The notes below the pieces were generated by a model. That model ran no database searches. It worked only from the letters and a program-made list of their open reading frames with translations, and was not told where the DNA came from. Below are positions 1 to 64,000 of a stretch of 64,000 bases of DNA, one piece after another. The translations under genes and the position numbers were made by a program. The stretch covers positions 1-64,000 of the forward strand of contig JANXAZ010000016.1 of the NCBI GenBank assembly GCA_025062095.1, read 5' to 3'. The stretch comes from Geminicoccaceae bacterium (lineage in GTDB: Bacteria > Pseudomonadota > Alphaproteobacteria > Geminicoccales > Geminicoccaceae). How positions within the stretch are numbered: position 1 is the stretch's first letter; each line of letters opens with the position of its first letter.

Positions 1-1851
1 GCGGGCGCGCGCCCCCGCCTCGCGTGCCTGCGCGAGCGCGGTTTCGGTCTCGGCCAGCCGCGCCGCACCGCTCCGGGCGGCTTCCGTCGCTACGGAAAGC
101 TGCGCGCGCAAGGCGTCGCTCTCTTCGGTCGCGCGCGCGAGCGCGGCTTCCGCGCGCGCCAGGCGCTCGGCGAGCTCCACCGCGCGCGCCGCGGCCTCCG
201 TCTGCGCGCGAGCGATATCCTCGAGCTGCCGCAGCCGCGCGAGCTCGGCGCGCAGCTCTACGGCCTGCGCCTGCGCGGCTTCCAAGCGAGCGGCGAGGTC
301 GCGGCGTTCGGCCTCGAGCCGAGCGACCTCCGCGGGCAACGCCCGCAAGCCGGAGAGCTCGCGCGAAAGCGCTTCGACTTCGGCTCGTGCGCGGGCGTGC
401 TTTTCGCTTTGTTCTTCGAGAACACGTGCGAGGCGCGCGGTCTCGGCTCGGCTCGCCTCGAGCTCGCGCACCGCTTCGGCCGACCGGGCCGCCGCTCGGT
501 CGCGGTCGCGCGCGAGCTCGGCGGAGGCTTCGCGCAACCGCACGAGCTCGCTCCGCGCCTGCTCGAGCTCCTGCGCGATGCCCTGCATCCGCGCGAGCGC
601 TCCTTCGCGCTCGCTGCGCGCCTGTGCGATCGTCCGGGCGAGCTCCTCGCGCTCTTCCGCGAGCCTCTTCGCCTCCGCCTCGCGCACGGCGTGGAGCCGA
701 CGCGCCTCCTCCAACGCCCGCGCGAGCTCGGCCTCGCGCGCCCGGGCCTCGGCTTCGAGCGCCTGGGCACGCGCGCGCTCCGCCTCGAGCGCGCGCAGCC
801 GCTCGGCCTGCGCCTGAAGATCCCGGGTCAGCTGCTCGATCCGGGTGCGCGCGGCGAGGTCCGCCGAGCGCAGCGCCGTCTCCGCCTCGGCCCGGGCGAC
901 GGCCAGCATCCGCTCGGCCTCCCCGAGCCGCACCCGCAGCTCTTCTGCTTCCCGGCGCAACCCGTCGCGCTCGGCCTCCAGAGCGCGCAGCCTTTCGCGG
1001 CCGGCTGCGGCCTCGGCGCGGAGATCGGCGAGCGCCTTCGCGAGGCCGGCGGCCTGCTCTTCGCGCACCCGGCGCTCGGCGACGGCGTCCTCGCGCAACC
1101 GCACGAGCTCGCCGCGGGCTTGTTCGAGCTCCTGCGCGATGCTCTGCATCCGTGCGCGCGTGTCTTCGCGCTCGCTGCGCATGGCATCGAGCGCATCCGT
1201 CAGACGCGCACGCTCGCGGCGGATCTCTTCGAGGGCTCGGACGGCACCGTCGAGGCGGGCGCGGATCGCGTCCAGTTCGAGCCGGATGCGCTCCTCGACG
1301 GCCTGCCCTTCCGTGCCGCCGCGTTCCGCCGCTTCACGCGCGCGCTCGCTGTCTTCGAGCCGCGCGACGAGCCGGTCGCGCTCGGCACGGAGCTCGGCGA
1401 GCGCTGCCTCGCGCTCGGCGAGGGCGCGCTCGAGAGCCGAATTCTCTTGTGCCATTTGCGCGCGCAGCGCCGCGAGCTCGCGTTCCCGCTCGACCAGGCG
1501 CGCCGCCGAGCCGGCCGCTTCTGCGCGCGCTTCCTCCAATCGGGCGGCGAGCTCGCGTCGCGCCGCCTCGAGCTCGGCGAGCTCGCCGGGCAGGGGGCGG
1601 AGCGTCTCGAGCTCGCGCACGAGCTCCGCGAGCCGAGCTTCGCGTCCGTTCTCGCGAGCGCCGACGTCTACGCGACCGAGAACGGCGCCGAGCTCGCGGT
1701 CGACCGCGGCGATCCGCTCCTGGACCCAGAAGCCGAAACCGGCGGCGGCCGCGACGGGGACGAGAAAGAGGAGACCGGAGCGGAGCCTGCGCTTGCGCTC
1801 CCAATGGTCGAGCTGGTCTTCGAGCTCGGCCAGCCGGGGATCGAGGGCCAT
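1..1851 (-). CDS. Membrane-anchored long coiled-coil protein (C-terminus beyond window)
   Basis: Reading from an ATG at 1851 the frame stays open to the window edge, giving 617 residues with no stop, so the C-terminus lies outside. About 24 charged residues precede one hydrophobic segment (roughly 25-43). Everything after that is Ala/Glu/Arg/Leu-rich heptad-like sequence with almost no Gly or Pro, a very long coiled coil. The 'LPxE(L/V)' motif near residues 86-90 recurs near 502-506, and a 29-residue block near 223-252 recurs at 410-439, so the coil is internally repetitive. It lies 4 nt after the small membrane protein and is the last visible member of the MotA-like/OmpA-like cluster. Topology suggests an inner-membrane protein with a periplasmic rod. 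I do not recognise the family; SMC-like and TolA-like roles are possible but unsupported. Confidence 0.8.
   Translation of the reverse strand, partial: MALDPRLAELEDQLDHWERKRRLRSGLLFLVPVAAAAGFGFWVQERIAAVDRELGAVLGRVDVGARENGREARLAELVRELETLRPLPGELAELEAARRELAARLEEARAEAAGSAARLVERERELAALRAQMAQENSALERALAEREAALAELRAERDRLVARLEDSERAREAAERGGTEGQAVEERIRLELDAIRARLDGAVRALEEIRRERARLTDALDAMRSEREDTRARMQSIAQELEQARGELVRLREDAVAERRVREEQAAGLAKALADLRAEAAAGRERLRALEAERDGLRREAEELRVRLGEAERMLAVARAEAETALRSADLAARTRIEQLTRDLQAQAERLRALEAERARAQALEAEARAREAELARALEEARRLHAVREAEAKRLAEEREELARTIAQARSEREGALARMQGIAQELEQARSELVRLREASAELARDRDRAAARSAEAVRELEASRAETARLARVLEEQSEKHARARAEVEALSRELSGLRALPAEVARLEAERRDLAARLEAAQAQAVELRAELARLRQLEDIARAQTEAAARAVELAERLARAEAALARATEESDALRAQLSVATEAARSGAARLAETETALAQAREAGARAR
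535..620. repeat. Direct repeat copy A inside coiled-coil gene
   Basis: About 86 bp nearly identical to 1096-1181, offset by exactly 561 bp (187 codons), so the copies stay in frame. Both encode a block containing 'IAQELEQAR' followed by 'ELVRLRE'. The nucleotide match includes long uninterrupted stretches, which suggests duplication rather than only shared heptad constraint. Confidence 0.75.
1096..1181. repeat. Direct repeat copy B inside coiled-coil gene
   Basis: Partner of the copy at 535-620. It lies nearer the N-terminus of the encoded protein (about residues 223-252). Differences are mostly single substitutions clustered in the spacer between 'QELEQAR' and 'RMQ'. Confidence 0.75.
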
Positions 1852-1855
1852 GCGC

Positions 1856-2242
1856 TCAACCCTTGTCGATCGGCGGATACAGTCGCTCGACGAGATCGAG
1901 GAGACCGGCGCGGCGTCGCGCGACGAGCTCGGGCGGCCCCGGCTCCGACCAGTCTTCGGCCAACACCCGGAGCCCTTCGGCACGGTCGGCGAGCTCGACG
2001 GCTTCCGCCCACAGCCAGGGAACCGAGGCGAGGGCCATGGCGCCCGCGCCGATCAGATCGACGCGCCCCAGCCAGAGGCCGGCTCCGAGCACGAACGCGC
2101 CCGCGAGCAGCGAAGCCGCCGCCGCGATGCGCCGCAGCCGGGCCGCGCGGACCAGGGTCGCCGCCATCCGTTCGAAGACGATCCGCCCGGGAGCGGTCGT
2201 GGCAGCGAAGGCCGCCGCTCCGCCCGCGGTCTCCCCGTTCAT
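1856..2242 (-). CDS. Small two-helix membrane protein of the MotA/OmpA cluster
   Basis: 128 residues starting MNGETAGG; the ATG at 2242 follows a GAGGGCGGGG purine run, better placed than the upstream in-frame start. Two adjacent hydrophobic segments (about residues 36-55 and 58-76) are separated by a short 'GRVD' turn. A soluble acidic/basic C-terminus ends in 'RLYPPIDKG'. It sits downstream of the OmpA-domain gene and 4 nt upstream of the coiled-coil gene, so it probably belongs to the same transcript. I do not recognise the family. The hairpin-like membrane anchor suggests an accessory subunit of the envelope complex (inference). Confidence 0.75.
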   Translation of the reverse strand: MNGETAGGAAAFAATTAPGRIVFERMAATLVRAARLRRIAAAASLLAGAFVLGAGLWLGRVDLIGAGAMALASVPWLWAEAVELADRAEGLRVLAEDWSEPGPPELVARRRAGLLDLVERLYPPIDKG

Positions 2243-2351
2243 CCCCGCCCTCGCGCGTTTCCTCGGTTCGTCCGAGCGGCGAGAGTGCACGGCGCGAAAC
2301 GGATTGCAACGCCGCCGGGCGCCGCGCGCGACGGGCGCGCGCCTTGCTGCC

Positions 2352-3587
2352 TCAACGCGTGGTGAGCTTGAGTTCGATCCTGCGGTTGCGGCGGTAGGCC
2401 TCTTCGCTGTCGCGGGGGTCGAGAGGTTGGAACTCGCCGAAGCCGCGCGCCGCCAGCCGCTGCGGCGGGATGCCCTGGGCCATCAAGAAACGGACGACCG
2501 AGAGCGCGCGCGCGGTCGACAGCTCCCAATTCGACGGAAAGCGCGCAGTCGCGATGGGACGTTTGTCCGTATGCCCGTCGACCTGCAGCACCCAGGGCAG
2601 CTCGTCGGGGATCTCGGCCGCGATCTGGCGCAGCGTCTGAGCGAGCTTCTGCAGCTCGGCCTGACCCTCGGGGCCGAGATCGGCCTCGCCCACGCCGAAG
2701 AGGACCTCGGCCTGGAAGACGAACCGGTCGCCGACGATGCGCACGTCCTCGCGTTCGCCCAACACCCGCCGCAGCCGACCGAAGAAATCCGAACGATATT
2801 GGGAGAGCTCCTCCACTCGAGCGGCGAGCGCTTCGTTCAAGCGCTGCCCGAGTTCGGCGATGCGGACGCTCTGTCGGTCGATCTCCCCGCGCTTCTCGGC
2901 GAGGGTCGTTTCCAACAGCTGCAGTTGGCGGCCCAGCTGTTCGATCCGCGCCACCAACCGGGCCACCTGTTCTTCGGCCGCCAGGCGGCCCGAGGCTTCG
3001 GCCGCCTTCTCGGCCAACAGCGCCTCGCGCGCGGCCCGCAGAGCCTCGACTTGCCGTCGCAGCTCCACGAGCTCGGCGAGCTGCATCTCGAGCTTCTCGC
3101 GGTCGGCGGCGAAGGCCCGTTTGGTTTCCTCGAGCTCGCGCTGCAGCGCGAGGGTGCGGCGCTCCGCGTCTTCGCGCGCGAGCCGTCCTTCTTCGAGCAG
3201 CCGTTCGAGCCCGGCCCGCTCGACGGCCAGCCGACGCAGCCGCACCTCTTGCTCGGCCTGCTCGGCGGTCGCGCGGGCGAGCCGGTCTTCGAGCTCGCGG
3301 CGGCCGGCTTCGCTCGCCAGCAAGCGCTGATCGAGATCCGCCAGGCTCGCGCGCAGCTTGCGCGCCGCCGCGCGCTCGGCTTCGAGCTCCTCGGTCGCGC
3401 TTTTCAGACGCGCTTCCAATCGCGCCACGGTCTCGGTTCGCCCCTCGAGCATCTGGCTCAAGAAGAACTGGCCGAGCACGAAGACGACCAGAAGAAAGAT
3501 GATGCCGAGGAGAAGCGTCGACAGCGCATCGACGAAACCCGGCCAGATCTCGGCCGCGTGTCGCTGCGATCTGCGCGCGCGCAGCAT
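2352..3587 (-). CDS. OmpA/MotB-domain stalk protein (peptidoglycan-binding)
   Basis: 411 residues. A short cytoplasmic N-terminus contains 'WPGFVDALSTLLLGIIFLL', a MotB/ExbD-like single helix with an Asp at its start, the position that carries protons in MotB. A coiled coil of about 200 residues follows (roughly 45-265). The C-terminus is an OmpA domain with 'VDGHTDKRPI' near residue 336, 'NWELSTARA' and 'RRIELKL', the elements that bind meso-diaminopimelate in peptidoglycan. It starts 3 nt after the stop of the MotA-like gene, so the two form a probable stator-like proton-channel pair. Pairs of this type are common in Alphaproteobacteria without flagellar genes nearby; their function is poorly defined. 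The stalk is longer than in MotB. Confidence 0.88.
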   Translation of the reverse strand: MLRARRSQRHAAEIWPGFVDALSTLLLGIIFLLVVFVLGQFFLSQMLEGRTETVARLEARLKSATEELEAERAAARKLRASLADLDQRLLASEAGRRELEDRLARATAEQAEQEVRLRRLAVERAGLERLLEEGRLAREDAERRTLALQRELEETKRAFAADREKLEMQLAELVELRRQVEALRAAREALLAEKAAEASGRLAAEEQVARLVARIEQLGRQLQLLETTLAEKRGEIDRQSVRIAELGQRLNEALAARVEELSQYRSDFFGRLRRVLGEREDVRIVGDRFVFQAEVLFGVGEADLGPEGQAELQKLAQTLRQIAAEIPDELPWVLQVDGHTDKRPIATARFPSNWELSTARALSVVRFLMAQGIPPQRLAARGFGEFQPLDPRDSEEAYRRNRRIELKLTTR

Positions 3588-3590
3588 CGC

Positions 3591-4730
3591 TCACTCCTTG
3601 AGCAGCGCGGGCGCGCCCGCGCTCGCTGCGACGGTGCGCGCGAGCACCCTGAGCTCGGTGCGCAGCTCGCGCAGGAGCTCGTTGCGACCGCGGGTGATTT
3701 CTTCTGCGAGACGGCCGAGCTGGAGATCGAGATTGCGGATGTGCGCGCGCATCGTCTCGTCGAGCACCGGGGTCGGTCGCGCGAGCGCGCGCGCGAGCTC
3801 TTCCTGGAGCTCGGCGAGCCGGGAAACGAGCTCTCGTTCGCGCGCCAAACCGTCACCGAGCGCCCCCAGGCGCTCGCTGAGTTGATGCAGCGTCGCGACG
3901 AGCTGGGCGCGCCCGTCCTCCCCGCGCGCGAGATGGGCCTGCAGCCGGTCGAGGTTCTCGGCAGTCTGTTGGAGAAGGGCGGTGACGTAGGCGGGAAGCG
4001 GCGGTCCCGCGGCCTCCGCCGGCAGGGCTTCGGCGGCCCCGTAGCGGGTCATGCTCGTGAGCCATTCCTCGAGCTCGTTGGTGAAGCCGTTCTGGGCCTG
4101 GGTCGCCTGGAGATCCAGAAACCCCACCACGAGCGAGCCGGCGAGGCCGAAGAGCGAAGCGCCGAAGGCGGTGCCCATCCCCGAGATCGGCTGGCGCAGG
4201 CCCTCCTTGAGCTCGTCGAAGAGGGCCACGAAATCGCCGGAGCCCAGGCTCAGCCCGGAGATCACCGTCCCGATCGCGCCCAAGGCCTCGATGAGACCCC
4301 AGAAGGTGCCGAGAAGGCCCAAGAAGATGAGAAGGCTCGTCTGGTAGCGGGCGATCTCGCGGCTCTCGTCGAGCCGCGCCGCCGTGCTGTCGAGGAGATA
4401 GCGGGCGACCGCGGGCGAGAGCTGGGTCCGTCCCTTGCGGTCGCGCTCGCCGATCACGGACAAGATGGGAGCGAGCACGGCGGGCTGGGGGAGACGGCTC
4501 AACGGCGCGCCCATGCGGTGGGCCTCGATCCACTCGATCGCCGGCTTGAGCGCGAGGATCCGGCGCAGATTGAAGACGATCCCCACCAAGAGCACGCCCA
4601 GGATCAGCCCGTTGAGCCAGGGATTGAAGCGGAAGGCGCGCCAGATGACCGGGAAAAGGACGGCTGCGACCACGGCCGCGATCGCCAGGAACAGGAGCGC
4701 ACGGTACAGGAAACGCTGAGGGCTCGACAT
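3591..4730 (-). CDS. MotA/TolQ/ExbB-like proton channel protein
   Basis: 379 residues from the ATG at 4730 (MSSPQRFLYRAL); an in-frame extension would run into the divergent gene and is rejected. Two N-terminal helices (about 8-27 and 37-57), a cytoplasmic loop, then two helices near 128-150 and 185-205 containing 'GLLGTFWGLIEALG' and 'GMGTAFGASLFGLAGSL'. These are the Gly/Thr-rich pore helices typical of MotA/TolQ/ExbB. The C-terminal 130 residues are a charged coiled coil, absent from ExbB and shorter than in Zorya ZorA. Followed after 3 nt by the OmpA-domain partner. Probable inner-membrane ion-driven motor or energiser. Confidence 0.88.
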   Translation of the reverse strand: MSSPQRFLYRALLFLAIAAVVAAVLFPVIWRAFRFNPWLNGLILGVLLVGIVFNLRRILALKPAIEWIEAHRMGAPLSRLPQPAVLAPILSVIGERDRKGRTQLSPAVARYLLDSTAARLDESREIARYQTSLLIFLGLLGTFWGLIEALGAIGTVISGLSLGSGDFVALFDELKEGLRQPISGMGTAFGASLFGLAGSLVVGFLDLQATQAQNGFTNELEEWLTSMTRYGAAEALPAEAAGPPLPAYVTALLQQTAENLDRLQAHLARGEDGRAQLVATLHQLSERLGALGDGLARERELVSRLAELQEELARALARPTPVLDETMRAHIRNLDLQLGRLAEEITRGRNELLRELRTELRVLARTVAASAGAPALLKE

Positions 4731-4767
4731 CGCAGGTCCTACCTCGGGACGAACGCCCGCGCACTCT

Positions 4768-4786
4768 AGCGCAGCGCGTCTGCGCT
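4768..4786. repeat. Inverted repeat in divergent intergenic region
   Basis: A 7-bp perfect arm pair (AGCGCAG / CTGCGCT) around a 5-nt spacer, in the 153-bp gap between the divergent MotA-like gene and DUF3775 gene. It could be an operator or simply GC-rich structure. It sits about 38 bp from the MotA-like start. Confidence 0.4.
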
Positions 4787-4883
4787 GCCACGCGCCGGGA
4801 TGCCCGTCCGCGGCACTCGGGGGCGGTAGTCGAAGAGCGGGCGACGTGGCAGCATAGCGCGCAACCGCGCGAAGGAAGGAGCC

Positions 4884-5270
4884 ATGCCGACGATCGACCG
4901 CGACAAGGTCTGCTGGATCATCCTCAAGGCCCGAGAGTTCGACGCCAAGACCGCACCCGTGGAAGAGGACTACGGGTCGAACCCGATCGACGAGGACATG
5001 CGCGAGATCCTCGAGGATCTGCCCGACGACCCGGTCGAGGAGGAGCTCAAGGAGTTCATCAACACGCTCACCGAGGACGAGCAGGTGGAACTCGTGGCCT
5101 TGGCCTGGGTCGGGCGCGGCAGCTTCGGCCCCGAGGAGTGGGCGGAAGCGGTGGCCGAAGCGCGCCGGGTCCACAACGACCGCACCGCCGAATATCTCTT
5201 GGGCATGCCGCTTCTGAGCGACTATCTGCTCGAGGGGCTGGCGGCGTTCGGCTTGAGCTGCGAGGAGTGA
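4884..5270 (+). CDS. DUF3775 family protein
   Basis: 128 residues, acidic and soluble with no signal peptide. A very strong ribosome site (GAAGGAAGGAGCC) directly precedes the ATG. The pattern 'VCWIILKAREFDAK', a central 'DEQVELVALAWVGRG' and the 'RTAEYLLG' segment near the C-terminus match the DUF3775 family, short proteins common in Alphaproteobacteria with no assigned activity. It is divergent from the MotA-like gene and convergent with folC, 13 nt stop to stop. Family call from motif memory; function unknown. Confidence 0.85.
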   Translation: MPTIDRDKVCWIILKAREFDAKTAPVEEDYGSNPIDEDMREILEDLPDDPVEEELKEFINTLTEDEQVELVALAWVGRGSFGPEEWAEAVAEARRVHNDRTAEYLLGMPLLSDYLLEGLAAFGLSCEE

Positions 5271-5283
5271 GCCCACCCGGCGC

Positions 5284-6573
5284 TCAGCCGTGCTCGCGCA
5301 AGACGTGCCCGGCGAGGTAGAGCGAACCGCAGATCAAGACGAAACCGGGCGGCGGCTCTTCCCGGACGATCGTCCGAACCGCCTCCAGCGGGGACGAGGC
5401 GGGTTCGGCGCGAGCACCGAGCGCGCGGGCGATCTCCGCTCCCTCCCGGGGATCCCGCGAGGCCGGCTCGTCGGGAACGGCGACCGTGCGCAGGCTCGCG
5501 ATCAGCGGCACGAGCGGGCGCAAGAAGGAGGCGAGGTCCTTGCTGCGCAGCATGCCGAGGACGAGATGGACGGGACGCCCGCGGGCGAGCGCGGGCAGGC
5601 TCGCCGCGAGCACCTCGCCGGCTCCCGGATTGTGCCCCCCGTCGAGCCAGAGCTCGAAGCCGTCGTTCGCGAGCTCGACCATCGGCCCGCGCGACAGACG
5701 CTGCAAGCGCGCCGGCCAACGCGCGCATCGAAGACCCCGGGCGATCGCGCCCGGAGACGGGGCGAGGGACCCGAGCCTGCGCGCGGCGACGACCGCGAGC
5801 CCGGCGTTGTCGATCTGATGGACCCCGGGCAGGACGGGAAGGGGCAGCGCCAGCCGTTCCGCGCCGTCTTCGACCACGAGCTCTTCGCCCGCGGCGCGCG
5901 CGTGCCAATCGCGACCGTGCACGAGCAAGGGGCAGCCGAGACCCCGGGCGCGCTCTTCGAACACGGCCAGAGCCTCGGGCTTCTGCGGGCCGCAGAGGGC
6001 GGGGACACCGGGCTTGAGGATCCCGGCTTTCTCGCGCGCGATCGCGCCGAGGGTGGGCCCCAGGTAAACTTCGTGGTCCATCGAGACGGGGCTCAGAAGG
6101 GTGAGAAGGGGCCGCTCGACGACGTTGGTGGCGTCGAGCCGGCCGCCCATCCCCGTCTCGAGGAGCAGGATCTCGGCGCGCGATTCGGCGAAGATCAAAA
6201 AAGCGGCGGCGGTGGTGATCTCGAAGAAGGTGACGGGTGCCTCGCCGTTCGCCCGCTCCGCGGTTTCGAGCGCGGCCAAAAGACGTCCGTCGTCGACGGG
6301 TTCTCCGTCGAGCAGGATCCGCTCGTTGAAGCGCACGAGATGGGGCGAGATGTAGCGCGCCGTTCTGCGGCCCGCGGCCAGAAGCATGGCGTCGAGGAAG
6401 GCGAGCGTGCTGCCTTTGCCGTTGGTGCCGGCGATGTGGACCACCGGCGGCAGACGGCGCTCCGGGTGGCCCAGACGTTCGAGCAGCCGCAGGATCCGGC
6501 CGAGGGAGAGATCGATCTTCTTCGGGTGCAAGGCGGCCAGGCGGCGGAGGATCGGATCAGTCGGGCTCGGCAT
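5284..6573 (-). CDS. folC: Bifunctional dihydrofolate/folylpolyglutamate synthase
   Basis: 429 residues, normal family length. It adds glutamate to dihydropteroate and tetrahydrofolates with ATP in the cytoplasm. The P-loop '[11 protein letters not shown]' lies near residue 48, followed by '[13 protein letters not shown]' and, further on, '[13 protein letters not shown]' and 'SMDHEVYLG', all hallmark Mur-ligase/FolC motifs. The C-terminal domain carries 'DGGHNPGA'. The ATG at 6573 lies inside the end of accD (17-nt overlap), so translation is probably coupled. It ends the trpFBA-accD-folC run, the usual alphaproteobacterial order. Confidence 0.96.
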
Positions 6574-7504
6574 GGGTCGCGGCCTCGATCGGCGCGCTCG
6601 CCGGGACCGGAGCCTCGGCCGGCTCGACCGTGGCCGGCAGGGGCACCGGCCGCAACAAGAGGTTCAGGATGCGGGCGAGGGTGGCGCGCAGCTGGAAGCG
6701 GTGCACGACCATGTCCACCATGCCGTGGGCGAGCAGATATTCCGCGCGTTGGAAGCCGGGGGGCAGCTTCTCGCGGATCGTCTGCTCGATGACCCGCGCG
6801 CCCGCGAAGCCGATGACGGCTCCGGGCTCGGCGATGTGGATGTCGCCCAGCATCGCGAAGGAAGCGGTGACCCCGCCCGTGGTCGGATCGGCCAGCACGA
6901 CGATGTACGGCAGGCCGGCCTCTTTCACCCGCGCGACCGCGACCGTGGTGCGCGCCATCTGCACCAAGGAGAGCGTCCCCTCCTGCATGCGCGCACCCCC
7001 CGAGGAGGTGACGACGACAAAGGCGGCGCGCCGCTCGATCGCGCGCTCCGCCGCGGCGATGAAGGCTTCCCCCACCGCCGTGCCCATCGAGCCGCCCAGG
7101 AACTCGAAGTTCATGACCGCGAGCACCACCGGCAGCCCGCCGATCGTGCCCTCGGCAGCTTCGAGGGCGTCGTAGGTCCTGGTCTTGGCCTGGGCTTCCT
7201 TGAGCCGATCGCTGTAGCGCTTGGCGTCGCGGAAGCGCAGCGGATCCGGCGCCACCTTGGGCGGCTCGAGCCGATGCCAGCTGCCTTCGTCCAAGAGCGT
7301 CTTGAAGCGGAACTCGGGGCCCACGCGCATGTGATGCCCGCAGTGCGGGCAGACCCTCTGGTTGGCCTCGAGGTCGCGGTGGAAGATCATCCGCTCGCAG
7401 GACGGACACTGGTGCCAGAGGTTCTCCGGCACCTCGGTGCGGTTCTGGGTCCGCTCGACGAGCGCCCGGATGCGCGGCCGGACGTAGGAGGTGAGCCAGT
7501 TCAC
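6557..7504 (-). CDS. accD: Acetyl-CoA carboxylase carboxyltransferase subunit beta
   Basis: 315 residues. Transfers the carboxyl group from biotin to acetyl-CoA, together with AccA, in fatty-acid synthesis. A four-cysteine zinc ribbon near the N-terminus (CPSC ... CPHC, about residues 27-49) is diagnostic for AccD. The crotonase-fold core includes '[14 protein letters not shown]' and '[12 protein letters not shown]'. The start is a GTG at 7504 that overlaps the trpA stop as GTGA. The C-terminal tail (about residues 290-315) is Ala/Pro/Glu-rich and not part of the fold. Confidence 0.97.
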
Positions 7505-8328
7505 GGCCGCGCCTCGCGCACCGCGCGGGCGAGCGCCGCGACCTTGGCGTGCACCGCGGCCACGAGGCCGCGTCGCGGCCGGCCGTCCTCGTCGAGATGC
7601 GCCGCCACCTCGGCGACGAGGGTCGAGCCGACGACCACGGCATCGGCGATGCGGGCGATCGCCGCCGCTTGCTCGGGGGTCTTGACGCCGAAGCCGACGG
7701 CGATCGGCAAGGCGGTGTGGCGGCGGATGCGCGCGAGCCGAGGGGCCACGGCTTCGGCGACGGCGTCCTTGACCCCGGTGATCCCGGTGAGGCTCACGTA
7801 GTAGAGAAAGCCGCGGACGTTCTGGAGCACTTTGGGCAGTCGCGCGTCGTCCGTGGTCGGTGTCGCCAGACGAATGAAGTCGAGCCCGCGTTCGAGGGCG
7901 GGAAGGCAGAGTTCTTCGTCTTCTTCGGGCGGGAGATCGACCACGATCAGGCCGTCCACGCCCGCGTCCACCGCATCGTCGAGGAAACGCAAACGGCCAT
8001 AGGCCCAGATCGGATTGTAATAACCCATGAGCACGAGCGGTGTGGTCCGGTCGTGGTCGCGGAAGCGGCGCACGATCTCGAGCGTGCGGGCGAGCGTGAT
8101 CCCGGCTCCGAGCGCGCGCGCGTTCGCCGCCTGGATGACGGGCCCGTCGGCCATCGGATCGGAAAAGGGCATGCCGACCTCGACGAGATCGGCACCCGCC
8201 GCCGGCAGGCCTTCGAGCAGCCGCTCGAAGGTGGGGATGTCCGGATCGCCCGAAACGAGGAAGGTGACGAGGCCGGCGCGTCCGTCCCGGCGCAGCTCGG
8301 CGAAGCGGCGTTCGATGCGCGTCGTCAA
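7501..8328 (-). CDS. trpA: Tryptophan synthase alpha chain
   Basis: 275 residues. Cleaves indole-3-glycerol phosphate to indole, which passes to TrpB. The catalytic glutamate lies in '[17 protein letters not shown]' and the catalytic aspartate in '[10 protein letters not shown]'; '[10 protein letters not shown]' and 'VVVGSTLV' form the phosphate site. No ATG is well placed. The best start is a TTG at 8328 whose last two bases begin the trpB stop, giving a TTGA overlap, so TrpA is likely made by coupled re-initiation. Its stop overlaps the accD start. Confidence 0.95.
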
Positions 8329-9533
8329 AGCCGGACTCCGCGATGGCGGGCGACCGTATACACGTCCTTGTCGCCGCGGCCGCAGAGGTTCACGACGACG
8401 AGCGCGTCCTTGGGAAGCGCGGGCGCGAGCTTGACCGTTGCCGCGAGCGCGTGGGCCGGCTCGAGCGCGGGCAGGATCCCTTCCAGCCGCGCCAACAGCT
8501 CGAAAGCCTCGAGCGCTTCGCGATCGGTGGCGGTCGTCACTTCGAGCCGGCCGATGTCCTTGAGCCAGGCGTGCTCGGGGCCGATGCCGGGATAATCCAG
8601 CCCGGCCGAGATCGAATGCGGCTCGATCACCTGCCCGTCCTCGTCCTGCAACAAATAAGAGCGCGAGCCGTGCAGGATGCCCGGCCGTCCCCGCGACATC
8701 GCCGCCGCGTGCAGCCCCGTGTCCAATCCTTCGCCCGCCGCCTCGACCGCGATCAGCCGCACGCCCGGATCGTCGAGGAAGGGATGGAACAGACCCATGG
8801 CGTTCGAACCGCCGCCCACGGCCGCGACGAGCACATCGGGCAGCCGTCCCTCTTTCGCGAGCATCTGGGCGCGCGTCTCGCGCCCGATCACCGATTGGAA
8901 GTCGCGGACCATGGCCGGGTAGGGGTGCGGGCCGGCCACCGAGCCGATGAGATAGAAGGTGGTCTCGACGTTGGTGACCCAGTCCCGCAGCGCCTCGTTC
9001 ATCGCATCTTTGAGGGTGCGGGAGCCGGAGCTCACCGGCCGCACCTCCGCCCCCAGAAGCCGCATCCGGAAGACGTTGGGTTGCTGGCGCTCGATGTCCC
9101 GCTCGCCCATGTAGATCACGCATTGCAGGCCGAAACGCGCACAGACGGTGGCGGTGGCGACACCGTGCTGACCGGCGCCGGTCTCGGCGATGACGCGCTT
9201 CTTGCCCATGCGGCGGGCGAGCAGGATCTGCCCGATGCAGTTGTTGATCTTGTGGGCGCCGGTGTGATTGAGCTCGTCGCGCTTCAAATAGATCTTCGCC
9301 CCGCCGAGCTCGGCCGTCAGGCGTTCGGCGAAATACAGGGGCGAGGGACGCCCGACGTAATCCGAGAGCCAGCCGTCGAGCTCGGCCTGGAACGCGGGGT
9401 CGCGCTTGGCTTCTTCGTAGGCCGCCTCGAGCTCGAGGATACAGGGCATGAGCGTCTCGGGCACGAAGCGGCCGCCGTACAGGCCGAAGCGGCCGCGCTC
9501 GTCGGGGCCCGTTCTCAGGCTGTTGGCTCGCAT
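8325..9533 (-). CDS. trpB: Tryptophan synthase beta chain
   Basis: 402 residues. PLP-dependent condensation of indole with serine. The N-terminus '[20 protein letters not shown]' is typical. The PLP lysine lies in '[11 protein letters not shown]', '[11 protein letters not shown]' supplies the substrate carboxylate site, and 'GGGSNAMG' holds the PLP phosphate. Its start lies inside the trpF coding end (19-nt overlap) and its stop overlaps the trpA start. This looks like the standard TrpB1 type. Confidence 0.97.
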
Positions 9534-10252
9534 GCCGAGGCTTCCTCCGGGCGCAGCGCGCCGAGCCGGCGCGCTTCTGCCATGAACGCCGCGAGCTTGT
9601 CCGGATCCTTGATCCCCGGTGCGGACTCGATGCGGCTCGAGACGTCGACGATCGGCGGCGCCAAGAGCTCGACGGCCGCCGCGAGATTGCCGGCGTCCAG
9701 CCCGCCCGCCAAGGCCCAGGGGAGCGGCACGGCGAGCCCCGCGAGCAGGCGCCAGTCGAAAGGCAGACCGTGGCCGCCGGGCCAGGCCGCGCCGCGGGGC
9801 GGCCGGGCGTCGAACAGGAGCAGATCCGCGACCTCGAAATAGGCCTCGAGACCTTCGAGATCGGCCGCCTCGCCGACCTTGACGGCCTTCATGACCCGAC
9901 AGCCCGTGCGCAGGCCGACGGCGCGCACCCGCTCCGGCGTCTCCTGGCCGTGGAGCTGGAGAATGTCGAGCGGGGCCCAAGCGAGAACCTCCTCGAGAAA
10001 GGCGTCGGTCGGATCGACGGTCACGCCGACGGTGCGCACCCCTTCGGGCACGGCGGCGACGAGTTCGGCGAGCCGCTCGGGACGCACGAAGCGCGGCGAG
10101 GGAGGATAGAGGACGAAGCCGAGAAAGCTCGCTCCGAGCGCGCAGGCACGCCTCACCGTCTCGGTATCCGTGATACCGCAGACCTTGACCCGGAACCGCG
10201 CGCCGCCGCGGCCGGCGCGCGGGGACGAGGGGTCGCCGAAGACGGGAGTCAT
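9515..10252 (-). CDS. trpF: Phosphoribosylanthranilate isomerase
   Basis: 245 residues. Isomerises phosphoribosylanthranilate, the third tryptophan-pathway step. 'KVCGIT' carries the catalytic cysteine and 'DILQLHGQE' and '[10 protein letters not shown]' are family signatures. The ATG at 10252 leaves about 22 residues before 'KVCGIT', longer than usual, but no closer start codon exists in frame. First gene of the trpFBA-accD-folC run; 78 nt separate it from aroC upstream. Confidence 0.95.
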
Positions 10253-10330
10253 GACTTCTTCGGGCGCGAAAGCCTGGCGGCGCTCCTAGCAGATCACCGC
10301 CCGCCGCCCAAGGGTCGGATACGCCGGGGG

Positions 10331-11407
10331 TCACCGCCCGCCGGCGATCGCGCGCTGACGGAGGAGATGATCGGCGAGAACACAGGCGAGCATGGCCTCG
10401 CCCACGGGAACGGCGCGGATACCGACGCAGGGGTCGTGCCGTCCTTTGGTGACGACCTCGGTCTCGCGACCGTCTTTCGTGATCGTCCGGCGGGGGATCA
10501 GGATCGAGGAGGTGGGCTTGACCGCGAAGCGGACGACGATGTCCTGGCCGGTCGAGATGCCGCCGAGGATCCCGCCCGCGCGGTTGGAAAGGAACACGGG
10601 GCCTTCGGGGCCGGCGCGGATCTCGTCGGCGTTCTCCTCCCCGCGCAGGGCGGCGGCGGCGAAGCCAGCGCCGATCTCCACCCCCTTGACCGCGTTGATG
10701 CTCATGATCGCTTTGGCGATGTCGGCGTCCAACTTGTCGTAGACCGGCTCGCCGAGCCCCGCCGGGACCCCCTTGGCGACGACCTCGATGATCGCGCCGA
10801 TCGAAGAACCGGCCTTGCGGATCGCCGCGAGCTGCTCCTCCCAACGCGCGGCCGCGCGCGCATCCGGGCAGAAGAAGGGGTTGCGGTCGATTTCGGCGGG
10901 ATCGAAGCGGGCGGGATCGATGCGGTCGCCGCCCATTTGCACCATGTAGCCGCGGATTTCGACGCTCGGTCCCAGGATCTTGCGGGCGATGGCGCCCGCT
11001 GCGACACGGCAGGCGGTCTCGCGCGCCGAGGCGCGGCCGCCGCCGCGGTGATCGCGGATCCCGTACTTCAGGTCGTAAGCGATGTCGGCATGCCCGGGCC
11101 GATAAACGTCTCGGAGTTCGTCGTAGTCCTTCGAGCGTTGATCCACGTTGCGAATGAGCAAGCTGATCGGTGTGCCCGTCGTCATGCCCTCGAAGACGCC
11201 GGACAAGATCTCGACACGATCAGGTTCGCGCCGTTGGCTCGTGAATTTGGACTGTCCCGGCCGCCTGCGGTCGAGCCAATACTGAATGTCGTGTTCGCTC
11301 AACGGAATGCGCGAGGGCACGCCGTCCACGACCACCCCGATCGCCGGTCCGTGGCTCTCGCCCCAGGTCGTGAACCGGAAGAGCGTGCCGAACGACGATC
11401 CCGCCAT
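10331..11407 (-). CDS. aroC: Chorismate synthase
   Basis: 358 residues. FMN-dependent conversion of EPSP to chorismate, the branch point for aromatic amino acids. Signatures are '[11 protein letters not shown]' at the N-terminus, '[16 protein letters not shown]', '[16 protein letters not shown]', '[11 protein letters not shown]' and C-terminal '[13 protein letters not shown]'. The ATG at 11407 follows GAGGGAGCG; an in-frame extension up to 11770 lacks family sequence and was rejected. Upstream of trpF in the same direction, so aromatic-pathway genes are grouped. Confidence 0.97.
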
Positions 11408-11785
11408 CGCTCCCTCACCGCCTCCGCGCTCGCCCGCGGAAGGGCTCCCCCGTGCCGTCGTCGGCCTTCGGAAACGACGGCCCGACCACGGACCGCGGGA
11501 GCGCGCTCCTCGGCGCCGGCCGTGCGGCGGCCGGGCGGACCGGCCGAGCGGAGGGTCCGGCCGCCTTCCCGCCCACCGATCGCGGGGCGCGCAGCCGGGG
11601 ATGGCCACCGACCGAACGGCGTACCCTTCCGCCCCGCCGAGGGCGGCGCGGATCCGATCCCGGCGCATCGTACGACGCGCGGTGCGAGCGGCCGCCGGCG
11701 TCTTCTCCGCGGGCCCGGATCCCGCACCGGTCCATCGCGTTCGCCTCCGAGTTCCCTCCGCCCTCGGCACGCACGCACCGGCTTC
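11408..11785. other. 378-bp intergenic region between fabI and aroC
   Basis: No convincing gene on either strand. The open frames crossing it are Arg/Pro/Gly-rich, typical of GC-rich noncoding sequence. A 7-bp perfect inverted repeat with a 5-nt loop (CCGGCCG / CGGCCGG) lies at 11516-11534 but has no T-run, so it is weak as a terminator. The aroC ribosome site is at the low end. The aroC promoter should be here, but I cannot place -35/-10 boxes with confidence. Confidence 0.5.
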
Positions 11786-12598
11786 TCAGACGGTCGCGAT
11801 GTCGGGTGCGTCGACCGCCTTCATGCCGACGACGTGATAGCCGCAGTCGACGTGGACGATCTCCCCCGTCACACCGGCTCCGAGTTCGGAGAGAAGGAAC
11901 AGGGCGGCACCACCGACGTCGTCGATCGTGACGTTGCGCTTGAGCGGCGCGTTGTACTCGTTCCATTTGAGGATGTAGCGGAAGTCGCCGATGCCCGATG
12001 CCGCCAGGGTGCGCACGGGCCCCGCCGAGATGGCGTTGACCCGGATCCCCTTGCCGCCGAGATCGACGGCGAGATAGCGCACGGAGGCCTCGAGCGCCGC
12101 TTTCGCCACGCCCATGACGTTGTAGTGCGGGGTGACGCGCTCGGAGCCGATGTAGGTGAGGGTGAGCAGGCTGCCACCGGACCCCATCAGCGGCTCGGCG
12201 CGCCGTGCGAGATCGGTGAAGGACCAGCAAGAAATCATCAAGGTTTTCTGGAAATTGTCGAGTGTGGTATCGATGTAGCGACCTTTGAGCTGTTCCTTGT
12301 CCGACCAGGCGATGGCGTGGACGAGGAAGTCGAGCTTGCCCCACAGCGCCGCGATTTCCGCGAAGACCGCATCCAGGCTCGCCGGATCGGTGACATCGGC
12401 CGGCATCAACAACGGAGCCTCGAGTTCCTCGGCGAGCGGCTTGACGCGCTTGAACAGGGCTTCGCCTTGATAGGTGACGGCGAGCTCCGCCCCGTGTCGG
12501 CGGACCGCCCTGGCGATCCCCCAGGCGAGCGAGCGGTCGTTGGCGATGCCCATGACGAGGCCTCTCTTCCCGGCCATCAGCGGGGTCGGGGCGGTCAT
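11786..12598 (-). CDS. fabI: Enoyl-[acyl-carrier-protein] reductase (NADH), FabI type
   Basis: 270 residues. Last reduction of the fatty-acid elongation cycle. An SDR fold with the FabI-specific nucleotide motif 'KRGLVMGIANDRSLAWGIA', 'VHAIAWSDKE' and the catalytic 'YIGSERVTPHYNVMGVAKAA' (Tyr-x6-Lys spaced as in FabI rather than classical SDRs). 'AISAGPVRTLAASGI' follows. ATG at 12598. It is 39 nt after the large GH94 gene in the same direction; no functional link is obvious. Confidence 0.96.
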   Translation of the reverse strand: MTAPTPLMAGKRGLVMGIANDRSLAWGIARAVRRHGAELAVTYQGEALFKRVKPLAEELEAPLLMPADVTDPASLDAVFAEIAALWGKLDFLVHAIAWSDKEQLKGRYIDTTLDNFQKTLMISCWSFTDLARRAEPLMGSGGSLLTLTYIGSERVTPHYNVMGVAKAALEASVRYLAVDLGGKGIRVNAISAGPVRTLAASGIGDFRYILKWNEYNAPLKRNVTIDDVGGAALFLLSELGAGVTGEIVHVDCGYHVVGMKAVDAPDIATV

Positions 12599-12637
12599 GC
12601 GACGAGGGCTCCGGAAACGAATGGAGGCGGCGCGATC

Positions 12638-15600
12638 CTACCGGTCGCGCACTCCCGACGAAAGGGCCCGCGGCTGCATCGCCGAGTTCGCGACGACGGG
12701 AGCGCAGGCGCTCCCTCCTTCGACGAGCACGCGACCGCGCCAGAGCAGACGCTCGAGCCGGAGCGTCCCGCAGGGCCGGCCGGGATCGCGCGTGAACACG
12801 AGTTCCCCGTTGCGCATGGCGAGACCCAACAGCGCATGAGCGGCGCTCAACATCCGGGCGGCGGAGCCGGTGTACCAGGCCCAGCCTCCGCGCTCCTCGT
12901 AGCCGGGCCCGAAGCTCACGTCGGCCGGCTGCTGATGCGGGGGCAAGCCGTAGCGCGCGAGCTTGGCGGGATCGCTCTCGCCGATCGGCGAGATCTTGTA
13001 CCAGACCTCCACCGCCCGAGCCTCGAGCCGCTCGGCTTCGCTCTCGCGGCCCCGCGCGCGCGCCCGCGCGGCCAGTTCGACAAGCGCATCGACCAGCCAG
13101 GAGACACCGTGGCTGTATTGACCCCCGTTCTCGCGCACCCCGGGGGGATAGGCGGCGATGCGGCCGGGATAAGGATCGCTCGTCTCGTCGAAGGGCGGAT
13201 GGAGCAAGAGCACCATGCCGTCTTGCTCAAGTACCGCGAGCGCCGCTTCCACGAGCCGGACGCCCTCGTCGAGGTCGACGACCTGCGCGAGCACCGGCCA
13301 GGCCGCGGACAGTGCATCGGTGAGCACGAGCTCGCGGCCGCGATCGTCGGTCGCGCGGACGAAGCGATCGCCGCGAGCCATGCGGCGCAGCGCCGCGCGC
13401 AACCGCTCGGCGGCCTCGTCCCAGGCGCGCACGAGATCGTCGCGGCCGCGCGATGCCGCGAGCCCGCTCATGCCGCGCAGCACGTCGAGGAGGAAGCAAC
13501 CGAGCCAGACGCTCTCGCCGCGCCCGCGATGACCGAGGCGGTCGAAACCGTCGTTCCAGTCGCCGGTGCCGATGAGAGGCAAGCCGTTGGGTCCCGACCG
13601 GGACAGAGCGAGGTCGATCGCGCGCCGGCAATGTTCGAAGAGGCTTTCGACCTCCCGCGAGGGACGCGGGGCGAAGACCACGCCGTCGGCTCCGGGCGGG
13701 ATCGGCCGCCCTTCGAGAAAGGGAACCGGCTCGTCGAGGACGGCGTCGTCGCCGGTCGCGGCGACGTAGCGCACGACCACGTACGGAAGCCAGAGATGGG
13801 GATCGCTCGCGCGGTTGCGCGCTCCGAGGCCCGTCTTGCCCTCCCAGGAGAGATGCCACCACTGCAACGCGTCACCCTCGAGGAACTGCTGGGCGGCGTG
13901 CAGGAGGATCTGAGCGCGGGCGAGCTCGGGGTCGAGGAACAGAAGCGGCAGGACGTCCTGGAGCTGGTCGCGGAAGCCGAAGGCGCCGCCGCGCTGCTGC
14001 GGTCCGCAACGACCCCACAGGCGCGCCGCGAGCAGCTGATAGGGCAGCCAGTCGTTGACCAAGCGGTCGAAGGCCGGATCGCGCGTCTCCACGCGCAGGA
14101 CGGAAAGCCGTTCGCGCCAGCGCGCGAGCGTCTCCTCCCGGGCTTTGCGCGCCGTGGCCGGCTCGCGGAAGCGGCGGGCGAGGGCCCGCGCTTCGGCGAA
14201 ACGGGGGGCCTGGCCCAAGGCGAGACAGACCTCCGCTTCCTCGCCGGGAGCGAGCTCCAGATCGCCCGCGAAGGCGACCAGCCGTTCGCCGTCGTCGCGG
14301 CAGCGCGGGTCCGGCAAGCCGGCCGCGAGCAGGATCGGCCGGCGCGCCCAGTGCTCGGGCATGCCCATGGCCCGCGTGCGCCAGCTCTCCACGGCGTCGA
14401 CCTGCAGGCTCGTGGCGACGAACAGCCAACCCTTGGCGAAGTCGTTGCGGTCGTGCCGGAGATAGACCGCGAAGGGACCGGTTTCTTCGACCCTCGTCTC
14501 GAGATGCCCGCGACTGTCGCGCGGCAGCTCGGCGAGCGCGACGTGCACGGCGGGCACGATTCTGAGCCTGCGCGGTTCCTTCCCGCGGTTGCACAGGCGC
14601 AAGAGGTCGACTTGCACCGGAGAATCGTCCACCACCAGCACCTCGAGCTCGAGCTCGAGGCCGTCGCGCACCGGATCGCGCGGCCTCTTGAGGTAGCGGA
14701 CCGCGCCGGGCTCGAAGGAAACCTCGTAGTCGGCATCCGGCCGGCGCGCAGGGGCGAACGTCGCGGTCTCGAGCGCGCCCGTGTCGCGGTCGAGAACGAA
14801 CAGGCCGCGGCTCGGCCAGTCGACGGGAACGGTATCGAGCTGGAAGCGGTTCCAGGCGTTCTGCTGGGCGTTGGTGCCGAAGGCGAAGAGCTCGCCGTCC
14901 GAGCTCGCGACCACGCCGTGTCCGAGGGGGCTCGCGAGGAGATGGTGCCAGGGGCGCGGCAGGCCACCGGGGAGCACGACCGCGCGACCGTCGGCCGCGA
15001 AACCCGCGCGCAGTCCCGCTGGCAGCACCGGATCGCGAAGCCCGCGGATCGCGCGCGTCTCGGCTTCGAGCCGGGCGGGGTCGGGCGGGGGATTGCCCGT
15101 GTAGCGCGCGATGAGGGCGACCGCGCGGTCGCGGTCGCGCGCATAGCCGTCCACGAAGCGGATCCGACCGCGACCGCGCGGCGGCAGGTCGATGTCGAGG
15201 GCGAGGCTCGCAGCGGGATCGAAGGTGTAGAGCCGTCCGGCGTCCTCGACCGGTCGCGGAGCCCCTAACGCCAGGCCGTCGGGACGGGCGATGCCGCCCG
15301 CGCCCAAGAACCGGGAGCGGCTGTCCTCGTAACCCGCGAGCCGCACCGAGCCATCGGAGCCGATGCCGACGGCGTGGAAGGCGACCTCGGGCGAGGGTCG
15401 ATCCGCTTCGGGGCGGCGCGCACCGCCCGGGAGCATTCGGTTGCGGGCGAGGACGGCGCCCAAGCACGGCAGGAACCAGGTGGCGACGTGCAGCGCCGCG
15501 TAGGCCGGAGCGCGTTCGTAGGCGTCGCGCGGGGCGAGAGCGAACTCCTGGTAGCTCGTCAGGCGCAACCGCCGCGGCCGATCCTCTCGATTCTCGACCT

Positions 15601-18235
15601 CGACGTCCCAGAGTTCCACGGGATCGCTGGCGGCCACCGATACGGTCGCCTGGAAGCGAAGTCCCTGGCAGCTCCGGCGCAGCCGCGCCTGCCAGGGCCG
15701 CAAGCGTTCCATTTCCGGGAAGGAGGGATCGGCCGTGCCCGGCAGGGCCTGCAGGCCGATCGGAAGCGCCTCGGGCAGGTCGCGGTCGCGCAACCAGAAG
15801 AGCTTGCCGCGCCGGCGCAGAGGGTCGTCGGGTCGGCGCGTGAGGTCGAGTTCGAACTCGCGATGGAGCTCGCTCAAGACGCGCGAGAAGCCGCGGCCGT
15901 CCGCGGCGAGCTCGACCGTGTAGCGGCCGTTCGACAACAGCCAGGGCCGGTCCGGAGCCCAGCCGACGCCGGGCTGCGTGCGCGGCCGCGGCTGGCGGAT
16001 GCGCCGGGCGCGGGCGAGCTCGTTGTAGAGGATGGCGAGCACGAGGCAGCACAGGCCGGAGGCGAAGGCGTAGCCCACGAGCGCGGTGCCGACGGCCGGG
16101 AGCAGAGGCGCGGCGGCGCCGCGCAGCTGCTCCGCCCCGCTCCAGACGGCGTCCCATTCGGCGCCGCGGGGCAGGTAGAACGGCACGAGCAAGGGCAACC
16201 ACGTGGCGAAGCGGCGGACGCCTTCGGGAATGCAACGGGTGCGCGCCGAGTGGCCCAAGAAACGTGCCGCCTTTTCGTCGATCACGTCGCCACCGACGAA
16301 CGAAAGATTGACGAGGGTGGCGACGCGCAACCCCATGTGATCGAACCAGATCAGGATCCGCAGCCAATCGTACGCCAACAGACCCAAGAACAACTCCAGG
16401 CTCCAACTGCGGAAATCCTCGGGTTCGAGCCGCAGGTACTGGACGGTGGCGACGATCGTCCGCACGAGACCGTCCTGGTTGTACCAGGTGGGATCGGGGG
16501 CGAGGCGCAAGAAGGAATAGATGATCGGGGCCATCCACAGCCCCCAGCGCAGGACGCGGATCGCTTGCTCGACGAGGGCGATGACCCCGCGCGAGGAGAA
16601 GAGCTCCTCGAGCGGACGCAGCCGACGCTCGACGATGGCGGTCAAGACCAGCAAGTTGATCGAGAAGAGGGGCGCCGCGAGCGACCAATTGATCACCCCC
16701 GAAAGCGACTCGGCATAGAACAGAGCGACGCCCCCCGGGGTGGGACCGAGATCCTGCGCTCCCCATTTGCTGAAAAGGGGATAGACGACGTAGCTCTCGA
16801 TCGCGCGACCGTCCGAAGGATAATAGACGCTCGCGTAACGCGCCCATTTGTCGAGCACGGTCGCGAGCTGCCAAGCGTCGAGGTACCAGGCGAGCACCCC
16901 GCCCGCCGCTCCCCCGAGCAGGGCCCCCAAGGCATAGAGGCGCCAAGTCTGGAGCCGACGCCGGCGGCCGCCGGCGATCGCGAACCCATCGCGCAAAAGA
17001 TCGACCCCGGCGTACGCCGCCGCACCCGCGAGCAGGCCGAAGGAGAAACGCAGCCAGGAATCCGCGCGCGGTAGCTCGGCCGAAAGGGCGAGAGCGAAGG
17101 CCAGGCCGATCGCGGCACCGCGAACATAGCCCCAAGGATCGCGCGCGGCGAGCAGGAGCCTGCGCCAGAACGCGGGGCTGCCGTCGAAGGTCTCGACGAT
17201 CGTGCGCGCGGCCGGGAACAGCACCGCCCCCGCTCCGACCGCGAGGAGGAAGGGTGCCCGCGCGAGGGCGAACCGGAAGGAATCGAGGCTCGCGACGAGA
17301 GCCGGGAGGTGGACGATGAGGAGGAACACCGAGCCGTAGACAGCACCCTTGGCGAGACCGTCGCGCCAGTGCCAGAGCGCGGCGATCCTGGTCGGCCGGC
17401 GGTAGATCAGAGCATCGAGCAAGACGCCGGTGACCAGGAAGACTTCGCCCCAAAGCCCCGCCTGGGCGAGGGACCCGGTCGCGAGCAGGGCGGCCAGGCG
17501 CGGCAACGCGGGGAGCTCGGCGACCGTCGGGCTCGAGCCGAGCTCGGCGATCAGAGGCGTCACAGTCGCGAAGGCGGCCGCAGCGACCAGCACCGCGAGC
17601 AGGATCGGATCGCGGGTCCATCGCCGATCCATGACGAGCCCGATCGCGACGGCGAGGCCGAGATTGAACCCGGCGAGGACGACGAACCGTCCGATCCCGA
17701 CCGCGACGACGGGTCCGACGTCGATCGGTGCCAAAAGCCCGCCGAGCTCGCCCAGAAGCGGCCGAGCACCGAGGAGCAAGAGGACATTGAAGGAGAACGG
17801 AGCGACCGCCCAGGCGCAGGCGGTCAGCGGTCGCGGCGGGCGCTGCTCCCGCGCGAGGGTCCAAAAGCCCGCGGCCAGATAGAGCGCGATCGCCACGGCC
17901 GCACCCAGCGGCGTCAAGGTCGCGAGCTCGGCCCAGCTGCGCGGCGTCGCCCAGGGCGCGGCGCCCGGATCGGCGGCGGACGCGAGAAGCGCGAGGACCG
18001 CACCGTCGAGCAACACGCGGGGCAGGGGCGGCGCGCCGGTCCCGACGACCCGCCCGGCGGCGAACAACGCGAAAAGGCCGGCGACCGCGGCGAGCGCGGC
18101 GGAGGTCGGTCCGCTCGCCCTGAGGCCCGCGGCCGCCGCGACCGAAGCGAACAGAGCGGCCGCGGCCGCGAAGGCGACCTGCACGCCGAAATGGCGCATC
18201 GGGGGGATGCACTCCGCGCGCGGCACGGTCTGCAT
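12638..18235 (-). CDS. Polytopic membrane protein with C-terminal GH94 (cyclic-glucan-synthase-like) half
   Basis: 1,865 residues; the ATG at 18235 has GAGGAG 6 nt upstream. Residues 15-760 are strongly hydrophobic with more than a dozen candidate helices. Two beta-supersandwich regions follow: about 765-1050, opening with 'LLSNGRYTVELA', and about 1075-1385. Then comes an (alpha/alpha)6 barrel with 'GAFGFRDQLQDVL' (~1415), 'GTGDWNDGFDRLG' (~1556, the GDWND motif carrying the GH94 acid), 'VRENGGQYSHGVSW' (~1700) and 'WAWYTGSAARM' (~1785). This matches the C-terminal half of NdvB/Cgs cyclic beta-1,2-glucan synthases, which are about 2,800 residues and carry a GT84 glucosyltransferase domain. 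No such domain is visible here. Likely a membrane-bound glucan phosphorylase or chain-length/modifying enzyme; substrate unknown. Confidence 0.85.
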   Translation of the reverse strand: MQTVPRAECIPPMRHFGVQVAFAAAAALFASVAAAAGLRASGPTSAALAAVAGLFALFAAGRVVGTGAPPLPRVLLDGAVLALLASAADPGAAPWATPRSWAELATLTPLGAAVAIALYLAAGFWTLAREQRPPRPLTACAWAVAPFSFNVLLLLGARPLLGELGGLLAPIDVGPVVAVGIGRFVVLAGFNLGLAVAIGLVMDRRWTRDPILLAVLVAAAAFATVTPLIAELGSSPTVAELPALPRLAALLATGSLAQAGLWGEVFLVTGVLLDALIYRRPTRIAALWHWRDGLAKGAVYGSVFLLIVHLPALVASLDSFRFALARAPFLLAVGAGAVLFPAARTIVETFDGSPAFWRRLLLAARDPWGYVRGAAIGLAFALALSAELPRADSWLRFSFGLLAGAAAYAGVDLLRDGFAIAGGRRRRLQTWRLYALGALLGGAAGGVLAWYLDAWQLATVLDKWARYASVYYPSDGRAIESYVVYPLFSKWGAQDLGPTPGGVALFYAESLSGVINWSLAAPLFSINLLVLTAIVERRLRPLEELFSSRGVIALVEQAIRVLRWGLWMAPIIYSFLRLAPDPTWYNQDGLVRTIVATVQYLRLEPEDFRSWSLELFLGLLAYDWLRILIWFDHMGLRVATLVNLSFVGGDVIDEKAARFLGHSARTRCIPEGVRRFATWLPLLVPFYLPRGAEWDAVWSGAEQLRGAAAPLLPAVGTALVGYAFASGLCCLVLAILYNELARARRIRQPRPRTQPGVGWAPDRPWLLSNGRYTVELAADGRGFSRVLSELHREFELDLTRRPDDPLRRRGKLFWLRDRDLPEALPIGLQALPGTADPSFPEMERLRPWQARLRRSCQGLRFQATVSVAASDPVELWDVEVENREDRPRRLRLTSYQEFALAPRDAYERAPAYAALHVATWFLPCLGAVLARNRMLPGGARRPEADRPSPEVAFHAVGIGSDGSVRLAGYEDSRSRFLGAGGIARPDGLALGAPRPVEDAGRLYTFDPAASLALDIDLPPRGRGRIRFVDGYARDRDRAVALIARYTGNPPPDPARLEAETRAIRGLRDPVLPAGLRAGFAADGRAVVLPGGLPRPWHHLLASPLGHGVVASSDGELFAFGTNAQQNAWNRFQLDTVPVDWPSRGLFVLDRDTGALETATFAPARRPDADYEVSFEPGAVRYLKRPRDPVRDGLELELEVLVVDDSPVQVDLLRLCNRGKEPRRLRIVPAVHVALAELPRDSRGHLETRVEETGPFAVYLRHDRNDFAKGWLFVATSLQVDAVESWRTRAMGMPEHWARRPILLAAGLPDPRCRDDGERLVAFAGDLELAPGEEAEVCLALGQAPRFAEARALARRFREPATARKAREETLARWRERLSVLRVETRDPAFDRLVNDWLPYQLLAARLWGRCGPQQRGGAFGFRDQLQDVLPLLFLDPELARAQILLHAAQQFLEGDALQWWHLSWEGKTGLGARNRASDPHLWLPYVVVRYVAATGDDAVLDEPVPFLEGRPIPPGADGVVFAPRPSREVESLFEHCRRAIDLALSRSGPNGLPLIGTGDWNDGFDRLGHRGRGESVWLGCFLLDVLRGMSGLAASRGRDDLVRAWDEAAERLRAALRRMARGDRFVRATDDRGRELVLTDALSAAWPVLAQVVDLDEGVRLVEAALAVLEQDGMVLLLHPPFDETSDPYPGRIAAYPPGVRENGGQYSHGVSWLVDALVELAARARARGRESEAERLEARAVEVWYKISPIGESDPAKLARYGLPPHQQPADVSFGPGYEERGGWAWYTGSAARMLSAAHALLGLAMRNGELVFTRDPGRPCGTLRLERLLWRGRVLVEGGSACAPVVANSAMQPRALSSGVRDR

Positions 18236-18425
18236 GCGGGCTCCTCGTCTTCCGGGCGGCCCCCGTAGCGCGCCGCACGTGCCGTGCGCGGGCGAGGGGT
18301 CGCCGACCCGAGTAGCGTCCTACCCGCTGGCTGCAAACGGGTACCCCGCGATCATCGACGATCTCGTGGCGGACGCAACGGTCCGTTGAGAGGTCGATCG
18401 AGAACGCAACCGACGCGAGTGCGCC

Positions 18426-19079
18426 TCAGGCCTCTTCGGGTGGTCGGGCGGCCTGCGCTAGCAGACGGATCACCTCCTCGTCGGAGGTCTGGGTGAAATC
18501 GAGGTAGAACTGGCCCACCGCACCCATCCATTCGGGCTGCTCGAGGGCGACGATCTCGTCGGCCTCCGAAGCGAGAGCGGCGAGGCTGTCGGGCGGCGCG
18601 ACGGGGACGGCGAGGACGCGCCGCGCCGGGCCGAGCTTGGCGAGGGCGCGCAGGGCGGCGCGCACCGTGGTCCCGGTGGCGATGCCGTCGTCGACGACGA
18701 TCGCGGTGCGGCCGCGCACCGGAACCGGCGGTCGGTCGCCGCAATAGAGTTTTCGGCGACGCTCGATCTCCCGGAGCTCGCGTTTCATTTCCGCCCGGAT
18801 CCAGGAATCCTCGATCCCGTAGGCGCGGATGACCTCCTCGTTGCGCACCAGCACGGGCTCGGGCCCGTCCACCACCGCCGCGGCGGCGAGTTCGGGCTGA
18901 AAAGGCGCACCGATCTTGCGCACGAGCAACACGTCGAGCGGGGCGCCGAGCGCCTTGGCGACCTCGAAGCCCACCGGCACGCCGCCGCGCGGCAGAGCGA
19001 GCACCACCGGATGCTGCGCGGCGAGATGCGCGAGCGCGGCCGCGAGCCGGCGGCCGGCGTCGGTGCGATCGGCGAACAT
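18426..19079 (-). CDS. Phosphoribosyltransferase-family protein
   Basis: 217 residues. 'AIVVDDGIATGTTVRAALRAL' (about residues 118-138) is the PRPP-binding loop of type I phosphoribosyltransferases, and the N-terminal 'LALPRGGVPVGFEVAKALGAPLDV' is typical of the uncharacterised PRTase group often linked to dienelactone-type hydrolases. The ATG at 19079 is preceded by AAGGAGG, which overlaps the stop of the upstream hydrolase; a GTG 24 nt further up is less likely. The substrate base is not predictable. Last gene of a four-gene operon that also makes PRPP. Confidence 0.88.
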   Translation of the reverse strand: MFADRTDAGRRLAAALAHLAAQHPVVLALPRGGVPVGFEVAKALGAPLDVLLVRKIGAPFQPELAAAAVVDGPEPVLVRNEEVIRAYGIEDSWIRAEMKRELREIERRRKLYCGDRPPVPVRGRTAIVVDDGIATGTTVRAALRALAKLGPARRVLAVPVAPPDSLAALASEADEIVALEQPEWMGAVGQFYLDFTQTSDEEVIRLLAQAARPPEEA

Positions 19080-19095
19080 CGGCGCTGCGCCTCCT

Positions 19096-19749
19096 TCAGC
19101 CACCGGAGCCCGCAGGCGCCGGGACCAGATGCTCGAGGAACCAGTCGCGGGCGAGGGCTGCGACCTCTTCGAGCGCGCCGGGTTCCTCGAAGAGATGCGT
19201 GGCTCCGGGAACGATCACCAGCCGATAGGGCGCGGAAAGGCGGCGCGCGGCGGCGCGGTTGAGCTCGACGACCGGCTCGTCGCGCTCGCCCACGATCAAC
19301 AGCACGGGCGCCCGCACCCGAGCGAGCGCCTCGCCGGCGAGATCGGGCCGTCCGCCGCGCGAGACGACGGCGCGCACGGCCGGTTCCTCGGCTGCGGCGA
19401 CGAGCGCCGCTGCGGCCCCCGTCGACGCTCCGAAGCAGCCGAGCGGCGCTCCGCGGAGCTCGGGACGCTTGCCGGCCCAGCCGATCGCCTCGAGCAGCCG
19501 CCTGCCCAAAAGGGCGATGTCGAACACGTTGGTGCGATCGAGCGCTTCGAGCGGGGTCAAAAGATCGAACAGGAGCGTGGCGAAGCCCGCTTCTTGGAGA
19601 ACGCGCGCGACCATGCGGTTTCTCGGGCTTCTCCGGCTCGAGCCGCTGCCGTGGGCGAACACGACGATCCCGCGCGCCGATTCGGGAATCGCGAGATCCC
19701 CGGGAAGCGCCTTGGCACCGATCTCGACTTCGAGTTCCTCGACTCGCAC
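19096..19749 (-). CDS. Alpha/beta hydrolase, dienelactone hydrolase-like
   Basis: 217 residues, starting at a GTG (19749). Oxyanion/N-terminal motif 'VVFAHGSGSSRRSPRN', nucleophile elbow 'GCFGASTGAAAAL' (Ser), acid in 'VLLIVGERDEPVV' (Asp) and catalytic His in 'VPGATHLFEEP' make a complete triad. No signal peptide, so cytoplasmic. Lies 3 nt after the PRPP synthetase-like gene and just ahead of the phosphoribosyltransferase. In some actinobacteria the PRTase and hydrolase occur as one fused protein, which supports a joint function; the reaction is unknown. Confidence 0.88.
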   Translation of the reverse strand: MRVEELEVEIGAKALPGDLAIPESARGIVVFAHGSGSSRRSPRNRMVARVLQEAGFATLLFDLLTPLEALDRTNVFDIALLGRRLLEAIGWAGKRPELRGAPLGCFGASTGAAAALVAAAEEPAVRAVVSRGGRPDLAGEALARVRAPVLLIVGERDEPVVELNRAAARRLSAPYRLVIVPGATHLFEEPGALEEVAALARDWFLEHLVPAPAGSGG

Positions 19750-19752
19750 GGC

Positions 19753-20748
19753 TCAGACCTCCACGCTCGCCGGAAGCGCTTCGCCGAGCTCCTCCACCGA
19801 TCGGCCATCGTGCAGCCGTCGGATCGCTTCGGCAAGGAGCGGAGCGATCGGCACGAAGGTGACGCGCGACCGGACCTCGGCCGCCAGGCGGAAAGGCGGG
19901 ACCGAATCGGTCAGAAGCCAAGCGGCGACGGCCGGATCGGCGAGCACGGCCGCAGCCTCTCCGGTGAACAGGCCGTGGGTGGCGATCGCGCGCACCTCTG
20001 CGGCACCGCGCGCGAGGCACGCCCGCGCGCAGCGCAGCATCGTGCCTCCCGTGCTCACGAGATCGTCGACGACGAGCGCCAGGCATCCGGCGACCTCTCC
20101 CGCGAAGGCCTCGCCGCTGACCACACCGGCGCTGCGGTGTTTTTCCACGAGCGCGAGCGGCACCGGGCGGCCGAGGGCCTCTTCGAGCCCGCGACGCAGG
20201 GCTTCTGCGCGCTTGACCCCGCCGGCATCGGGCGCGACGACGACGAGCGGCCTTTCGCTCGTGCGCAGGAGGAGGTGCCGCAGGAACAGCGGCCGCGCTT
20301 CGAGGTGCACCGTTTCGATCCGAAAGGCGTTCTCGAAGGCGGCCGGGTTGTGGACGTCGAGCGCGACGACGCGTTCGATGCCCACCGCCTCCACGAGCTG
20401 CGCGAGATAGCGGATGGAAACCGGATCGCGCAGCTTGGTCCGCCGGTCCTTGCGGGCATAAGCGAGATAGGGGGCGACGAGGGTCACGCGCGCCGCACCG
20501 TGATCGCGCAGAGCCGCGGCCAAGAAGAGCGTGCGCACGATCTTCTCGTCGGCCGACAGCCCGGGTTCGCCGTGAAGACCCTGAACGAGGAAGACCTCGA
20601 GCCCGCGCACGCAGGCGAGCGGGCGGATCTTGTGCTCCCCGTCCTCGAAGGCGCGCTCTTCGACGGGCAAGGGCGCGACACCCAAGCGATCGGCGACCGC
20701 GCGGGCGAGCTCGGTACCGCAGGCGAGAGAGAGCACGGCGAGGGTCAC
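19753..20748 (-). CDS. Ribose-phosphate pyrophosphokinase-like protein
   Basis: 331 residues. PRPP synthetases transfer pyrophosphate from ATP to ribose 5-phosphate. The family elements are present: 'YLAYARKDRRTKLRDPVS' (flexible catalytic loop), 'VVVAPDAGGVKRAEALR' and the PRPP loop 'LALVVDDLVSTGGTMLR'. The sequence departs from the housekeeping form at several places (for example 'GLHGEPGLSADEK'), so this is probably a paralogue. GTG start at 20748 overlaps the stop of the FAD/Fe-S gene as GTGA. It could supply PRPP to the phosphoribosyltransferase two genes downstream. Confidence 0.9.
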   Translation of the reverse strand: MTLAVLSLACGTELARAVADRLGVAPLPVEERAFEDGEHKIRPLACVRGLEVFLVQGLHGEPGLSADEKIVRTLFLAAALRDHGAARVTLVAPYLAYARKDRRTKLRDPVSIRYLAQLVEAVGIERVVALDVHNPAAFENAFRIETVHLEARPLFLRHLLLRTSERPLVVVAPDAGGVKRAEALRRGLEEALGRPVPLALVEKHRSAGVVSGEAFAGEVAGCLALVVDDLVSTGGTMLRCARACLARGAAEVRAIATHGLFTGEAAAVLADPAVAAWLLTDSVPPFRLAAEVRSRVTFVPIAPLLAEAIRRLHDGRSVEELGEALPASVEV

Positions 20749-23660
20749 GGCAGCGCCTCCGCCAACCAGCGCGCCAAATGTAGCGCCTCGCGCCCGCTGC
20801 CGTCGCGGATCTGTTGCCGACAGCTCGTGCCGTCGGCGAGGATCGCGGCATCGGGGGCGGCGCGCACCGCCGGCAGAAGCGCGGCTTCGGCCATCGCGCG
20901 CGAGATCGCGAGATGCTCGGCCTCCAAGCCGAAGGCTCCGGCCATGCCGCAGCAGCTCGTCGCGATCGCCTCGACGCGCGCCTCGGGAACCAACCGCGCC
21001 GCCTCGAGCACCGCCGGGAACAGGCCGAAGGCCTTTTCGTGGCAGTGACCGTGGACGAGAACGCGGCACGCGCGGGGGCGGAAGGCGAGCGCGAGGCGGC
21101 CGGCCCGCCGCTCGCGCGCCAAAAACTCGGCGAGGTGCAGCACGACGCCCTCGAGTCCACGGCGCTCGTCGGGGGGCAGGAGCACCTCGAGCTCGTCGCG
21201 GAAGGTTCCCAGACAGGAGGGTTCGAGCCCGACAACGGGCGCTCCCGCTTCCTGCCAGGGGCGCAGGGCGGCGAGACAGCGGCGCAGCTCGGCTCGGGCC
21301 TCCTCGAGCATGCCGGCGGCGAGATAAGTGCGCCCGCAACACAGGGGACGCGCTCTCGGCGGGGTGGCATCGAGGACCCGCCATCCGGCGGAAGCGAGCA
21401 CGCGCTCGGTGGCGCGGGCGTTCTCGGGTTCGAACCAGCGGGTGAAGCAATCGACGAAGAGGATCGCGGTGCCGCGCGCGTCGGCGGACGCGCCCGCGCG
21501 CACACCGCGCCACGGGCGATGGGCGAAGCGGGGAAGCGGGCGCTCCGCGGCGACGCCCAGGAGCCGCTCGCCCAGCCGCGCCAGGGTCGGGCTGCGGTTG
21601 CGCAGGGCGAGCAACGGATCGAGGGCGCGGCCCCACCGCGCCCAGCGCGGCAGCGCGGCGATCAGCCGGGCGCGCGGGCTCGTGCCGCGGACGCTGCGGA
21701 GCTGGTGGGCGAACTCGATCTTCATGCGCGCCACGTCCACCCCGGTGGGGCATTCGCGCCGGCAGGCCTTGCAGGACACGCACAAATCGAGCGCCTCGGC
21801 GAGCGCGTCGAGATTGTCGGCGAAACCGCCCAGCCGACCGAGCAGAACGTCCCGCAAGAGATTCGCGCGCCCGCGGGTGACGTGCATTTCGTCGCGCGTG
21901 ACGCGAAAAGACGGGCACATCACCCCGTCCGCGAGCGCTCTGCAGGCACCGTTGTTGTTGCACATCTCGGCGGCGCCGAGAAATCCGCCCCAGGCCGACC
22001 AGTCGAGCCCGGTGCGCAGCGCGATCGGCCGGTCGGTGGGCCGCCAACGCAGGAGTTCGAGCGCGTCCATGGCGGGAGCGCGCACGATCTTGGAGGGTGC
22101 CGTGTTCAACAGGCCTTCGGGATCGAAGAGGTCTTTGATGCGCTCGAAGGCGCGCACGAGCTCGGGGCCGAAAACGCGCGCGTGCCATTCGCTGCGCACG
22201 ATGCCGTCGCCGTGCTCCCCGGAATGGGTGCCGTTGAGGCGTCGGACGAGGTCGACCGCTTCTTCGGCTATCGCGCGAAGGGCTTTGCGGTCTTTCTCGA
22301 GACGAAGGTTGAGGATCGGGCGGACGTGCAGACAGCCGGCGCCGGCGTGGGCGTACCAGGTCCCCTTCGTGCCGTGGCGCGCGAAGAGCTCTTCGAGGGC
22401 GGCCGTGTACTCCGCCAGCCGTTCGACCGGAACCGTGCAGTCCTCGATGAAGGAAACCGGCTTGGCGGCCGAACGCATGGCCATGACGATGTTGAGACCG
22501 GCCGTGCGCAGATGGTTGATCTCGGCCTGAAGAGCCGGCGTTTTCGCTTCGACGACGCCGTCCGGAAAGCCCATCTCGGCCATCGCTCCGGCCAGCCGAC
22601 ACAGCTGTCGTTCGAGCGGAGCGAACTCCTCGCCCGCGAATTCGACGAGCAGAAGACAGTCCGGAGCGCCGCGGACGAATTTCGGCAGGCTGTCGGCGAA
22701 CGCGGGGATCGTCCGCGCGAGCTCGAGGATCGTGCGGTCCACCAGTTCCACGCAGGTGGGGCCGAGCTCGACCAGGCGCGGCGCGGCGCGCATCGCCGAG
22801 GCGAAGTCGGGGAAGTGACAAACGCCCAAAACCCGATGCGCGGGAAGGGGATGCAGCCGGAGTTTGATCTTGCGGAACAGCGCGAGGGTTCCTTCCGAAC
22901 CCACGAGCACGGAAGCGGGATTGAAGGGACCGGAGGGACGGATGCGATCGAGGGCGTACCCGCCCACCTGGCGCGCCGTACGCGGCCATCGCTTTTCGAT
23001 CTCCTCCTGCACGCTCGCAGCTATGGCGCGCAAGCCGTCCACGATGGCGCGATAAACCGCCGGACCGGAGACCGCGTCGGAATCCCCGAGGGGGGCGAAA
23101 GTGCACACGGTGCCGTCGGCGAGCAGGGCTTCGATCGCGAGCACGTTGTCGATGGAGGCGCCGTAGGCGAGCGAGCGCGCCCCGCAGGCGTTGTTCGCGG
23201 TCATCCCCCCGAGCGTGGCGCGCGAACTCGTCGAGACGTCCACCGGATAGAACAGCCCGTGCGGTTTCAAGAAACGGTTGAGCTCGTCGAGGACCACGCC
23301 CGGTTCGACCCACACGGTTCGTGCTCGAGGATCGAACTCCAGGACACCGGTGAGCCAGCGGGAGCAGTCCAGGATCAAGGAGCGGCCCAGGGTCTGGCCG
23401 GCCTGCGAGGTGCCGCCGCCGCGGGCGATCACCGAGATCCCTTCCTCGCGCGCGATCGCGAGAGCGACCGCGAGCTCGTCGAGGGTCTTCGGGCAGACGA
23501 CGCCGATGGGCTCGATGTGGTAGATCGAGGCGTCGGTGGCGTAGCGCGCGCGATCGGCGGGCGAGAAGAGCACCGCACCGCGCAAGTTCCGCCGCAGTTT
23601 TTCCGCCAGACGCGGATCGCCGATGCGGCTTACGGGCGGGCGCAAGGAGATCGTGGCCAA
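20745..23660 (-). CDS. FAD-linked oxidase / Fe-S domain protein (YdiJ-like D-2-hydroxyacid dehydrogenase)
   Basis: 971 residues from a TTG at 23660, which has GGAAGGA about 8 nt upstream; a TTG 63 nt earlier is the alternative. N-terminal PCMH-type FAD domain with 'ISVIARGGGTSQAGQTLG' (~75) and 'GLFYPVDVS', then an FAD-oxidase C-terminal domain. Two 4Fe-4S clusters follow: 'CNNNGACRALADGVMCPS' (~567) and 'CVSCKACRRECPTG' (~625). CCG-type segments 'LCCGRTY' (~776) and 'SCCGMAGAFG' (~902) end the protein. Architecture and length match E. coli YdiJ, a D-2-hydroxyglutarate dehydrogenase; D-lactate or glycolate are alternatives, the latter favoured by the divergent glyoxylate aminotransferase. Confidence 0.88.
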   Translation of the reverse strand: MATISLRPPVSRIGDPRLAEKLRRNLRGAVLFSPADRARYATDASIYHIEPIGVVCPKTLDELAVALAIAREEGISVIARGGGTSQAGQTLGRSLILDCSRWLTGVLEFDPRARTVWVEPGVVLDELNRFLKPHGLFYPVDVSTSSRATLGGMTANNACGARSLAYGASIDNVLAIEALLADGTVCTFAPLGDSDAVSGPAVYRAIVDGLRAIAASVQEEIEKRWPRTARQVGGYALDRIRPSGPFNPASVLVGSEGTLALFRKIKLRLHPLPAHRVLGVCHFPDFASAMRAAPRLVELGPTCVELVDRTILELARTIPAFADSLPKFVRGAPDCLLLVEFAGEEFAPLERQLCRLAGAMAEMGFPDGVVEAKTPALQAEINHLRTAGLNIVMAMRSAAKPVSFIEDCTVPVERLAEYTAALEELFARHGTKGTWYAHAGAGCLHVRPILNLRLEKDRKALRAIAEEAVDLVRRLNGTHSGEHGDGIVRSEWHARVFGPELVRAFERIKDLFDPEGLLNTAPSKIVRAPAMDALELLRWRPTDRPIALRTGLDWSAWGGFLGAAEMCNNNGACRALADGVMCPSFRVTRDEMHVTRGRANLLRDVLLGRLGGFADNLDALAEALDLCVSCKACRRECPTGVDVARMKIEFAHQLRSVRGTSPRARLIAALPRWARWGRALDPLLALRNRSPTLARLGERLLGVAAERPLPRFAHRPWRGVRAGASADARGTAILFVDCFTRWFEPENARATERVLASAGWRVLDATPPRARPLCCGRTYLAAGMLEEARAELRRCLAALRPWQEAGAPVVGLEPSCLGTFRDELEVLLPPDERRGLEGVVLHLAEFLARERRAGRLALAFRPRACRVLVHGHCHEKAFGLFPAVLEAARLVPEARVEAIATSCCGMAGAFGLEAEHLAISRAMAEAALLPAVRAAPDAAILADGTSCRQQIRDGSGREALHLARWLAEALP

Positions 23661-23765
23661 ACCTCGTCCTTCCCTCTCGGGCTGTCGGCGGGGAGCCTGG
23701 CACGGCCAAGGGATCAGGGGCAACAGGGCTGCGCGCGCAGCGCCTTGACGCGAAGTCGCCGGGCG

Positions 23766-23803
23766 CCGAAGCCTCCGTTCGGTTTTCTCGTCGGAGCCTT
23801 CGG
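23766..23803 (+). promoter_or_regulatory. Leader hairpin covering the aminotransferase ribosome site
   Basis: CCGAAGCCTCCG (23766-23777) pairs with CGGAGCCTTCGG (23792-23803) at 11 of 12 positions, with a 14-nt loop containing a T-run. The 3' arm contains the GGAG ribosome site and ends exactly one base before the ATG at 23804. In RNA this would block ribosome access, so it is a candidate translational switch or thermosensor-like element. Seen in sequence; function inferred. Confidence 0.6.
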
Positions 23804-25003
23804 ATGTCCGAGACCCGCCGTGCCGGCCGCCATTTCCTCCAGATCCCGGGGCCGACGAACGTCCCCGATCGCATCCTGCGGGCCATCGATCGGCCCACCA
23901 TCGACCACCGGGGCCCGGAGTTCCGGCGCCTGGCGCTGGCCGTGCTCGACGGCCTCAAGCGCGTCTTCAAGACCCGCGGGCCGGTGATCGTCTATCCCTC
24001 CTCCGGGACCGGTGCCTGGGAGGCGGCGCTCGTGAACACCCTTTCGCCCGGGGATCGGGTGCTCATGGTCGAAACCGGCCATTTCGCTACTATGTGGAAA
24101 GAGATGGCGGGGCGCCTGGGCCTCGAGGTCGAGTTCGTTCCCGGCGATTGGCGTTCACCGGTCGACCCCGAGCGGATCGAGGCTGTTCTCGGCGAGGATC
24201 GGGCGCGGCGGATCAAGGCGGTGTGCATCGTCCACAACGAGACCTCGACCGGAGTGCGCAGCGACGTCGCGGCGGTGCGCCGCGCCATCGACCGCACGGG
24301 ACACCCGGCTCTTCTCGTGGTCGACACGATCAGCTCGCTCGCTTCGATGGACTATCGCCACGACGAATGGGGCGTGGACGTGACCGTGGGCGCCTCTCAG
24401 AAGGGGCTCATGTTGCCCCCGGGGCTCGGCTTCAACGCGGTCTCCGAAAAGGCGCTCGCCGCGCACCGGACGGCACGGATGCCCCGCAGCTATTGGGACT
24501 GGAGCGCGATGCTCGAGGCCAACGCGCGCGGCTTCTTCCCCTACACGCCGGCGACCAATCTCCTCTACGGCCTCGCCGAGGCCCTCGCGATGCTCGAAGA
24601 AGAGGGGCTCGAGCGGGTTTTCGCCCGGCACGATCGGCTCGCCGCGGCGACCCGGGCCGCCGTGCGCGCCTGGGGGCTCGAGATCGTCGCCCGCCGTCCC
24701 GAGAGCTATTCGAGCTCGCTCACCGGCGTGTTCGTGCCGGACGGGGTGGACGCGGACCGGGTCCGAGCGGTGATCCTCGAGCGTTTCGACGTCGCGCTCG
24801 GAGCCGGCCTCGGCAAGCTCGCCGGCCGCGCCTTCCGCATCGGGCATCTCGGCGATCTCAACGAGACCTGGCTTCTGGGCACCCTCGCCGCGGTCGAAGC
24901 GGGGCTCGAGGCCGCGGGCGTGCAGCCGGCGGGAAGCGGGCTCGATGCGGCCAAGCGCGCGCTTTCGGGAGCCCAAACGGAGGCGGTGGCGGCGGCCGCC
25001 TGA
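23804..25003 (+). CDS. Serine-glyoxylate / alanine-glyoxylate aminotransferase, class V
   Basis: 399 residues. PLP enzyme moving an amino group from serine or alanine to glyoxylate. N-terminal 'FLQIPGPTNVPDRILRA' and 'HRGPEF' are typical of the SGAT/AGT group; 'YPSSGTGAWEAALVN' binds PLP phosphate, 'DTISSLASMD' holds the ring, and the Schiff-base lysine lies in 'VGASQKGLMLPPG' (~residue 202). 'RIGHLGDLNE' is the C-terminal signature. The last 30 residues are low-complexity Ala-rich. Divergent from the FAD/Fe-S dehydrogenase. SGAT is used in photorespiratory-type and serine-cycle metabolism, but no other serine-cycle gene is close. Confidence 0.93.
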   Translation: MSETRRAGRHFLQIPGPTNVPDRILRAIDRPTIDHRGPEFRRLALAVLDGLKRVFKTRGPVIVYPSSGTGAWEAALVNTLSPGDRVLMVETGHFATMWKEMAGRLGLEVEFVPGDWRSPVDPERIEAVLGEDRARRIKAVCIVHNETSTGVRSDVAAVRRAIDRTGHPALLVVDTISSLASMDYRHDEWGVDVTVGASQKGLMLPPGLGFNAVSEKALAAHRTARMPRSYWDWSAMLEANARGFFPYTPATNLLYGLAEALAMLEEEGLERVFARHDRLAAATRAAVRAWGLEIVARRPESYSSSLTGVFVPDGVDADRVRAVILERFDVALGAGLGKLAGRAFRIGHLGDLNETWLLGTLAAVEAGLEAAGVQPAGSGLDAAKRALSGAQTEAVAAAA

Positions 25004-25004
25004 G

Positions 25005-25036
25005 GCCCCGCGCCGGCGCCGAGGCCGGCGCGGGGC
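25005..25036. terminator. Perfect 13-bp inverted repeat between convergent genes
   Basis: GCCCCGCGCCGGC and its exact complement are separated by a 6-nt loop, starting 2 nt after the aminotransferase stop and 9 nt before the end of the substrate-binding-protein gene. There is no T-run on either side, so it is not a classical intrinsic terminator, but the position between convergent genes suggests a bidirectional transcription stop or mRNA end-protector. Confidence 0.6.
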
Positions 25037-25044
25037 GCGGTTCG

Positions 25045-26103
25045 TCACGGCACGAAGCGGTAACCCTCGTGGATTCGCAAGTTCTCGGGAATGGGCGGCA
25101 GGTCGGCGAAAAGCTCCGGCCGGGTCGCCATGACCTCGAGGATCGGACGCGGGTCGATGTGACGGTTGACGTCGAAGGTCGCGGGCAAGAAACCGAGCCG
25201 GTGCAAGGTGGTCATCGCTTTGTGGAGCGCCGCGTAATTGGCGGCCGACAACCGACGGTCGTTCTGCTCGATGTTGAACTTCATCGCCTCGCGAGCGACG
25301 GGAAGCGCCAGCCCGGGGATCCAGCGAGTGGCCACTTCCGCCGCGCCGTCGGGGTTCTTGCGCATCCATTGATCGGCCTTGGCGAGCGCGGCGAGGAAGC
25401 GCACGAGCGCGGGCCGGTTGGCCTCGGCGTAGCGGCGTGTCGTCACGTTGAAGCCCAAATAGGCGATGACGTCGCCGCCGCGCTTGACGAGGAACGCGCC
25501 GGGGACGTCGCGCAGGGCGATGATCGGCCAGGGATCCCAGCAGGAGATCGCGTCCACCCCGCCCGTGAGCAAGGCGACCGTCATGTCCGGCGGCGGCGTG
25601 TTGACGAGCGTCACGTCGGTCGGAGCGAGACCCGCTTTCTCGAGCAGGGCCAAGATGTAGAGATGGTTGATCGTGCCGAAGGAGGCGGCGATGCGCTTGC
25701 CCTTGAGGGTCTCGAGGCGCGCGGGATCGATGCCCGAGCCGGCACGCGCCACCACGGCCATGGTCGCATCCGACCCCAAGCGGGTGGCACTGCCCGAATA
25801 ATTGCCCAGGGCGACGAGATCCATCCCGCGCACCACGGCTCCGATCATCGGCACGCCCACCTGCACCGTGTCGACCTCGCCGGCCTGCAGCGCGTTGAGC
25901 GCGTCCACGCCGGTGGCGTACGGACGGGCGATCGTCACGTCGAGCCCTTCCTCCTCGAAGAACCCGCGCTCGAGCGCGATCGGCAGACCGACCTGGTCGA
26001 TGCCGGTGACCATGCCGGCGCGCAGCTTCACCGGCTCGCGCGCCCGGGCTCTGGCGGCCCACGCCGCGCCGGCCGCGGTCAGAAGAAGAGTTCTGCGCTT
26101 CAT
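25045..26103 (-). CDS. ABC transporter substrate-binding protein, NitT/TauT (SsuA-like) family
   Basis: 352 residues. Tat-like or Sec signal (MKRRTLLLTAAGAAWAARARA) with likely cleavage near residue 21. The mature part has the NMT1/SsuA pattern: 'GIDQVGLPIALERGFFEEEGLDV', 'ALQAGEVDTVQVG', 'LKGKRIAASFGTINH' and 'VDAISCWDPWPI'. Such proteins bind sulfonates, nitrate, thiamine precursors or aromatic acids; the ligand cannot be read from sequence. Last gene of a five-gene importer operon; 2 nt separate it from the small membrane protein. Confidence 0.92.
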   Translation of the reverse strand: MKRRTLLLTAAGAAWAARARAREPVKLRAGMVTGIDQVGLPIALERGFFEEEGLDVTIARPYATGVDALNALQAGEVDTVQVGVPMIGAVVRGMDLVALGNYSGSATRLGSDATMAVVARAGSGIDPARLETLKGKRIAASFGTINHLYILALLEKAGLAPTDVTLVNTPPPDMTVALLTGGVDAISCWDPWPIIALRDVPGAFLVKRGGDVIAYLGFNVTTRRYAEANRPALVRFLAALAKADQWMRKNPDGAAEVATRWIPGLALPVAREAMKFNIEQNDRRLSAANYAALHKAMTTLHRLGFLPATFDVNRHIDPRPILEVMATRPELFADLPPIPENLRIHEGYRFVP

Positions 26104-26105
26104 GA

Positions 26106-26441
26106 TCAGCCTCCCTGGTCTCGGAAAGGTTCGATCCGCACGACCCAGAAAGGTCGCGCCAGCCGTTCGAGATCGCCCGCGCGCACGGCGCGCACTTCCA
26201 CCCGCGCGTCGCGGGCGCCCGAAACGCGCCCGAACTTCTGCAGCTGCTCGATGTGGAACCGCTCGGGCGGAAAACGCAAGACCGCGACCACGTCCACGCG
26301 CGGGCGGGCGCGCGGGACAGCGGGATCGATCTTGCCGGGGGCGAGGAGCACGAGAGCGAGCTTCCAGAGCCCGTAAAGGAGAAGGAGCGCGAGGAGCGAA
26401 CGCGCCTGCCGGGTGGCCAACAGGGCGGCGAGCACGCTCAT
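26106..26441 (-). CDS. Small single-helix membrane protein in ABC importer operon
   Basis: 111 residues. The ATG at 26441 overlaps the ATPase stop as ATGA, which strongly supports translation. Residues about 14-33 ('ARSLLALLLLYGLWKLALVL') form one membrane helix. The remaining 75 residues are soluble, with 'RVDVVAVLRFPPERFHIEQL' and 'FWVVRIEPFRDQGG', probably a small alpha/beta periplasmic domain. Not a known ABC subunit and I do not recognise the family. Its position between the ATPase and the substrate-binding protein suggests an accessory factor for this importer (inference). Confidence 0.8.
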   Translation of the reverse strand: MSVLAALLATRQARSLLALLLLYGLWKLALVLLAPGKIDPAVPRARPRVDVVAVLRFPPERFHIEQLQKFGRVSGARDARVEVRAVRAGDLERLARPFWVVRIEPFRDQGG

Positions 26442-27196
26442 GCGGCGCGGACCGCGGAAAGCGTACGGGCGACGAGGGCTTTGAAGTCGTCGTCTTCGAC
26501 GAGCCGCGGCCAGCGCCGGGGGCGCGCGATCGGCACCGGGATCTCCTCGCGGAGACGACCCTTCGAGAGCAGGAGCACGCGGTCGGCGAGGAACACGGCC
26601 TCGTTGACGTCGTGCGTGACGAAGAGGATCGTCGGGCGGCGCTCCTCGTAGATCCGCGCGAGCTCTTCTTGCAAGGTCATGCGCGTCTGGGCGTCGACCG
26701 CGGCGAAGGGCTCGTCCATGAGCAGGATCTCGGGCTCGTTGGCGAGGGCGCGGACCACACCGACGCGCTGCTGCATGCCTCCCGAGAGCTCGCGCGGGTA
26801 GCGGTGCGCGACGTGGGCGAGGCCCACGAGCTCGAGATAACGCATCGCCTTGGCGTGACATTCGGCTTTCGGCAGGCCGCGCATGCGGGGGCCGAAGGCG
26901 ACGTTCTCGAGCACCGTCTTCCAGGGGAAGAGGGCGTAGGACTGGAAGACGACGCCGCGGTCCGGTCCGGGACCGCGCACCGGGCGGCCGTCGAGGAGGA
27001 TGCGGCCGCTCGTGGGTTCGAGAAAGCCGGCGATGAGGTTGAGAAGCGTGCTCTTGCCGCAGCCCGAGGGGCCGACGACGGCCACGAACTCGCCCGGAGC
27101 GATGCGCAGACTGACCTCTTCGAGGGCGGCGATCCGTTCGCCGCGGTCGGGGTCGAAGTAGATCTTGGAGAGCCGCTCGACGAGGAGTTCCTTCAT
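26438..27196 (-). CDS. ABC transporter ATP-binding protein (NitT/TauT type)
   Basis: 252 residues. Walker A 'GPSGCGKSTLLNLIAG', Q-loop 'VVFQSYALFPWKTV', signature 'LSGGMQQRVGVVRAL', Walker B 'ILLMDEPFAAVD' and H-loop 'ILFVTHDVNEA' are all intact. The Phe-Pro-Trp in the Q-loop and short length match SsuB/TauB. ATG at 27196 overlaps the upstream permease stop (ATGA). Energises the importer formed with the two permeases. Confidence 0.95.
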   Translation of the reverse strand: MKELLVERLSKIYFDPDRGERIAALEEVSLRIAPGEFVAVVGPSGCGKSTLLNLIAGFLEPTSGRILLDGRPVRGPGPDRGVVFQSYALFPWKTVLENVAFGPRMRGLPKAECHAKAMRYLELVGLAHVAHRYPRELSGGMQQRVGVVRALANEPEILLMDEPFAAVDAQTRMTLQEELARIYEERRPTILFVTHDVNEAVFLADRVLLLSKGRLREEIPVPIARPRRWPRLVEDDDFKALVARTLSAVRAA

Positions 27197-27990
27197 CGCG
27201 CGACGAGCCCCCAACGCTCGCCGGTAGCGCGCTCGAGCGGTGCGAGAATCCAGGAATCGACGATCGACCAGAGCACGCCCAAAACCACGAGCCCGATCAC
27301 GACCTCGGTCACCGAGCCGGCGCGGCGGGCGTCGAACATCATGAAGCCGATGCCGCTCGTGCCGACGATGATCTCGGCGGCGACGAGCGCGCGCCAGCCG
27401 AATCCGAGCCCGTTGCGGATGCCGGTGACGATGTTGGGAAGCGCTCCCGGCACCACGACCTCGAGGATCACGCGCGCGCGCGAGGCTCCGAGGCTCAGCG
27501 CCGCGCGCGGCAAGACCTCCGGTACGGCGCGCACGCCGAGCGCGGTGTTCATCAGAACCGGGAACATCACGGTATAGACGATGACGAAGGTCATCGTCGT
27601 CAAGCCGAAGCCGAACCACACGAGCAGGATGGGCAGCCAAGCGATGTCCCCGATCGCCTGGAAGAAGAGGAGAAGCGGCCAGAGCGTGCGATGCGCCCGA
27701 TCGCTCAAGCCGACGAGCAGGCCGAGCGGCAGGCCCACGGCGATCCCGGCCGCGGCGCCGACGGCCAGGCGCAGGACGCTGTCCTCGAGATAAGCACCGA
27801 GGACACCTTTGTAGGCGAGCTCCACCCCGCGGCGCAGGACTTCGAGCGGATGGGGGAAGAAGGCCGGGGGAAAGATCTCGATCTCGGCCACCGCCCACCA
27901 CGAGAGCAAGAGCGGCACGAAGGGCGCGAAGACGGCGGCGCGGGGCCAGTGCTCGACGAACCACAGCCACCGGGCGGCCAGGCGTTCCAC
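27193..27990 (-). CDS. ABC transporter permease 1 (SsuC/TauC-like)
   Basis: 265 residues, GTG start at 27990. About six helices and the cytoplasmic EAA-loop segment 'AALSLGASRARVILEVVVPGALPNIVTGIRNGLG' region that contacts the ATPase. It shares the 'PGALPNIVTGIR' and 'WRALVAAE' stretches with the next permease, so they are paralogues. 4 nt after the stop of permease 2 and overlapping the ATPase start. Confidence 0.93.
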   Translation of the reverse strand: MERLAARWLWFVEHWPRAAVFAPFVPLLLSWWAVAEIEIFPPAFFPHPLEVLRRGVELAYKGVLGAYLEDSVLRLAVGAAAGIAVGLPLGLLVGLSDRAHRTLWPLLLFFQAIGDIAWLPILLVWFGFGLTTMTFVIVYTVMFPVLMNTALGVRAVPEVLPRAALSLGASRARVILEVVVPGALPNIVTGIRNGLGFGWRALVAAEIIVGTSGIGFMMFDARRAGSVTEVVIGLVVLGVLWSIVDSWILAPLERATGERWGLVAR

Positions 27991-27994
27991 GGCG

Positions 27995-28801
27995 TCAGGC
28001 TCCCCGGACCACGCCCCAGCGCTCGATCGTACGGCGCTCGAGAGGAGCCAAGAGCAGACGGTCGAGGGCGAGCCAGGTGCAGCCGACGAGCACCATGCCC
28101 AGCACGATGACCTCGGTCCGATAAAAGTCGCGGGCCAAGAACAACATGTAGCCGAGGCCGGTGGAGGTGGCGATCATCTCGGCCGCGATGAGCGCGCGCC
28201 AGGCGAAGCCGAGGCCGGTGCGGATGCCGGTGACGATATTGGGCAGGGCTCCCGGCAAGAGCACCTCGCGCACCATGGACCATCGGCGGGCGCCCAAAGA
28301 CGCGGCGGCACGGCGGAGCTCGACGGGGATCGTGGCCACGCCCAGAAGCGTGTTGTAGGCGACGACGAAGAAGACGGCGTTGAAGATCACGAAGACGATC
28401 GCCCCGAAGCCGTAGCCGAACCACAGCGTGGCGATCGGAATCCAGGCGATGCCGGCCAGCACCGAGAAAAAGCGCAAAAGCGGGGTGAAGAAGGCGGCCA
28501 CGGCGCGGCTGACGCCCATCGCCATGCCCAAAGGCACGGCGAGGAGAAGCGCGATCGCGGTACCGATGGCGACCCGCGCCAGGCTCGCCCCCAAGTGAAG
28601 GAACAGGCTCCCGTCGCGCAGACCTTGCCCGGCGGCGCGCACCACCGCCGAAAGGCTCGGAAAGACGAGGGGCGAAACCTGCAGGCCGGCGACCAGCCCC
28701 TGCCAGAGCAAAAGGAGCAGGACGAAGGGCAGGGCCGCCTGTACGATCGCTCCCGTCCGCGCTCGTCGGTGCGCGCGCACCGGTTCCGCGCTCGCCGTCA
28801 C
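27995..28801 (-). CDS. ABC transporter permease 2 (SsuC/TauC-like)
   Basis: 268 residues, GTG start at 28801, first gene of the operon. Six helices; EAA-loop 'AASLGARRWSMVREVLLPGA' followed by 'LPNIVTGIRTGLGFAWRAL'. Most NitT/TauT importers encode a single permease that homodimerises; here two consecutive paralogues suggest a heterodimeric channel. The 122-nt gap upstream to pheT must hold the promoter. Confidence 0.93.
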   Translation of the reverse strand: MTASAEPVRAHRRARTGAIVQAALPFVLLLLLWQGLVAGLQVSPLVFPSLSAVVRAAGQGLRDGSLFLHLGASLARVAIGTAIALLLAVPLGMAMGVSRAVAAFFTPLLRFFSVLAGIAWIPIATLWFGYGFGAIVFVIFNAVFFVVAYNTLLGVATIPVELRRAAASLGARRWSMVREVLLPGALPNIVTGIRTGLGFAWRALIAAEMIATSTGLGYMLFLARDFYRTEVIVLGMVLVGCTWLALDRLLLAPLERRTIERWGVVRGA

Positions 28802-28923
28802 CTCCGCCTCCCCGCGCTCGCGGGCTCTTCCTTAAGGGCGCACCGGCCCTCCCGAGAAGCTGCCGTGCGCGCAAAGGGGCGGCGCGTGCGGCCTCTTGCC
28901 GGCGCGCGGCGCGGGCTCGCGGC

Positions 28924-31323
28924 CTAGCGGCGCAACTGCGCGGCGCAGCTCTTCTCGACCGCGCTCGTGATGCGCTGCACCGCGGCTTCGATCTCCGCCT
29001 CCGAGAGGGTGTGGTCGGGAGCCTGCAGGCGCACGGCCACGGCGAGCGACTTTTTGCCGGCGGGGATCCCGGGCCCCTCGTAGACGTCGAACAGGCGCAC
29101 TTCGCGCAAGAGCTTCTTCTCGGCCGCGCGTACCGCTTCCAGCAGGGTCTGGGCGGGGAGGTCGCGGTCGACGAGGAAAGCGAAGTCGCGATCCACGGGC
29201 GGGAAGGGCAGGGGCTCGAGCGGCGGCCGTGCTTTGCCGATCCGGGGCTTGGGCTTGGGCAGGGGATCGAGGTCGAGCTCGAAGGCGACCACCGGCACCT
29301 CGATGTCGAAGGCTTCGAGCACCGCGGGATGCAGCTCGCCGAACAGCGCGACGGTGCGCGGGCCCAACATCAGCCGTCCGGCTCGTCCCGGATGGTACCA
29401 GGGCGGCGGCTCGGGGGCGGTGACGAGCGGCTCGGTGCGCACTCCCGCCGCTTCGAGCGCGGCCAGCGCATCCGCCTTGGCGTCGAGCGCATCGACCGGC
29501 CGCTCGGGGACGGCCCAGTGCCGCGGCTGCGCCCGCCCCCAGCGGATCCCGGCCACCGCCCAGACCTGCTCGCCCGGCTGATCTCCGGTGAAGCGCGGGC
29601 CGAGCTCGAAGATCGCCCCTTCTTCCTGCTTGCGCGCGAGGTTGCGCGCCGCCGCCGCCAACAACCCCGGCAAGAGGGAGGCGCGCAGGACCGAGAGCTC
29701 CGAGCTCAACGGATTTTCGATGCGCACGGCGGCTCCGCCGAACAGCGCGGCGTGCTCGGGGTGCACGAAGGACCAGGTGACGGCCTCGGCCAATCCTTGC
29801 GCCGCCACGCTGCGCCGCACCGCCGCCCGGCGGCGCTGCTCGGCGCTCAAGACGACCGGGCTCACCGCCGCGGCGCGGGTCACCGAGACCGGAGGGATGC
29901 GCTCGAAGCCGTGCAGGCGCGCGAGCTCCTCGACGACGCAGGCTTCGGTCGTGACGTCCTGCCGCCAGGAGGGCACGGCGAGGCTCCAGATCTCCGGGCC
30001 GCCTTCCACGCCGAAGCCCAGAGCCTCGAGGATGCGCCGGATCTCCTCGGGCGGCAGCGCGATTCCGGCCAAGCGCGAGAGCTGGCTCGTGCGGAACCGC
30101 AGCGGCGGCCGGCGCGGCGGGATCGCACCCGCCACGATCACCGGTCCCGGTTCGCCACCGCACAGGTCCAAGATCAGCCGGGTCGCGTATTCGGTCGCCG
30201 GCAGCGCGAGTTCGGGGTCGACCCCGCGCTCGAAACGGGTGCGCGCTTCGCTCTCGACGCCCAGCCGGCGACCGGTGGCGGCGATCCGCAAGGGATCGAA
30301 GAGCGCCACCTCCAAGAGCACGTTCCGGGTGTGCTCGCTCACCCCCGTCCGCTCGCCACCGATGATCCCCGCGAGGCTCGCGGGGCCGGTGGCATCGGCG
30401 ATCACGATCATACCGTCGTCGAGCTCGTATTCGCGCCCGTCGAGCGCGAGCAACCGCTCGCCCGGGCGGGCGAAGCGGACCACGAGGTCGCCCGCGAGCG
30501 CGTCGGCGTCGAAGACGTGCAGCGGCCGGGCGAGGTCGAAGGTGACGTAGTTGGTGATGTCGACGAGCGCCGAGATCGGTCGCAGCCCCACGGCCTCCAG
30601 CCGATGCCGCAGCCAGGCGGGCGAGCGGCCGTTGCGCACGCCGCGGATCATCCGGCCGACGAAGAGCGGGCAGGCCCCTTCCGCGCCTTCGGGGAACGCG
30701 AGGCGGATCGCCGGTCCCGGGCCGCCGATCGCCGCGACCGGGCGGAAATCGCGACTTTTGAGCCGGCCGATGCCGGCCGCCGCGAGGTCGCGGGCGATCC
30801 CCGCGACCCCGAAGCAATCCGCGCGATTGGGGGTGAGCTTGAGGACGAAGACGGGGCCCTCGAGCCCCAGAGCGCGCGCCGCCGGCATGCCGACTTCGAG
30901 CCCTTCCGGCTCGAGCTCGATGATCCCCGCGTGGTCGTCGCCCAACCCGAGCTCGCGGGCCGAACAGAGCATCCCTTGGCTCTCGACGCCGCGGATGACG
31001 GCGCGGCGGAGCACCTCGCCGGTGGCCGGGATGACGAGACCTTCGGTAGCGAGCACGCCCCACAGCCCCGCGCGCGCGTTGGGCGCTCCGCAGACGATCT
31101 GACGGATCCCGTCCCTGGTCTGGACCGTGCAGAGCTTGAGCCGATCGGCATTCGGATGGGGCCTCGCCTCGAGGACGCGGGCGACGGTGAAGCCCTGCAG
31201 CGCCCGCCCGGGATCGAGGATCTCTTCGACCTCGAGCCCCAACGCGGTGAGCTTGGCGGCGATCTCCTCGGCGCCGGCCTCGGTCTCGAGATGTTCGGCG
31301 AGCCAGGGAAGCGTGAACCTCAT
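28924..31323 (-). CDS. pheT: Phenylalanyl-tRNA synthetase beta subunit
   Basis: 799 residues, full length. Begins '[14 protein letters not shown]', with the tRNA-binding (EMAP-like) domain at ~40-150 ('[14 protein letters not shown]', 'GAPNAR'), the B3/4 editing domain with '[13 protein letters not shown]', B5 domains, and a C-terminal ferredoxin-like anticodon-binding domain ('[13 protein letters not shown]', '[16 protein letters not shown]'). ATG at 31323 overlaps the pheS stop (ATGA), so subunits are translated in step. Confidence 0.97.
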
Positions 31324-32396
31324 CGCGACAATCCCCCCCAACTCGTCGGCACCTCGAGCGGCAGGAAGCCGTAGTGCCGCAGCCAGCGCAGATCGGCTTC
31401 GAAGAAGGTGCGGAGATCCGGAATGCCGTACTTGAGCATCGCCACCCGGTCGACCCCCATGCCGAAGGCGAACCCCTGCCAGATCTCGGGATCGAGCCCG
31501 ACCGCTTCCAACACCTTGGGGTGGACCATGCCGCAGCCCAGGATCTCGAGCCAATCCGAGCCTTCGCCGACGACGAGCTCGTCCTTGCCGCGTCGGCAGC
31601 CGATGTCCATCTCGGCCGAAGGCTCGGTGAAGGGGAAATACGAGGGGCGGAAGCGAACCGGGATGTCGTCGCGCTCGAAGAAGGCGCGCACGAAATCCTG
31701 CAGGCAACCTTTGAGATGGCCCATGTGCGTGCGCCGGTCCACGACCAGACCTTCGACCTGGTGGAACATGGGCGTGTGCGTCATGTCGTAGTCGCGGCGG
31801 TAGACCCGGCCCAGCGCGATGATGCGGAAGGGCGGCTTGCCCGCGCGCATGGTGCGGATCTGCACCGGGCTCGTGTGCGTGCGCAACAACAGCGGCTGGC
31901 CCTTGGCGTCGCGCGAGGAGAGGTAGAAGGTGTCCTGCATCTGCCGCGCGGGATGCTCGGGCGGGATGTTGAGAGCCTCGAAATTGTGCCAGTCGTCCTC
32001 GACGTCGGGTCCTTCCGCGACCGAAAAGCCCATGTCGGCGAAGATCGCGACGATCTCCTCGCTCACCTGGGAGACCGGGTGCAGGCGTCCCTGCGGCCGC
32101 TCGCGCGCCGGCAGCGTGACGTCGAGCCGCTCGCGCGCGAGCCGCTCTTCGAGCGCTTTCGCTTCGAGCTCTTTGCGGCGCTCGGCGATGCGCTGCTCGA
32201 GCGTCTCTTTGAGCTCGTTGTAGAGGCGGCCGTATTTCGGCCGTTCCTCGGGCGGCAGCCGGCCCAGGCTCTTGACGAGCTCGGTGACCCTGCCTTTGCG
32301 GCCGAGGGCGGCGACGCGCACCGCCTCGAGCGCCTCGAGGCTCGCCGCGGCCGCGATTTCCGCTTCGATCTCGCTTCTGAGCGCCTGGAGGTCCAT
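31320..32396 (-). CDS. pheS: Phenylalanyl-tRNA synthetase alpha subunit
   Basis: 358 residues from the ATG at 32396 ([10 protein letters not shown]), with AAGGGGTGGGAG directly upstream; an in-frame start 27 nt earlier is less likely. N-terminal coiled coil (1-90), then the class II core with motif 1 '[19 protein letters not shown]', motif 2 '[15 protein letters not shown]'-like region with 'SPVQIRTM', and motif 3 '[14 protein letters not shown]'. Downstream of rplT and a hairpin with a T-run, so its expression may depend on read-through. Confidence 0.97.
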
Positions 32397-32425
32397 CTCC
32401 CACCCCTTCGAGCCCATGCGCAACG

Positions 32426-32446
32426 AAAAAGGGGCCTCGCGGCCCC
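32426..32446 (-). terminator. Intrinsic terminator between rplT and pheS
   Basis: On the minus strand a 6-bp stem (GGGGCC / GGCCCC) with a GCGA tetraloop is followed immediately by TTTTT. It starts 22 nt after the rplT stop and ends 30 nt before the pheS start. The stem is GC-only and the U-tract is short, so partial termination is likely. CCCCTT at its 3' side can instead pair with AAGGGG in the pheS ribosome site (see findings). Confidence 0.7.
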
Positions 32447-32468
32447 CGGACGCCAGCGAGCTCCGAGC

Positions 32469-32828
32469 TCAGGCTTGGAGGGCCGCTCGGGCGCGGGCGA
32501 CGATCTCGTCGAAGGCCGGGCGGTCGCGCACCGCGAGATCGGCCAGGATCTTGCGGTCGACCTCGATGCCGGCGCGCTCGAGCCCGCAGATGAAGCGGGA
32601 ATAAGTGAGCCCCGCCTCGCGCACCGCGGCGTTGATGCGCTGGATCCACAGGGCGCGGAAATCGCGCTTGCGCTGCCGGCGGTCGCGGTAGGCGTATTGC
32701 AGCGCCTTTTCGAGCGATTGGAGGGCGGTCTTGAAGCAGGTCGAGCGGCGTCCCCGATGACCCTTGACCTGCGCCAGCACCTTCTTGTGCCGGGCGTGGG
32801 AGGTGACACCGCGCTTGACACGAGCCAT
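32469..32828 (-). CDS. rplT: 50S ribosomal protein L20
   Basis: 119 residues, usual length. The N-terminus '[20 protein letters not shown]' and the central '[23 protein letters not shown]' are diagnostic. Binds 23S rRNA early in 50S assembly and represses its own operon in other bacteria. 32 nt downstream of rpmI. Confidence 0.98.
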
Positions 32829-32860
32829 GAGCGTCGAACCCCGTTGCCTGAAGCCGCGCC

Positions 32861-33061
32861 TCAGCTGCCGTAGGGCAGCATGCGTCGGACGAGGGCCGCA
32901 TCGCCGCGGTCGAGATAACCCGCCTTGCGATGGCGCCGCTTCGCGTCCTTGGGCTTACCGGTGAAGTTGTGGCGATGATAGGCGTGGGCGTGTTTGATCT
33001 TGCCCGTCGCCGTGAACGAGAAGCGCTTGGCGGCGCTCCGCTTGGTCTTGACCTTCGGCAT
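32861..33061 (-). CDS. rpmI: 50S ribosomal protein L35
   Basis: 66 residues from ATG at 33061: '[21 protein letters not shown]', then a basic '[20 protein letters not shown]' segment, the whole L35 signature. The longer in-frame start at 33097 adds non-family residues and is rejected. infC, the usual upstream neighbour, is absent; a transporter gene lies there instead, and rpmI has its own candidate promoter. Confidence 0.98.
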
Positions 33062-33120
33062 CGAAGGGGGACTCCGGGATCGGAGAACGTGCCGCACCGA
33101 CCGGCGCGGCGAGCCCGCGG

Positions 33121-33149
33121 CTCTTAGCAGACTCGCGCCGTTCCTTCAA
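33121..33149 (-). promoter_or_regulatory. Candidate sigma70-type promoter for rpmI-rplT
   Basis: Minus-strand TTGAAG (33149-33144), a 17-bp spacer and TAAGAG (33126-33121), about 60 nt upstream of the rpmI start and beyond the end of tctA. Box similarity is moderate and spacing is ideal. It explains how the ribosomal genes are expressed without infC. Confidence 0.45.
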
Positions 33150-33160
33150 CTGCCCGGGCT

Positions 33161-34654
33161 TCACGCTCGGGGCTCGGACGACCGTCGGCGCAACAGGAGC
33201 GGGGCGAACAGCACGAGCACGGCGAGGGCCCACAAGACGAGGGCGATCGGGCTGGCGAAGAGGATGCCGAGCTCGCCGCCGCTGATCGCGAGCGCGTTGC
33301 GGAGGTTCGTCTCCGTCACCTTGCCCAGCACGAAGCCCAGGATCACGGGGGCGAGATCGAAGCCGAGCTTGCGCAAGAGATAGCCGAAAATCCCGACCGA
33401 GATCATGAGCACGATCGACAGCGAGCTCGCATAAGTGCTGTACACTCCCAAGAAGGCAAGGGCGAGAATACCCGGCAAGAGAATCCAGTTCGGGATCAGC
33501 AACATCCGCACGAAAATCTGAACGAGCGGCAGGTTGAGGACGAGAAGCAAGATGTTGCCGATGTACATCGAGGCGACGAGGCCGCCCGCGAGTTCCGGCC
33601 GCTCGGTGAAAAGCTGCGGTCCGGGCTGGATGTTGTAGAGCAACAGCGCCCCGAGCATGACCGCGGTCGTCCCGCTGCCCGGCACCCCGAGGGTGAGCAT
33701 GGGCACGAAGGCGCCGCCCGCGGCGGCGTTGTTGGCGGCTTCCGGGGCCGCGAGGCCGCGCGGATCGCCTCTGCCGAAGGTGCCGGCGCGATCGGAGATG
33801 CGCTTTTCCGTCGTGTACGACACGGCGCTCGCCACCGAGGCGCCGGTCCCCGGCAAGACCCCGATGAGAAAACCGATCCCCGTCCCGCGCAGCATGGCCC
33901 CCAGGCACAGGCGCAACGTCGCGAGGCTCGGGAAACCGCGGCCGATGGAGACCGTCTCGAGCCCGCCGCGGTGCTGTCGCTCGAGAAGGACCAGGACCTC
34001 GCTGATCGAGAAGAGCCCGATGACGAGGATGATGAACTCGATTCCGTCGTACAGCTCGGGCTCGCCGAAGGTGAAGCGATAAGCCCCGCTCGTGGGATCG
34101 AGACCGACGGTGCTCAGCGCCAGCCCAAAGGCGGCGCCGATCATCGTCTTGACCGGCTGATCGCCGACCATCGAGGTCAGGGTCGCGAAGGCGAAGATCA
34201 TCAGGACGAAATATTCCGCCGGACCGAAGCCGATGGCCAGTTGTCCGAGAAGGGGCGCGAAGAACGTCAGGGCGAGGACGCTCAACATGCCACCGACGAA
34301 CGAGGCGATGCCGGAAAGGGCGAGGGCCTCCGCTCCGCGTCCGTCGCGCGCCATGGGGTAGCCGTCGAGTGCGGTCATGACGGCCCCGGCGTCGCCCGGC
34401 ACGTTGAGGAGGATCGAGGAGATCCGGCCGCCGTATTCGGCCCCGTAATAGACCCCGGCGAGGAGGATCATCGTGCTCTCGGCCGGCACGCCCAACGTGT
34501 AGGCGAGGGGCAGCAGGAGCGCGATCCCGTTGATGGGACCGATCGCCGGCAAGGCCCCCACGACCGTGCCGAGCAGGCAGCCGAGAAGGCCGAAGAGGAG
34601 ATTGTGCCACTGCAGCGCGACCGCGAAGCCGGTCCACAGATAATCGAGCGACAC
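33161..34654 (-). CDS. tctA: Tripartite tricarboxylate transporter large permease (TctA)
   Basis: 497 residues, GTG start at 34654. About 12 helices; family signatures 'LLGCLLGTVVGALPAIGPINGIALLLP', 'YYGAEYGGRISSILLNVPGD' and the repeated 'FVPMLTLGVPGSGTTAVMLGAL' are clear. Imports carboxylates such as citrate or propionyl-type acids using the ion gradient. 4 nt after tctB. Complete TTT operon tctC-tctB-tctA. Confidence 0.95.
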   Translation of the reverse strand: MSLDYLWTGFAVALQWHNLLFGLLGCLLGTVVGALPAIGPINGIALLLPLAYTLGVPAESTMILLAGVYYGAEYGGRISSILLNVPGDAGAVMTALDGYPMARDGRGAEALALSGIASFVGGMLSVLALTFFAPLLGQLAIGFGPAEYFVLMIFAFATLTSMVGDQPVKTMIGAAFGLALSTVGLDPTSGAYRFTFGEPELYDGIEFIILVIGLFSISEVLVLLERQHRGGLETVSIGRGFPSLATLRLCLGAMLRGTGIGFLIGVLPGTGASVASAVSYTTEKRISDRAGTFGRGDPRGLAAPEAANNAAAGGAFVPMLTLGVPGSGTTAVMLGALLLYNIQPGPQLFTERPELAGGLVASMYIGNILLLVLNLPLVQIFVRMLLIPNWILLPGILALAFLGVYSTYASSLSIVLMISVGIFGYLLRKLGFDLAPVILGFVLGKVTETNLRNALAISGGELGILFASPIALVLWALAVLVLFAPLLLRRRSSEPRA

Positions 34655-34658
34655 GGGC

Positions 34659-35165
34659 TCACGACCCCGTGAACCAGCGGCCCGCGGGCAGGGGGATGCG
34701 CAGGCCGTAAGCGAATACCAGCCACCACAGCACGGCTTGCGCGATGCCGCTCGCGAGCGCCTGGCGGAGCGTGGCGCGGAACATGAGGGCCGCGCCCGTG
34801 CACAGCACGCCCATCGCGATCAGGAAGCCCGCCCGATCGAAGAGCCAAGCGGCGAGATAGGCGAGGGCGACGAGCCCGGCGGTCTGGACGAGGAGGCCGC
34901 CGCGCGGCCAGGGCTCGGCGCCACCGGGCCTGAGAAACCAGGCGAGAGCAAGCAGCGCCAAGAGGATCGCGAGGCCCAGAGGGAAGACGCGAGGGCCGAG
35001 CGGGTCCGAGCTGAAGGCGTATTCGATGCGCGCCGCCGCGAAACCGTACGCGAGCGCGACCAGGAACAACACCAGCGCCGGGAGCCGCTCTCCCCAGCCG
35101 AACCCGTCGCGCGCGCGCACGGGCTCTTCCTCTTCCGCCCGGACCCCGCGGCCCGCGCCGCTCAC
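34659..35165 (-). CDS. tctB: Tripartite tricarboxylate transporter small permease (TctB)
   Basis: 168 residues if the GTG at 35165 is used, which overlaps the tctC stop as GTGA. Four hydrophobic segments: 'LPALVLFLVALAYGFAA', 'VFPLGLAILLALLALAWFL', 'LLVQTAGLVALAYLAAWLF' and 'AQAVLWWLVFAYGL'. 'SDPLGPRVFPLGLA' is the TctB signature near the first periplasmic loop. A later in-frame GTG (PVRARDG) is the alternative start. Confidence 0.9.
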   Translation of the reverse strand: MSGAGRGVRAEEEEPVRARDGFGWGERLPALVLFLVALAYGFAAARIEYAFSSDPLGPRVFPLGLAILLALLALAWFLRPGGAEPWPRGGLLVQTAGLVALAYLAAWLFDRAGFLIAMGVLCTGAALMFRATLRQALASGIAQAVLWWLVFAYGLRIPLPAGRWFTGS

Positions 35166-36121
35166 AACAGTCCGGCTTCCCTGGCGAGTTCGCGGAAGCG
35201 CGCCACGTCGGCTTTGACCTGGCGGTCGAATTCGGCGCCGATCTTGGTGAAGGGGAAGAGCCCCTTGGCCTGGCGCTCGGCCGCGAACTCGGGGGTGGCG
35301 GCGAGCTTGCGCAAGAGCTCGACCCACCAGGTGTAATCGGCGTCCGAGACCTTCGGCCCCATGTAGAAGCCGCGCCAGGTGGTCCAGACGAGATCGAGGC
35401 CCTGCTCGCGGGCCGTGGGCACGTCGGCGAGATCACCGGGCAGGCGCTGTTCGCTCAGGACGGCGAGGACGCGCACTCTGCCCGCCTTGTGGTGGGCTCC
35501 CACTTCCGATGCGTCGCCGGTGCCGATCCGGACGTGGCCACCCAGGAGCGCGGTGAGCACCGCGCCCCCGCCCTCGAGCGCCGCGTACCGCAACCCCTTG
35601 GGATCGATGCCCAAGGATTTGGCGAAGATCGCGGCTTTCATCCAGTCCTGCGAGCCCACCGCACCGGCTCCGCCGAAGGGAAAGGCCGCGGGGTTGGCCT
35701 TGAGCGCCTCGCCCAGTTCTTTGAGCGATTTGAAGGGCTCCTGGGCGTTGACGACGATCACGCCGTGATCGGCGCCGATCGCCGCCAGCCACCGGACCGC
35801 GTTCTCGTCGTGGACGCCGAACTTTTTCTGCGCGAGGAGGAGCGCCGAGCCGGCGGAGGCCGCGACCACGAGGCCGGGATCGGCCGGACGCGTACCCACG
35901 ACGTGGTTGTAGGCCACCGCTCCGACCCCGCCTTCCATGTAGGTCACCGCCACGGGTTGGGGCACGAGCTTGGCGTTCTGGAGCGACAGCCTCAGGAGCT
36001 GACAGGTGATGTCGAAGCCGCCCCCGGGCTTGGCCGGCGCGAGGCACTCGAGCTTTTCGGGTGCGGCCCGCGCCGATGCGGCGAACAGGACGACGAGCGC
36101 GGCTGCGAGCAAAGAACGCAT
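35162..36121 (-). CDS. tctC: Tripartite tricarboxylate transporter substrate-binding protein (TctC/Bug)
   Basis: 319 residues from the ATG at 36121, preceded by GGGGAGG. Signal peptide 'MRSLLAAALVVLFAASARA' then 'KLECLAPAKPGGGFDITCQL', the Bug-family ligand loop normally written 'PGGGxD', and later 'SAGSALLLAQ' and 'FGGAGAVGSQDWMKA'. Binds a carboxylate in the periplasm and delivers it to TctAB. Substrate not predictable. First gene of the operon. Confidence 0.94.
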   Translation of the reverse strand: MRSLLAAALVVLFAASARAAPEKLECLAPAKPGGGFDITCQLLRLSLQNAKLVPQPVAVTYMEGGVGAVAYNHVVGTRPADPGLVVAASAGSALLLAQKKFGVHDENAVRWLAAIGADHGVIVVNAQEPFKSLKELGEALKANPAAFPFGGAGAVGSQDWMKAAIFAKSLGIDPKGLRYAALEGGGAVLTALLGGHVRIGTGDASEVGAHHKAGRVRVLAVLSEQRLPGDLADVPTAREQGLDLVWTTWRGFYMGPKVSDADYTWWVELLRKLAATPEFAAERQAKGLFPFTKIGAEFDRQVKADVARFRELAREAGLL

Positions 36122-36202
36122 GGTCGGCCTCCCCTTTTCCTCCCGCATGCGGGCGCATAGCACCCGTGCGCGGTCGGCGCCAAGGTCGGATGCTCGACCC
36201 TC

Positions 36203-37141
36203 TCAGGCCCTCCGACCCGCCGCTGCGAAGCGCTTGCGGCGGCCGAAGACGCGCGCGCTCCAGGGGCGCTCGTCGAGCCGCGCGAGCAGGACGAGCCCCT
36301 GCGCGCGATAGGCGGCTTCCACCGCCCCCGCCTGCCGGTCGAGGAAGCCGGAGAGCACGAGCCTTCCGCCGGGCGCGGTGGCACGGGCGAGGTCTTCCGC
36401 CATCTCGAGGAGGGGATCGGCGAGGATGTTGGCGAGCACGAGATCGAAAGGGGCCGCACGGCGCAGAGCCGGATGCGCGAGACCATCGGACAAGAGCACC
36501 CGGACCCGGTCGGCGACGCGGTTCCGGCGCACGTTCTCGCGCGCTACCCGCACGGCGATCGGATCGTTGTCCGCCGCCCACACCCGCGACGGCCGCGCCT
36601 TGGCCGCGGCGATCGCGAGGATCCCCGATCCGCAGCCGAGATCGAGGGCGCGCGCGTAGCGCACCGCCGAGGCCGCGTGCTCGATCGCCCGCAGGCAGAG
36701 CCGAGTCGTGGGATGCTCGCCCGAGCCGAAAGCCAGCCCGGGCTCGACGAGGATCGGAACGGTCGCGGGCGGGACGGGTTCGCTCGGATCGGAATGGACG
36801 AAGAACCGCCCGACCCGGATCGGGGCCGAGCGCATCCGCGCCGCCTCGAGCCAGGTCTCGGGGGGTTGTTCTTCGATGGGCAGAGGATCGGGCACGAGGA
36901 GCCCGAGCCCGCCGCCCGCCCGCTCGAGCGCCGCGCGCAGCGCCGCGGCATCGGGCGCGCGCGCGAGCCACAGATCGACCTCGAAGGAAACCGGCTCTTG
37001 CGCCTCGTCGACCTCGTGCTCGAACACCGAGACGGCATCGGCCAAGGGCTCCAAGCGCTCCAACAGCTCGGGCATCGCGCGCGCCGGGGCGTAGAGGCGC
37101 ACGCGGTACAAGCGCGGCCCGGCCGCGGTTCGCTCGTTCAT
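36203..37141 (-). CDS. prmA: Ribosomal protein L11 methyltransferase
   Basis: 312 residues. N-terminal substrate domain, linker with 'EPGLAFGSGEHPTTRLCLRA' (PrmA signature), AdoMet motif I 'ALDLGCGSGILAIAAAK' and catalytic-region motif 'LVLANILADPLLEMA'. ATG at 37141 overlaps the helicase stop (ATGA). Trimethylates ribosomal protein L11. Confidence 0.94.
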   Translation of the reverse strand: MNERTAAGPRLYRVRLYAPARAMPELLERLEPLADAVSVFEHEVDEAQEPVSFEVDLWLARAPDAAALRAALERAGGGLGLLVPDPLPIEEQPPETWLEAARMRSAPIRVGRFFVHSDPSEPVPPATVPILVEPGLAFGSGEHPTTRLCLRAIEHAASAVRYARALDLGCGSGILAIAAAKARPSRVWAADNDPIAVRVARENVRRNRVADRVRVLLSDGLAHPALRRAAPFDLVLANILADPLLEMAEDLARATAPGGRLVLSGFLDRQAGAVEAAYRAQGLVLLARLDERPWSARVFGRRKRFAAAGRRA

Positions 37142-39384
37142 GCCGGCTCGACGAAACTGTCGACGACTTTTTTGCGCCCCGCTTTGTCGAAGGCGATCTC
37201 GAGCTTGTCGCCGTCGATCGCCTCGATCCGGCCGTAGCCGAACTTCTCGTGGAAGATGCGTTCGCCGACGCGGAATTTGCGACTGCCGGGCGCGGGACGG
37301 ACGAGGAGGATCTCGGCCTTGCCCTCGAGGAGCGCGTTTGCGGTCGCGCGGCGCGAGCGGAAGCGCGAGGCGCGCGGTCCGTATTCGGGCTCGCCGAAAT
37401 ATTCGCGGTCGGGACGGGCCGCCGGGCTGCGGTGCAACACTTCGATGTGCTCGCGCGGGAGCTCTTCGAGAAAGCGCGAGGGCAGGGTGCTCGTCCACTG
37501 ACCGTAGACCCGCCGGTTGGCGGCGAAGGTCACCACGCAGCGCTTCTTGGCCCGGGTGATGCCCACGTAGGCCAGTCGCCGCTCTTCTTCGAGCGCCCGC
37601 TCTCCGCCTTCTTCGAGAGCACGGGCGTTCGGGAACAGCCCCTCTTCCCAGCCGGCGAGAAAGACGCTGTCGAATTCCAGGCCCTTGGCCCCGTGGAGGG
37701 TCATCACGCTCACCATCTCCGCCTCGGGGTCGGTCGTCGCCTCGGTCACGAGCGCGACGTGCTCCAAGAAAGCCGGCAAGGTGTCGAACTCTTCGAGGCT
37801 CTTGACGAGCTCCTTGAGGTTGTCGAGGCGCCCTTGCGCATCCGCCGAGCGCTCGTTCTGCCACATCTCCACGTAACCCGATTCCTCGAGCACGATTTCG
37901 GCGAGATCGCGCGGTCGCTTCTCGGCGAGCAGCGTCCGCCAGTGATCGAGCTGGTCCAGGAAGCGGGAAAGGGCGCTGCGCGTGCGGGCGGGGAGCTCGT
38001 CGGTGCGCACGAGTTCGCGCGCCGTGCGCAGAAGGCTCGCCTCGCGCCGTCGCGCGAGGGTGCGCAACGTCCTCAAGGAGGTCTCGCCGATGCCGCGGCG
38101 CGGGAGGTTGACGATGCGCTCGAAGGCGAGATCGTCGTCGGGCGAGGCGACGAGCCGCAGATAGGCGATCGCGTCGCGGATCTCCTGGCGCTCGTAGAAA
38201 CGCGGACCGCCCACCACGCGATAGGGCAGCCCCATCTGGATGAAGCGCTCCTCGAAGGCGCGGGTCTGGAAGCCCGCGCGCACGAGCACGGCGATCGAGG
38301 AGAGCCTCTCGCCCGCGCGCTGCAAGGCCTCGATCTCCTCCCCGATCCAGCGCGCCTCCTCTTCGTCGTCCCACAGCCCCGCCACGCGAACGGGTTCGCC
38401 CATGGCTCCTTCGGTCCACAGCGTCTTGCCGTGGCGCGCCCGGTTGTGGGCGATGAGCCCCGTCGCCGCGCCCAGGATGTGACCGGTGGAGCGGTAGTTG
38501 CGCTCGAGCCTGACGATCCGGGCACCGGGAAAGTCCTGCTCGAAGCGCAGGATGTTGCCGACGTCCGCGCCGCGCCAGGAATAGATCGACTGATCGTCGT
38601 CGCCGACACAGGTGATGTTGCCGTGCCGCTGCGCCAACAGCTTGAGCCAGAGATATTGGGCGACGTTGGTGTCCTGGTATTCGTCGACCAGGATCGCCCG
38701 GAAGCGTTCCTGGTAGCGTGCCAAGACGTCGGGATGACGGTTGAAGATCTCGAGCCCGTGCAGCAACAGATCGCCGAAGTCGCATGCGTTGAGCACGCGC
38801 AGCCGCTCCTGGTAGGCGGCGTAGAGCGCGCGCGCCTCGCCCATGGCGAAATCCGAAACCTCGCACTCGGGCACCGCCTCGGGCGTCCAACCCTTGTCCT
38901 TCCAGCGCTCGACGAGCGCGAGGAGAGCCCGTGCCGGCCAGCGGCGCTCGTCGAGGTCCGCCGCCTGGATCACCTGTTTGAGGAGGCGGAGCTGATCGTC
39001 GGTATCGAGGATCGTGAACGTGGGTTCGAGGCCGACGAGCTCGGCGTGCGCGCGCAACAGGCGCACGCCCATGGCGTGGAAGGTGCCCAGCCACATGCCC
39101 TCGACCGAGCGACCGATCATCCGCTCGACCCGCTCGGCCATCTCGCGCGCCGCCTTGTTCGTGAAGGTGACGGCGAAGATCTCGCCCGCCCGCGCCCGGC
39201 CGCTCACGAGGAAATGGGCGAGGCGCGCGGTGAGCACCCGGGTCTTGCCGGTTCCCGCTCCGGCGAGCACGAGGAGCGGCCCGTCGGGAGCGGTCACGGC
39301 GGCGCGCTGCTCCGGGTTGAGGCCGCAAAGATGCGCGAGCTCGCCTTCGGCGTCGCGCGGAAGACGGCGGTGGGCCGGGTCCAT
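37138..39384 (-). CDS. uvrD: UvrD/PcrA-type ATP-dependent DNA helicase
   Basis: 748 residues from ATG at 39384 (MDPAHRRLPRD); a GTG 15 nt upstream is equally open and neither has a strong ribosome site. SF1A motifs in order: 'LAGAGTGKTRVLTAR' (I), 'FTNKAAREMAERV' (Ia), 'LVDEYQDTN' (II), 'CVGDDDQSIYSWRGAD' (III), 'LERNYRSTGHIL' (IV), 'VMTLHGAKGLEFDSVFLAG' (V) and 'RLAYVGITRAKKR' (VI). C-terminus ends in a Tudor-like 'GERIFHEKFGYGRIEAIDGDKLE', the UvrD/PcrA RNA-polymerase-binding tail. Acts in excision repair and removal of stalled complexes. Slightly longer than typical PcrA. Confidence 0.96.
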   Translation of the reverse strand: MDPAHRRLPRDAEGELAHLCGLNPEQRAAVTAPDGPLLVLAGAGTGKTRVLTARLAHFLVSGRARAGEIFAVTFTNKAAREMAERVERMIGRSVEGMWLGTFHAMGVRLLRAHAELVGLEPTFTILDTDDQLRLLKQVIQAADLDERRWPARALLALVERWKDKGWTPEAVPECEVSDFAMGEARALYAAYQERLRVLNACDFGDLLLHGLEIFNRHPDVLARYQERFRAILVDEYQDTNVAQYLWLKLLAQRHGNITCVGDDDQSIYSWRGADVGNILRFEQDFPGARIVRLERNYRSTGHILGAATGLIAHNRARHGKTLWTEGAMGEPVRVAGLWDDEEEARWIGEEIEALQRAGERLSSIAVLVRAGFQTRAFEERFIQMGLPYRVVGGPRFYERQEIRDAIAYLRLVASPDDDLAFERIVNLPRRGIGETSLRTLRTLARRREASLLRTARELVRTDELPARTRSALSRFLDQLDHWRTLLAEKRPRDLAEIVLEESGYVEMWQNERSADAQGRLDNLKELVKSLEEFDTLPAFLEHVALVTEATTDPEAEMVSVMTLHGAKGLEFDSVFLAGWEEGLFPNARALEEGGERALEEERRLAYVGITRAKKRCVVTFAANRRVYGQWTSTLPSRFLEELPREHIEVLHRSPAARPDREYFGEPEYGPRASRFRSRRATANALLEGKAEILLVRPAPGSRKFRVGERIFHEKFGYGRIEAIDGDKLEIAFDKAGRKKVVDSFVEPA

Positions 39385-39536
39385 GCGGCGGAAACGCACC
39401 CCATCGCTGCGATCGCGCGCAAGCTAGTCGCTCCGGGCGCCGAGGGCCACCCCGTCGGGGTGCGACTTGACAGGCCCGGCGCGCGACCCCGAGGGTGGAC
39501 GCGCGGACATCGCATGCCCTCGCGGATGGGATCGTC

Positions 39537-40271
39537 ATGGGATACGATGGCGCGCTGTTCGTCGTCACCGGCGCCGCCGGGGGGATCGGCCGGGAGACGG
39601 TCAAACTGCTGCTCGCCAAGGACGCCCGGCTGCTCCTGATCGACCGCGACGAGGGGCGGCTGCGGGCCCTGGAGAGCGAGCTCGCGGCCGGCAAGCGGAT
39701 CACCGCCGTCGTTTCCGACCTCGCCACCCCCGCGGCCTGCGAGCAGGCCCTCGATGCGGTCGACGGCCCGGTCTACGCCTTCGTCCATCTGGCCGGGCTG
39801 TTCGAGCCCGAGGACTTCGCTTCCGACGCGCGGGCGGTGTGGGACCGGGTGCAGGCGGCCAATCTCACCAATGCCTTCGACATGGCGGTGGCGGTGAGCC
39901 GGCGGTTCGACGAGGAGCGGGTCTGCCGGATCGTGCTCGTGAGCTCCTTGGCCTTCCGCCGCGGGTCGTTCGACCACGTGAGCTACAGCGCCGCCAAGGG
40001 CGGCATCGTCGGGCTCGTGCGGGCGCTGTCCCGGCGCTTGGCGCCCCACGTGCTCGTCAACGGCATCGCCCCGGGCCACATCGAGACCGGGATGCCCGCC
40101 CACATCTGGGCCGATCGCACGCGCAGCGAGCGCATGCTCGCCGAGATCCCGCTGCGCCGCCGCGGCCATCCGCGCGAGGTGGCCACGGTCATCGACTTCC
40201 TGTGCGGCGACGGGGCGACCTACATCACCGGCCAGGTCATCAACGTCGACGGAGGGGTGGTCAACAGCTGA
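39537..40271 (+). CDS. Short-chain dehydrogenase/reductase (SDR)
   Basis: 244 residues from ATG at 39537, preceded by GGATGGGA; a start 42 nt earlier is less likely. Classical SDR: 'VVTGAAGGIGRE' cofactor loop, Asp after beta-2 ('LLIDRDEG', suggesting NAD), catalytic Ser in 'VLVSSLAF', 'YSAAKGG' (Tyr-x3-Lys) and C-terminal 'YITGQVINVDGG'. The C-terminus resembles FabG-like enzymes. Divergent from uvrD and convergent with the dimethylformamidase-like genes; substrate unknown. Confidence 0.9.
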   Translation: MGYDGALFVVTGAAGGIGRETVKLLLAKDARLLLIDRDEGRLRALESELAAGKRITAVVSDLATPAACEQALDAVDGPVYAFVHLAGLFEPEDFASDARAVWDRVQAANLTNAFDMAVAVSRRFDEERVCRIVLVSSLAFRRGSFDHVSYSAAKGGIVGLVRALSRRLAPHVLVNGIAPGHIETGMPAHIWADRTRSERMLAEIPLRRRGHPREVATVIDFLCGDGATYITGQVINVDGGVVNS

Positions 40272-40292
40272 AGCGTCCGCCGGCCGGATCGT

Positions 40293-42545
40293 TCATCCCC
40301 GCTCCCCGGGCATCGCGAACGGGGCGGGATCGCGGAACCGGCGCAGGACGTTCGTGGTCAGCCGGGCGAGATCGTTGTCGAAGCCGTTCCAGGGAAGAGC
40401 CGTCGCAAAGGCGATCGAGCCCGCCGACCACACCGCTCCGCCCCCGGGCGTCTCGAAAAAGGTGATCTCGGCGCGGATCGCGGGGTTGAGGGTGGCATCC
40501 GAGGCCCCGTGGGGCACGAGCACCTCTTCGCTCACGAGCTCGTAAACATTCGAGTGGTTCTCCGAGCGGGCGACCACGAGCGCATGCGCCGGCGTTCCGA
40601 GGGCGGGATCGGTGGCGTCGATCTCGAGCCCCGCGGCACCACCGTAGAGGATCCCGTCGCGACCGAGGATCTCGCTTTCCACGCCTTCGAACATCCACGC
40701 CGCGCGGGGATCGCGCGCGGCTTCCGTGCGCCGATAATACGAGCATTTGTCGAATCCCTGGGAGATGAAGCCGACGCCCACGAGCCGCTGCGGCGGCCGG
40801 GCGTTGCGACGCCACAAGCCGCCGAATTCGCCGGTGAAGCCGTGGTAGTATTCTCCGGGTTCGGCGTCCCAGGTGCGCACCCCGCCCTCGGCGCGGCGGA
40901 CCTCGATCACCCCCGGCCGCGTCGGATGGTGCGCGATCCGCCAATAAAACCCGTTGCCTCCCATGTACATGAGCCGGCCGCCGCGCGAAAGATAAGCTTC
41001 GAGAGCGTCGAGCATTTCTTTACTGTGATATTCGGGGTGCGAGCCCGTGACGATCACGCGATAAGGCGCGAGGAGGTCCACGCCTTCCTGGTGCAGCTGT
41101 TCGTCGGTGATCACGTCGTAATCGCCGTCGACGTGCTCCAACCAGTCGATGATGAACAGATCCAAGTTGAAGTTCCAGTGGCGCCCCGTCGGTCGGAAGT
41201 TCTGGACCGGACGATGCCGGCTCGAATAGCATACCCCGCTGCCGTCACGGTGCCGATCGTAAGTCGAAAGGCCCATCTCCGGATGCTCGAGAAACACGAT
41301 GTCCGTGCGATCGAGCACGAGAAGCCGGCCGTGATAGAGCTCGGTGGCGAGCGAGGCGAAACGGCTTCTGTGGTTGAGATAAGCGATATAGGTCGCGGTC
41401 GGAGCGAGAAAGGCGGTGTGCGAACGCGCCGTGCCCCGGGGCGGAGAGACGAAGAAGGGAACCCAGAACTCGCCGTCCCCCGCGCGCAGATGGAGCGCGT
41501 ACACTCCCGAGCGCCACTGCGCCGGCACCTCGAGCTCGAGGTCCGGCTCCCATCGCGCGTCCACGAGATCGTCGTCGTGGAAGTGGATGGCGGCGTAATG
41601 GCGGGGATCGCGCGTCCAGTCCTGGACCGAGCCGTCCCAGCGGGCACCGCGCACGGCACGGGTCGGAAGATTGACGGTGACCCCGTCGAGCCTATGGGGG
41701 CCCAGATCACGGATCGTTTCGCTCGGGATCTCGGCCGCGAAGTCCCAGGCCGCGATCAGCCGCGTCGCGAGACGCGCGGGAAGGGGCTCGGCGAAGAGCT
41801 CGGCCACGGTCTCCGGCGAACAGGCGTCGGAGACCAGGCGCGGTGCCTCGAGCCGACCGTTGAAATGGAAGGCGGTGGCGATCCCGCCCCACGCCGAGGG
41901 ACCGCGCGCCGGCCCGGCCTGCGCCGCGGCGAACAGAAAGGGACCGGGGCCGCGGATCGGCCCGAGCCTCGCCTCGACCCGCCCCGAGCTCGGGCGATCG
42001 AAGTCGAAACCGTGGGCCGAGAGCGGTTCCGCGCGCACTTCGAGGCTGCCGGCGGCGCGATCGAAGACCAGGCTCGCCCGATACCAGCGGCGCGCGCCGA
42101 GGGGCCGGTCCGCGCGCGCCGCGACCTCCTCTTCGCCGTCCGCGATCCGCCCTTCGAGCCGCCCCTGTTCGTCCAGGAACAGGCCGTAGCCGGTGCGGGA
42201 CGCCACGCACCAGGTCCCGGCGAGCATCTGTCGCCCCCCGGCGGGCGTGGTCGGCCACACGAGCAGGGCGAGGGCGAAGCTCCCCTCGGGATGGAGCGCG
42301 GGATGCGCGGGCACGGCGGCGAAGGAGCCGATCGGAATGGATTGCCAACGCAAGGGATGGCTTCCGTTCACCGGCGCCTCGATCGGCTCGGGCGCGAAAG
42401 GCGAGGCGAGCCGGCCGGCCCGCGGCTGTCGCAGGCGGACGATGCGGGCATCGAAGCGCTCCGCCCCCTTCCCGCTCACCATGAAGCGGATGCGATCGCC
42501 GGGACGGCAGCTCCAGCGATCGGCGTACGCCAAAAGCACGCTCAC
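40293..42545 (-). CDS. N,N-dimethylformamidase large-subunit-like protein
   Basis: 750 residues from a GTG at 42545. N-terminal beta-rich part (1-115), a LamG/concanavalin-like segment (~115-260), then the DMFase beta-subunit C-terminal domain. Candidate mononuclear-iron ligands are Tyr386/Tyr389 in 'TATYIAY', Tyr429 in 'GLSTYDRHRDGSG' and Glu505 in 'TGSHPEYHS'. As I recall, Paracoccus DMFase uses two Tyr and a Glu, with the same His-Pro-Glu-Tyr run. 'NFNLDLFIIDWLE' and 'YMGGNGFYWR' are also family-like. Cytosolic amidohydrolase; the real amide substrate may differ. 31 nt after the small partner gene. Confidence 0.83.
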   Translation of the reverse strand: MSVLLAYADRWSCRPGDRIRFMVSGKGAERFDARIVRLRQPRAGRLASPFAPEPIEAPVNGSHPLRWQSIPIGSFAAVPAHPALHPEGSFALALLVWPTTPAGGRQMLAGTWCVASRTGYGLFLDEQGRLEGRIADGEEEVAARADRPLGARRWYRASLVFDRAAGSLEVRAEPLSAHGFDFDRPSSGRVEARLGPIRGPGPFLFAAAQAGPARGPSAWGGIATAFHFNGRLEAPRLVSDACSPETVAELFAEPLPARLATRLIAAWDFAAEIPSETIRDLGPHRLDGVTVNLPTRAVRGARWDGSVQDWTRDPRHYAAIHFHDDDLVDARWEPDLELEVPAQWRSGVYALHLRAGDGEFWVPFFVSPPRGTARSHTAFLAPTATYIAYLNHRSRFASLATELYHGRLLVLDRTDIVFLEHPEMGLSTYDRHRDGSGVCYSSRHRPVQNFRPTGRHWNFNLDLFIIDWLEHVDGDYDVITDEQLHQEGVDLLAPYRVIVTGSHPEYHSKEMLDALEAYLSRGGRLMYMGGNGFYWRIAHHPTRPGVIEVRRAEGGVRTWDAEPGEYYHGFTGEFGGLWRRNARPPQRLVGVGFISQGFDKCSYYRRTEAARDPRAAWMFEGVESEILGRDGILYGGAAGLEIDATDPALGTPAHALVVARSENHSNVYELVSEEVLVPHGASDATLNPAIRAEITFFETPGGGAVWSAGSIAFATALPWNGFDNDLARLTTNVLRRFRDPAPFAMPGERG

Positions 42546-42576
42546 GCGCGTTCCTCCGTTCGGATCGCGGCCGGGC

Positions 42577-42891
42577 TCAGTCGATCGGCAACTCTTCGCC
42601 CGCGAGCTCGCGCCAGCGGAGTTTGAAGACGTACCATTCCGCCTCGCGCAGATCGGTGAACACGACCTCGGTCGGCCGGGGCGGGCTCTTGGCACCGGGC
42701 TCGAGGAAGGCGAGACGCCAGCGTTCGTCGTCCTCTTCGACGACGAGGCAGGGAAACGGCCGATCCGAGGGCCGTCGCATCAAATGGAGGAGATACTGCA
42801 GATCCGGGCTGTGCTCGCCCAAGGGGTCGGCTTTGAACTCGCGTGCGAGGTCGAGCCGGGTCTTGTCGAAGCGGTACACGTCCGCCTCCAC
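42577..42891 (-). CDS. Small protein, candidate alpha subunit of dimethylformamidase-like enzyme
   Basis: 104 residues from GTG at 42891 (GGAG 8 nt upstream); a GTG 12 nt downstream and a TTG at 42936 are alternatives. Compact and acidic/aromatic with no membrane helix. 'FKADPLGEHSPDLQYLLHLMR' and 'REAEWYVFKLRWREL' echo the layout of the ~130-residue DMFase small subunit, as far as I recall that sequence. It lies directly upstream of the large subunit in the same direction, the order seen in dmfA1-dmfA2. The function call rests mainly on size, order and weak pattern. Confidence 0.6.
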   Translation of the reverse strand: MEADVYRFDKTRLDLAREFKADPLGEHSPDLQYLLHLMRRPSDRPFPCLVVEEDDERWRLAFLEPGAKSPPRPTEVVFTDLREAEWYVFKLRWRELAGEELPID

Positions 42892-42999
42892 CGCGCTTGC
42901 TCCGGGGAGGATCGGGAATGCGCGGCGAGCGGACAAGCGCGCGCAAGCGCGAGGGGGTCTGCGCGGCTGCGCGCGCGGAAGCGGAAAGAAGGCCGCGGC

Positions 43000-45654
43000 T
43001 CAGACGAGCCGCCCGTGGCACTGCTTGTACTTCTTCCCCGAACCGCAGGGGCACGGGGCGTTGCGCGGCACCTTGCCCCAGGTCCGGGGATCGGCGGGGT
43101 CGATGCCGTCGCCGCCCTCGGCCACGGCCATGGCGCGGGCGCGCACGGTGGGCGTGACGGACACCGGTTCCGGCTCGGGCGGCGCGAGGCGGATCTCCAA
43201 ATGCGAGAGCACCTGGGTGGTGGTGAGCCGCAGCTGGTGGAGCATGCTTTCGAAGAGCGCGAAGGCCTCGCGCTTGTACTCGTTCAGAGGATCGCGCTGA
43301 CCGTAGCCCCGCAGGTGGATCCCCTGCCGCAGATGGTCCAGGTGCAGAAGATGCTCTTTCCAGAGATGGTCCAGGATTTGCAAAAGTAGGCTCTTTTCCG
43401 CCATGCGCATCACGGGCTCGCCATAGGTGACCACTTTCTGGGCCATCTTGGCATCGGAGGCGTCCTGGATGCGCCGGCGGATCTCCTCTTCTGCGATGCC
43501 TTCTTCTTTGACCCACTCCTCGATCGGCAGATCGAGGGCGAGGTAGCGTTGGACGTCGGCCTTGAGGCCAGCGGCGTTCCACTCTTCGGGATAGGCTTTC
43601 TCGGGGATGTGCTTGGCGACGAGCTCCTCGATGACCTGCTCGCGCATGTCCTTGATCATGTCGGACACGTCATCGGCCGCCAGGATCTCGTAGCGCTGCT
43701 CGTAGATGACCTTGCGCTGATCGTTCATTACGTCGTCGAAGCGCAAGAGATTTTTGCGGATCTCGAAGTTGCGGGCTTCGACCTTCTGTTGAGCCTTCTC
43801 GAGCGCCTTGTTGATCCACTTGTGGACGATCGCCTCGCCTTCTTGGAGGCCGAGCTTCTGCAACATCCCGTCCATCCGATCGGATCCGAAGATCCGCATC
43901 AGATCGTCCTCGAGGCTCAAGAAGAACTTCGAGCGACCGGGGTCGCCCTGACGGCCGGAACGCCCCCGCAGCTGATTGTCGATCCGCCGGCTCTCGTGCC
44001 GTTCGGTCCCGATCACGTAGAGCCCGCCCAGGGCCTTCACCTTCTCGCGTTCGGCGAGCACTTCTTCGATGATTTTCTTCGCTCGCGGATCGTCTTTGGG
44101 AACGTCGGGGCCGAGCTCTTGGCGGATGCGCATCTCGGCGTTGCCGCCGAGCTGGATGTCGGTGCCGCGACCGGCCATGTTCGTGGCGATCGTCACCGCG
44201 CCGAGCCGTCCCGCCTGGGCGATGATCATCGCCTCCTGCTCGTGGTAGCGGGCGTTCAAGACCTGATGGGGAATGCCGCGCTTCTTGAGCATCTCGGAGA
44301 GAAGCTCGGATTTCTCGATCGAGACGGTGCCGACGAGCACCGGCTGACCGCGCCGATGGGCCTCTTCGATCTCGCGGCAGATGGCCTCGTACTTCTCCCG
44401 CGCGGTGCGATAGACCTCGTCGTCCTCGTCCTTGCGGATCATCGGCAGGTGCGTCGGGATCTCGACCACCTCGAGTTTGTAGATCTCGGCGAATTCGGCC
44501 GCTTCCGTCGCCGCCGTGCCGGTCATGCCGGCGAGCTTCTCGTAGAGCCGGAAATAATTCTGGAAGGTGATCGAGGCGAGCGTCTGGTTTTCGGCCTGGA
44601 TCGGCACTCCCTCTTTGGCCTCGAGAGCCTGGTGCAACCCGTCCGAGTAGCGCCGGCCGTGCATCATGCGGCCGGTGAACTCGTCGATGATGATGACCTG
44701 ATTGTCCTTGACGATGTAGTCCACGTCGCGGCGGAAGAGGTGATGCGCCCGCAGTGCCTGCTGGACGTGGTGCAGGATCGTCACGTTTTCGATATCGTAA
44801 AGATCGGGCGCCTTGAGCAGACCGAGCTCGCTCAGTTTCTGCTGCACCCGCTCCTGACCCTTTTCGGTCAGGGTCACGGTACGCTGCTTTTCGTCCTTCT
44901 CCCAATCGTCCGGTTCGAGCGTGGGGATGATGGCGTCGATCACCCGGTACAGATGCGAGCTGTCCTCGCTCGGCCCGCTGATGATGAGAGGCGTGCGCGC
45001 CTCGTCGATGAGGATGCTGTCGACCTCGTCGACGATCGCATAATAATGGCCCCGCTGCACCATGGCATCGAGGCTGTGACGCATGTTGTCGCGCAGGTAA
45101 TCGAATCCGAGCTCGTTGTTGGTGGCGTAGGTGATGTCGCAGGCGTAAGCCTTGCGCCGTGCCTGATCGTCCATCAACGGTACGATCACGCCCACCGATA
45201 GGCCGAGCATCTCGTAGATCGGTCCCATCCAGGCGGCGTCGCGGCGGGCGAGGTAGTCGTTGACGGTGACGATGTGCACGCCTCTTCCGGTGAGCGCGTT
45301 GAGATAGGCGGGAAGGGTGGCCACCAGGGTCTTGCCCTCGCCCGTCTTCATCTCGGCGATGCCGCTGCGATGGAGCACGATGCCGCCGATCAGCTGTACG
45401 TCGAAATGGCGCTGCCCGAGCGTGCGCTTGGCCGCCTCGCGAACGGTGGCGAAGGCGTCGACCAAGAGGTCGTCGAGGGTCTCGCCCTTGGCCAGGCGCT
45501 CTTTGAACCAGTCCGTGCGGGCCCGCAGCTCGGCATCCGAGAGCCGCTCGAGCTCCGGCTCTTTCGCGTTGATGAGCTCGACCGTCTTGCGGTGGGCCTT
45601 GATGATCCGGTCGTTAGCCGAGCCGAACAACCGGCGCGCCAGGGATGCGAACAT
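43000..45654 (-). CDS. secA: Preprotein translocase ATPase SecA
   Basis: 884 residues, full length. NBD1 with '[14 protein letters not shown]', DEAD-type '[20 protein letters not shown]', the preprotein cross-linking domain, NBD2 with '[16 protein letters not shown]' and '[17 protein letters not shown]'. A C-terminal zinc/SecB site '[13 protein letters not shown]' is intact. Drives export through SecYEG. Upstream is a candidate promoter; no operon partner. Confidence 0.98.
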
Positions 45655-45701
45655 GACGGGACGCGACCTCGCGAGAAAGCGGTCTCTTCCGGAATTGAGA
45701 C

Positions 45702-45730
45702 GAGTTAGGCAGGGGGGCGCGGGCTGTCAA
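45702..45730 (-). promoter_or_regulatory. Candidate sigma70-type promoter for secA
   Basis: Minus-strand TTGACA (45730-45725, full consensus), a 17-bp spacer and TAACTC (45707-45702), about 48 nt upstream of the secA ATG. A 6-bp inverted repeat (CGGGCT 45720-45725 / AGCCCG 45735-45740) brackets the -35 box and might be an operator. The -10 match is weak. Confidence 0.5.
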
Positions 45731-45749
45731 CGCGAGCCCGAGCGTCCCC

Positions 45750-47138
45750 TCAGCCGGCGTGGCGGAGATGGAAGCTCTTGGGGCGCGTGAGATGCTCGAA
45801 GGCGAGCCGCGAGAGCGCCACGCCGCGGCCGCTGTCCTTGACGCCCACCCAGGCGAGTTCGGGATCGAGGTAATCGCAGCGGTTCATGAACACGGTCCCC
45901 GTCTCGAGCCGCTCGCCGATGCGGATCGCGGCTTCGAGATCACGCGTGAAGACGGCCGCGGTCAGGCCGTAGCTGCTGTCGTTCATGAGCGCGATCGCCT
46001 CTTCGTCCGAGCGCACCTTCATGACGCCCACGATCGGGGCGAAGCTCTCCTCGCGCATCACCCGCATGCCGTGATCGACATCGACGAGACATTGCGGTGC
46101 CATGTAGGCCGACCCCGGAGCCTCGCGCGGGAAGCGGCGGGGATCGATGAGCGCCCGCGCCCCCGCGCGTACCGCCTCCGCCACTTGCGCGCGGGCGAAA
46201 TCCGCGGCCTGCGGCCGCACCATCGGCCCGAGGGTGGTCGAGGGCAGAAGCGGATCGTCGAGGACGTAGCGCGAGGCGAGCTCGACATAGCCCTGCACGA
46301 AGTCCTCGAAGAGCTTCTCGTGCACGTAGATGCGCTCGATGGCGCAGCAGGACTGTCCGGCGTTGAAGCAGGCGCCGTCGACGAGCGTCTCGACCGCCCG
46401 CTCGAGGTCGGCATCGGCCCGCACATAGGCCGGATCCTTGCCCCCGAGCTCGAGCGCGAGACCACAGAAGCTCTCGCCCGCCGCCCGCTGCACGGCCCGG
46501 CCGCCGCGCACCGAGCCCGTGAACACCGCGTGGTCGACGAGCCCTTCGGCGAGAAGCGCGGCCGTGAGCTCGTGGTCCATGTGCAGATGCTGGAACACGC
46601 CTTCCGGCAGCCCGGCCGCGTCCATCGCTTCCTGGAAGCGCTCGGCGCACAGCGGCGTCTGATGGGAGTGCTTGAGGAGCACGCAATTCCCCGCCGCGAG
46701 CGCCGGCACGATCGCGTTGACGGCGGTCAGATAGGGATAGTTCCAGGGCGCGACGACGAGCACGAGCCCCAGGGGCTCGCGCCGCATGAAGCGGGTGAAA
46801 CCGGGCTTGTCGGGCACGCGCACGGTTTCGAGCGCTTCCGGAGCCAGGGCGAGCATGGTGCGCGCCCGCTCTTCGAGCCCGCGCAGCTCGCCCGGGCTGT
46901 GGGCGATCGGCCGCCCCATCTGAAGCGTGATCTCGCGCGCGATCTCCTCGCGCCGGGCCAGCATGTGGTCGATCGCCCGGTGCAAGAGCTCCACCCGTTC
47001 TTCCACCGGCCGCACGCGCCACGCGGGAAGCGCGCGCCGCGCCCGGTGCACCGCGGCTTCCACCGCGGCGCGGTCGGCGAGCGGGCGCTCGACCACGATC
47101 CGGCCGTCGATCGGGGACACGGTGCGCAAGACGCTCAT
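45750..47138 (-). CDS. Aldehyde dehydrogenase family protein
   Basis: 462 residues. NAD(P) binding 'VVAPWNYPYLTAVNAIVPALAAGN', active-site Glu in 'LALELGGKDPAYV', nucleophilic Cys in 'NAGQSCCAIERIYV' and 'EESFAPIVGVMKV' are intact. The N-terminus 'SPIDGRIVVERPLAD' and the C-terminal 'DSGRGVALSRLAFEHLTRPKS' place it in the broad succinate-semialdehyde/betaine-aldehyde-like ALDHs without a clear subfamily. Divergent from the TehA-like channel gene; the shared gap carries an AT-rich palindrome. Confidence 0.93.
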   Translation of the reverse strand: MSVLRTVSPIDGRIVVERPLADRAAVEAAVHRARRALPAWRVRPVEERVELLHRAIDHMLARREEIAREITLQMGRPIAHSPGELRGLEERARTMLALAPEALETVRVPDKPGFTRFMRREPLGLVLVVAPWNYPYLTAVNAIVPALAAGNCVLLKHSHQTPLCAERFQEAMDAAGLPEGVFQHLHMDHELTAALLAEGLVDHAVFTGSVRGGRAVQRAAGESFCGLALELGGKDPAYVRADADLERAVETLVDGACFNAGQSCCAIERIYVHEKLFEDFVQGYVELASRYVLDDPLLPSTTLGPMVRPQAADFARAQVAEAVRAGARALIDPRRFPREAPGSAYMAPQCLVDVDHGMRVMREESFAPIVGVMKVRSDEEAIALMNDSSYGLTAAVFTRDLEAAIRIGERLETGTVFMNRCDYLDPELAWVGVKDSGRGVALSRLAFEHLTRPKSFHLRHAG

Positions 47139-47224
47139 GTCGGCTCCTCCTCGCTCGCGGATGCGGGTCTACTGCGCGCCGTCGCCGCGGGCGAGGGCCC
47201 TCGGTGCCACGGGACAGCACATTA

Positions 47225-47249
47225 GACGGACCTTATATAAACGTCCGTC
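47225..47249. promoter_or_regulatory. AT-cored palindrome in divergent promoter region
   Basis: GACGGAC and GTCCGTC, perfect 7-bp arms, flank an 11-nt AT-rich core (CTTATATAAAC) that stands out in this GC-rich sequence. The core contains TATAAA (47236-47241), a good -10 box for the channel gene at 47287, with GGGACA 19 bp upstream as a possible -35. The layout is that of a dimeric repressor (TetR-like) operator covering a promoter. Confidence 0.6.
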
Positions 47250-47286
47250 GGCGTCCGAGATCGCCGACGATCGCGGGAGGACGAGA

Positions 47287-48273
47287 ATGCAGGCAGCGAA
47301 CCGAACGGCCCGACCGAGCGCACTCGAGGGGCTCGCCCACCTGCCGGTGGGCGTGTTCGCGACCGTGATGGGGATGGCCGGTCTCACCCTGGCCACCGAG
47401 CGGATGGCGCACGGCCTTCCCGCCCTCGCCCCGCTCGCGTTCGTCTCGATGTTCCTCACGGCGCTCCTCTTCCTCGCCCTGATCGGCGTTTACGGGCTCA
47501 AGTTCGTGCATCATCGCGAGGCGGTGCTCGCCGAGTGGCGGCATCCCGTGCGGCTGGCGTTCTTCCCGGCGATCACGATCGGCCTTCTCCTCGTCGCCAC
47601 CGCGCTCGCCCCGCGCGTCCCCGCCGTCGCCGAGCCCCTCTGGCTCGCGGGGGCGCTCGCGCATCTCGTCCTCATGCTCGCGGTGGTGAAGGCCTGGATC
47701 GAGATGCAGCATTTCGAGCCGCCGCATCTCAACCCGGCCTGGTTCATCCCGGCGGTGGGAAACGTGCTCGTGCCGATCGCGGGCGTGCCTTTCGGCTGGG
47801 TCGAGTTGTCCTGGTTCTTCTTCGGGGTCGGGCTGTTGTTCTGGCTCGTGCTCTTGACGCTCGTGTTCAACCGCTTGATTTTCCACCAACCCTTGCCCGC
47901 GCGGCTGTCGCCCACTTTCTGCATCCTGATCGCCCCGCCCGCGGTGGCCTTTCTCGCCTGGGTCAGGCTCGCGGGGGAAGTCGGTGCCTTCGGCCGCGTC
48001 CTCTTCGCCGGGGCGGTGCTCTTTTTCCTTCTCCTGCTCGTCCAGGCACCCAAGCTTCTGCGCCTGCCTTGGGCGCTGAGCTTCTGGGCCTATTCGTTCC
48101 CCCTCGCGGCCTTCACCCTCGCCACTTCGCTCGCCGCCGAGCGCCTCGCCCAGCCCCTTCTTTCGGTGGCGAGCTGGGTTCTCTACGCGCTTCTCGTGCT
48201 CGTCATCGGCGCCCTCGCCGTCCGCACCGTCCGAGGCGCGCTCGCGGGCGAACTCTTCCGGCCGGAAGGGTGA
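47287..48273 (+). CDS. SLAC1/TehA-family anion channel-like membrane protein
   Basis: 328 residues from ATG at 47287 after GGGAGGACGAGA. About ten evenly spaced helices with short loops. The opening 'LAHLPVGVFATVMGMAGLTLA' and the mid-protein 'HLNPAWFIPAVGNVLVPIAG' match the TehA/SLAC1 signature (bacterial 'LxxxPxxxFxxVMGxxGL'). Members include tellurite-resistance TehA and plant SLAC1 anion channels. Ion specificity not predictable; inner membrane. Confidence 0.9.
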   Translation: MQAANRTARPSALEGLAHLPVGVFATVMGMAGLTLATERMAHGLPALAPLAFVSMFLTALLFLALIGVYGLKFVHHREAVLAEWRHPVRLAFFPAITIGLLLVATALAPRVPAVAEPLWLAGALAHLVLMLAVVKAWIEMQHFEPPHLNPAWFIPAVGNVLVPIAGVPFGWVELSWFFFGVGLLFWLVLLTLVFNRLIFHQPLPARLSPTFCILIAPPAVAFLAWVRLAGEVGAFGRVLFAGAVLFFLLLLVQAPKLLRLPWALSFWAYSFPLAAFTLATSLAAERLAQPLLSVASWVLYALLVLVIGALAVRTVRGALAGELFRPEG

Positions 48274-48340
48274 ACGTGCGGCCGTCTTGCCGGCCGCGCC
48301 TCCGCCGCTATGGTCGGAGGCCGCGAAGGGAGGGCAGGGG

Positions 48341-49774
48341 ATGCTGCACAAGAACCTGATCGGCGGCGAGTGGGTCGAGGGCGTGGGGGTGACCAGGAAC
48401 ATCAACCCCTCGAACACCGACGACGTCGTGGGCGAATACGCCCAGGCCGACGCCGCCCAGGTCGAGGCCGCGATCGCCGAGGCGCGGGCCGCCTTCGCCT
48501 CCTGGTCGGCGACCCCGGTCGAAGCGCGCGCCGACATGCTGGACGCGATCGGCAACGAGATCCTCGCCCGCAAAGAAGAGCTCGGGCGCCTGCTCTCCCG
48601 CGAAGAGGGCAAGCCGCTCGCCGACGGGATCGGCGAGGTCGTCCGCGCCGGCCGGATCTTCAAATTCTTCGCCGCCGAGTGCCTGCGCCTTGCCGGCGAG
48701 ACGATCCCCTCCACCCGCCCCGGCATCCAGGTCGAGATCACCCGCGAACCCGTGGGCGTCGTGGGCCTGATCACCCCCTGGAACTTCCCGGCCGCGATCC
48801 CGGCCTGGAAGATGGCCCCGGCCCTCGCGTACGGGAACACGGTGGTCTTGAAGCCGGCCGAGCTCTGCCCGGGCTCGGCCTGGGCGATCGTCGAGATCTG
48901 CGCGCGCAACCTGCCCAAAGGCGTCGTCAATCTGGTCATGGGCAAGGGCTCGGTGGTGGGCGAGGCGCTCGCCTCTTCCCCGCACCTCGATGCCCTGAGC
49001 TTCACGGGCTCGGTCGAAGTCGGCCGACACCTCGCCGAAGTCTGTGCCAAGACGATGAAGAAGTGCCAGCTCGAGATGGGCGGCAAGAACCCCCTCGTGG
49101 TGCTGGATGACGCCGATCTCGAGGTCGCGGTCAATTGCGCGATCCAGGGCGCCTTCTATCAGACGGGCCAGCGCTGCACGGCCTCCTCGCGCCTCGTCGT
49201 CACCGAGGCCATCCACGATCGGTTCGTGAGCGCGATGATCGAGGCGATGGTCAAGCTCGTGGTCGACGACGCCTTGAAGCCCGGGACCCAGATCGGGCCG
49301 GTGGTCGACCAGCGCCAGCTCGACCAGGACCTCATGTACATCGAGATCGGCAAGCAGGAGGGGGCGCGGCTCGCCTGCGGCGGCGAGCTCCTCACCCGCG
49401 CCACTCCCGGCTTCTACTTGCAGCCCGCGCTGTTCACCGACACCACACCGGAGATGCGGATCAACCGCGAGGAGATCTTCGGGCCCGTGGCCTCGGTGAT
49501 CCGGGTCAAGGACTACGAGGAAGCCCTGGCGGTGGCCAACGACACGCCTTACGGCCTGTCTTCGGGCATCTGCACGCGGTCCTTGAAGTACGCGCAGCAC
49601 TTCAAGCGCCACGCCCAGGCCGGATTGGTCATGGTCAACCTGCCCACCGCCGGCGTCGACTACCACGTGCCCTTCGGCGGGCGCAAAGCGAGCTCCTACG
49701 GACCGCGCGAGCAGGGGCGGTACGCGCTCGAGTTCTACACGACGGTGAAGACGGCGTACGTCCTGCCCGTCTGA
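48341..49774 (+). CDS. Alpha-ketoglutaric semialdehyde dehydrogenase-like ALDH
   Basis: 477 residues from ATG at 48341 with GGGAGGGCAGGGG just upstream. 'GLITPWNFPAAIPAWKMAPALAYGN', active Glu 'QLEMGGKNPLVVL' and Cys 'QTGQRCTASSRLVV' are intact. The C-terminal 'AGVDYHVPFGGRKASSYGPREQG' is characteristic of ketoglutarate-semialdehyde (2,5-dioxovalerate) dehydrogenases, which finish the oxidative breakdown of pentoses, hexaric acids and hydroxyproline to 2-oxoglutarate. 31 nt ahead of a complete TRAP transporter, implying that the imported acid feeds this step. Confidence 0.9.
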   Translation: MLHKNLIGGEWVEGVGVTRNINPSNTDDVVGEYAQADAAQVEAAIAEARAAFASWSATPVEARADMLDAIGNEILARKEELGRLLSREEGKPLADGIGEVVRAGRIFKFFAAECLRLAGETIPSTRPGIQVEITREPVGVVGLITPWNFPAAIPAWKMAPALAYGNTVVLKPAELCPGSAWAIVEICARNLPKGVVNLVMGKGSVVGEALASSPHLDALSFTGSVEVGRHLAEVCAKTMKKCQLEMGGKNPLVVLDDADLEVAVNCAIQGAFYQTGQRCTASSRLVVTEAIHDRFVSAMIEAMVKLVVDDALKPGTQIGPVVDQRQLDQDLMYIEIGKQEGARLACGGELLTRATPGFYLQPALFTDTTPEMRINREEIFGPVASVIRVKDYEEALAVANDTPYGLSSGICTRSLKYAQHFKRHAQAGLVMVNLPTAGVDYHVPFGGRKASSYGPREQGRYALEFYTTVKTAYVLPV

Positions 49775-49805
49775 TCGGCTCGCGGACCCGCTCTCCCGAC
49801 GCTCC

Positions 49806-50333
49806 GTGCCGTCCGTTCTGATCCGCTACGTGCGCCTGGTCGATGCGCTCAACCGCACCGTCGGGCGCGTCCTGATCTGGACGATCTTCGTCTTCCTGGT
49901 CCTGCTCCTTTACGCGTCGTTCTCGCGCACGGTCTTGCGGGTGCCGCTCGTCTGGTCGGTGGAGACGGCGCAGTTCCTGTTGGCCGCCTATTTCCTTCTC
50001 GGTGGCGGCTGGTCGCTGAAAGCGGATGCGCACGTGCGCATGGATCTCCTCTATGCGCGGTGGAGCCCGCGCACCCGCGCCTTCGCCGATTCGCTCACCG
50101 CCTTCTGTCTCTTCTTCTATCTCGCGGTGATGCTCTTGGGCGGGATTTCCAGTACCCATTACGCGATCGTTTACGATCAGCGCAACTATTCCGCCTGGGC
50201 ACCGCCCCTGGCGCCGATCAAGATCGTCATGGTCATCGGTCTGGTGTTGATCTTCCTGCAGGCCACCGCGCTGTTCGTCCGCGATCTCGCTCGCTGGCGC
50301 GGCCGGCCCTTGCCCGAGGACGACGCCGCGTGA
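49806..50333 (+). CDS. dctQ: TRAP transporter small permease (DctQ)
   Basis: 175 residues, GTG start at 49806. Four helices; 'VWSVETAQFLLAAYFLLGGGWSLKADAHVRMDLLY' region holds the DctQ pattern (E..xxxL...W..hGxxxxxxxHVRVDxxY). Its stop overlaps the dctM GTG start. Forms the membrane module with DctM. Confidence 0.92.
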   Translation: MPSVLIRYVRLVDALNRTVGRVLIWTIFVFLVLLLYASFSRTVLRVPLVWSVETAQFLLAAYFLLGGGWSLKADAHVRMDLLYARWSPRTRAFADSLTAFCLFFYLAVMLLGGISSTHYAIVYDQRNYSAWAPPLAPIKIVMVIGLVLIFLQATALFVRDLARWRGRPLPEDDAA

Positions 50334-51655
50334 GCCACGAACTCGTCGCGCTGCTCATGTTCTCGGGCATGATGCTCATGCTCTTGACGGGTCAGCGGGT
50401 GTTCGCGGCCATCGGCTTCGTGGCCTCGGTCGCGACGCTCGCGCTGTGGGGGACGGGCGGCTTCGAGATCCCGTTCAACGCGGCGATCCAGGTCATGAAC
50501 TGGTACGCTCTCGTCACCCTGCCCTTGTTCGTGCTCATGGGCTACGTCTTGGCCGGCTCCGGCCTCGCCGACGATCTCTACCGCATGGTCCACGTCTGGT
50601 CGGGCGGGGTGCGGGGCGGCCTCGCCATCGGCACGATCGTGCTCATGGTCCTGATCGCGGCGATCAACGGCCTTTCCGTGGCCGGCCTCGCGATCGGCGC
50701 CACGATCGCGCTGCCCGCCATGCTCCGCCGCGGCTACGACAAGCTCATGGTCACGGGCGTGATCCAGGCGGGCAGCACGCTCGGCATCCTCATTCCGCCC
50801 TCGGTCGTGCTCGTGCTCTACGGCATGATCGCCCGCCAGCCGGTCGGCCATCTGTGGCTGGCCGGACTCTTCCCCGGCCTGCTCATGGCCGGCTTGTTCG
50901 TTCTCTACATCCTGGTGCGCTGCCGGCTGCAACCGCATCTCGGGCCGCCCCTTCCGCCCGAGGAACGGGCCGCGATCCCCTGGCGCGAGAAGATCTCCTT
51001 GTTGCGCGCGGGCATCGTCCCCTTGCTCATCTTCGCGCTCATGATCGGGCTCTTCGTGAGGGGCGTCACGAGCCTGGTCGAGAGCGCAGCGGTGGGCGCG
51101 CTCGCCTCCCTTCTCGTCGCGGCCTTCAAGGGCAAGGTGACGCTCGCCTTCCTCGAGGACTGCGCCAAGAAGACCCTCGCCGTCTCCTGCATGTTCTTGT
51201 GGATCATCACGGCCGCGCTCGCCTTCGGGGCGGTCTTCGACGGGCTCGGTGCCGTCAAAGCGATCGAGCGGCTCTTCCTGGGGCAGCTGAACCTCGAGCC
51301 CTGGCAGGTCCTGGTCTTGATGCAGCTGTCGTTTCTGATCCTCGGGACCTTCCTCGACGATACGGCGATGCTCGTGATCGTCGCCCCGCTCTACATTCCG
51401 CTCGTGCGCAAGCTCGGCTTCGATCCGATCTGGTACGGCGTGCTCTACACGATCACCTGCCAGATCGCCTATCTCACGCCGCCTTTCGGCTACAATCTCT
51501 TCCTCATGCGGGCGATGGCCCCGCCCGAGATCACGCTCACCGACATCTATCGGTCGGCGGCGCCCTTCGTCGCGATCATGATCCTCACCCTCGTGATCGT
51601 CGGGCTCTTCCCGCAGATCGCGCTCTGGCTCCCCAAGCTCGTCTACGGACGCTGA
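50330..51655 (+). CDS. dctM: TRAP transporter large permease (DctM)
   Basis: 441 residues from a GTG at 50330 that overlaps the dctQ stop (GTGA). Twelve or so helices; signatures 'WYALVTLPLFVLMGYVLAGSGLADDLY', 'GSTLGILIPPSVVLVLYGM' and 'YLTPPFGYNLFLMRA' mark DctM. Sodium-driven carrier that takes the ligand from DctP. Confidence 0.95.
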   Translation: MSHELVALLMFSGMMLMLLTGQRVFAAIGFVASVATLALWGTGGFEIPFNAAIQVMNWYALVTLPLFVLMGYVLAGSGLADDLYRMVHVWSGGVRGGLAIGTIVLMVLIAAINGLSVAGLAIGATIALPAMLRRGYDKLMVTGVIQAGSTLGILIPPSVVLVLYGMIARQPVGHLWLAGLFPGLLMAGLFVLYILVRCRLQPHLGPPLPPEERAAIPWREKISLLRAGIVPLLIFALMIGLFVRGVTSLVESAAVGALASLLVAAFKGKVTLAFLEDCAKKTLAVSCMFLWIITAALAFGAVFDGLGAVKAIERLFLGQLNLEPWQVLVLMQLSFLILGTFLDDTAMLVIVAPLYIPLVRKLGFDPIWYGVLYTITCQIAYLTPPFGYNLFLMRAMAPPEITLTDIYRSAAPFVAIMILTLVIVGLFPQIALWLPKLVYGR

Positions 51656-51754
51656 GCGCGCACGAAAAGCCGGGACGGGGCGGGGATTGGCCGCGACCCG
51701 GTCGCGTGCCAAGTTCCGCCCGGGGGCGGGGCCCCGGCTTCACGGGAGAACGGG

Positions 51755-52804
51755 ATGACCACCAAGCGCGATCTCTTGAAGAGCGCCGGCGCGGCCGCGG
51801 TGGGCGGTGCCGCCGCGCTCGCCGCACCGGCCGTGCTCCGGGCACAGACGCCGATCCGATGGCGCTTGCAGACCTATGCCGGCCCGGCCTTGGCCGAGCA
51901 CGTGATCAAGCCCTCGATCGACGCCTTCAACCGCGCGGCCAAGGGCGAGATGGTGATCGAGCTCTACACCGCGGATCAGCTCGTGCCCCAGAGCGAACTC
52001 TTCCGCGCCGTCCAGCGCGGGACCATCGACGCCGCGCAATCGGACGAGGACTCGATGGCCGCTCCGGTCGACGTCTCGGTGTTCAGCGCCTATTTCCCCT
52101 TCGCCTGTCGCTATTCGCTCGACGTCCCGACCCTCTGGCACTGGTACGGCCTCAAGGAGATCTGGGAAGAGGCCTATCGCGAGGTGCCGGGCGTGACCTG
52201 GCTCTCCACGGGGGCGTGGGATCCCTGCAACATCGCTTCCACCAAACCCATCCGCTCGATCAAGGACTTGCAGGGCCTGCGCCTGTACATGTTCCCCACC
52301 GGCGGCAAGTTCCTGCAACGCTTCGGCGTCGTTCCCGTCTCGCTGCCCTACGAGGACGTCCAGGTCGCCATTCAGACCGGCGAGCTGGACGGCGTGTGCT
52401 GGTCCGGGATCACCGAGGTGTACACGGTGGGATGGGCGGATGTGACCCGATATTATCTCACCAACAACATCTCCGGCGCTTGGGCGGGGTCGTATATCGT
52501 CAACACCGAACGGTGGAACAAGCTCCCGGCGCACCTCAAGGAGCTCTTCAAGCTGTGCATCGACAGCTCGCACTATTACCGGCTGCACTGGTACTGGTGG
52601 GGCGAGGCCCACTACCGCACCAAGGGCGGCAAGCTGGAGCTCACCTCCATTCCCGAATCGGAATGGGCGATCGTCGAGAAAGAGGCGCTCAAGTTCTGGG
52701 ACGAGATCGCCAAACAGAGCCCGCGGACGGCCAAGATCGTCAAGATCCTCAAAGACTATCTCGCGACTATGGAAAAAGCCGGTCCGCCCTACCGCTACGC
52801 CTGA
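51755..52804 (+). CDS. dctP: TRAP transporter substrate-binding protein (DctP)
   Basis: 349 residues. Signal with 'KRDLLKSAGAAAVGGAAALAAPAVLRA' then mature 'RWRLQTYAGP'; the twin basic pair is Lys-Arg, so Tat export is uncertain. 'LQGLRLYMFPTGGKFLQRFG' and 'AIQTGELDGVCWSGI' are DctP/TakP elements; the Arg in 'GLRLYMF' is expected to bind the ligand carboxylate. It resembles 2-oxoacid-binding (TakP-like) members. 99 nt after dctM. Confidence 0.93.
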   Translation: MTTKRDLLKSAGAAAVGGAAALAAPAVLRAQTPIRWRLQTYAGPALAEHVIKPSIDAFNRAAKGEMVIELYTADQLVPQSELFRAVQRGTIDAAQSDEDSMAAPVDVSVFSAYFPFACRYSLDVPTLWHWYGLKEIWEEAYREVPGVTWLSTGAWDPCNIASTKPIRSIKDLQGLRLYMFPTGGKFLQRFGVVPVSLPYEDVQVAIQTGELDGVCWSGITEVYTVGWADVTRYYLTNNISGAWAGSYIVNTERWNKLPAHLKELFKLCIDSSHYYRLHWYWWGEAHYRTKGGKLELTSIPESEWAIVEKEALKFWDEIAKQSPRTAKIVKILKDYLATMEKAGPPYRYA

Positions 52805-52818
52805 CGCGGGCGCGGCGG

Positions 52819-53088
52819 ATGCGGTACCTGGCGGCGGGCGGCGGGCTTCTGCTCGCCGCCTGCGCAGCGAGCCCCGAGCGTCCCGACGGCGGGGCGCTCG
52901 CGGCGATCGCTCTCCCGGTCTTCGTCGCGTTCAAGGCGGCGGGATGCGCCGTCACGATCGCCTTCGCCGCACCGGGGGCGGCGGTGGTGCAGCTCACCGA
53001 CCGGCCCGACCGCGAGCGGCTCGTGGCGGATCTCGAGCGCGGCGTGGCCCACAATTGCGGCGGCCGTTGGACACCGGGCGACTCTTGA
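52819..53088 (+). CDS. Small lipoprotein
   Basis: 89 residues. Lipobox 'LLLAAC' with Cys at about residue 16 marks it as a lipoprotein; aspartate is absent at +2 (Ala), so outer-membrane sorting is expected. A hydrophobic middle (about 28-60, Ala/Val-rich) is followed by 'RPDRERLVADLERGVAHNCGGRW'. 14 nt after dctP and ahead of korA. No family recognised; possibly co-transcribed with the TRAP genes. Confidence 0.7.
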   Translation: MRYLAAGGGLLLAACAASPERPDGGALAAIALPVFVAFKAAGCAVTIAFAAPGAAVVQLTDRPDRERLVADLERGVAHNCGGRWTPGDS

Positions 53089-53182
53089 AACGTCCGTGCC
53101 ATCCTGCCGCGGCGCGCTTCCCTTGCCCGCCGGCCTCGGGGCCACGATCTAGACCGCGGGATGGGCTTCTCCCGAGGTCTCG

Positions 53183-55056
53183 ATGGCCGAACTCGAGACG
53201 CCGCTTTCCGCGGGCGGCGCACCCGCCCGGACGCGGGTACGGCTTTCCAGCGTCGTCGTGCGGCTGTCCGGTGACAGCGGCGACGGCATCCAGGTCGCAG
53301 GCGGTCAGCTCGCGCTCGCGACCGCGCTTTCGGGATCCGATCTCGAGACCTTCCCCGACTTCCCGGCCGAGATCCGCGCGCCCAGCGGCACCACCTACGG
53401 CGTCTCCTCCTTCCAGATCCACATCGCCGATCACCGCGTCCACACGGTCGGCGACCGACCCGACGTGCTCGTCGCCTTCAACCCCGCCGCGCTCAAGGTG
53501 AATCTCCCGGATCTGCGCGAAGGCGCGCTCGTCGTCCTCGATCCCGACAGCTTCGGCCCGCGCGCGTTGGAGCGCGCGCGGTTCGCGGAGGATCCCCGCC
53601 GCGACGGTACGCTTTCCCGTTTCCGCGTCCTCGAGATCCCGATCGAAGCCCTCGCCCGCGGCGCCGCCCGGGGCAGCGGCGTCTCCGCCCGCGAAGCCGG
53701 GCGCACCAAGAACTTCTGGGCTCTGGGTCTCATTTTGTGGATGTACGATCGCGATCCGGCTCCGGTGCGCGCCTGGATCGCGCGGCGTTTCGCGAGCGAT
53801 CCGCGCCTCGCCGCCGCCAACCGCGCCGCTTTCGATGCCGGCTACGCGTTCGGGGAGACGAGCGAGCTCGCGCTTCCGACCTACACGGTGGCGCGCGCGC
53901 CCCTGCCTCCCGGGACCTACCGCACGGTCACCGGGCACGAGGCGCTCGCCTTCGGCCTTCTCGACGGCGCCCGCAACGCCGGGCTCGAGCTCGTCTTCTG
54001 CTCCTATCCGATCACTCCGGCCTCGGGGCTCTTGCATCTTCTCGCCGGCATGCGGGCGTACGGGGTGACGACCTTCCAGGCCGAGGACGAGATCGCCGCC
54101 GTCTGCGCCGCGATCGGGGCCTCCTATGCCGGTGCGATCGGGGTCACGGCGAGCTCGGGACCGGGGATGGCGCTCAAGACCGAGGCTCTCGGCCTGGCGG
54201 TCGCGGCCGAGCTGCCGCTCGTGGTCGTCGACGCCCAGCGTGCCGGCCCCTCCACGGGCATGCCCACCAAGACCGAGCAGTCCGATCTCTTCCAGGCGAT
54301 CTGGGGGCGCAACGGGGAGACCCCGCTCGTCGTGCTCGCCGCCGCGACCCCGGCCGACTGTTTCGCCATGGCGCGCGAGGCGATCCGGATCGCGGTCCAC
54401 CACATGACCCCGGTCGTGCTTTTGACCGACGGCTATCTCGCGAACGCCGCCGAGCCCTGGCGTCTGCCCGCCTTCGCGTCCGAGCCCGAGTTCCCCGTCC
54501 GCTTCCCGAGTCCGGGCGAGAAGACGTCGCCGTGGGCGCGCGACGCGCGCGGGGTGCGGCCCTGGATCCCTCCCGGAACTCCGGGCCTCGCGCACCGCAT
54601 CACCGGCCTCGAGAAGGATTTCGAGACCGGGGCCATCTCCTACGATCCCGCCAATCACGCCCGCATGACCGAGGCGCGCCGGCGCAAGGTCCTCGCGGTC
54701 GCCGACGACATCCCCGAGCAGCGCTGCGAGCAGGGGGAGCCGGGAGCGCGCCTCGCGGTGGTGGGCTGGGGCTCGACCTACGGGCCCATCGCCGATGCGG
54801 TGGCCGAGGTGCGCGCGCGCGGCGGCGACGTGGCCCAGATCCACCTCCGCTATCTCTGGCCTCTGCCGCGCAATCTCGGAGAGCTCCTTTCGAGCTTCGG
54901 GCGGATCCTGGTCCCGGAGATGAACACTGGCCAGCTCGCCGCGCTGTTGCGCGCGTGCTTTCTCGTGCCGGCCGAATCGCTTTCCAAGGTGACCGGTCGG
55001 CCCTTCGCGGTACGCGAGCTCGTGGACGCGATCGAGCGCGGTCTCGGAGAAGCCCC

Positions 55057-55060
<4 letters not shown>
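53183..55060 (+). CDS. korA: 2-oxoacid:acceptor oxidoreductase subunit alpha (gamma-alpha fusion)
   Basis: 625 residues. N-terminal gamma domain (~20-210) with 'LSGDSGDGIQVAGGQLA' and 'FPDFPAEIRAPSGTTYGVSSFQIHI', then the alpha domain with 'FCSYPITPASGLLHLL' (~274, CoA/substrate motif), 'SSGPGMALKTEALGLAVAAELPLV' region and 'GPSTGMPTKTEQSDL'. Typical KorA. With KorB it converts 2-oxoglutarate and CoA to succinyl-CoA using ferredoxin. Stop overlaps the korB GTG start. Confidence 0.95.
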
Positions 55061-56076
<1,016 letters not shown>

Positions 56077-56442
56077 TCAGCTCCCCGCCGCCGCGGGCCG
56101 GGCCACCGGCAACCCGGCGCGGCGCCAGGCCGACATGCCGCCCGCGAGCTCGCGGGCGTCCAGGCCGCGGGCGCGCAGAAGCCGTACCGCCGGCTTCGAG
56201 CGGTGGCCGCTCGCACAGACCGCGACCACCTCGGCCCCGGGCGCGAGGCCGAGCTCGTCGATGCGCCGGGCGAGCTCGTGCACCGGCACGTGACGCGCCC
56301 CGGGGATGGTGCCGCTCGCCACTTCCGCCGCGGTGCGCACGTCGAGGACGAGGGGAGGGCGGGGACCGGCGAGCCGTCGCGCGAGCTCCTCGGCCCCCAC
56401 GGCCGGGACGCGCCCGAAGGGCAACCATCGCCACCAGGACAC
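56077..56442 (-). CDS. Single-domain rhodanese-like protein
   Basis: 121 residues, GTG start at 56442. 'LVLDVRTAAEVASGTIPGARHVP' and the active loop with Cys76 in 'VAVCASGHRSKPAVRLL' define the rhodanese fold; the loop CASGHR is sulfurtransferase-like. N-terminal 'MSWWRWLPFG' is not a full helix, so probably cytosolic. tRNA-Pro lies 23 nt upstream of its start. Confidence 0.92.
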   Translation of the reverse strand: MSWWRWLPFGRVPAVGAEELARRLAGPRPPLVLDVRTAAEVASGTIPGARHVPVHELARRIDELGLAPGAEVVAVCASGHRSKPAVRLLRARGLDARELAGGMSAWRRAGLPVARPAAAGS

Positions 56443-56465
56443 GGGCTCACCGGAAATCGCGGGAA

Positions 56466-56542
56466 TGGTCGGAGCGGCGTGATTTGAACACGCGACCCCT
56501 GCCTCCCGAAAGCAGTGCTCTACCAGGCTGAGCTACGCTCCG
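56466..56542 (-). tRNA. tRNA-Pro (anticodon CGG)
   Basis: Folds by hand into a full cloverleaf: acceptor CGGAGCG / CGCTCCG, T8-A9, D stem GCTC / GAGC, anticodon stem CTGCT / GGCAG (closing T-G wobble) with loop TTCGGGA, T stem GCGTG / CACGC with TTCAAAT loop, discriminator A and encoded CCA. Anticodon CGG at 34-36 reads CCG, a heavily used proline codon here. Confidence 0.96.
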
Positions 56543-56597
56543 ACCGGGGCCGCCCGAGGAGATAATCGGCTGCCGCGCGACCCGCAAGTCCCGCCCC

Positions 56598-57611
56598 TCA
56601 ATAGGCGCGCTCGATGCAGAAATCGACGAGCCCCGCGAGCACCTCGCGAACCTGCGAGCGCGGGAAGACGGCGATCGCCTCTTTGGCGCTGCGCCCGTAC
56701 GCGCGCGCCCGCTCGAGCGTGGCCTCGATCGCCCCGTGGCGGGCGAGCAGACGCTGCGCTTCGGCGAGGTCGGTGTCGGTCTGCTCGCAGCGTTCGAGCG
56801 TGCGCCGCCAGAAGGCCCGCTCGCTCTCGTCGCCGCGCGCGAAGGCGACGAGGACGGGCAGCGTGACCTTGCCCTCGCGGAAGTCGTCGCCGACCGTCTT
56901 GCCGAGCTCGCTCTGGCGCGCGCAATAGTCGAGCGCGTCGTCCACGAGCTGGAAAGCGATGCCGAGCGCCTCTCCGTAGGCGCGCAGGGCCATCCGCTCC
57001 GGTTCCGGCCGCCGGGCCACCACCGCTCCCACCTCGCAGGCGGCACGGAAGAGGGCCGCCGTCTTGCCGGTGATCATGGCGAGATAGGCTTCTTCGCTCG
57101 TGCTCGTGTCGTTGGCGGTGACGAGCTGCAGGACCTCGCCCTCGGCGATCACCGCCGAGGCGTCGGCGAGGATGCGCAGGACCTCGAGGTCGCCCACCTG
57201 GACCATGAGCTGGAAGGCGCGCGAGAAGAGGAAATCGCCCACGAGCACCGGCGCCTTGTTGCCCCACACCGCGTTCGCCGTCGCTTTGCCGCGTCGCAGT
57301 TCGCTCTCGTCGACCACGTCGTCGTGGAGCAGGGTGGCGGTGTGGATGAACTCGACCGCGGTCGCGAGCGCCAGGTGATGCTCGCCGCGATAGCCGCACA
57401 GGCGGGCGGCGAGCAAGGTGAGCATCGGCCGGATGCGCTTGCCGCCGGCGGCGATGAGATGCCGCGCGAGCTCGGGGATGAGCGGGACCCGACTCTCGAG
57501 CCGTTCCAGGATGAGCCGGTTGACCCGGGCCATGTCCTCGGCCACGAGTGCTTGCGCCTCTTCGAGCGCCGAGCGGGTCGCTCGCTGCTCTTTCGCTGCT
57601 GCTACCGACAC
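56598..57611 (-). CDS. ispB: Polyprenyl (octaprenyl/decaprenyl) diphosphate synthase
   Basis: 337 residues, GTG start at 57611. First Asp-rich motif 'LLHDDVVDES' (Asp97, 98, 101) and second 'QLVDDALDY' (Asp224, 225, 228), 'GGKRIRPML' for IPP binding and 'GKTAALFRAACEVGA'. Small residues upstream of the first motif ('FIHTATLL') fit a long-chain product, the ubiquinone side chain. Divergent from the methyltransferase gene. Confidence 0.93.
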   Translation of the reverse strand: MSVAAAKEQRATRSALEEAQALVAEDMARVNRLILERLESRVPLIPELARHLIAAGGKRIRPMLTLLAARLCGYRGEHHLALATAVEFIHTATLLHDDVVDESELRRGKATANAVWGNKAPVLVGDFLFSRAFQLMVQVGDLEVLRILADASAVIAEGEVLQLVTANDTSTSEEAYLAMITGKTAALFRAACEVGAVVARRPEPERMALRAYGEALGIAFQLVDDALDYCARQSELGKTVGDDFREGKVTLPVLVAFARGDESERAFWRRTLERCEQTDTDLAEAQRLLARHGAIEATLERARAYGRSAKEAIAVFPRSQVREVLAGLVDFCIERAY

Positions 57612-57688
57612 GAGGCTGCTCCCTCGACCCGCTTGCGCGCGCGGATCGTGTCGGGGAACTGCTTAACGGCTGGGGAAGCGACTGGCAA

Positions 57689-58456
57689 ATGCGGCTCTTC
57701 GCCGAAGACACGAACCCGAGCGCACGAGCGCCGACGCGCGATCGGCTGCTCGGGGGCAGGGTCGTCATCCTCCAGCCGCGCAGCGGCTATCGCGCGGCGA
57801 TCGATCCCGTGCTGCTCGCCGCCGCCGTCGCCGCCGCGCCGGGCGAGAGCGTGCTCGATGCCGGCTGCGGGACGGGCGCCGCCGCGCTCTGCCTGGCGGC
57901 GCGGTCGCCCGAGGTACGCGTGGTGGGACTCGAGCGCGATCCCGAGATCGCCGCGCTGGCGCGGGAAAGCGTCGCCCTCAACGGATGGGAGGGGCGCGTG
58001 CGGGTGATCACCGGCGATCTCTTGCGGCCGCCGGGCGAGCTGCGGCGTACCGGGTTCTCCTGGGTGATGAGCAACCCGCCCCATCTCGAGCCGAGTCGCG
58101 CCCGTCCTCCGGCGGAAGGCGGGAGGCGCGCGGCGCGGATCGAGAGTGTTTCTTTGGCGGATTGGATCGCGGCCTGCCTGGCGCGGCTCCTCCCCGGCGG
58201 CCGGATCGTGCTCGTCCACCGCGCCGACCGGCTCGCCGATCTCCTCGCCGCACTGCGCGGGCGCAGCGGCGAGATCACCGTTTTCCCGTTGTGGCCCAAG
58301 GCGGAAGAGCCGGCGCGGCGGGTGCTCGTGCGCGCGCGCAAAGGCTCGCGGGCGCCCTGCCGCTTGCTGCCCGGGCTCGTCTTGCACCGCGCCGACGGGA
58401 CCTTTACCGAGGCGGCCGAGGCGATCTTGCGCGAAGCCGAGCCTCTCGCATGGTGA
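57689..58456 (+). CDS. AdoMet-dependent methyltransferase, TrmN6/HemK-like
   Basis: 255 residues from ATG at 57689. Motif I 'VLDAGCGTGAAALCLAAR' (~53) and catalytic 'SNPPHLEPSRAR' (~130), which is NPPY/F in N6-adenine or glutamine methyltransferases; here the fourth residue is His. Layout ('RSGYRAAIDPVLLAAA' before motif I) is that of tRNA1(Val) A37 N6-methyltransferases. Stop overlaps the S49 peptidase start. Confidence 0.87.
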   Translation: MRLFAEDTNPSARAPTRDRLLGGRVVILQPRSGYRAAIDPVLLAAAVAAAPGESVLDAGCGTGAAALCLAARSPEVRVVGLERDPEIAALARESVALNGWEGRVRVITGDLLRPPGELRRTGFSWVMSNPPHLEPSRARPPAEGGRRAARIESVSLADWIAACLARLLPGGRIVLVHRADRLADLLAALRGRSGEITVFPLWPKAEEPARRVLVRARKGSRAPCRLLPGLVLHRADGTFTEAAEAILREAEPLAW

Positions 58457-59304
58457 GCCCCGCCGCCCCGCCCGTACGAACGCGGCCGTTCTGGGCGTTC
58501 TGGCGCCGGCCGGTGTTCGTGCCGGCGATCCGCCTGCACGGAGTGATCGGCGCTTTTCCGCTGCGCGGACCGGGATTGGCGCTGTTCGGGCTCGAGCGGG
58601 CGATCGACCGGGCGTTCGGCGTCCGCCGCGCCCCGGCGGTCGCCCTGATCGTCAACTGTCCCGGTGGAGCCCCGGTGCAGGCCGCGCTCATCGCCCGCCG
58701 CATCCGCCGGCTCGCGGAGCAGAAGCGCCGCACGGTGCTGGCCTTCGTCGAAGACGTCGCGACGTCCGGTGGTTATTGGCTGGCCACCGCCGCCGACGAG
58801 ATCTTCGTCGAAGCCTCTTCGATCGTCGGCTCGATCGGCGTGATCAGCGCCGGCTTCGGCTTCGCGGAGGCCCTCGCGCGCCTGGGAATCGAGCGCCGGG
58901 TGCACACGAGCGGCGCGCGCAAGAGCTTTCTCGATCCGTTCCGCCCCGAACGCCCGGAGGACGTGGCGCTTCTGGCCGAACTCCAGGCCGAGATCCACGA
59001 GCGGTTCAAAGAGCAGGTCCGAAGCCGCCGCGCCGGTCGGCTCAGGGCGAGCGAGGAAGAGCTCTTCGACGGTCGCGTCTGGACCGGGGCGCGGGCGGTC
59101 GAGCTCGGCCTCGCCGACGGCGTGGGCGAGATCCGCACGGTGCTCGAGGAACGCTACGGGCCCGAGGTGGTGGTGAGCGTGGTCAACCCCCCGCGCCGAC
59201 GGTTCCTCGAACGGTTCGGATTTTCGGCGCTCGCGAGCGAGGCCACGGCCGCGGTCTTGGCGATGCTCGAGGAACGGGCCATGTTGCGGCGTCTGGGGCT
59301 GTGA
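58450..59304 (+). CDS. S49 family (SohB/SppA-like) peptidase
   Basis: 284 residues from ATG 58450 (or GTG 58453, which overlaps the methyltransferase stop as GTGA). Catalytic Ser106 in 'VATSGGYWLA' and Lys158 in 'GARKSFLDPFRP' form the S49 dyad; 'SSIVGSIGVI' lines the active site. No clear membrane helix, unlike E. coli SppA/SohB, so possibly cytosolic or peripheral. It is the half-length, single-domain form. Confidence 0.9.
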   Translation: MVSPAAPPVRTRPFWAFWRRPVFVPAIRLHGVIGAFPLRGPGLALFGLERAIDRAFGVRRAPAVALIVNCPGGAPVQAALIARRIRRLAEQKRRTVLAFVEDVATSGGYWLATAADEIFVEASSIVGSIGVISAGFGFAEALARLGIERRVHTSGARKSFLDPFRPERPEDVALLAELQAEIHERFKEQVRSRRAGRLRASEEELFDGRVWTGARAVELGLADGVGEIRTVLEERYGPEVVVSVVNPPRRRFLERFGFSALASEATAAVLAMLEERAMLRRLGL

Positions 59305-59320
59305 GCGGCGGAAGGCGGCG

Positions 59321-59572
59321 ATGTTCACCTTGAGCTTCGGCAAGATCCTGCTCGTGCTCCTCGTGATCGTCGCCGCCTGGAAGGGGTGGCGGCTCCTCGC
59401 TGCAGTGCAACGCAAGCTGACCCAAGCCGATCGTCGCGCACCGGCTCCGCAGGCGACCGCCGCCGCGCCCCCCGAGGCCACCGATCTCGTCCGCTGTCCG
59501 CGCTGCGGGGTCTGGGTGCCGAACGGGACCTGGTGCCCGAGCGTGGAAGCGTGCACGCTGCGGCGGAGTTGA
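59321..59572 (+). CDS. Small membrane protein with C-terminal zinc-ribbon-like motif
   Basis: 83 residues. Helix at about 6-24 ('FGKILLVLLVIVAAWKGWRLL'), a Pro/Ala linker, then 'LVRCPRCGVWVPNGTWCPS' and a fourth Cys ('EACTL'), a possible Cys4 zinc site. Resembles the PP0621-type short membrane/zinc-ribbon proteins. 16 nt after the S49 peptidase, so probably in the same operon. Function unknown. Confidence 0.75.
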   Translation: MFTLSFGKILLVLLVIVAAWKGWRLLAAVQRKLTQADRRAPAPQATAAAPPEATDLVRCPRCGVWVPNGTWCPSVEACTLRRS

Positions 59573-59647
59573 ACGCCGCATCCGCCTTGACCGGGTACCG
59601 AGGGCGCCTCTAGACCTCGCCGCACCGCAGCACGAAGGCGCGACCAG

Positions 59648-60523
59648 GTGGCCCGCACGCGCGCTCCGAGCTTCCAAGATCTCGTCTTGCGCCTCCAGCA
59701 CTTCTGGAGCGAACGGGGCTGCGTGATCCTGCAGCCTTACGACATGGAAGTGGGCGCCGGGACCTTTCATCCGGCGACGACCTTGCGCGCGCTCGGGCCC
59801 GAGCCCTGGCGAGCGGCCTATGTGCAGCCCTCGCGGCGGCCGACCGACGGCCGCTACGGCGAAAATCCCAATCGCCTGCAGCACTACTACCAGTTCCAGG
59901 TCATCCTGAAACCTTCCCCCCCGGATATTCAGGAGATTTATCTCGAGAGTCTCGCAGCACTGGGCATCGATCCGCTTCTGCACGACATCCGCTTCGTCGA
60001 GGACGACTGGGAGAGCCCCACCCTCGGTGCCTGGGGTCTGGGCTGGGAGGTCTGGTGCGACGGGATGGAGGTGACTCAGTTCACCTACTTCCAACAGGTG
60101 GGCGGGATCGACTGCAAGCCGGTATCGGGCGAGCTCACTTACGGCCTCGAGCGCCTGGCCATGTACGTGCAGGGGATCGAGAACGTCTTCGAGCTCGACT
60201 TCAACGGTGCCGGCGTCACGTACGGCGACGTGTTCCTCGAGGCCGAGCGCCAGTTCTCCGCTCACAATTTCGAATACGCCACCGTCGAGCGGCTGTTCCG
60301 GCACTTCGAGGACGCCGAGGCGGAATGTCGGCACCTGCTCGCGCACGGGCTCGTCCTCCCGGCCTACGATCAATGCCTGAAGGCGAGCCATCTCTTCAAT
60401 CTCCTGGACGCGCGCGGAGCGATCGGCGTCGCCGAGCGCCAGGCCTACATCTTGCGCGTGCGCGCCCTCGCCAAGGCCTGCTGCGAGGCCTGGCTTTCCG
60501 CCCGCGGTCACGGCACGGGCTGA
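59648..60523 (+). CDS. glyQ: Glycyl-tRNA synthetase alpha subunit
   Basis: 291 residues, GTG start at 59648. '[31 protein letters not shown]' region, '[20 protein letters not shown]' and '[27 protein letters not shown]' are typical of the bacterial alpha2beta2 GlyRS. 4 nt before glyS. Confidence 0.97.
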
Positions 60524-60527
60524 GGCG

Positions 60528-62612
60528 ATGGCCGAGCTCTTGCTCGAGCTCCTCTCGGAAGAGATCCCGGCGCGCATGCAAGAGCCGGCGCGGCGCGATC
60601 TCGCCGAGCTCTTGTCCGGTCTGTTCGCCGAGGCCGGGCTGAGCTTCGATCGGCTGCGCACCTTCGCCACCCCGCGGCGGCTCGTCGCGGTGGTCGAGGG
60701 TCTGCCGGCGCGCACCCCCGATCGCGTGAGCGAGCGCCGCGGCCCGCGCGAGGACGCGCCGGTCGCGGCGATCGAGGGCTTCAAACGCTCTTTGCCCCGC
60801 GAGGGGGTGACGATCGAGGTGCGGGAGGAGAAGAAGGGCAGGGTCCTCTACGCCCGCATCCGCGAAGCCGGCACGCCTACGCGGGAGCTTCTGGCTTCCC
60901 GGCTGCCCGATCTTCTCGCCCGCTTTCCTTGGCCCAAGGCCATGCGCTGGGGCGAGGGCGAAGCGCGCTGGATCCGCCCCTTGCGTTCGATCCTGTGCCT
61001 GTTCGACGGCGAGGTCGTGCCCTTCGTCTTCGCCGGGGTCCGCGCCGGTGCGACGACGAGCGGGCATCGTTTCATGGCTCCGGCGCCCTTGCGCCCCGCC
61101 GACTTCGACGAGTACGCCCGAGCCCTGTTCGCGGCCAAGGTCGTGCTCGACGGCGAGGAGCGCAAGCGGCGGATCCGCGAAGGGGCGGAAGAGCTCGCCC
61201 GCCGCGAAGGCCTCGCGCTCGTTCCGGACGAGGCGCTCGTCGAGGAGATCGCCGGACTCGTGGAATGGCCGGTGCCGCTTCTCGGGCGCATCGATCCCGC
61301 CTTCATGGACATCCCGAGCGAGGTGCTGGTGCTCACCATGCGCCAGAACCAGCGCTACCTGGCGCTGCGGACCCCGGACGGCCGGCTCGCCCCGCGCTTC
61401 GTCGTGGTGGCGAACATCGAAGCGCGCGACGGCGGGGCGGCGATCGTCGCCGGGAACGAGCGCGTCCTGCGGGCGCGGCTGTGGGACGCCCGCTTTTTCT
61501 GGGAGCAGGACAAAAAACAAAGCCTCGAGAGCCGCTTGCCCAAGCTCGCCGCGATGGTCTTCCACGAGAAGCTGGGAAGCCAGGGCGAGCGGGCGGAGCG
61601 GCTCGTCGCCCTCGCCGGCGAGCTGTGCCGTTTCGTCCCCGGGGCCGATCGGCTGCTCGCCGAACGCGCGGCGCTGCTCGCCAAGGCCGATCTGCTCACC
61701 GGCATGGTGGGCGAGTTCCCCGAACTCCAAGGGATCATGGGCGGGCATTACGCGCGTCTCCAAGGCGAACCCGAGGCGGTGGCGCGCGCGATCGCCGAAC
61801 ACTACGCGCCCAAGGGTCCCACCGACCGCTGCCCGCGCGCGCCCGAGAGCGTGGTCGTGGCGCTCGCCGATCGCATCGATCAGCTCGTCGGGTTCTTCGC
61901 CGTCGGCATCCGGCCCACCGGGACCAAGGATCCCTTCGCCCTGCGCCGCGCGGCCTCGGGAGTCGTTCGGCTGGTGAGCGAGAACGGGCTCCGATTGCCG
62001 CTCAAGCGCGCTTTCGCCGCCGCCCTCGCCGGATACGGTGCGCGCCTGGGGGAGGTGGACGGGGCGGCGCTGGCCGAGGAACTCGTGCGGTTTCTCGCCG
62101 ATCGGCTGGTCGTGCATCTGAGAGGCGAGGGGATCCGGCACGACCACATCGACGCCGTGCTCGCGGTCGGTCTCGACGACGATCTCGTGCGCCTGCAGGC
62201 CCGCGTGCGGGCTCTCAAGGCCTTTCTCGAAAGCGAGGAAGGGCGCGATCTCCTGGCGGGATATCGGCGCGCCACGGGCATCGTCGCCATCGAGGAGCGC
62301 AAGGACGGGCGCAGCTATCGCGGCGAGCCTTCGCCCGCGCTGTTGCGGGCACCGGAGGAGATCGCGCTGTTCGAGGCGCTTGCGAGCGCCCGGGTGCGCA
62401 TCGGCGCGGCGCTCGCGGCCGAGGATTGGACGGGGGCGATGGCCGCGCTCGCCACGCTGCGCGGTCCGGTGGACCGTTTCTTCGAGCGGGTGATGGTCAA
62501 CGTGCCGGAAGCCGAGCTCCGCGTTAACCGATTGTTCATGCTGTCGCGAATAGGAACGGCCCTGGGCGAGGTGGCCGATTTCGCCCGCATCGAGGAACCC
62601 GGGCGCGGCTGA
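60528..62612 (+). CDS. glyS: Glycyl-tRNA synthetase beta subunit
   Basis: 694 residues. Opens 'MAELLLELLSEEIPARMQ', contains 'FPWPKAMRWGEGEARWIRPLRS' region, 'NIEARDGG', 'ARFFWEQDKKQSLESRLPKL' and C-terminal 'FFERVMVNVPEAELRVNRLFML'. HD-like and anticodon domains present; normal length. Pairs with glyQ. Confidence 0.97.
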   Translation: MAELLLELLSEEIPARMQEPARRDLAELLSGLFAEAGLSFDRLRTFATPRRLVAVVEGLPARTPDRVSERRGPREDAPVAAIEGFKRSLPREGVTIEVREEKKGRVLYARIREAGTPTRELLASRLPDLLARFPWPKAMRWGEGEARWIRPLRSILCLFDGEVVPFVFAGVRAGATTSGHRFMAPAPLRPADFDEYARALFAAKVVLDGEERKRRIREGAEELARREGLALVPDEALVEEIAGLVEWPVPLLGRIDPAFMDIPSEVLVLTMRQNQRYLALRTPDGRLAPRFVVVANIEARDGGAAIVAGNERVLRARLWDARFFWEQDKKQSLESRLPKLAAMVFHEKLGSQGERAERLVALAGELCRFVPGADRLLAERAALLAKADLLTGMVGEFPELQGIMGGHYARLQGEPEAVARAIAEHYAPKGPTDRCPRAPESVVVALADRIDQLVGFFAVGIRPTGTKDPFALRRAASGVVRLVSENGLRLPLKRAFAAALAGYGARLGEVDGAALAEELVRFLADRLVVHLRGEGIRHDHIDAVLAVGLDDDLVRLQARVRALKAFLESEEGRDLLAGYRRATGIVAIEERKDGRSYRGEPSPALLRAPEEIALFEALASARVRIGAALAAEDWTGAMAALATLRGPVDRFFERVMVNVPEAELRVNRLFMLSRIGTALGEVADFARIEEPGRG

Positions 62613-62664
62613 GAAGCCCCTCGGGCTCGCGACCGTTCGCGGCGACGCAGGGTACGGGGGCGAG

Positions 62665-64000
62665 ATGAGCGACGAGAAGAAATGGGTGTTCAGCTTCGGC
62701 CGCCGGCGCGTGGACGGAGCCGCGCACCAACGCGCGCTTCTGGGCGGCAAGGGCGCGAATTTGGCGGAAATGGCGGCCTTGGGCCTGCCCGTGCCGCCCG
62801 GGTTCACCATCTCCACCGAGGTCTGCGCCTATTATTACCGTCACGACCGCGGCTATCCGCCGGGGCTGCGCGCGCAGGTCGAAGAGGCCCTGCGGCTGGT
62901 CGAAGACGACGTCGGCGCGCGCTTCGGCGATCCCGACGATCCGCTTCTCGTCTCGGTGCGCTCGGGCGCCCCCGTATCCATGCCCGGGATGATGGACACG
63001 GTCCTCAACCTCGGCCTCGACGACCGCACGGTGGAAGGCCTCGCGCGCAAGAGCGGCGATCGCCGCTTCGCCTTCGACAGCTACCGCCGCTTCATCCAGA
63101 TGTACGGCGACGTCGTCCTGGGCATCGACCACTATCTGTTCGAGGAGCGGCTGGAGGCGATCAAGCGCGAGTACGGCGTGCGCTTCGACCACGAGCTCGG
63201 TGCGGGCGCGCTCGAAGAGCTCGTGCGGAGCTACAAGGCGCTCGTGCGGCGCGAGCTCGGCCGCGAGTTCCCGCAAGACCCGCACGAACAGCTGTGGGGT
63301 GCCATCGGCGCGGTGTTCGGTTCCTGGATGAACCAGCGCGCCCAGACCTATCGCAAGCTCCACAACATCCCCCAGGACATGGGCACGGCGGTCACCGTCC
63401 AGGCCATGGTCTTCGGCAACATGGGCGAGGACTGCTGCACCGGTGTCGCCTTCACGCGCAATCCCTCCACCGGCGAGCGCAGCTATTACGGCGAATATCT
63501 CGTCAACGCCCAGGGCGAGGACGTGGTCGCGGGCATCCGGACCCCCCAGCCGCTCTCCCGCGCCATGGCGAAAGCGGGGGGTGGTGATCCCGAGCAGTCG
63601 ATGGAAGCGCGGATGCCCGAGGCCTATGCCGCCCTCGTCGCGGTCTTCGACCGCCTCGAGCGGCACTACCGGGACATGCAGGACATCGAGTTCACGGTGC
63701 AACAAGGCCGGCTGTTCGTGCTCCAGACCCGCGCCGGCAAGCGCACGGCGCAAGCCGCACTCAAGATCGCCGTGGACATGGCCCACGAGGGGCTGATCAG
63801 CCGCGAGGAAGCGATCCTGCGCGTCGATCCGGCCTCTTTGGACCAGCTCTTGCACCCGACCCTCGACCCCAAGGCGGAGCGGCGGGTGATCGCCAAGGGT
63901 CTGCCCGCCTCGCCCGGTGCGGTCTCGGGCAAGGTGGTCTTGAGCGCGGAAGAGGCGGAACGTCTCGCCGCCCAAGGCGAAGCGGTGATCCTCGTGCGCA
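62665..64000 (+). CDS. ppdK: Pyruvate, phosphate dikinase (N-terminal part)
   Basis: 445 codons visible; continues past the window. 'LGGKGANLAEMAALGLPVPPGFTISTEVC' region, 'VRSGAPVSMPGMMDTVLNLGL' and 'QMYGDVVLGI' form the ATP-grasp nucleotide domain; 'GLPASPGAVSGKVVLS' at ~412 begins the swivelling phosphohistidine domain. The catalytic His lies outside. Interconverts pyruvate and PEP with ATP and phosphate. Glycyl-tRNA synthetase genes next to ppdK are usual in this group. Confidence 0.96.
   Translation, partial: MSDEKKWVFSFGRRRVDGAAHQRALLGGKGANLAEMAALGLPVPPGFTISTEVCAYYYRHDRGYPPGLRAQVEEALRLVEDDVGARFGDPDDPLLVSVRSGAPVSMPGMMDTVLNLGLDDRTVEGLARKSGDRRFAFDSYRRFIQMYGDVVLGIDHYLFEERLEAIKREYGVRFDHELGAGALEELVRSYKALVRRELGREFPQDPHEQLWGAIGAVFGSWMNQRAQTYRKLHNIPQDMGTAVTVQAMVFGNMGEDCCTGVAFTRNPSTGERSYYGEYLVNAQGEDVVAGIRTPQPLSRAMAKAGGGDPEQSMEARMPEAYAALVAVFDRLERHYRDMQDIEFTVQQGRLFVLQTRAGKRTAQAALKIAVDMAHEGLISREEAILRVDPASLDQLLHPTLDPKAERRVIAKGLPASPGAVSGKVVLSAEEAERLAAQGEAVILVR

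Follow-up and report, generated by a model that had tools for sequence, protein, structure and literature searches.

Two adjacent genes of a Geminicoccaceae bacterium encode a probable two-subunit amidohydrolase of the dimethylformamidase family

Two adjacent genes in the 64,000-nucleotide stretch of Geminicoccaceae DNA analysed here (hereafter, the window) very probably encode a two-subunit amidohydrolase of the dimethylformamidase (DMFase) family, with a predicted Fe(III) site and, probably, a small amide other than N,N-dimethylformamide (DMF) as its substrate. This reading draws on sequence homology and fold prediction for the two chains, on six conserved active-site residues, on the gene order, on a site shared within the genus and on the joint absence of both genes from one relative; from these we infer the metal identity, quaternary structure, catalysis and substrate of the window enzyme.

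On the minus strand, the order of genes is secA, a small open reading frame (ORF) and a large ORF, followed by a convergent, plus-strand SDR gene located 21 nt off the large ORF. The small gene lies upstream of the large one on the same strand, separated from it by 31 nt. The features of the locus are as follows.

39495..40271, plus strand: SDR dehydrogenase, the convergent neighbour, judged to lie outside the system
40293..42545, minus strand: large subunit, a DMFase-family amidohydrolase of 750 aa with a GTG start (phmmer, Pfam and predicted model)
42553..42557, minus strand: GGAGG, Shine-Dalgarno-like, 7 nt before the large-subunit GTG 42545 (read from the sequence)
42577..42879, minus strand: small subunit, most likely 100 aa from GTG 42879; the 104-aa form would start at GTG 42891
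42885..42889, minus strand: GGAGG, Shine-Dalgarno-like, 5 nt before the small-subunit GTG 42879 (read from the sequence)
43000..45654, minus strand: secA, the upstream neighbour, judged to lie outside the system; SecA domains were found in its genus counterpart at locus L038

Between positions 39000 and 44000, no RNA family scored above its gathering threshold. Neither the promoter-like sites (zero) nor the terminator-like sites (one, just after secA) exceeded the counts in shuffled sequence.

That the large protein resembles DMFase had been proposed in an earlier note on this DNA, and the proposal held. A phmmer search of the PDB returned five strong, distinct sequences, all with E < 1e-140, the sixth row being a chance match (E 0.48). 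Three of the five are large-subunit sequences of the N,N-dimethylformamidase of Paracoccus sp. strain DMF (PDB 6lvb-6lve, 6lvv, 7w8j; PMC7686228), one wild-type and two mutant; the other two are forms of an N-acetyl-(R)-beta-phenylalanine acylase (PDB 8huy, 8i59, 8i5a). The match to the DMFase chain 6lvb_A extends end to end (E 3.9e-143; residues 5-742) at 36% identity, and that to the acylase 8huy (E 7.7e-142) has 38% identity. Pfam family DMFA2_C (PF20254) scored 316 bits, far over its cut-off of 27, covering profile positions 1-373 of 374, while no NCBIfam family matched the large subunit at E up to 1. An AlphaFold2 model built from a 72-sequence alignment (pLDDT 94.5) had DMFase chains as its first structural matches, with a TM score of 0.95 to 6lvb_A and, upon global superposition, Z 56.4 and an rmsd of 1.6 over 737 residues. 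The acylase shares the large-chain fold as well (Z 51.8 over 701 residues). Whole-chain superposition on 6lvb_A, taken as one unit, places Ig-like, pentraxin and alpha/beta/alpha domains in the one predicted chain.

The earlier note had also singled out candidate Tyr/Tyr/Glu iron ligands and a His-Pro-Glu-Tyr run. Both are present: Y399, Y440, E521, H519, N547 and E657 of DMFase align with Y389, Y429, E505, H503, N531 and E641 of the window, and the HPEY run aligns with H519-Y522 of the Paracoccus enzyme. The superposition on 6lvb_A is global, and the ligand residues were paired by sequence alignment. Their codons, with conservation in a 95-sequence alignment that includes two solved structures, are listed below.

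41379..41381, minus strand: Y389, iron ligand by alignment (Y399 in DMFase); Tyr in 95 of 95
41259..41261, minus strand: Y429, iron ligand by alignment (Y440 in DMFase); Tyr in 95 of 95
41031..41039, minus strand: H503-P504-E505, equivalents of the catalytic H519 and the iron ligand E521; His and Glu in 95 of 95
40953..40955, minus strand: N531, equivalent of the oxyanion residue N547; Asn in 94 of 95, Asp in one (a pAMI5 paralogue)
40623..40625, minus strand: E641, equivalent of the proposed general base E657; Glu in 94 of 95, a gap in one

In the Paracoccus enzyme, the mutants Y440A, E521A, H519A, E657A and N547A are inactive (PMC7686228). The acylase carries the same six residues and, given that they are kept in 94 or 95 of the 95 sequences, we take them as markers of the family rather than of DMF as a substrate. 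By analogy, the window enzyme would probably assemble as alpha2-beta2, with Y389, Y429 and E505 coordinating a single Fe(III) that acts as a Lewis acid. H503 and the base E641 would assist the attack of a metal-bound water on the amide carbonyl, N531 would stabilise the oxyanion, and cleavage would yield a carboxylate plus an amine. The small subunit is predicted to pack on the catalytic domain and shape the entrance of the site.

This small subunit was less readily recognised. As a single query, the small ORF gave no PDB match at E up to 10 and no Pfam or NCBIfam family. An iterative profile seeded with the window protein, however, identified the domain in 87 of 98 sequences (some of the 98 being the same locus fetched twice), and a 59-sequence profile—the window and 58 genome loci, no plasmid—matched the DMFase small subunit 6lvb_B with E 2.9e-13, as did a 20-sequence profile including four plasmid small subunits with E 1.2e-19. 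A weak profile match to ribosomal protein S15 (E 0.04), absent among the structural matches listed, was taken as chance. The predicted model of the small subunit (pLDDT 93) again had 6lvb_B as its first match (E 5.4e-5; TM 0.69), with Z 10.4-11.4 against two wild-type DMFase chains and 9.6 against a mutant, the next unrelated chain reaching 3.6. Profile and model thus support the assignment of the protein as a true DMFase-type small subunit; its predicted fold is not an unrelated one.

The earlier note's small gene is therefore real, upstream, in the right order and of DMFase type, but its length is probably 100 aa rather than 104. We favour GTG 42879 over GTG 42891 because of the GGAGG 5 nt before it and because of the start positions in four genus relatives: the small ORFs of G003, G004 and G005 have their earliest possible start at the residue of GTG 42879, and that of G001, though open further upstream, has a TTG preceded by GGAGG at this residue. 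A GGAG 8 nt before GTG 42891 makes the 104-aa form a possible, if less favoured, alternative. The longest possible ORF, of 119 aa from TTG 42936, would add 19 residues to the 100-aa form. The window subunit is shorter than that of Paracoccus DMFase (about 100 vs 132 aa): residues 1-97 of the model cover 6lvb_B 27-130, the match begins at residue 25-27 of the DMFase chains, and the modelled subunit has no counterpart of their N-terminal extension, which spans roughly residues 1-26 in 6lvb_B. In DMFase, this extension bears a helix wedged between two large subunits (PMC7686228).

Across the family, in the best 80 of at least 575 confirmed loci, the small domain adjoins the large gene or is fused to it in 68. 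Fused chains occur in three of these 80 (L059, L074 and L098), requiring two changes on the tree. In the remaining 12 of the best 80, no small domain lies beside the large gene, although one locus (L110) has it elsewhere and another (L109) offers only 358 bases upstream. Six of the 12 group with the acylase and lack a small gene in the fetched stretch (L083, L089, L099, L107, L112 and L109, the one with 358 upstream bases); the acylase PDB entries likewise show none, in contrast to the window. The other five (L055, L062, L087, L114 and L116) are scattered on the tree. The partner may therefore not be universal.

Within the genus, the gene is present in four of the five relatives searched. G003, G004 and G005 share the arrangement of the window, with secA upstream and the SDR gene downstream in the same orientation, 0.5-1.7 kb away; in G005 this region is part of one 3.76-Mb contig. 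The G001 gene also comes after secA and is interrupted by the contig end. G002, the closest relative by SecA (96.5%), lacks the gene: its secA and SDR genes are 528 bp apart, the SDR is 95% identical to that of the window, and tblastn found no trace of either subunit (best E 1.0). The joint absence of both subunits is most simply a loss and, with the closest relative lacking the pair, its role is dispensable.

The same genome bears on the SDR gene, which the earlier note had read as a hint at a natural amide substrate. For the window, we rejected the SDR as a pathway partner, since it is convergent with the pair and since G002 keeps it without either subunit, meaning that its presence is independent of theirs. 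SDRs belonging to a single sequence cluster occur in the fetched stretch of at least 20 of 84 loci—a lower bound, with other SDRs falling outside the cluster—and four of these are the window and its genus. An SDR is the first downstream gene in four of 74 loci and the first upstream gene in two of 73. One Variovorax plasmid has a fabG-type gene with a one-base overlap at the end of the large gene, and at locus L033 an SDR lies beyond transporter genes. SDRs are abundant, though: each of 17 relatives of the window genome has 12-64 matches.

Nor did other neighbours point to a substrate: the 73 upstream and 74 downstream genes scanned are very mixed. The commonest families of first upstream genes have four members each, class III aminotransferases standing level with HAD hydrolases; downstream, phosphoglucose isomerase (five) and SDR (four) lead among the 74 genes scanned of 75 called. 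Neighbour gene calls are heuristic, and the downstream ORF of L038 was judged spurious and dropped from the scan. At L033 and L046, two closer relatives, the pair adjoins ABC transporter genes.

Both genes evolve under purifying selection, which marks them as real genes and not chance ORFs. Among four genus members, dN/dS ranges from 0.12 to 0.28 for the large subunit and from 0.06 to 0.17 for the small one, the window large subunit being higher (0.24-0.28) than its siblings among themselves (0.12-0.15). The large subunit is 71% identical to its genus siblings and less conserved than the neighbouring genes of the window, which is also farther from its siblings in secA and the SDR and less so in two aldehyde dehydrogenases. 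The N-terminal 258 residues diverge fastest, a pattern common to G001. We read the extra divergence as divergence of the lineage. The raised dN/dS, along with the absence of both genes from the closest relative, would fit a copy that is decaying or catalytically dead; yet the frames are open, the six residues intact, dN/dS well below 1 and the model of high confidence, so that we regard decay as very improbable.

A phylogeny of the large subunit was built from 86 rows with IQ-TREE (quick search; support by SH-aLRT only, no bootstrap; midpoint root); in it, the letter make-up of the window sequence was flagged as unusual. The window nests with three genomes of its genus (SH-aLRT 99), then within clades of 8 (100), 14 (99) and 15 rows (97), the last being all alphaproteobacterial by record title or kinship. 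The nearest named record in the tree, among the matches listed, is a Geminicoccaceae MAG (L038). The DMFase chain 6lvb_A falls into a separate 11-row clade (SH-aLRT 99) outside which the window lies, and the acylase sits across a split from the window with support of 100.

DMFase homologues are not rare in the class. PF20254 occurs in 55 of 289 sampled genomes (the window's own included), with up to six matches per genome, and 17 of 60 relatives match the window large protein. The aligned family spans proteobacteria to haloarchaea and includes the solved acylase. Among 72,556 plasmid records, 80 match the large protein, all below 60% identity; phage records gave no match, nor did viral contigs in a single-sequence search sensitive to close relatives only. 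The earlier note's remark that few such enzymes are characterised agrees with the material found, though homologues are common, and our literature search, conducted mostly outside subscription journals, returned no title on natural substrates of the family.

Residue differences from DMFase bear on which amide the window enzyme may cleave. In DMFase, F693, contributed by the neighbouring subunit, constricts the pocket and explains the poor cleavage of larger amides (PMC7686228). This position is Val in the window and Phe in 12 of 86 rows. The window further keeps G529 (93 of 95 sequences), W578 (92 of 95) and P585 (90 of 95), where DMFase, with A545, F593 and T600, and one to four other rows depart. 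These differences and the separate clade make it probable that the enzyme acts in nature on a small N-substituted amide, though not on DMF. The earlier note's suggestion of a natural amide instead of a xenobiotic is likewise probable. It is backed by the genomic site common to the genus, by the distinct clade and by the changed pocket residue, not by the SDR, an argument that fails.

A strict dimethylformamidase, converting mainly DMF, N-methylformamide or formamide to dimethylamine, methylamine or ammonia plus formate, would fit the presence of a small subunit and the fact that no metal-binding or catalytic residue known from Paracoccus DMFase has been lost. The six residues, however, are family-wide and common to an acylase, and clade and F693 position both separate the window from DMFase. 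The genome encodes one HODM_asu-like protein (PF11927), a family linked to oxidative N-demethylation, which would suit a strict dimethylformamidase too; but PF11927, found in eight of 14 relatives, does not track the amidase, G002 having PF11927 without the amidase and G004 the reverse. We recognised no partner genes by eye beside the PF11927 protein, and a search limited to formamidases of the FmdA_AmdA kind found none in the genome. Finally, a review (PMC11573777) describes AceAB, the acetamiprid amidase of Pigmentiphaga sp. D-2, as a two-subunit relative of DMFase that acts on acetamiprid and has no activity on DMF or its analogues. Taken together, we consider a strict dimethylformamidase unlikely.

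A function near that of the N-acetyl-(R)-beta-phenylalanine acylase, on N-acyl amino acids or related amino compounds, is harder to dismiss. Seven domain-III positions are invariant across the 15 rows of the window clade and hold a different, likewise invariant residue in four DMFase-clade rows; at three of them (P494, R551 and F570) the window has the majority residue of the acylase group, and at four it disagrees. D-amino-acid dehydrogenase genes occur in the neighbourhood of two homologues on plasmids, and one of these two has alanine racemase and amino-acid ABC transporter genes nearby as well; class III aminotransferases are the first upstream gene in four of 73 loci. Against this, the known acylase lies across a strongly supported split and its PDB entries list a large chain only, the window pair has no conserved amino-acid gene next to it, and neighbours in the family at large are very mixed. 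An acylase thus makes a tentative alternative, plausible but not the one we would choose. A further reading, at a little short of an even chance, is a third functional class: a chromosomal alphaproteobacterial two-Tyr-one-Glu iron amidase with a short small subunit and an undescribed natural amide, of which DMFase would be a side branch with a modified pocket.

The layout of the window pair recurs in uncharacterised homologues on the Roseomonas marmotae plasmid p1318-6 (46%) and on pBVIE01 of Burkholderia vietnamiensis G4 (43%), each with a small gene followed by a large one. These plasmid copies lie beside ABC transporter genes, and in Burkholderia also amino-acid genes, whereas the window pair is chromosomal and lies between secA and the SDR gene. 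With Paracoccus DMFase, the window enzyme shares the large-chain and small-subunit folds, the two-Tyr-one-Glu ligands and the H/N/E catalytic residues.

When first described, the DMFase iron site, formed by two tyrosinates and a carboxylate, was considered unique (PMC7686228). Since the six site residues are kept in 94 or 95 of 95 sequences, the site is probably common equipment of a large amidase family with few described natural substrates. Automatic 'dimethylformamidase' labels should hence not be taken as DMF degradation. The window pair is an ordinary member of this large family—one usable example, not a special one.

Among the loci fetched for comparison, the two subunits of the amidase are joined in a single reading frame at three places, and at two others a small-subunit-like stretch closes a permease-type ORF:

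L059:6614-9202, small and large subunit fused into one chain
L074:4142-6706, small and large subunit fused into one chain
L098:328-2958, small and large subunit fused into one chain
L027:4278-5933, long permease-type ORF ending in an in-frame small-subunit-like stretch
L017:35-1477, long permease-type ORF ending in an in-frame small-subunit-like stretch

The three fused chains measure 854-876 aa, and their fused state requires two changes on the tree. The permease-type ORFs may be fusions, or the small-subunit-like part may have its own start inside the frame with no intervening stop. A small-subunit gene was absent from the fetched stretch at six further loci (L083, L089, L099, L107, L112 and L109, the last with only 358 bases upstream of the large gene), whose large subunits cluster with the beta-phenylalanine acylase in the tree.

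The oxyanion position holds Asn in 94 of the 95 aligned sequences and Asp in the pAMI5 paralogue of Paracoccus aminophilus (L021:6004-8427). Amidase homologues of two family members (L007 and L010) each contain an in-frame stop (TAA, TGA), being either pseudogenes or sequence errors. The public MAG titles of L042, L043, L052, L063 and L108 (Asaia bogorensis, Rhizobium sp. Q54, Klebsiella pneumoniae) seem doubtful because of their proteins' placement.

Further features concern the closest relative (G002), the window and its own genome:

G002:C57:48335-48862 (in L143), SDR-secA interval of the closest relative, 528 bp
L147:6926-7921 (G000:C22), lone HODM_asu-like gene (PF11927) in the window's genome
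window 45750-49774, pair of aldehyde dehydrogenase genes close to secA, one on each strand
window 33161-36163, solute receptor gene of the TctC type (PF03401) together with putative TctB and TctA genes

No similarity to the amidase genes was detectable in the 528-bp interval. Around the lone PF11927 gene, apparent ABC transporter and CoA-transferase genes were seen by eye only. Both aldehyde dehydrogenases were found again in the genus, the plus-strand one being closest to alpha-ketoglutaric semialdehyde dehydrogenase, below the curated cut-off. Window 33161-36163 probably encodes a tripartite tricarboxylate transporter, of which the Pfam search covered TctC.
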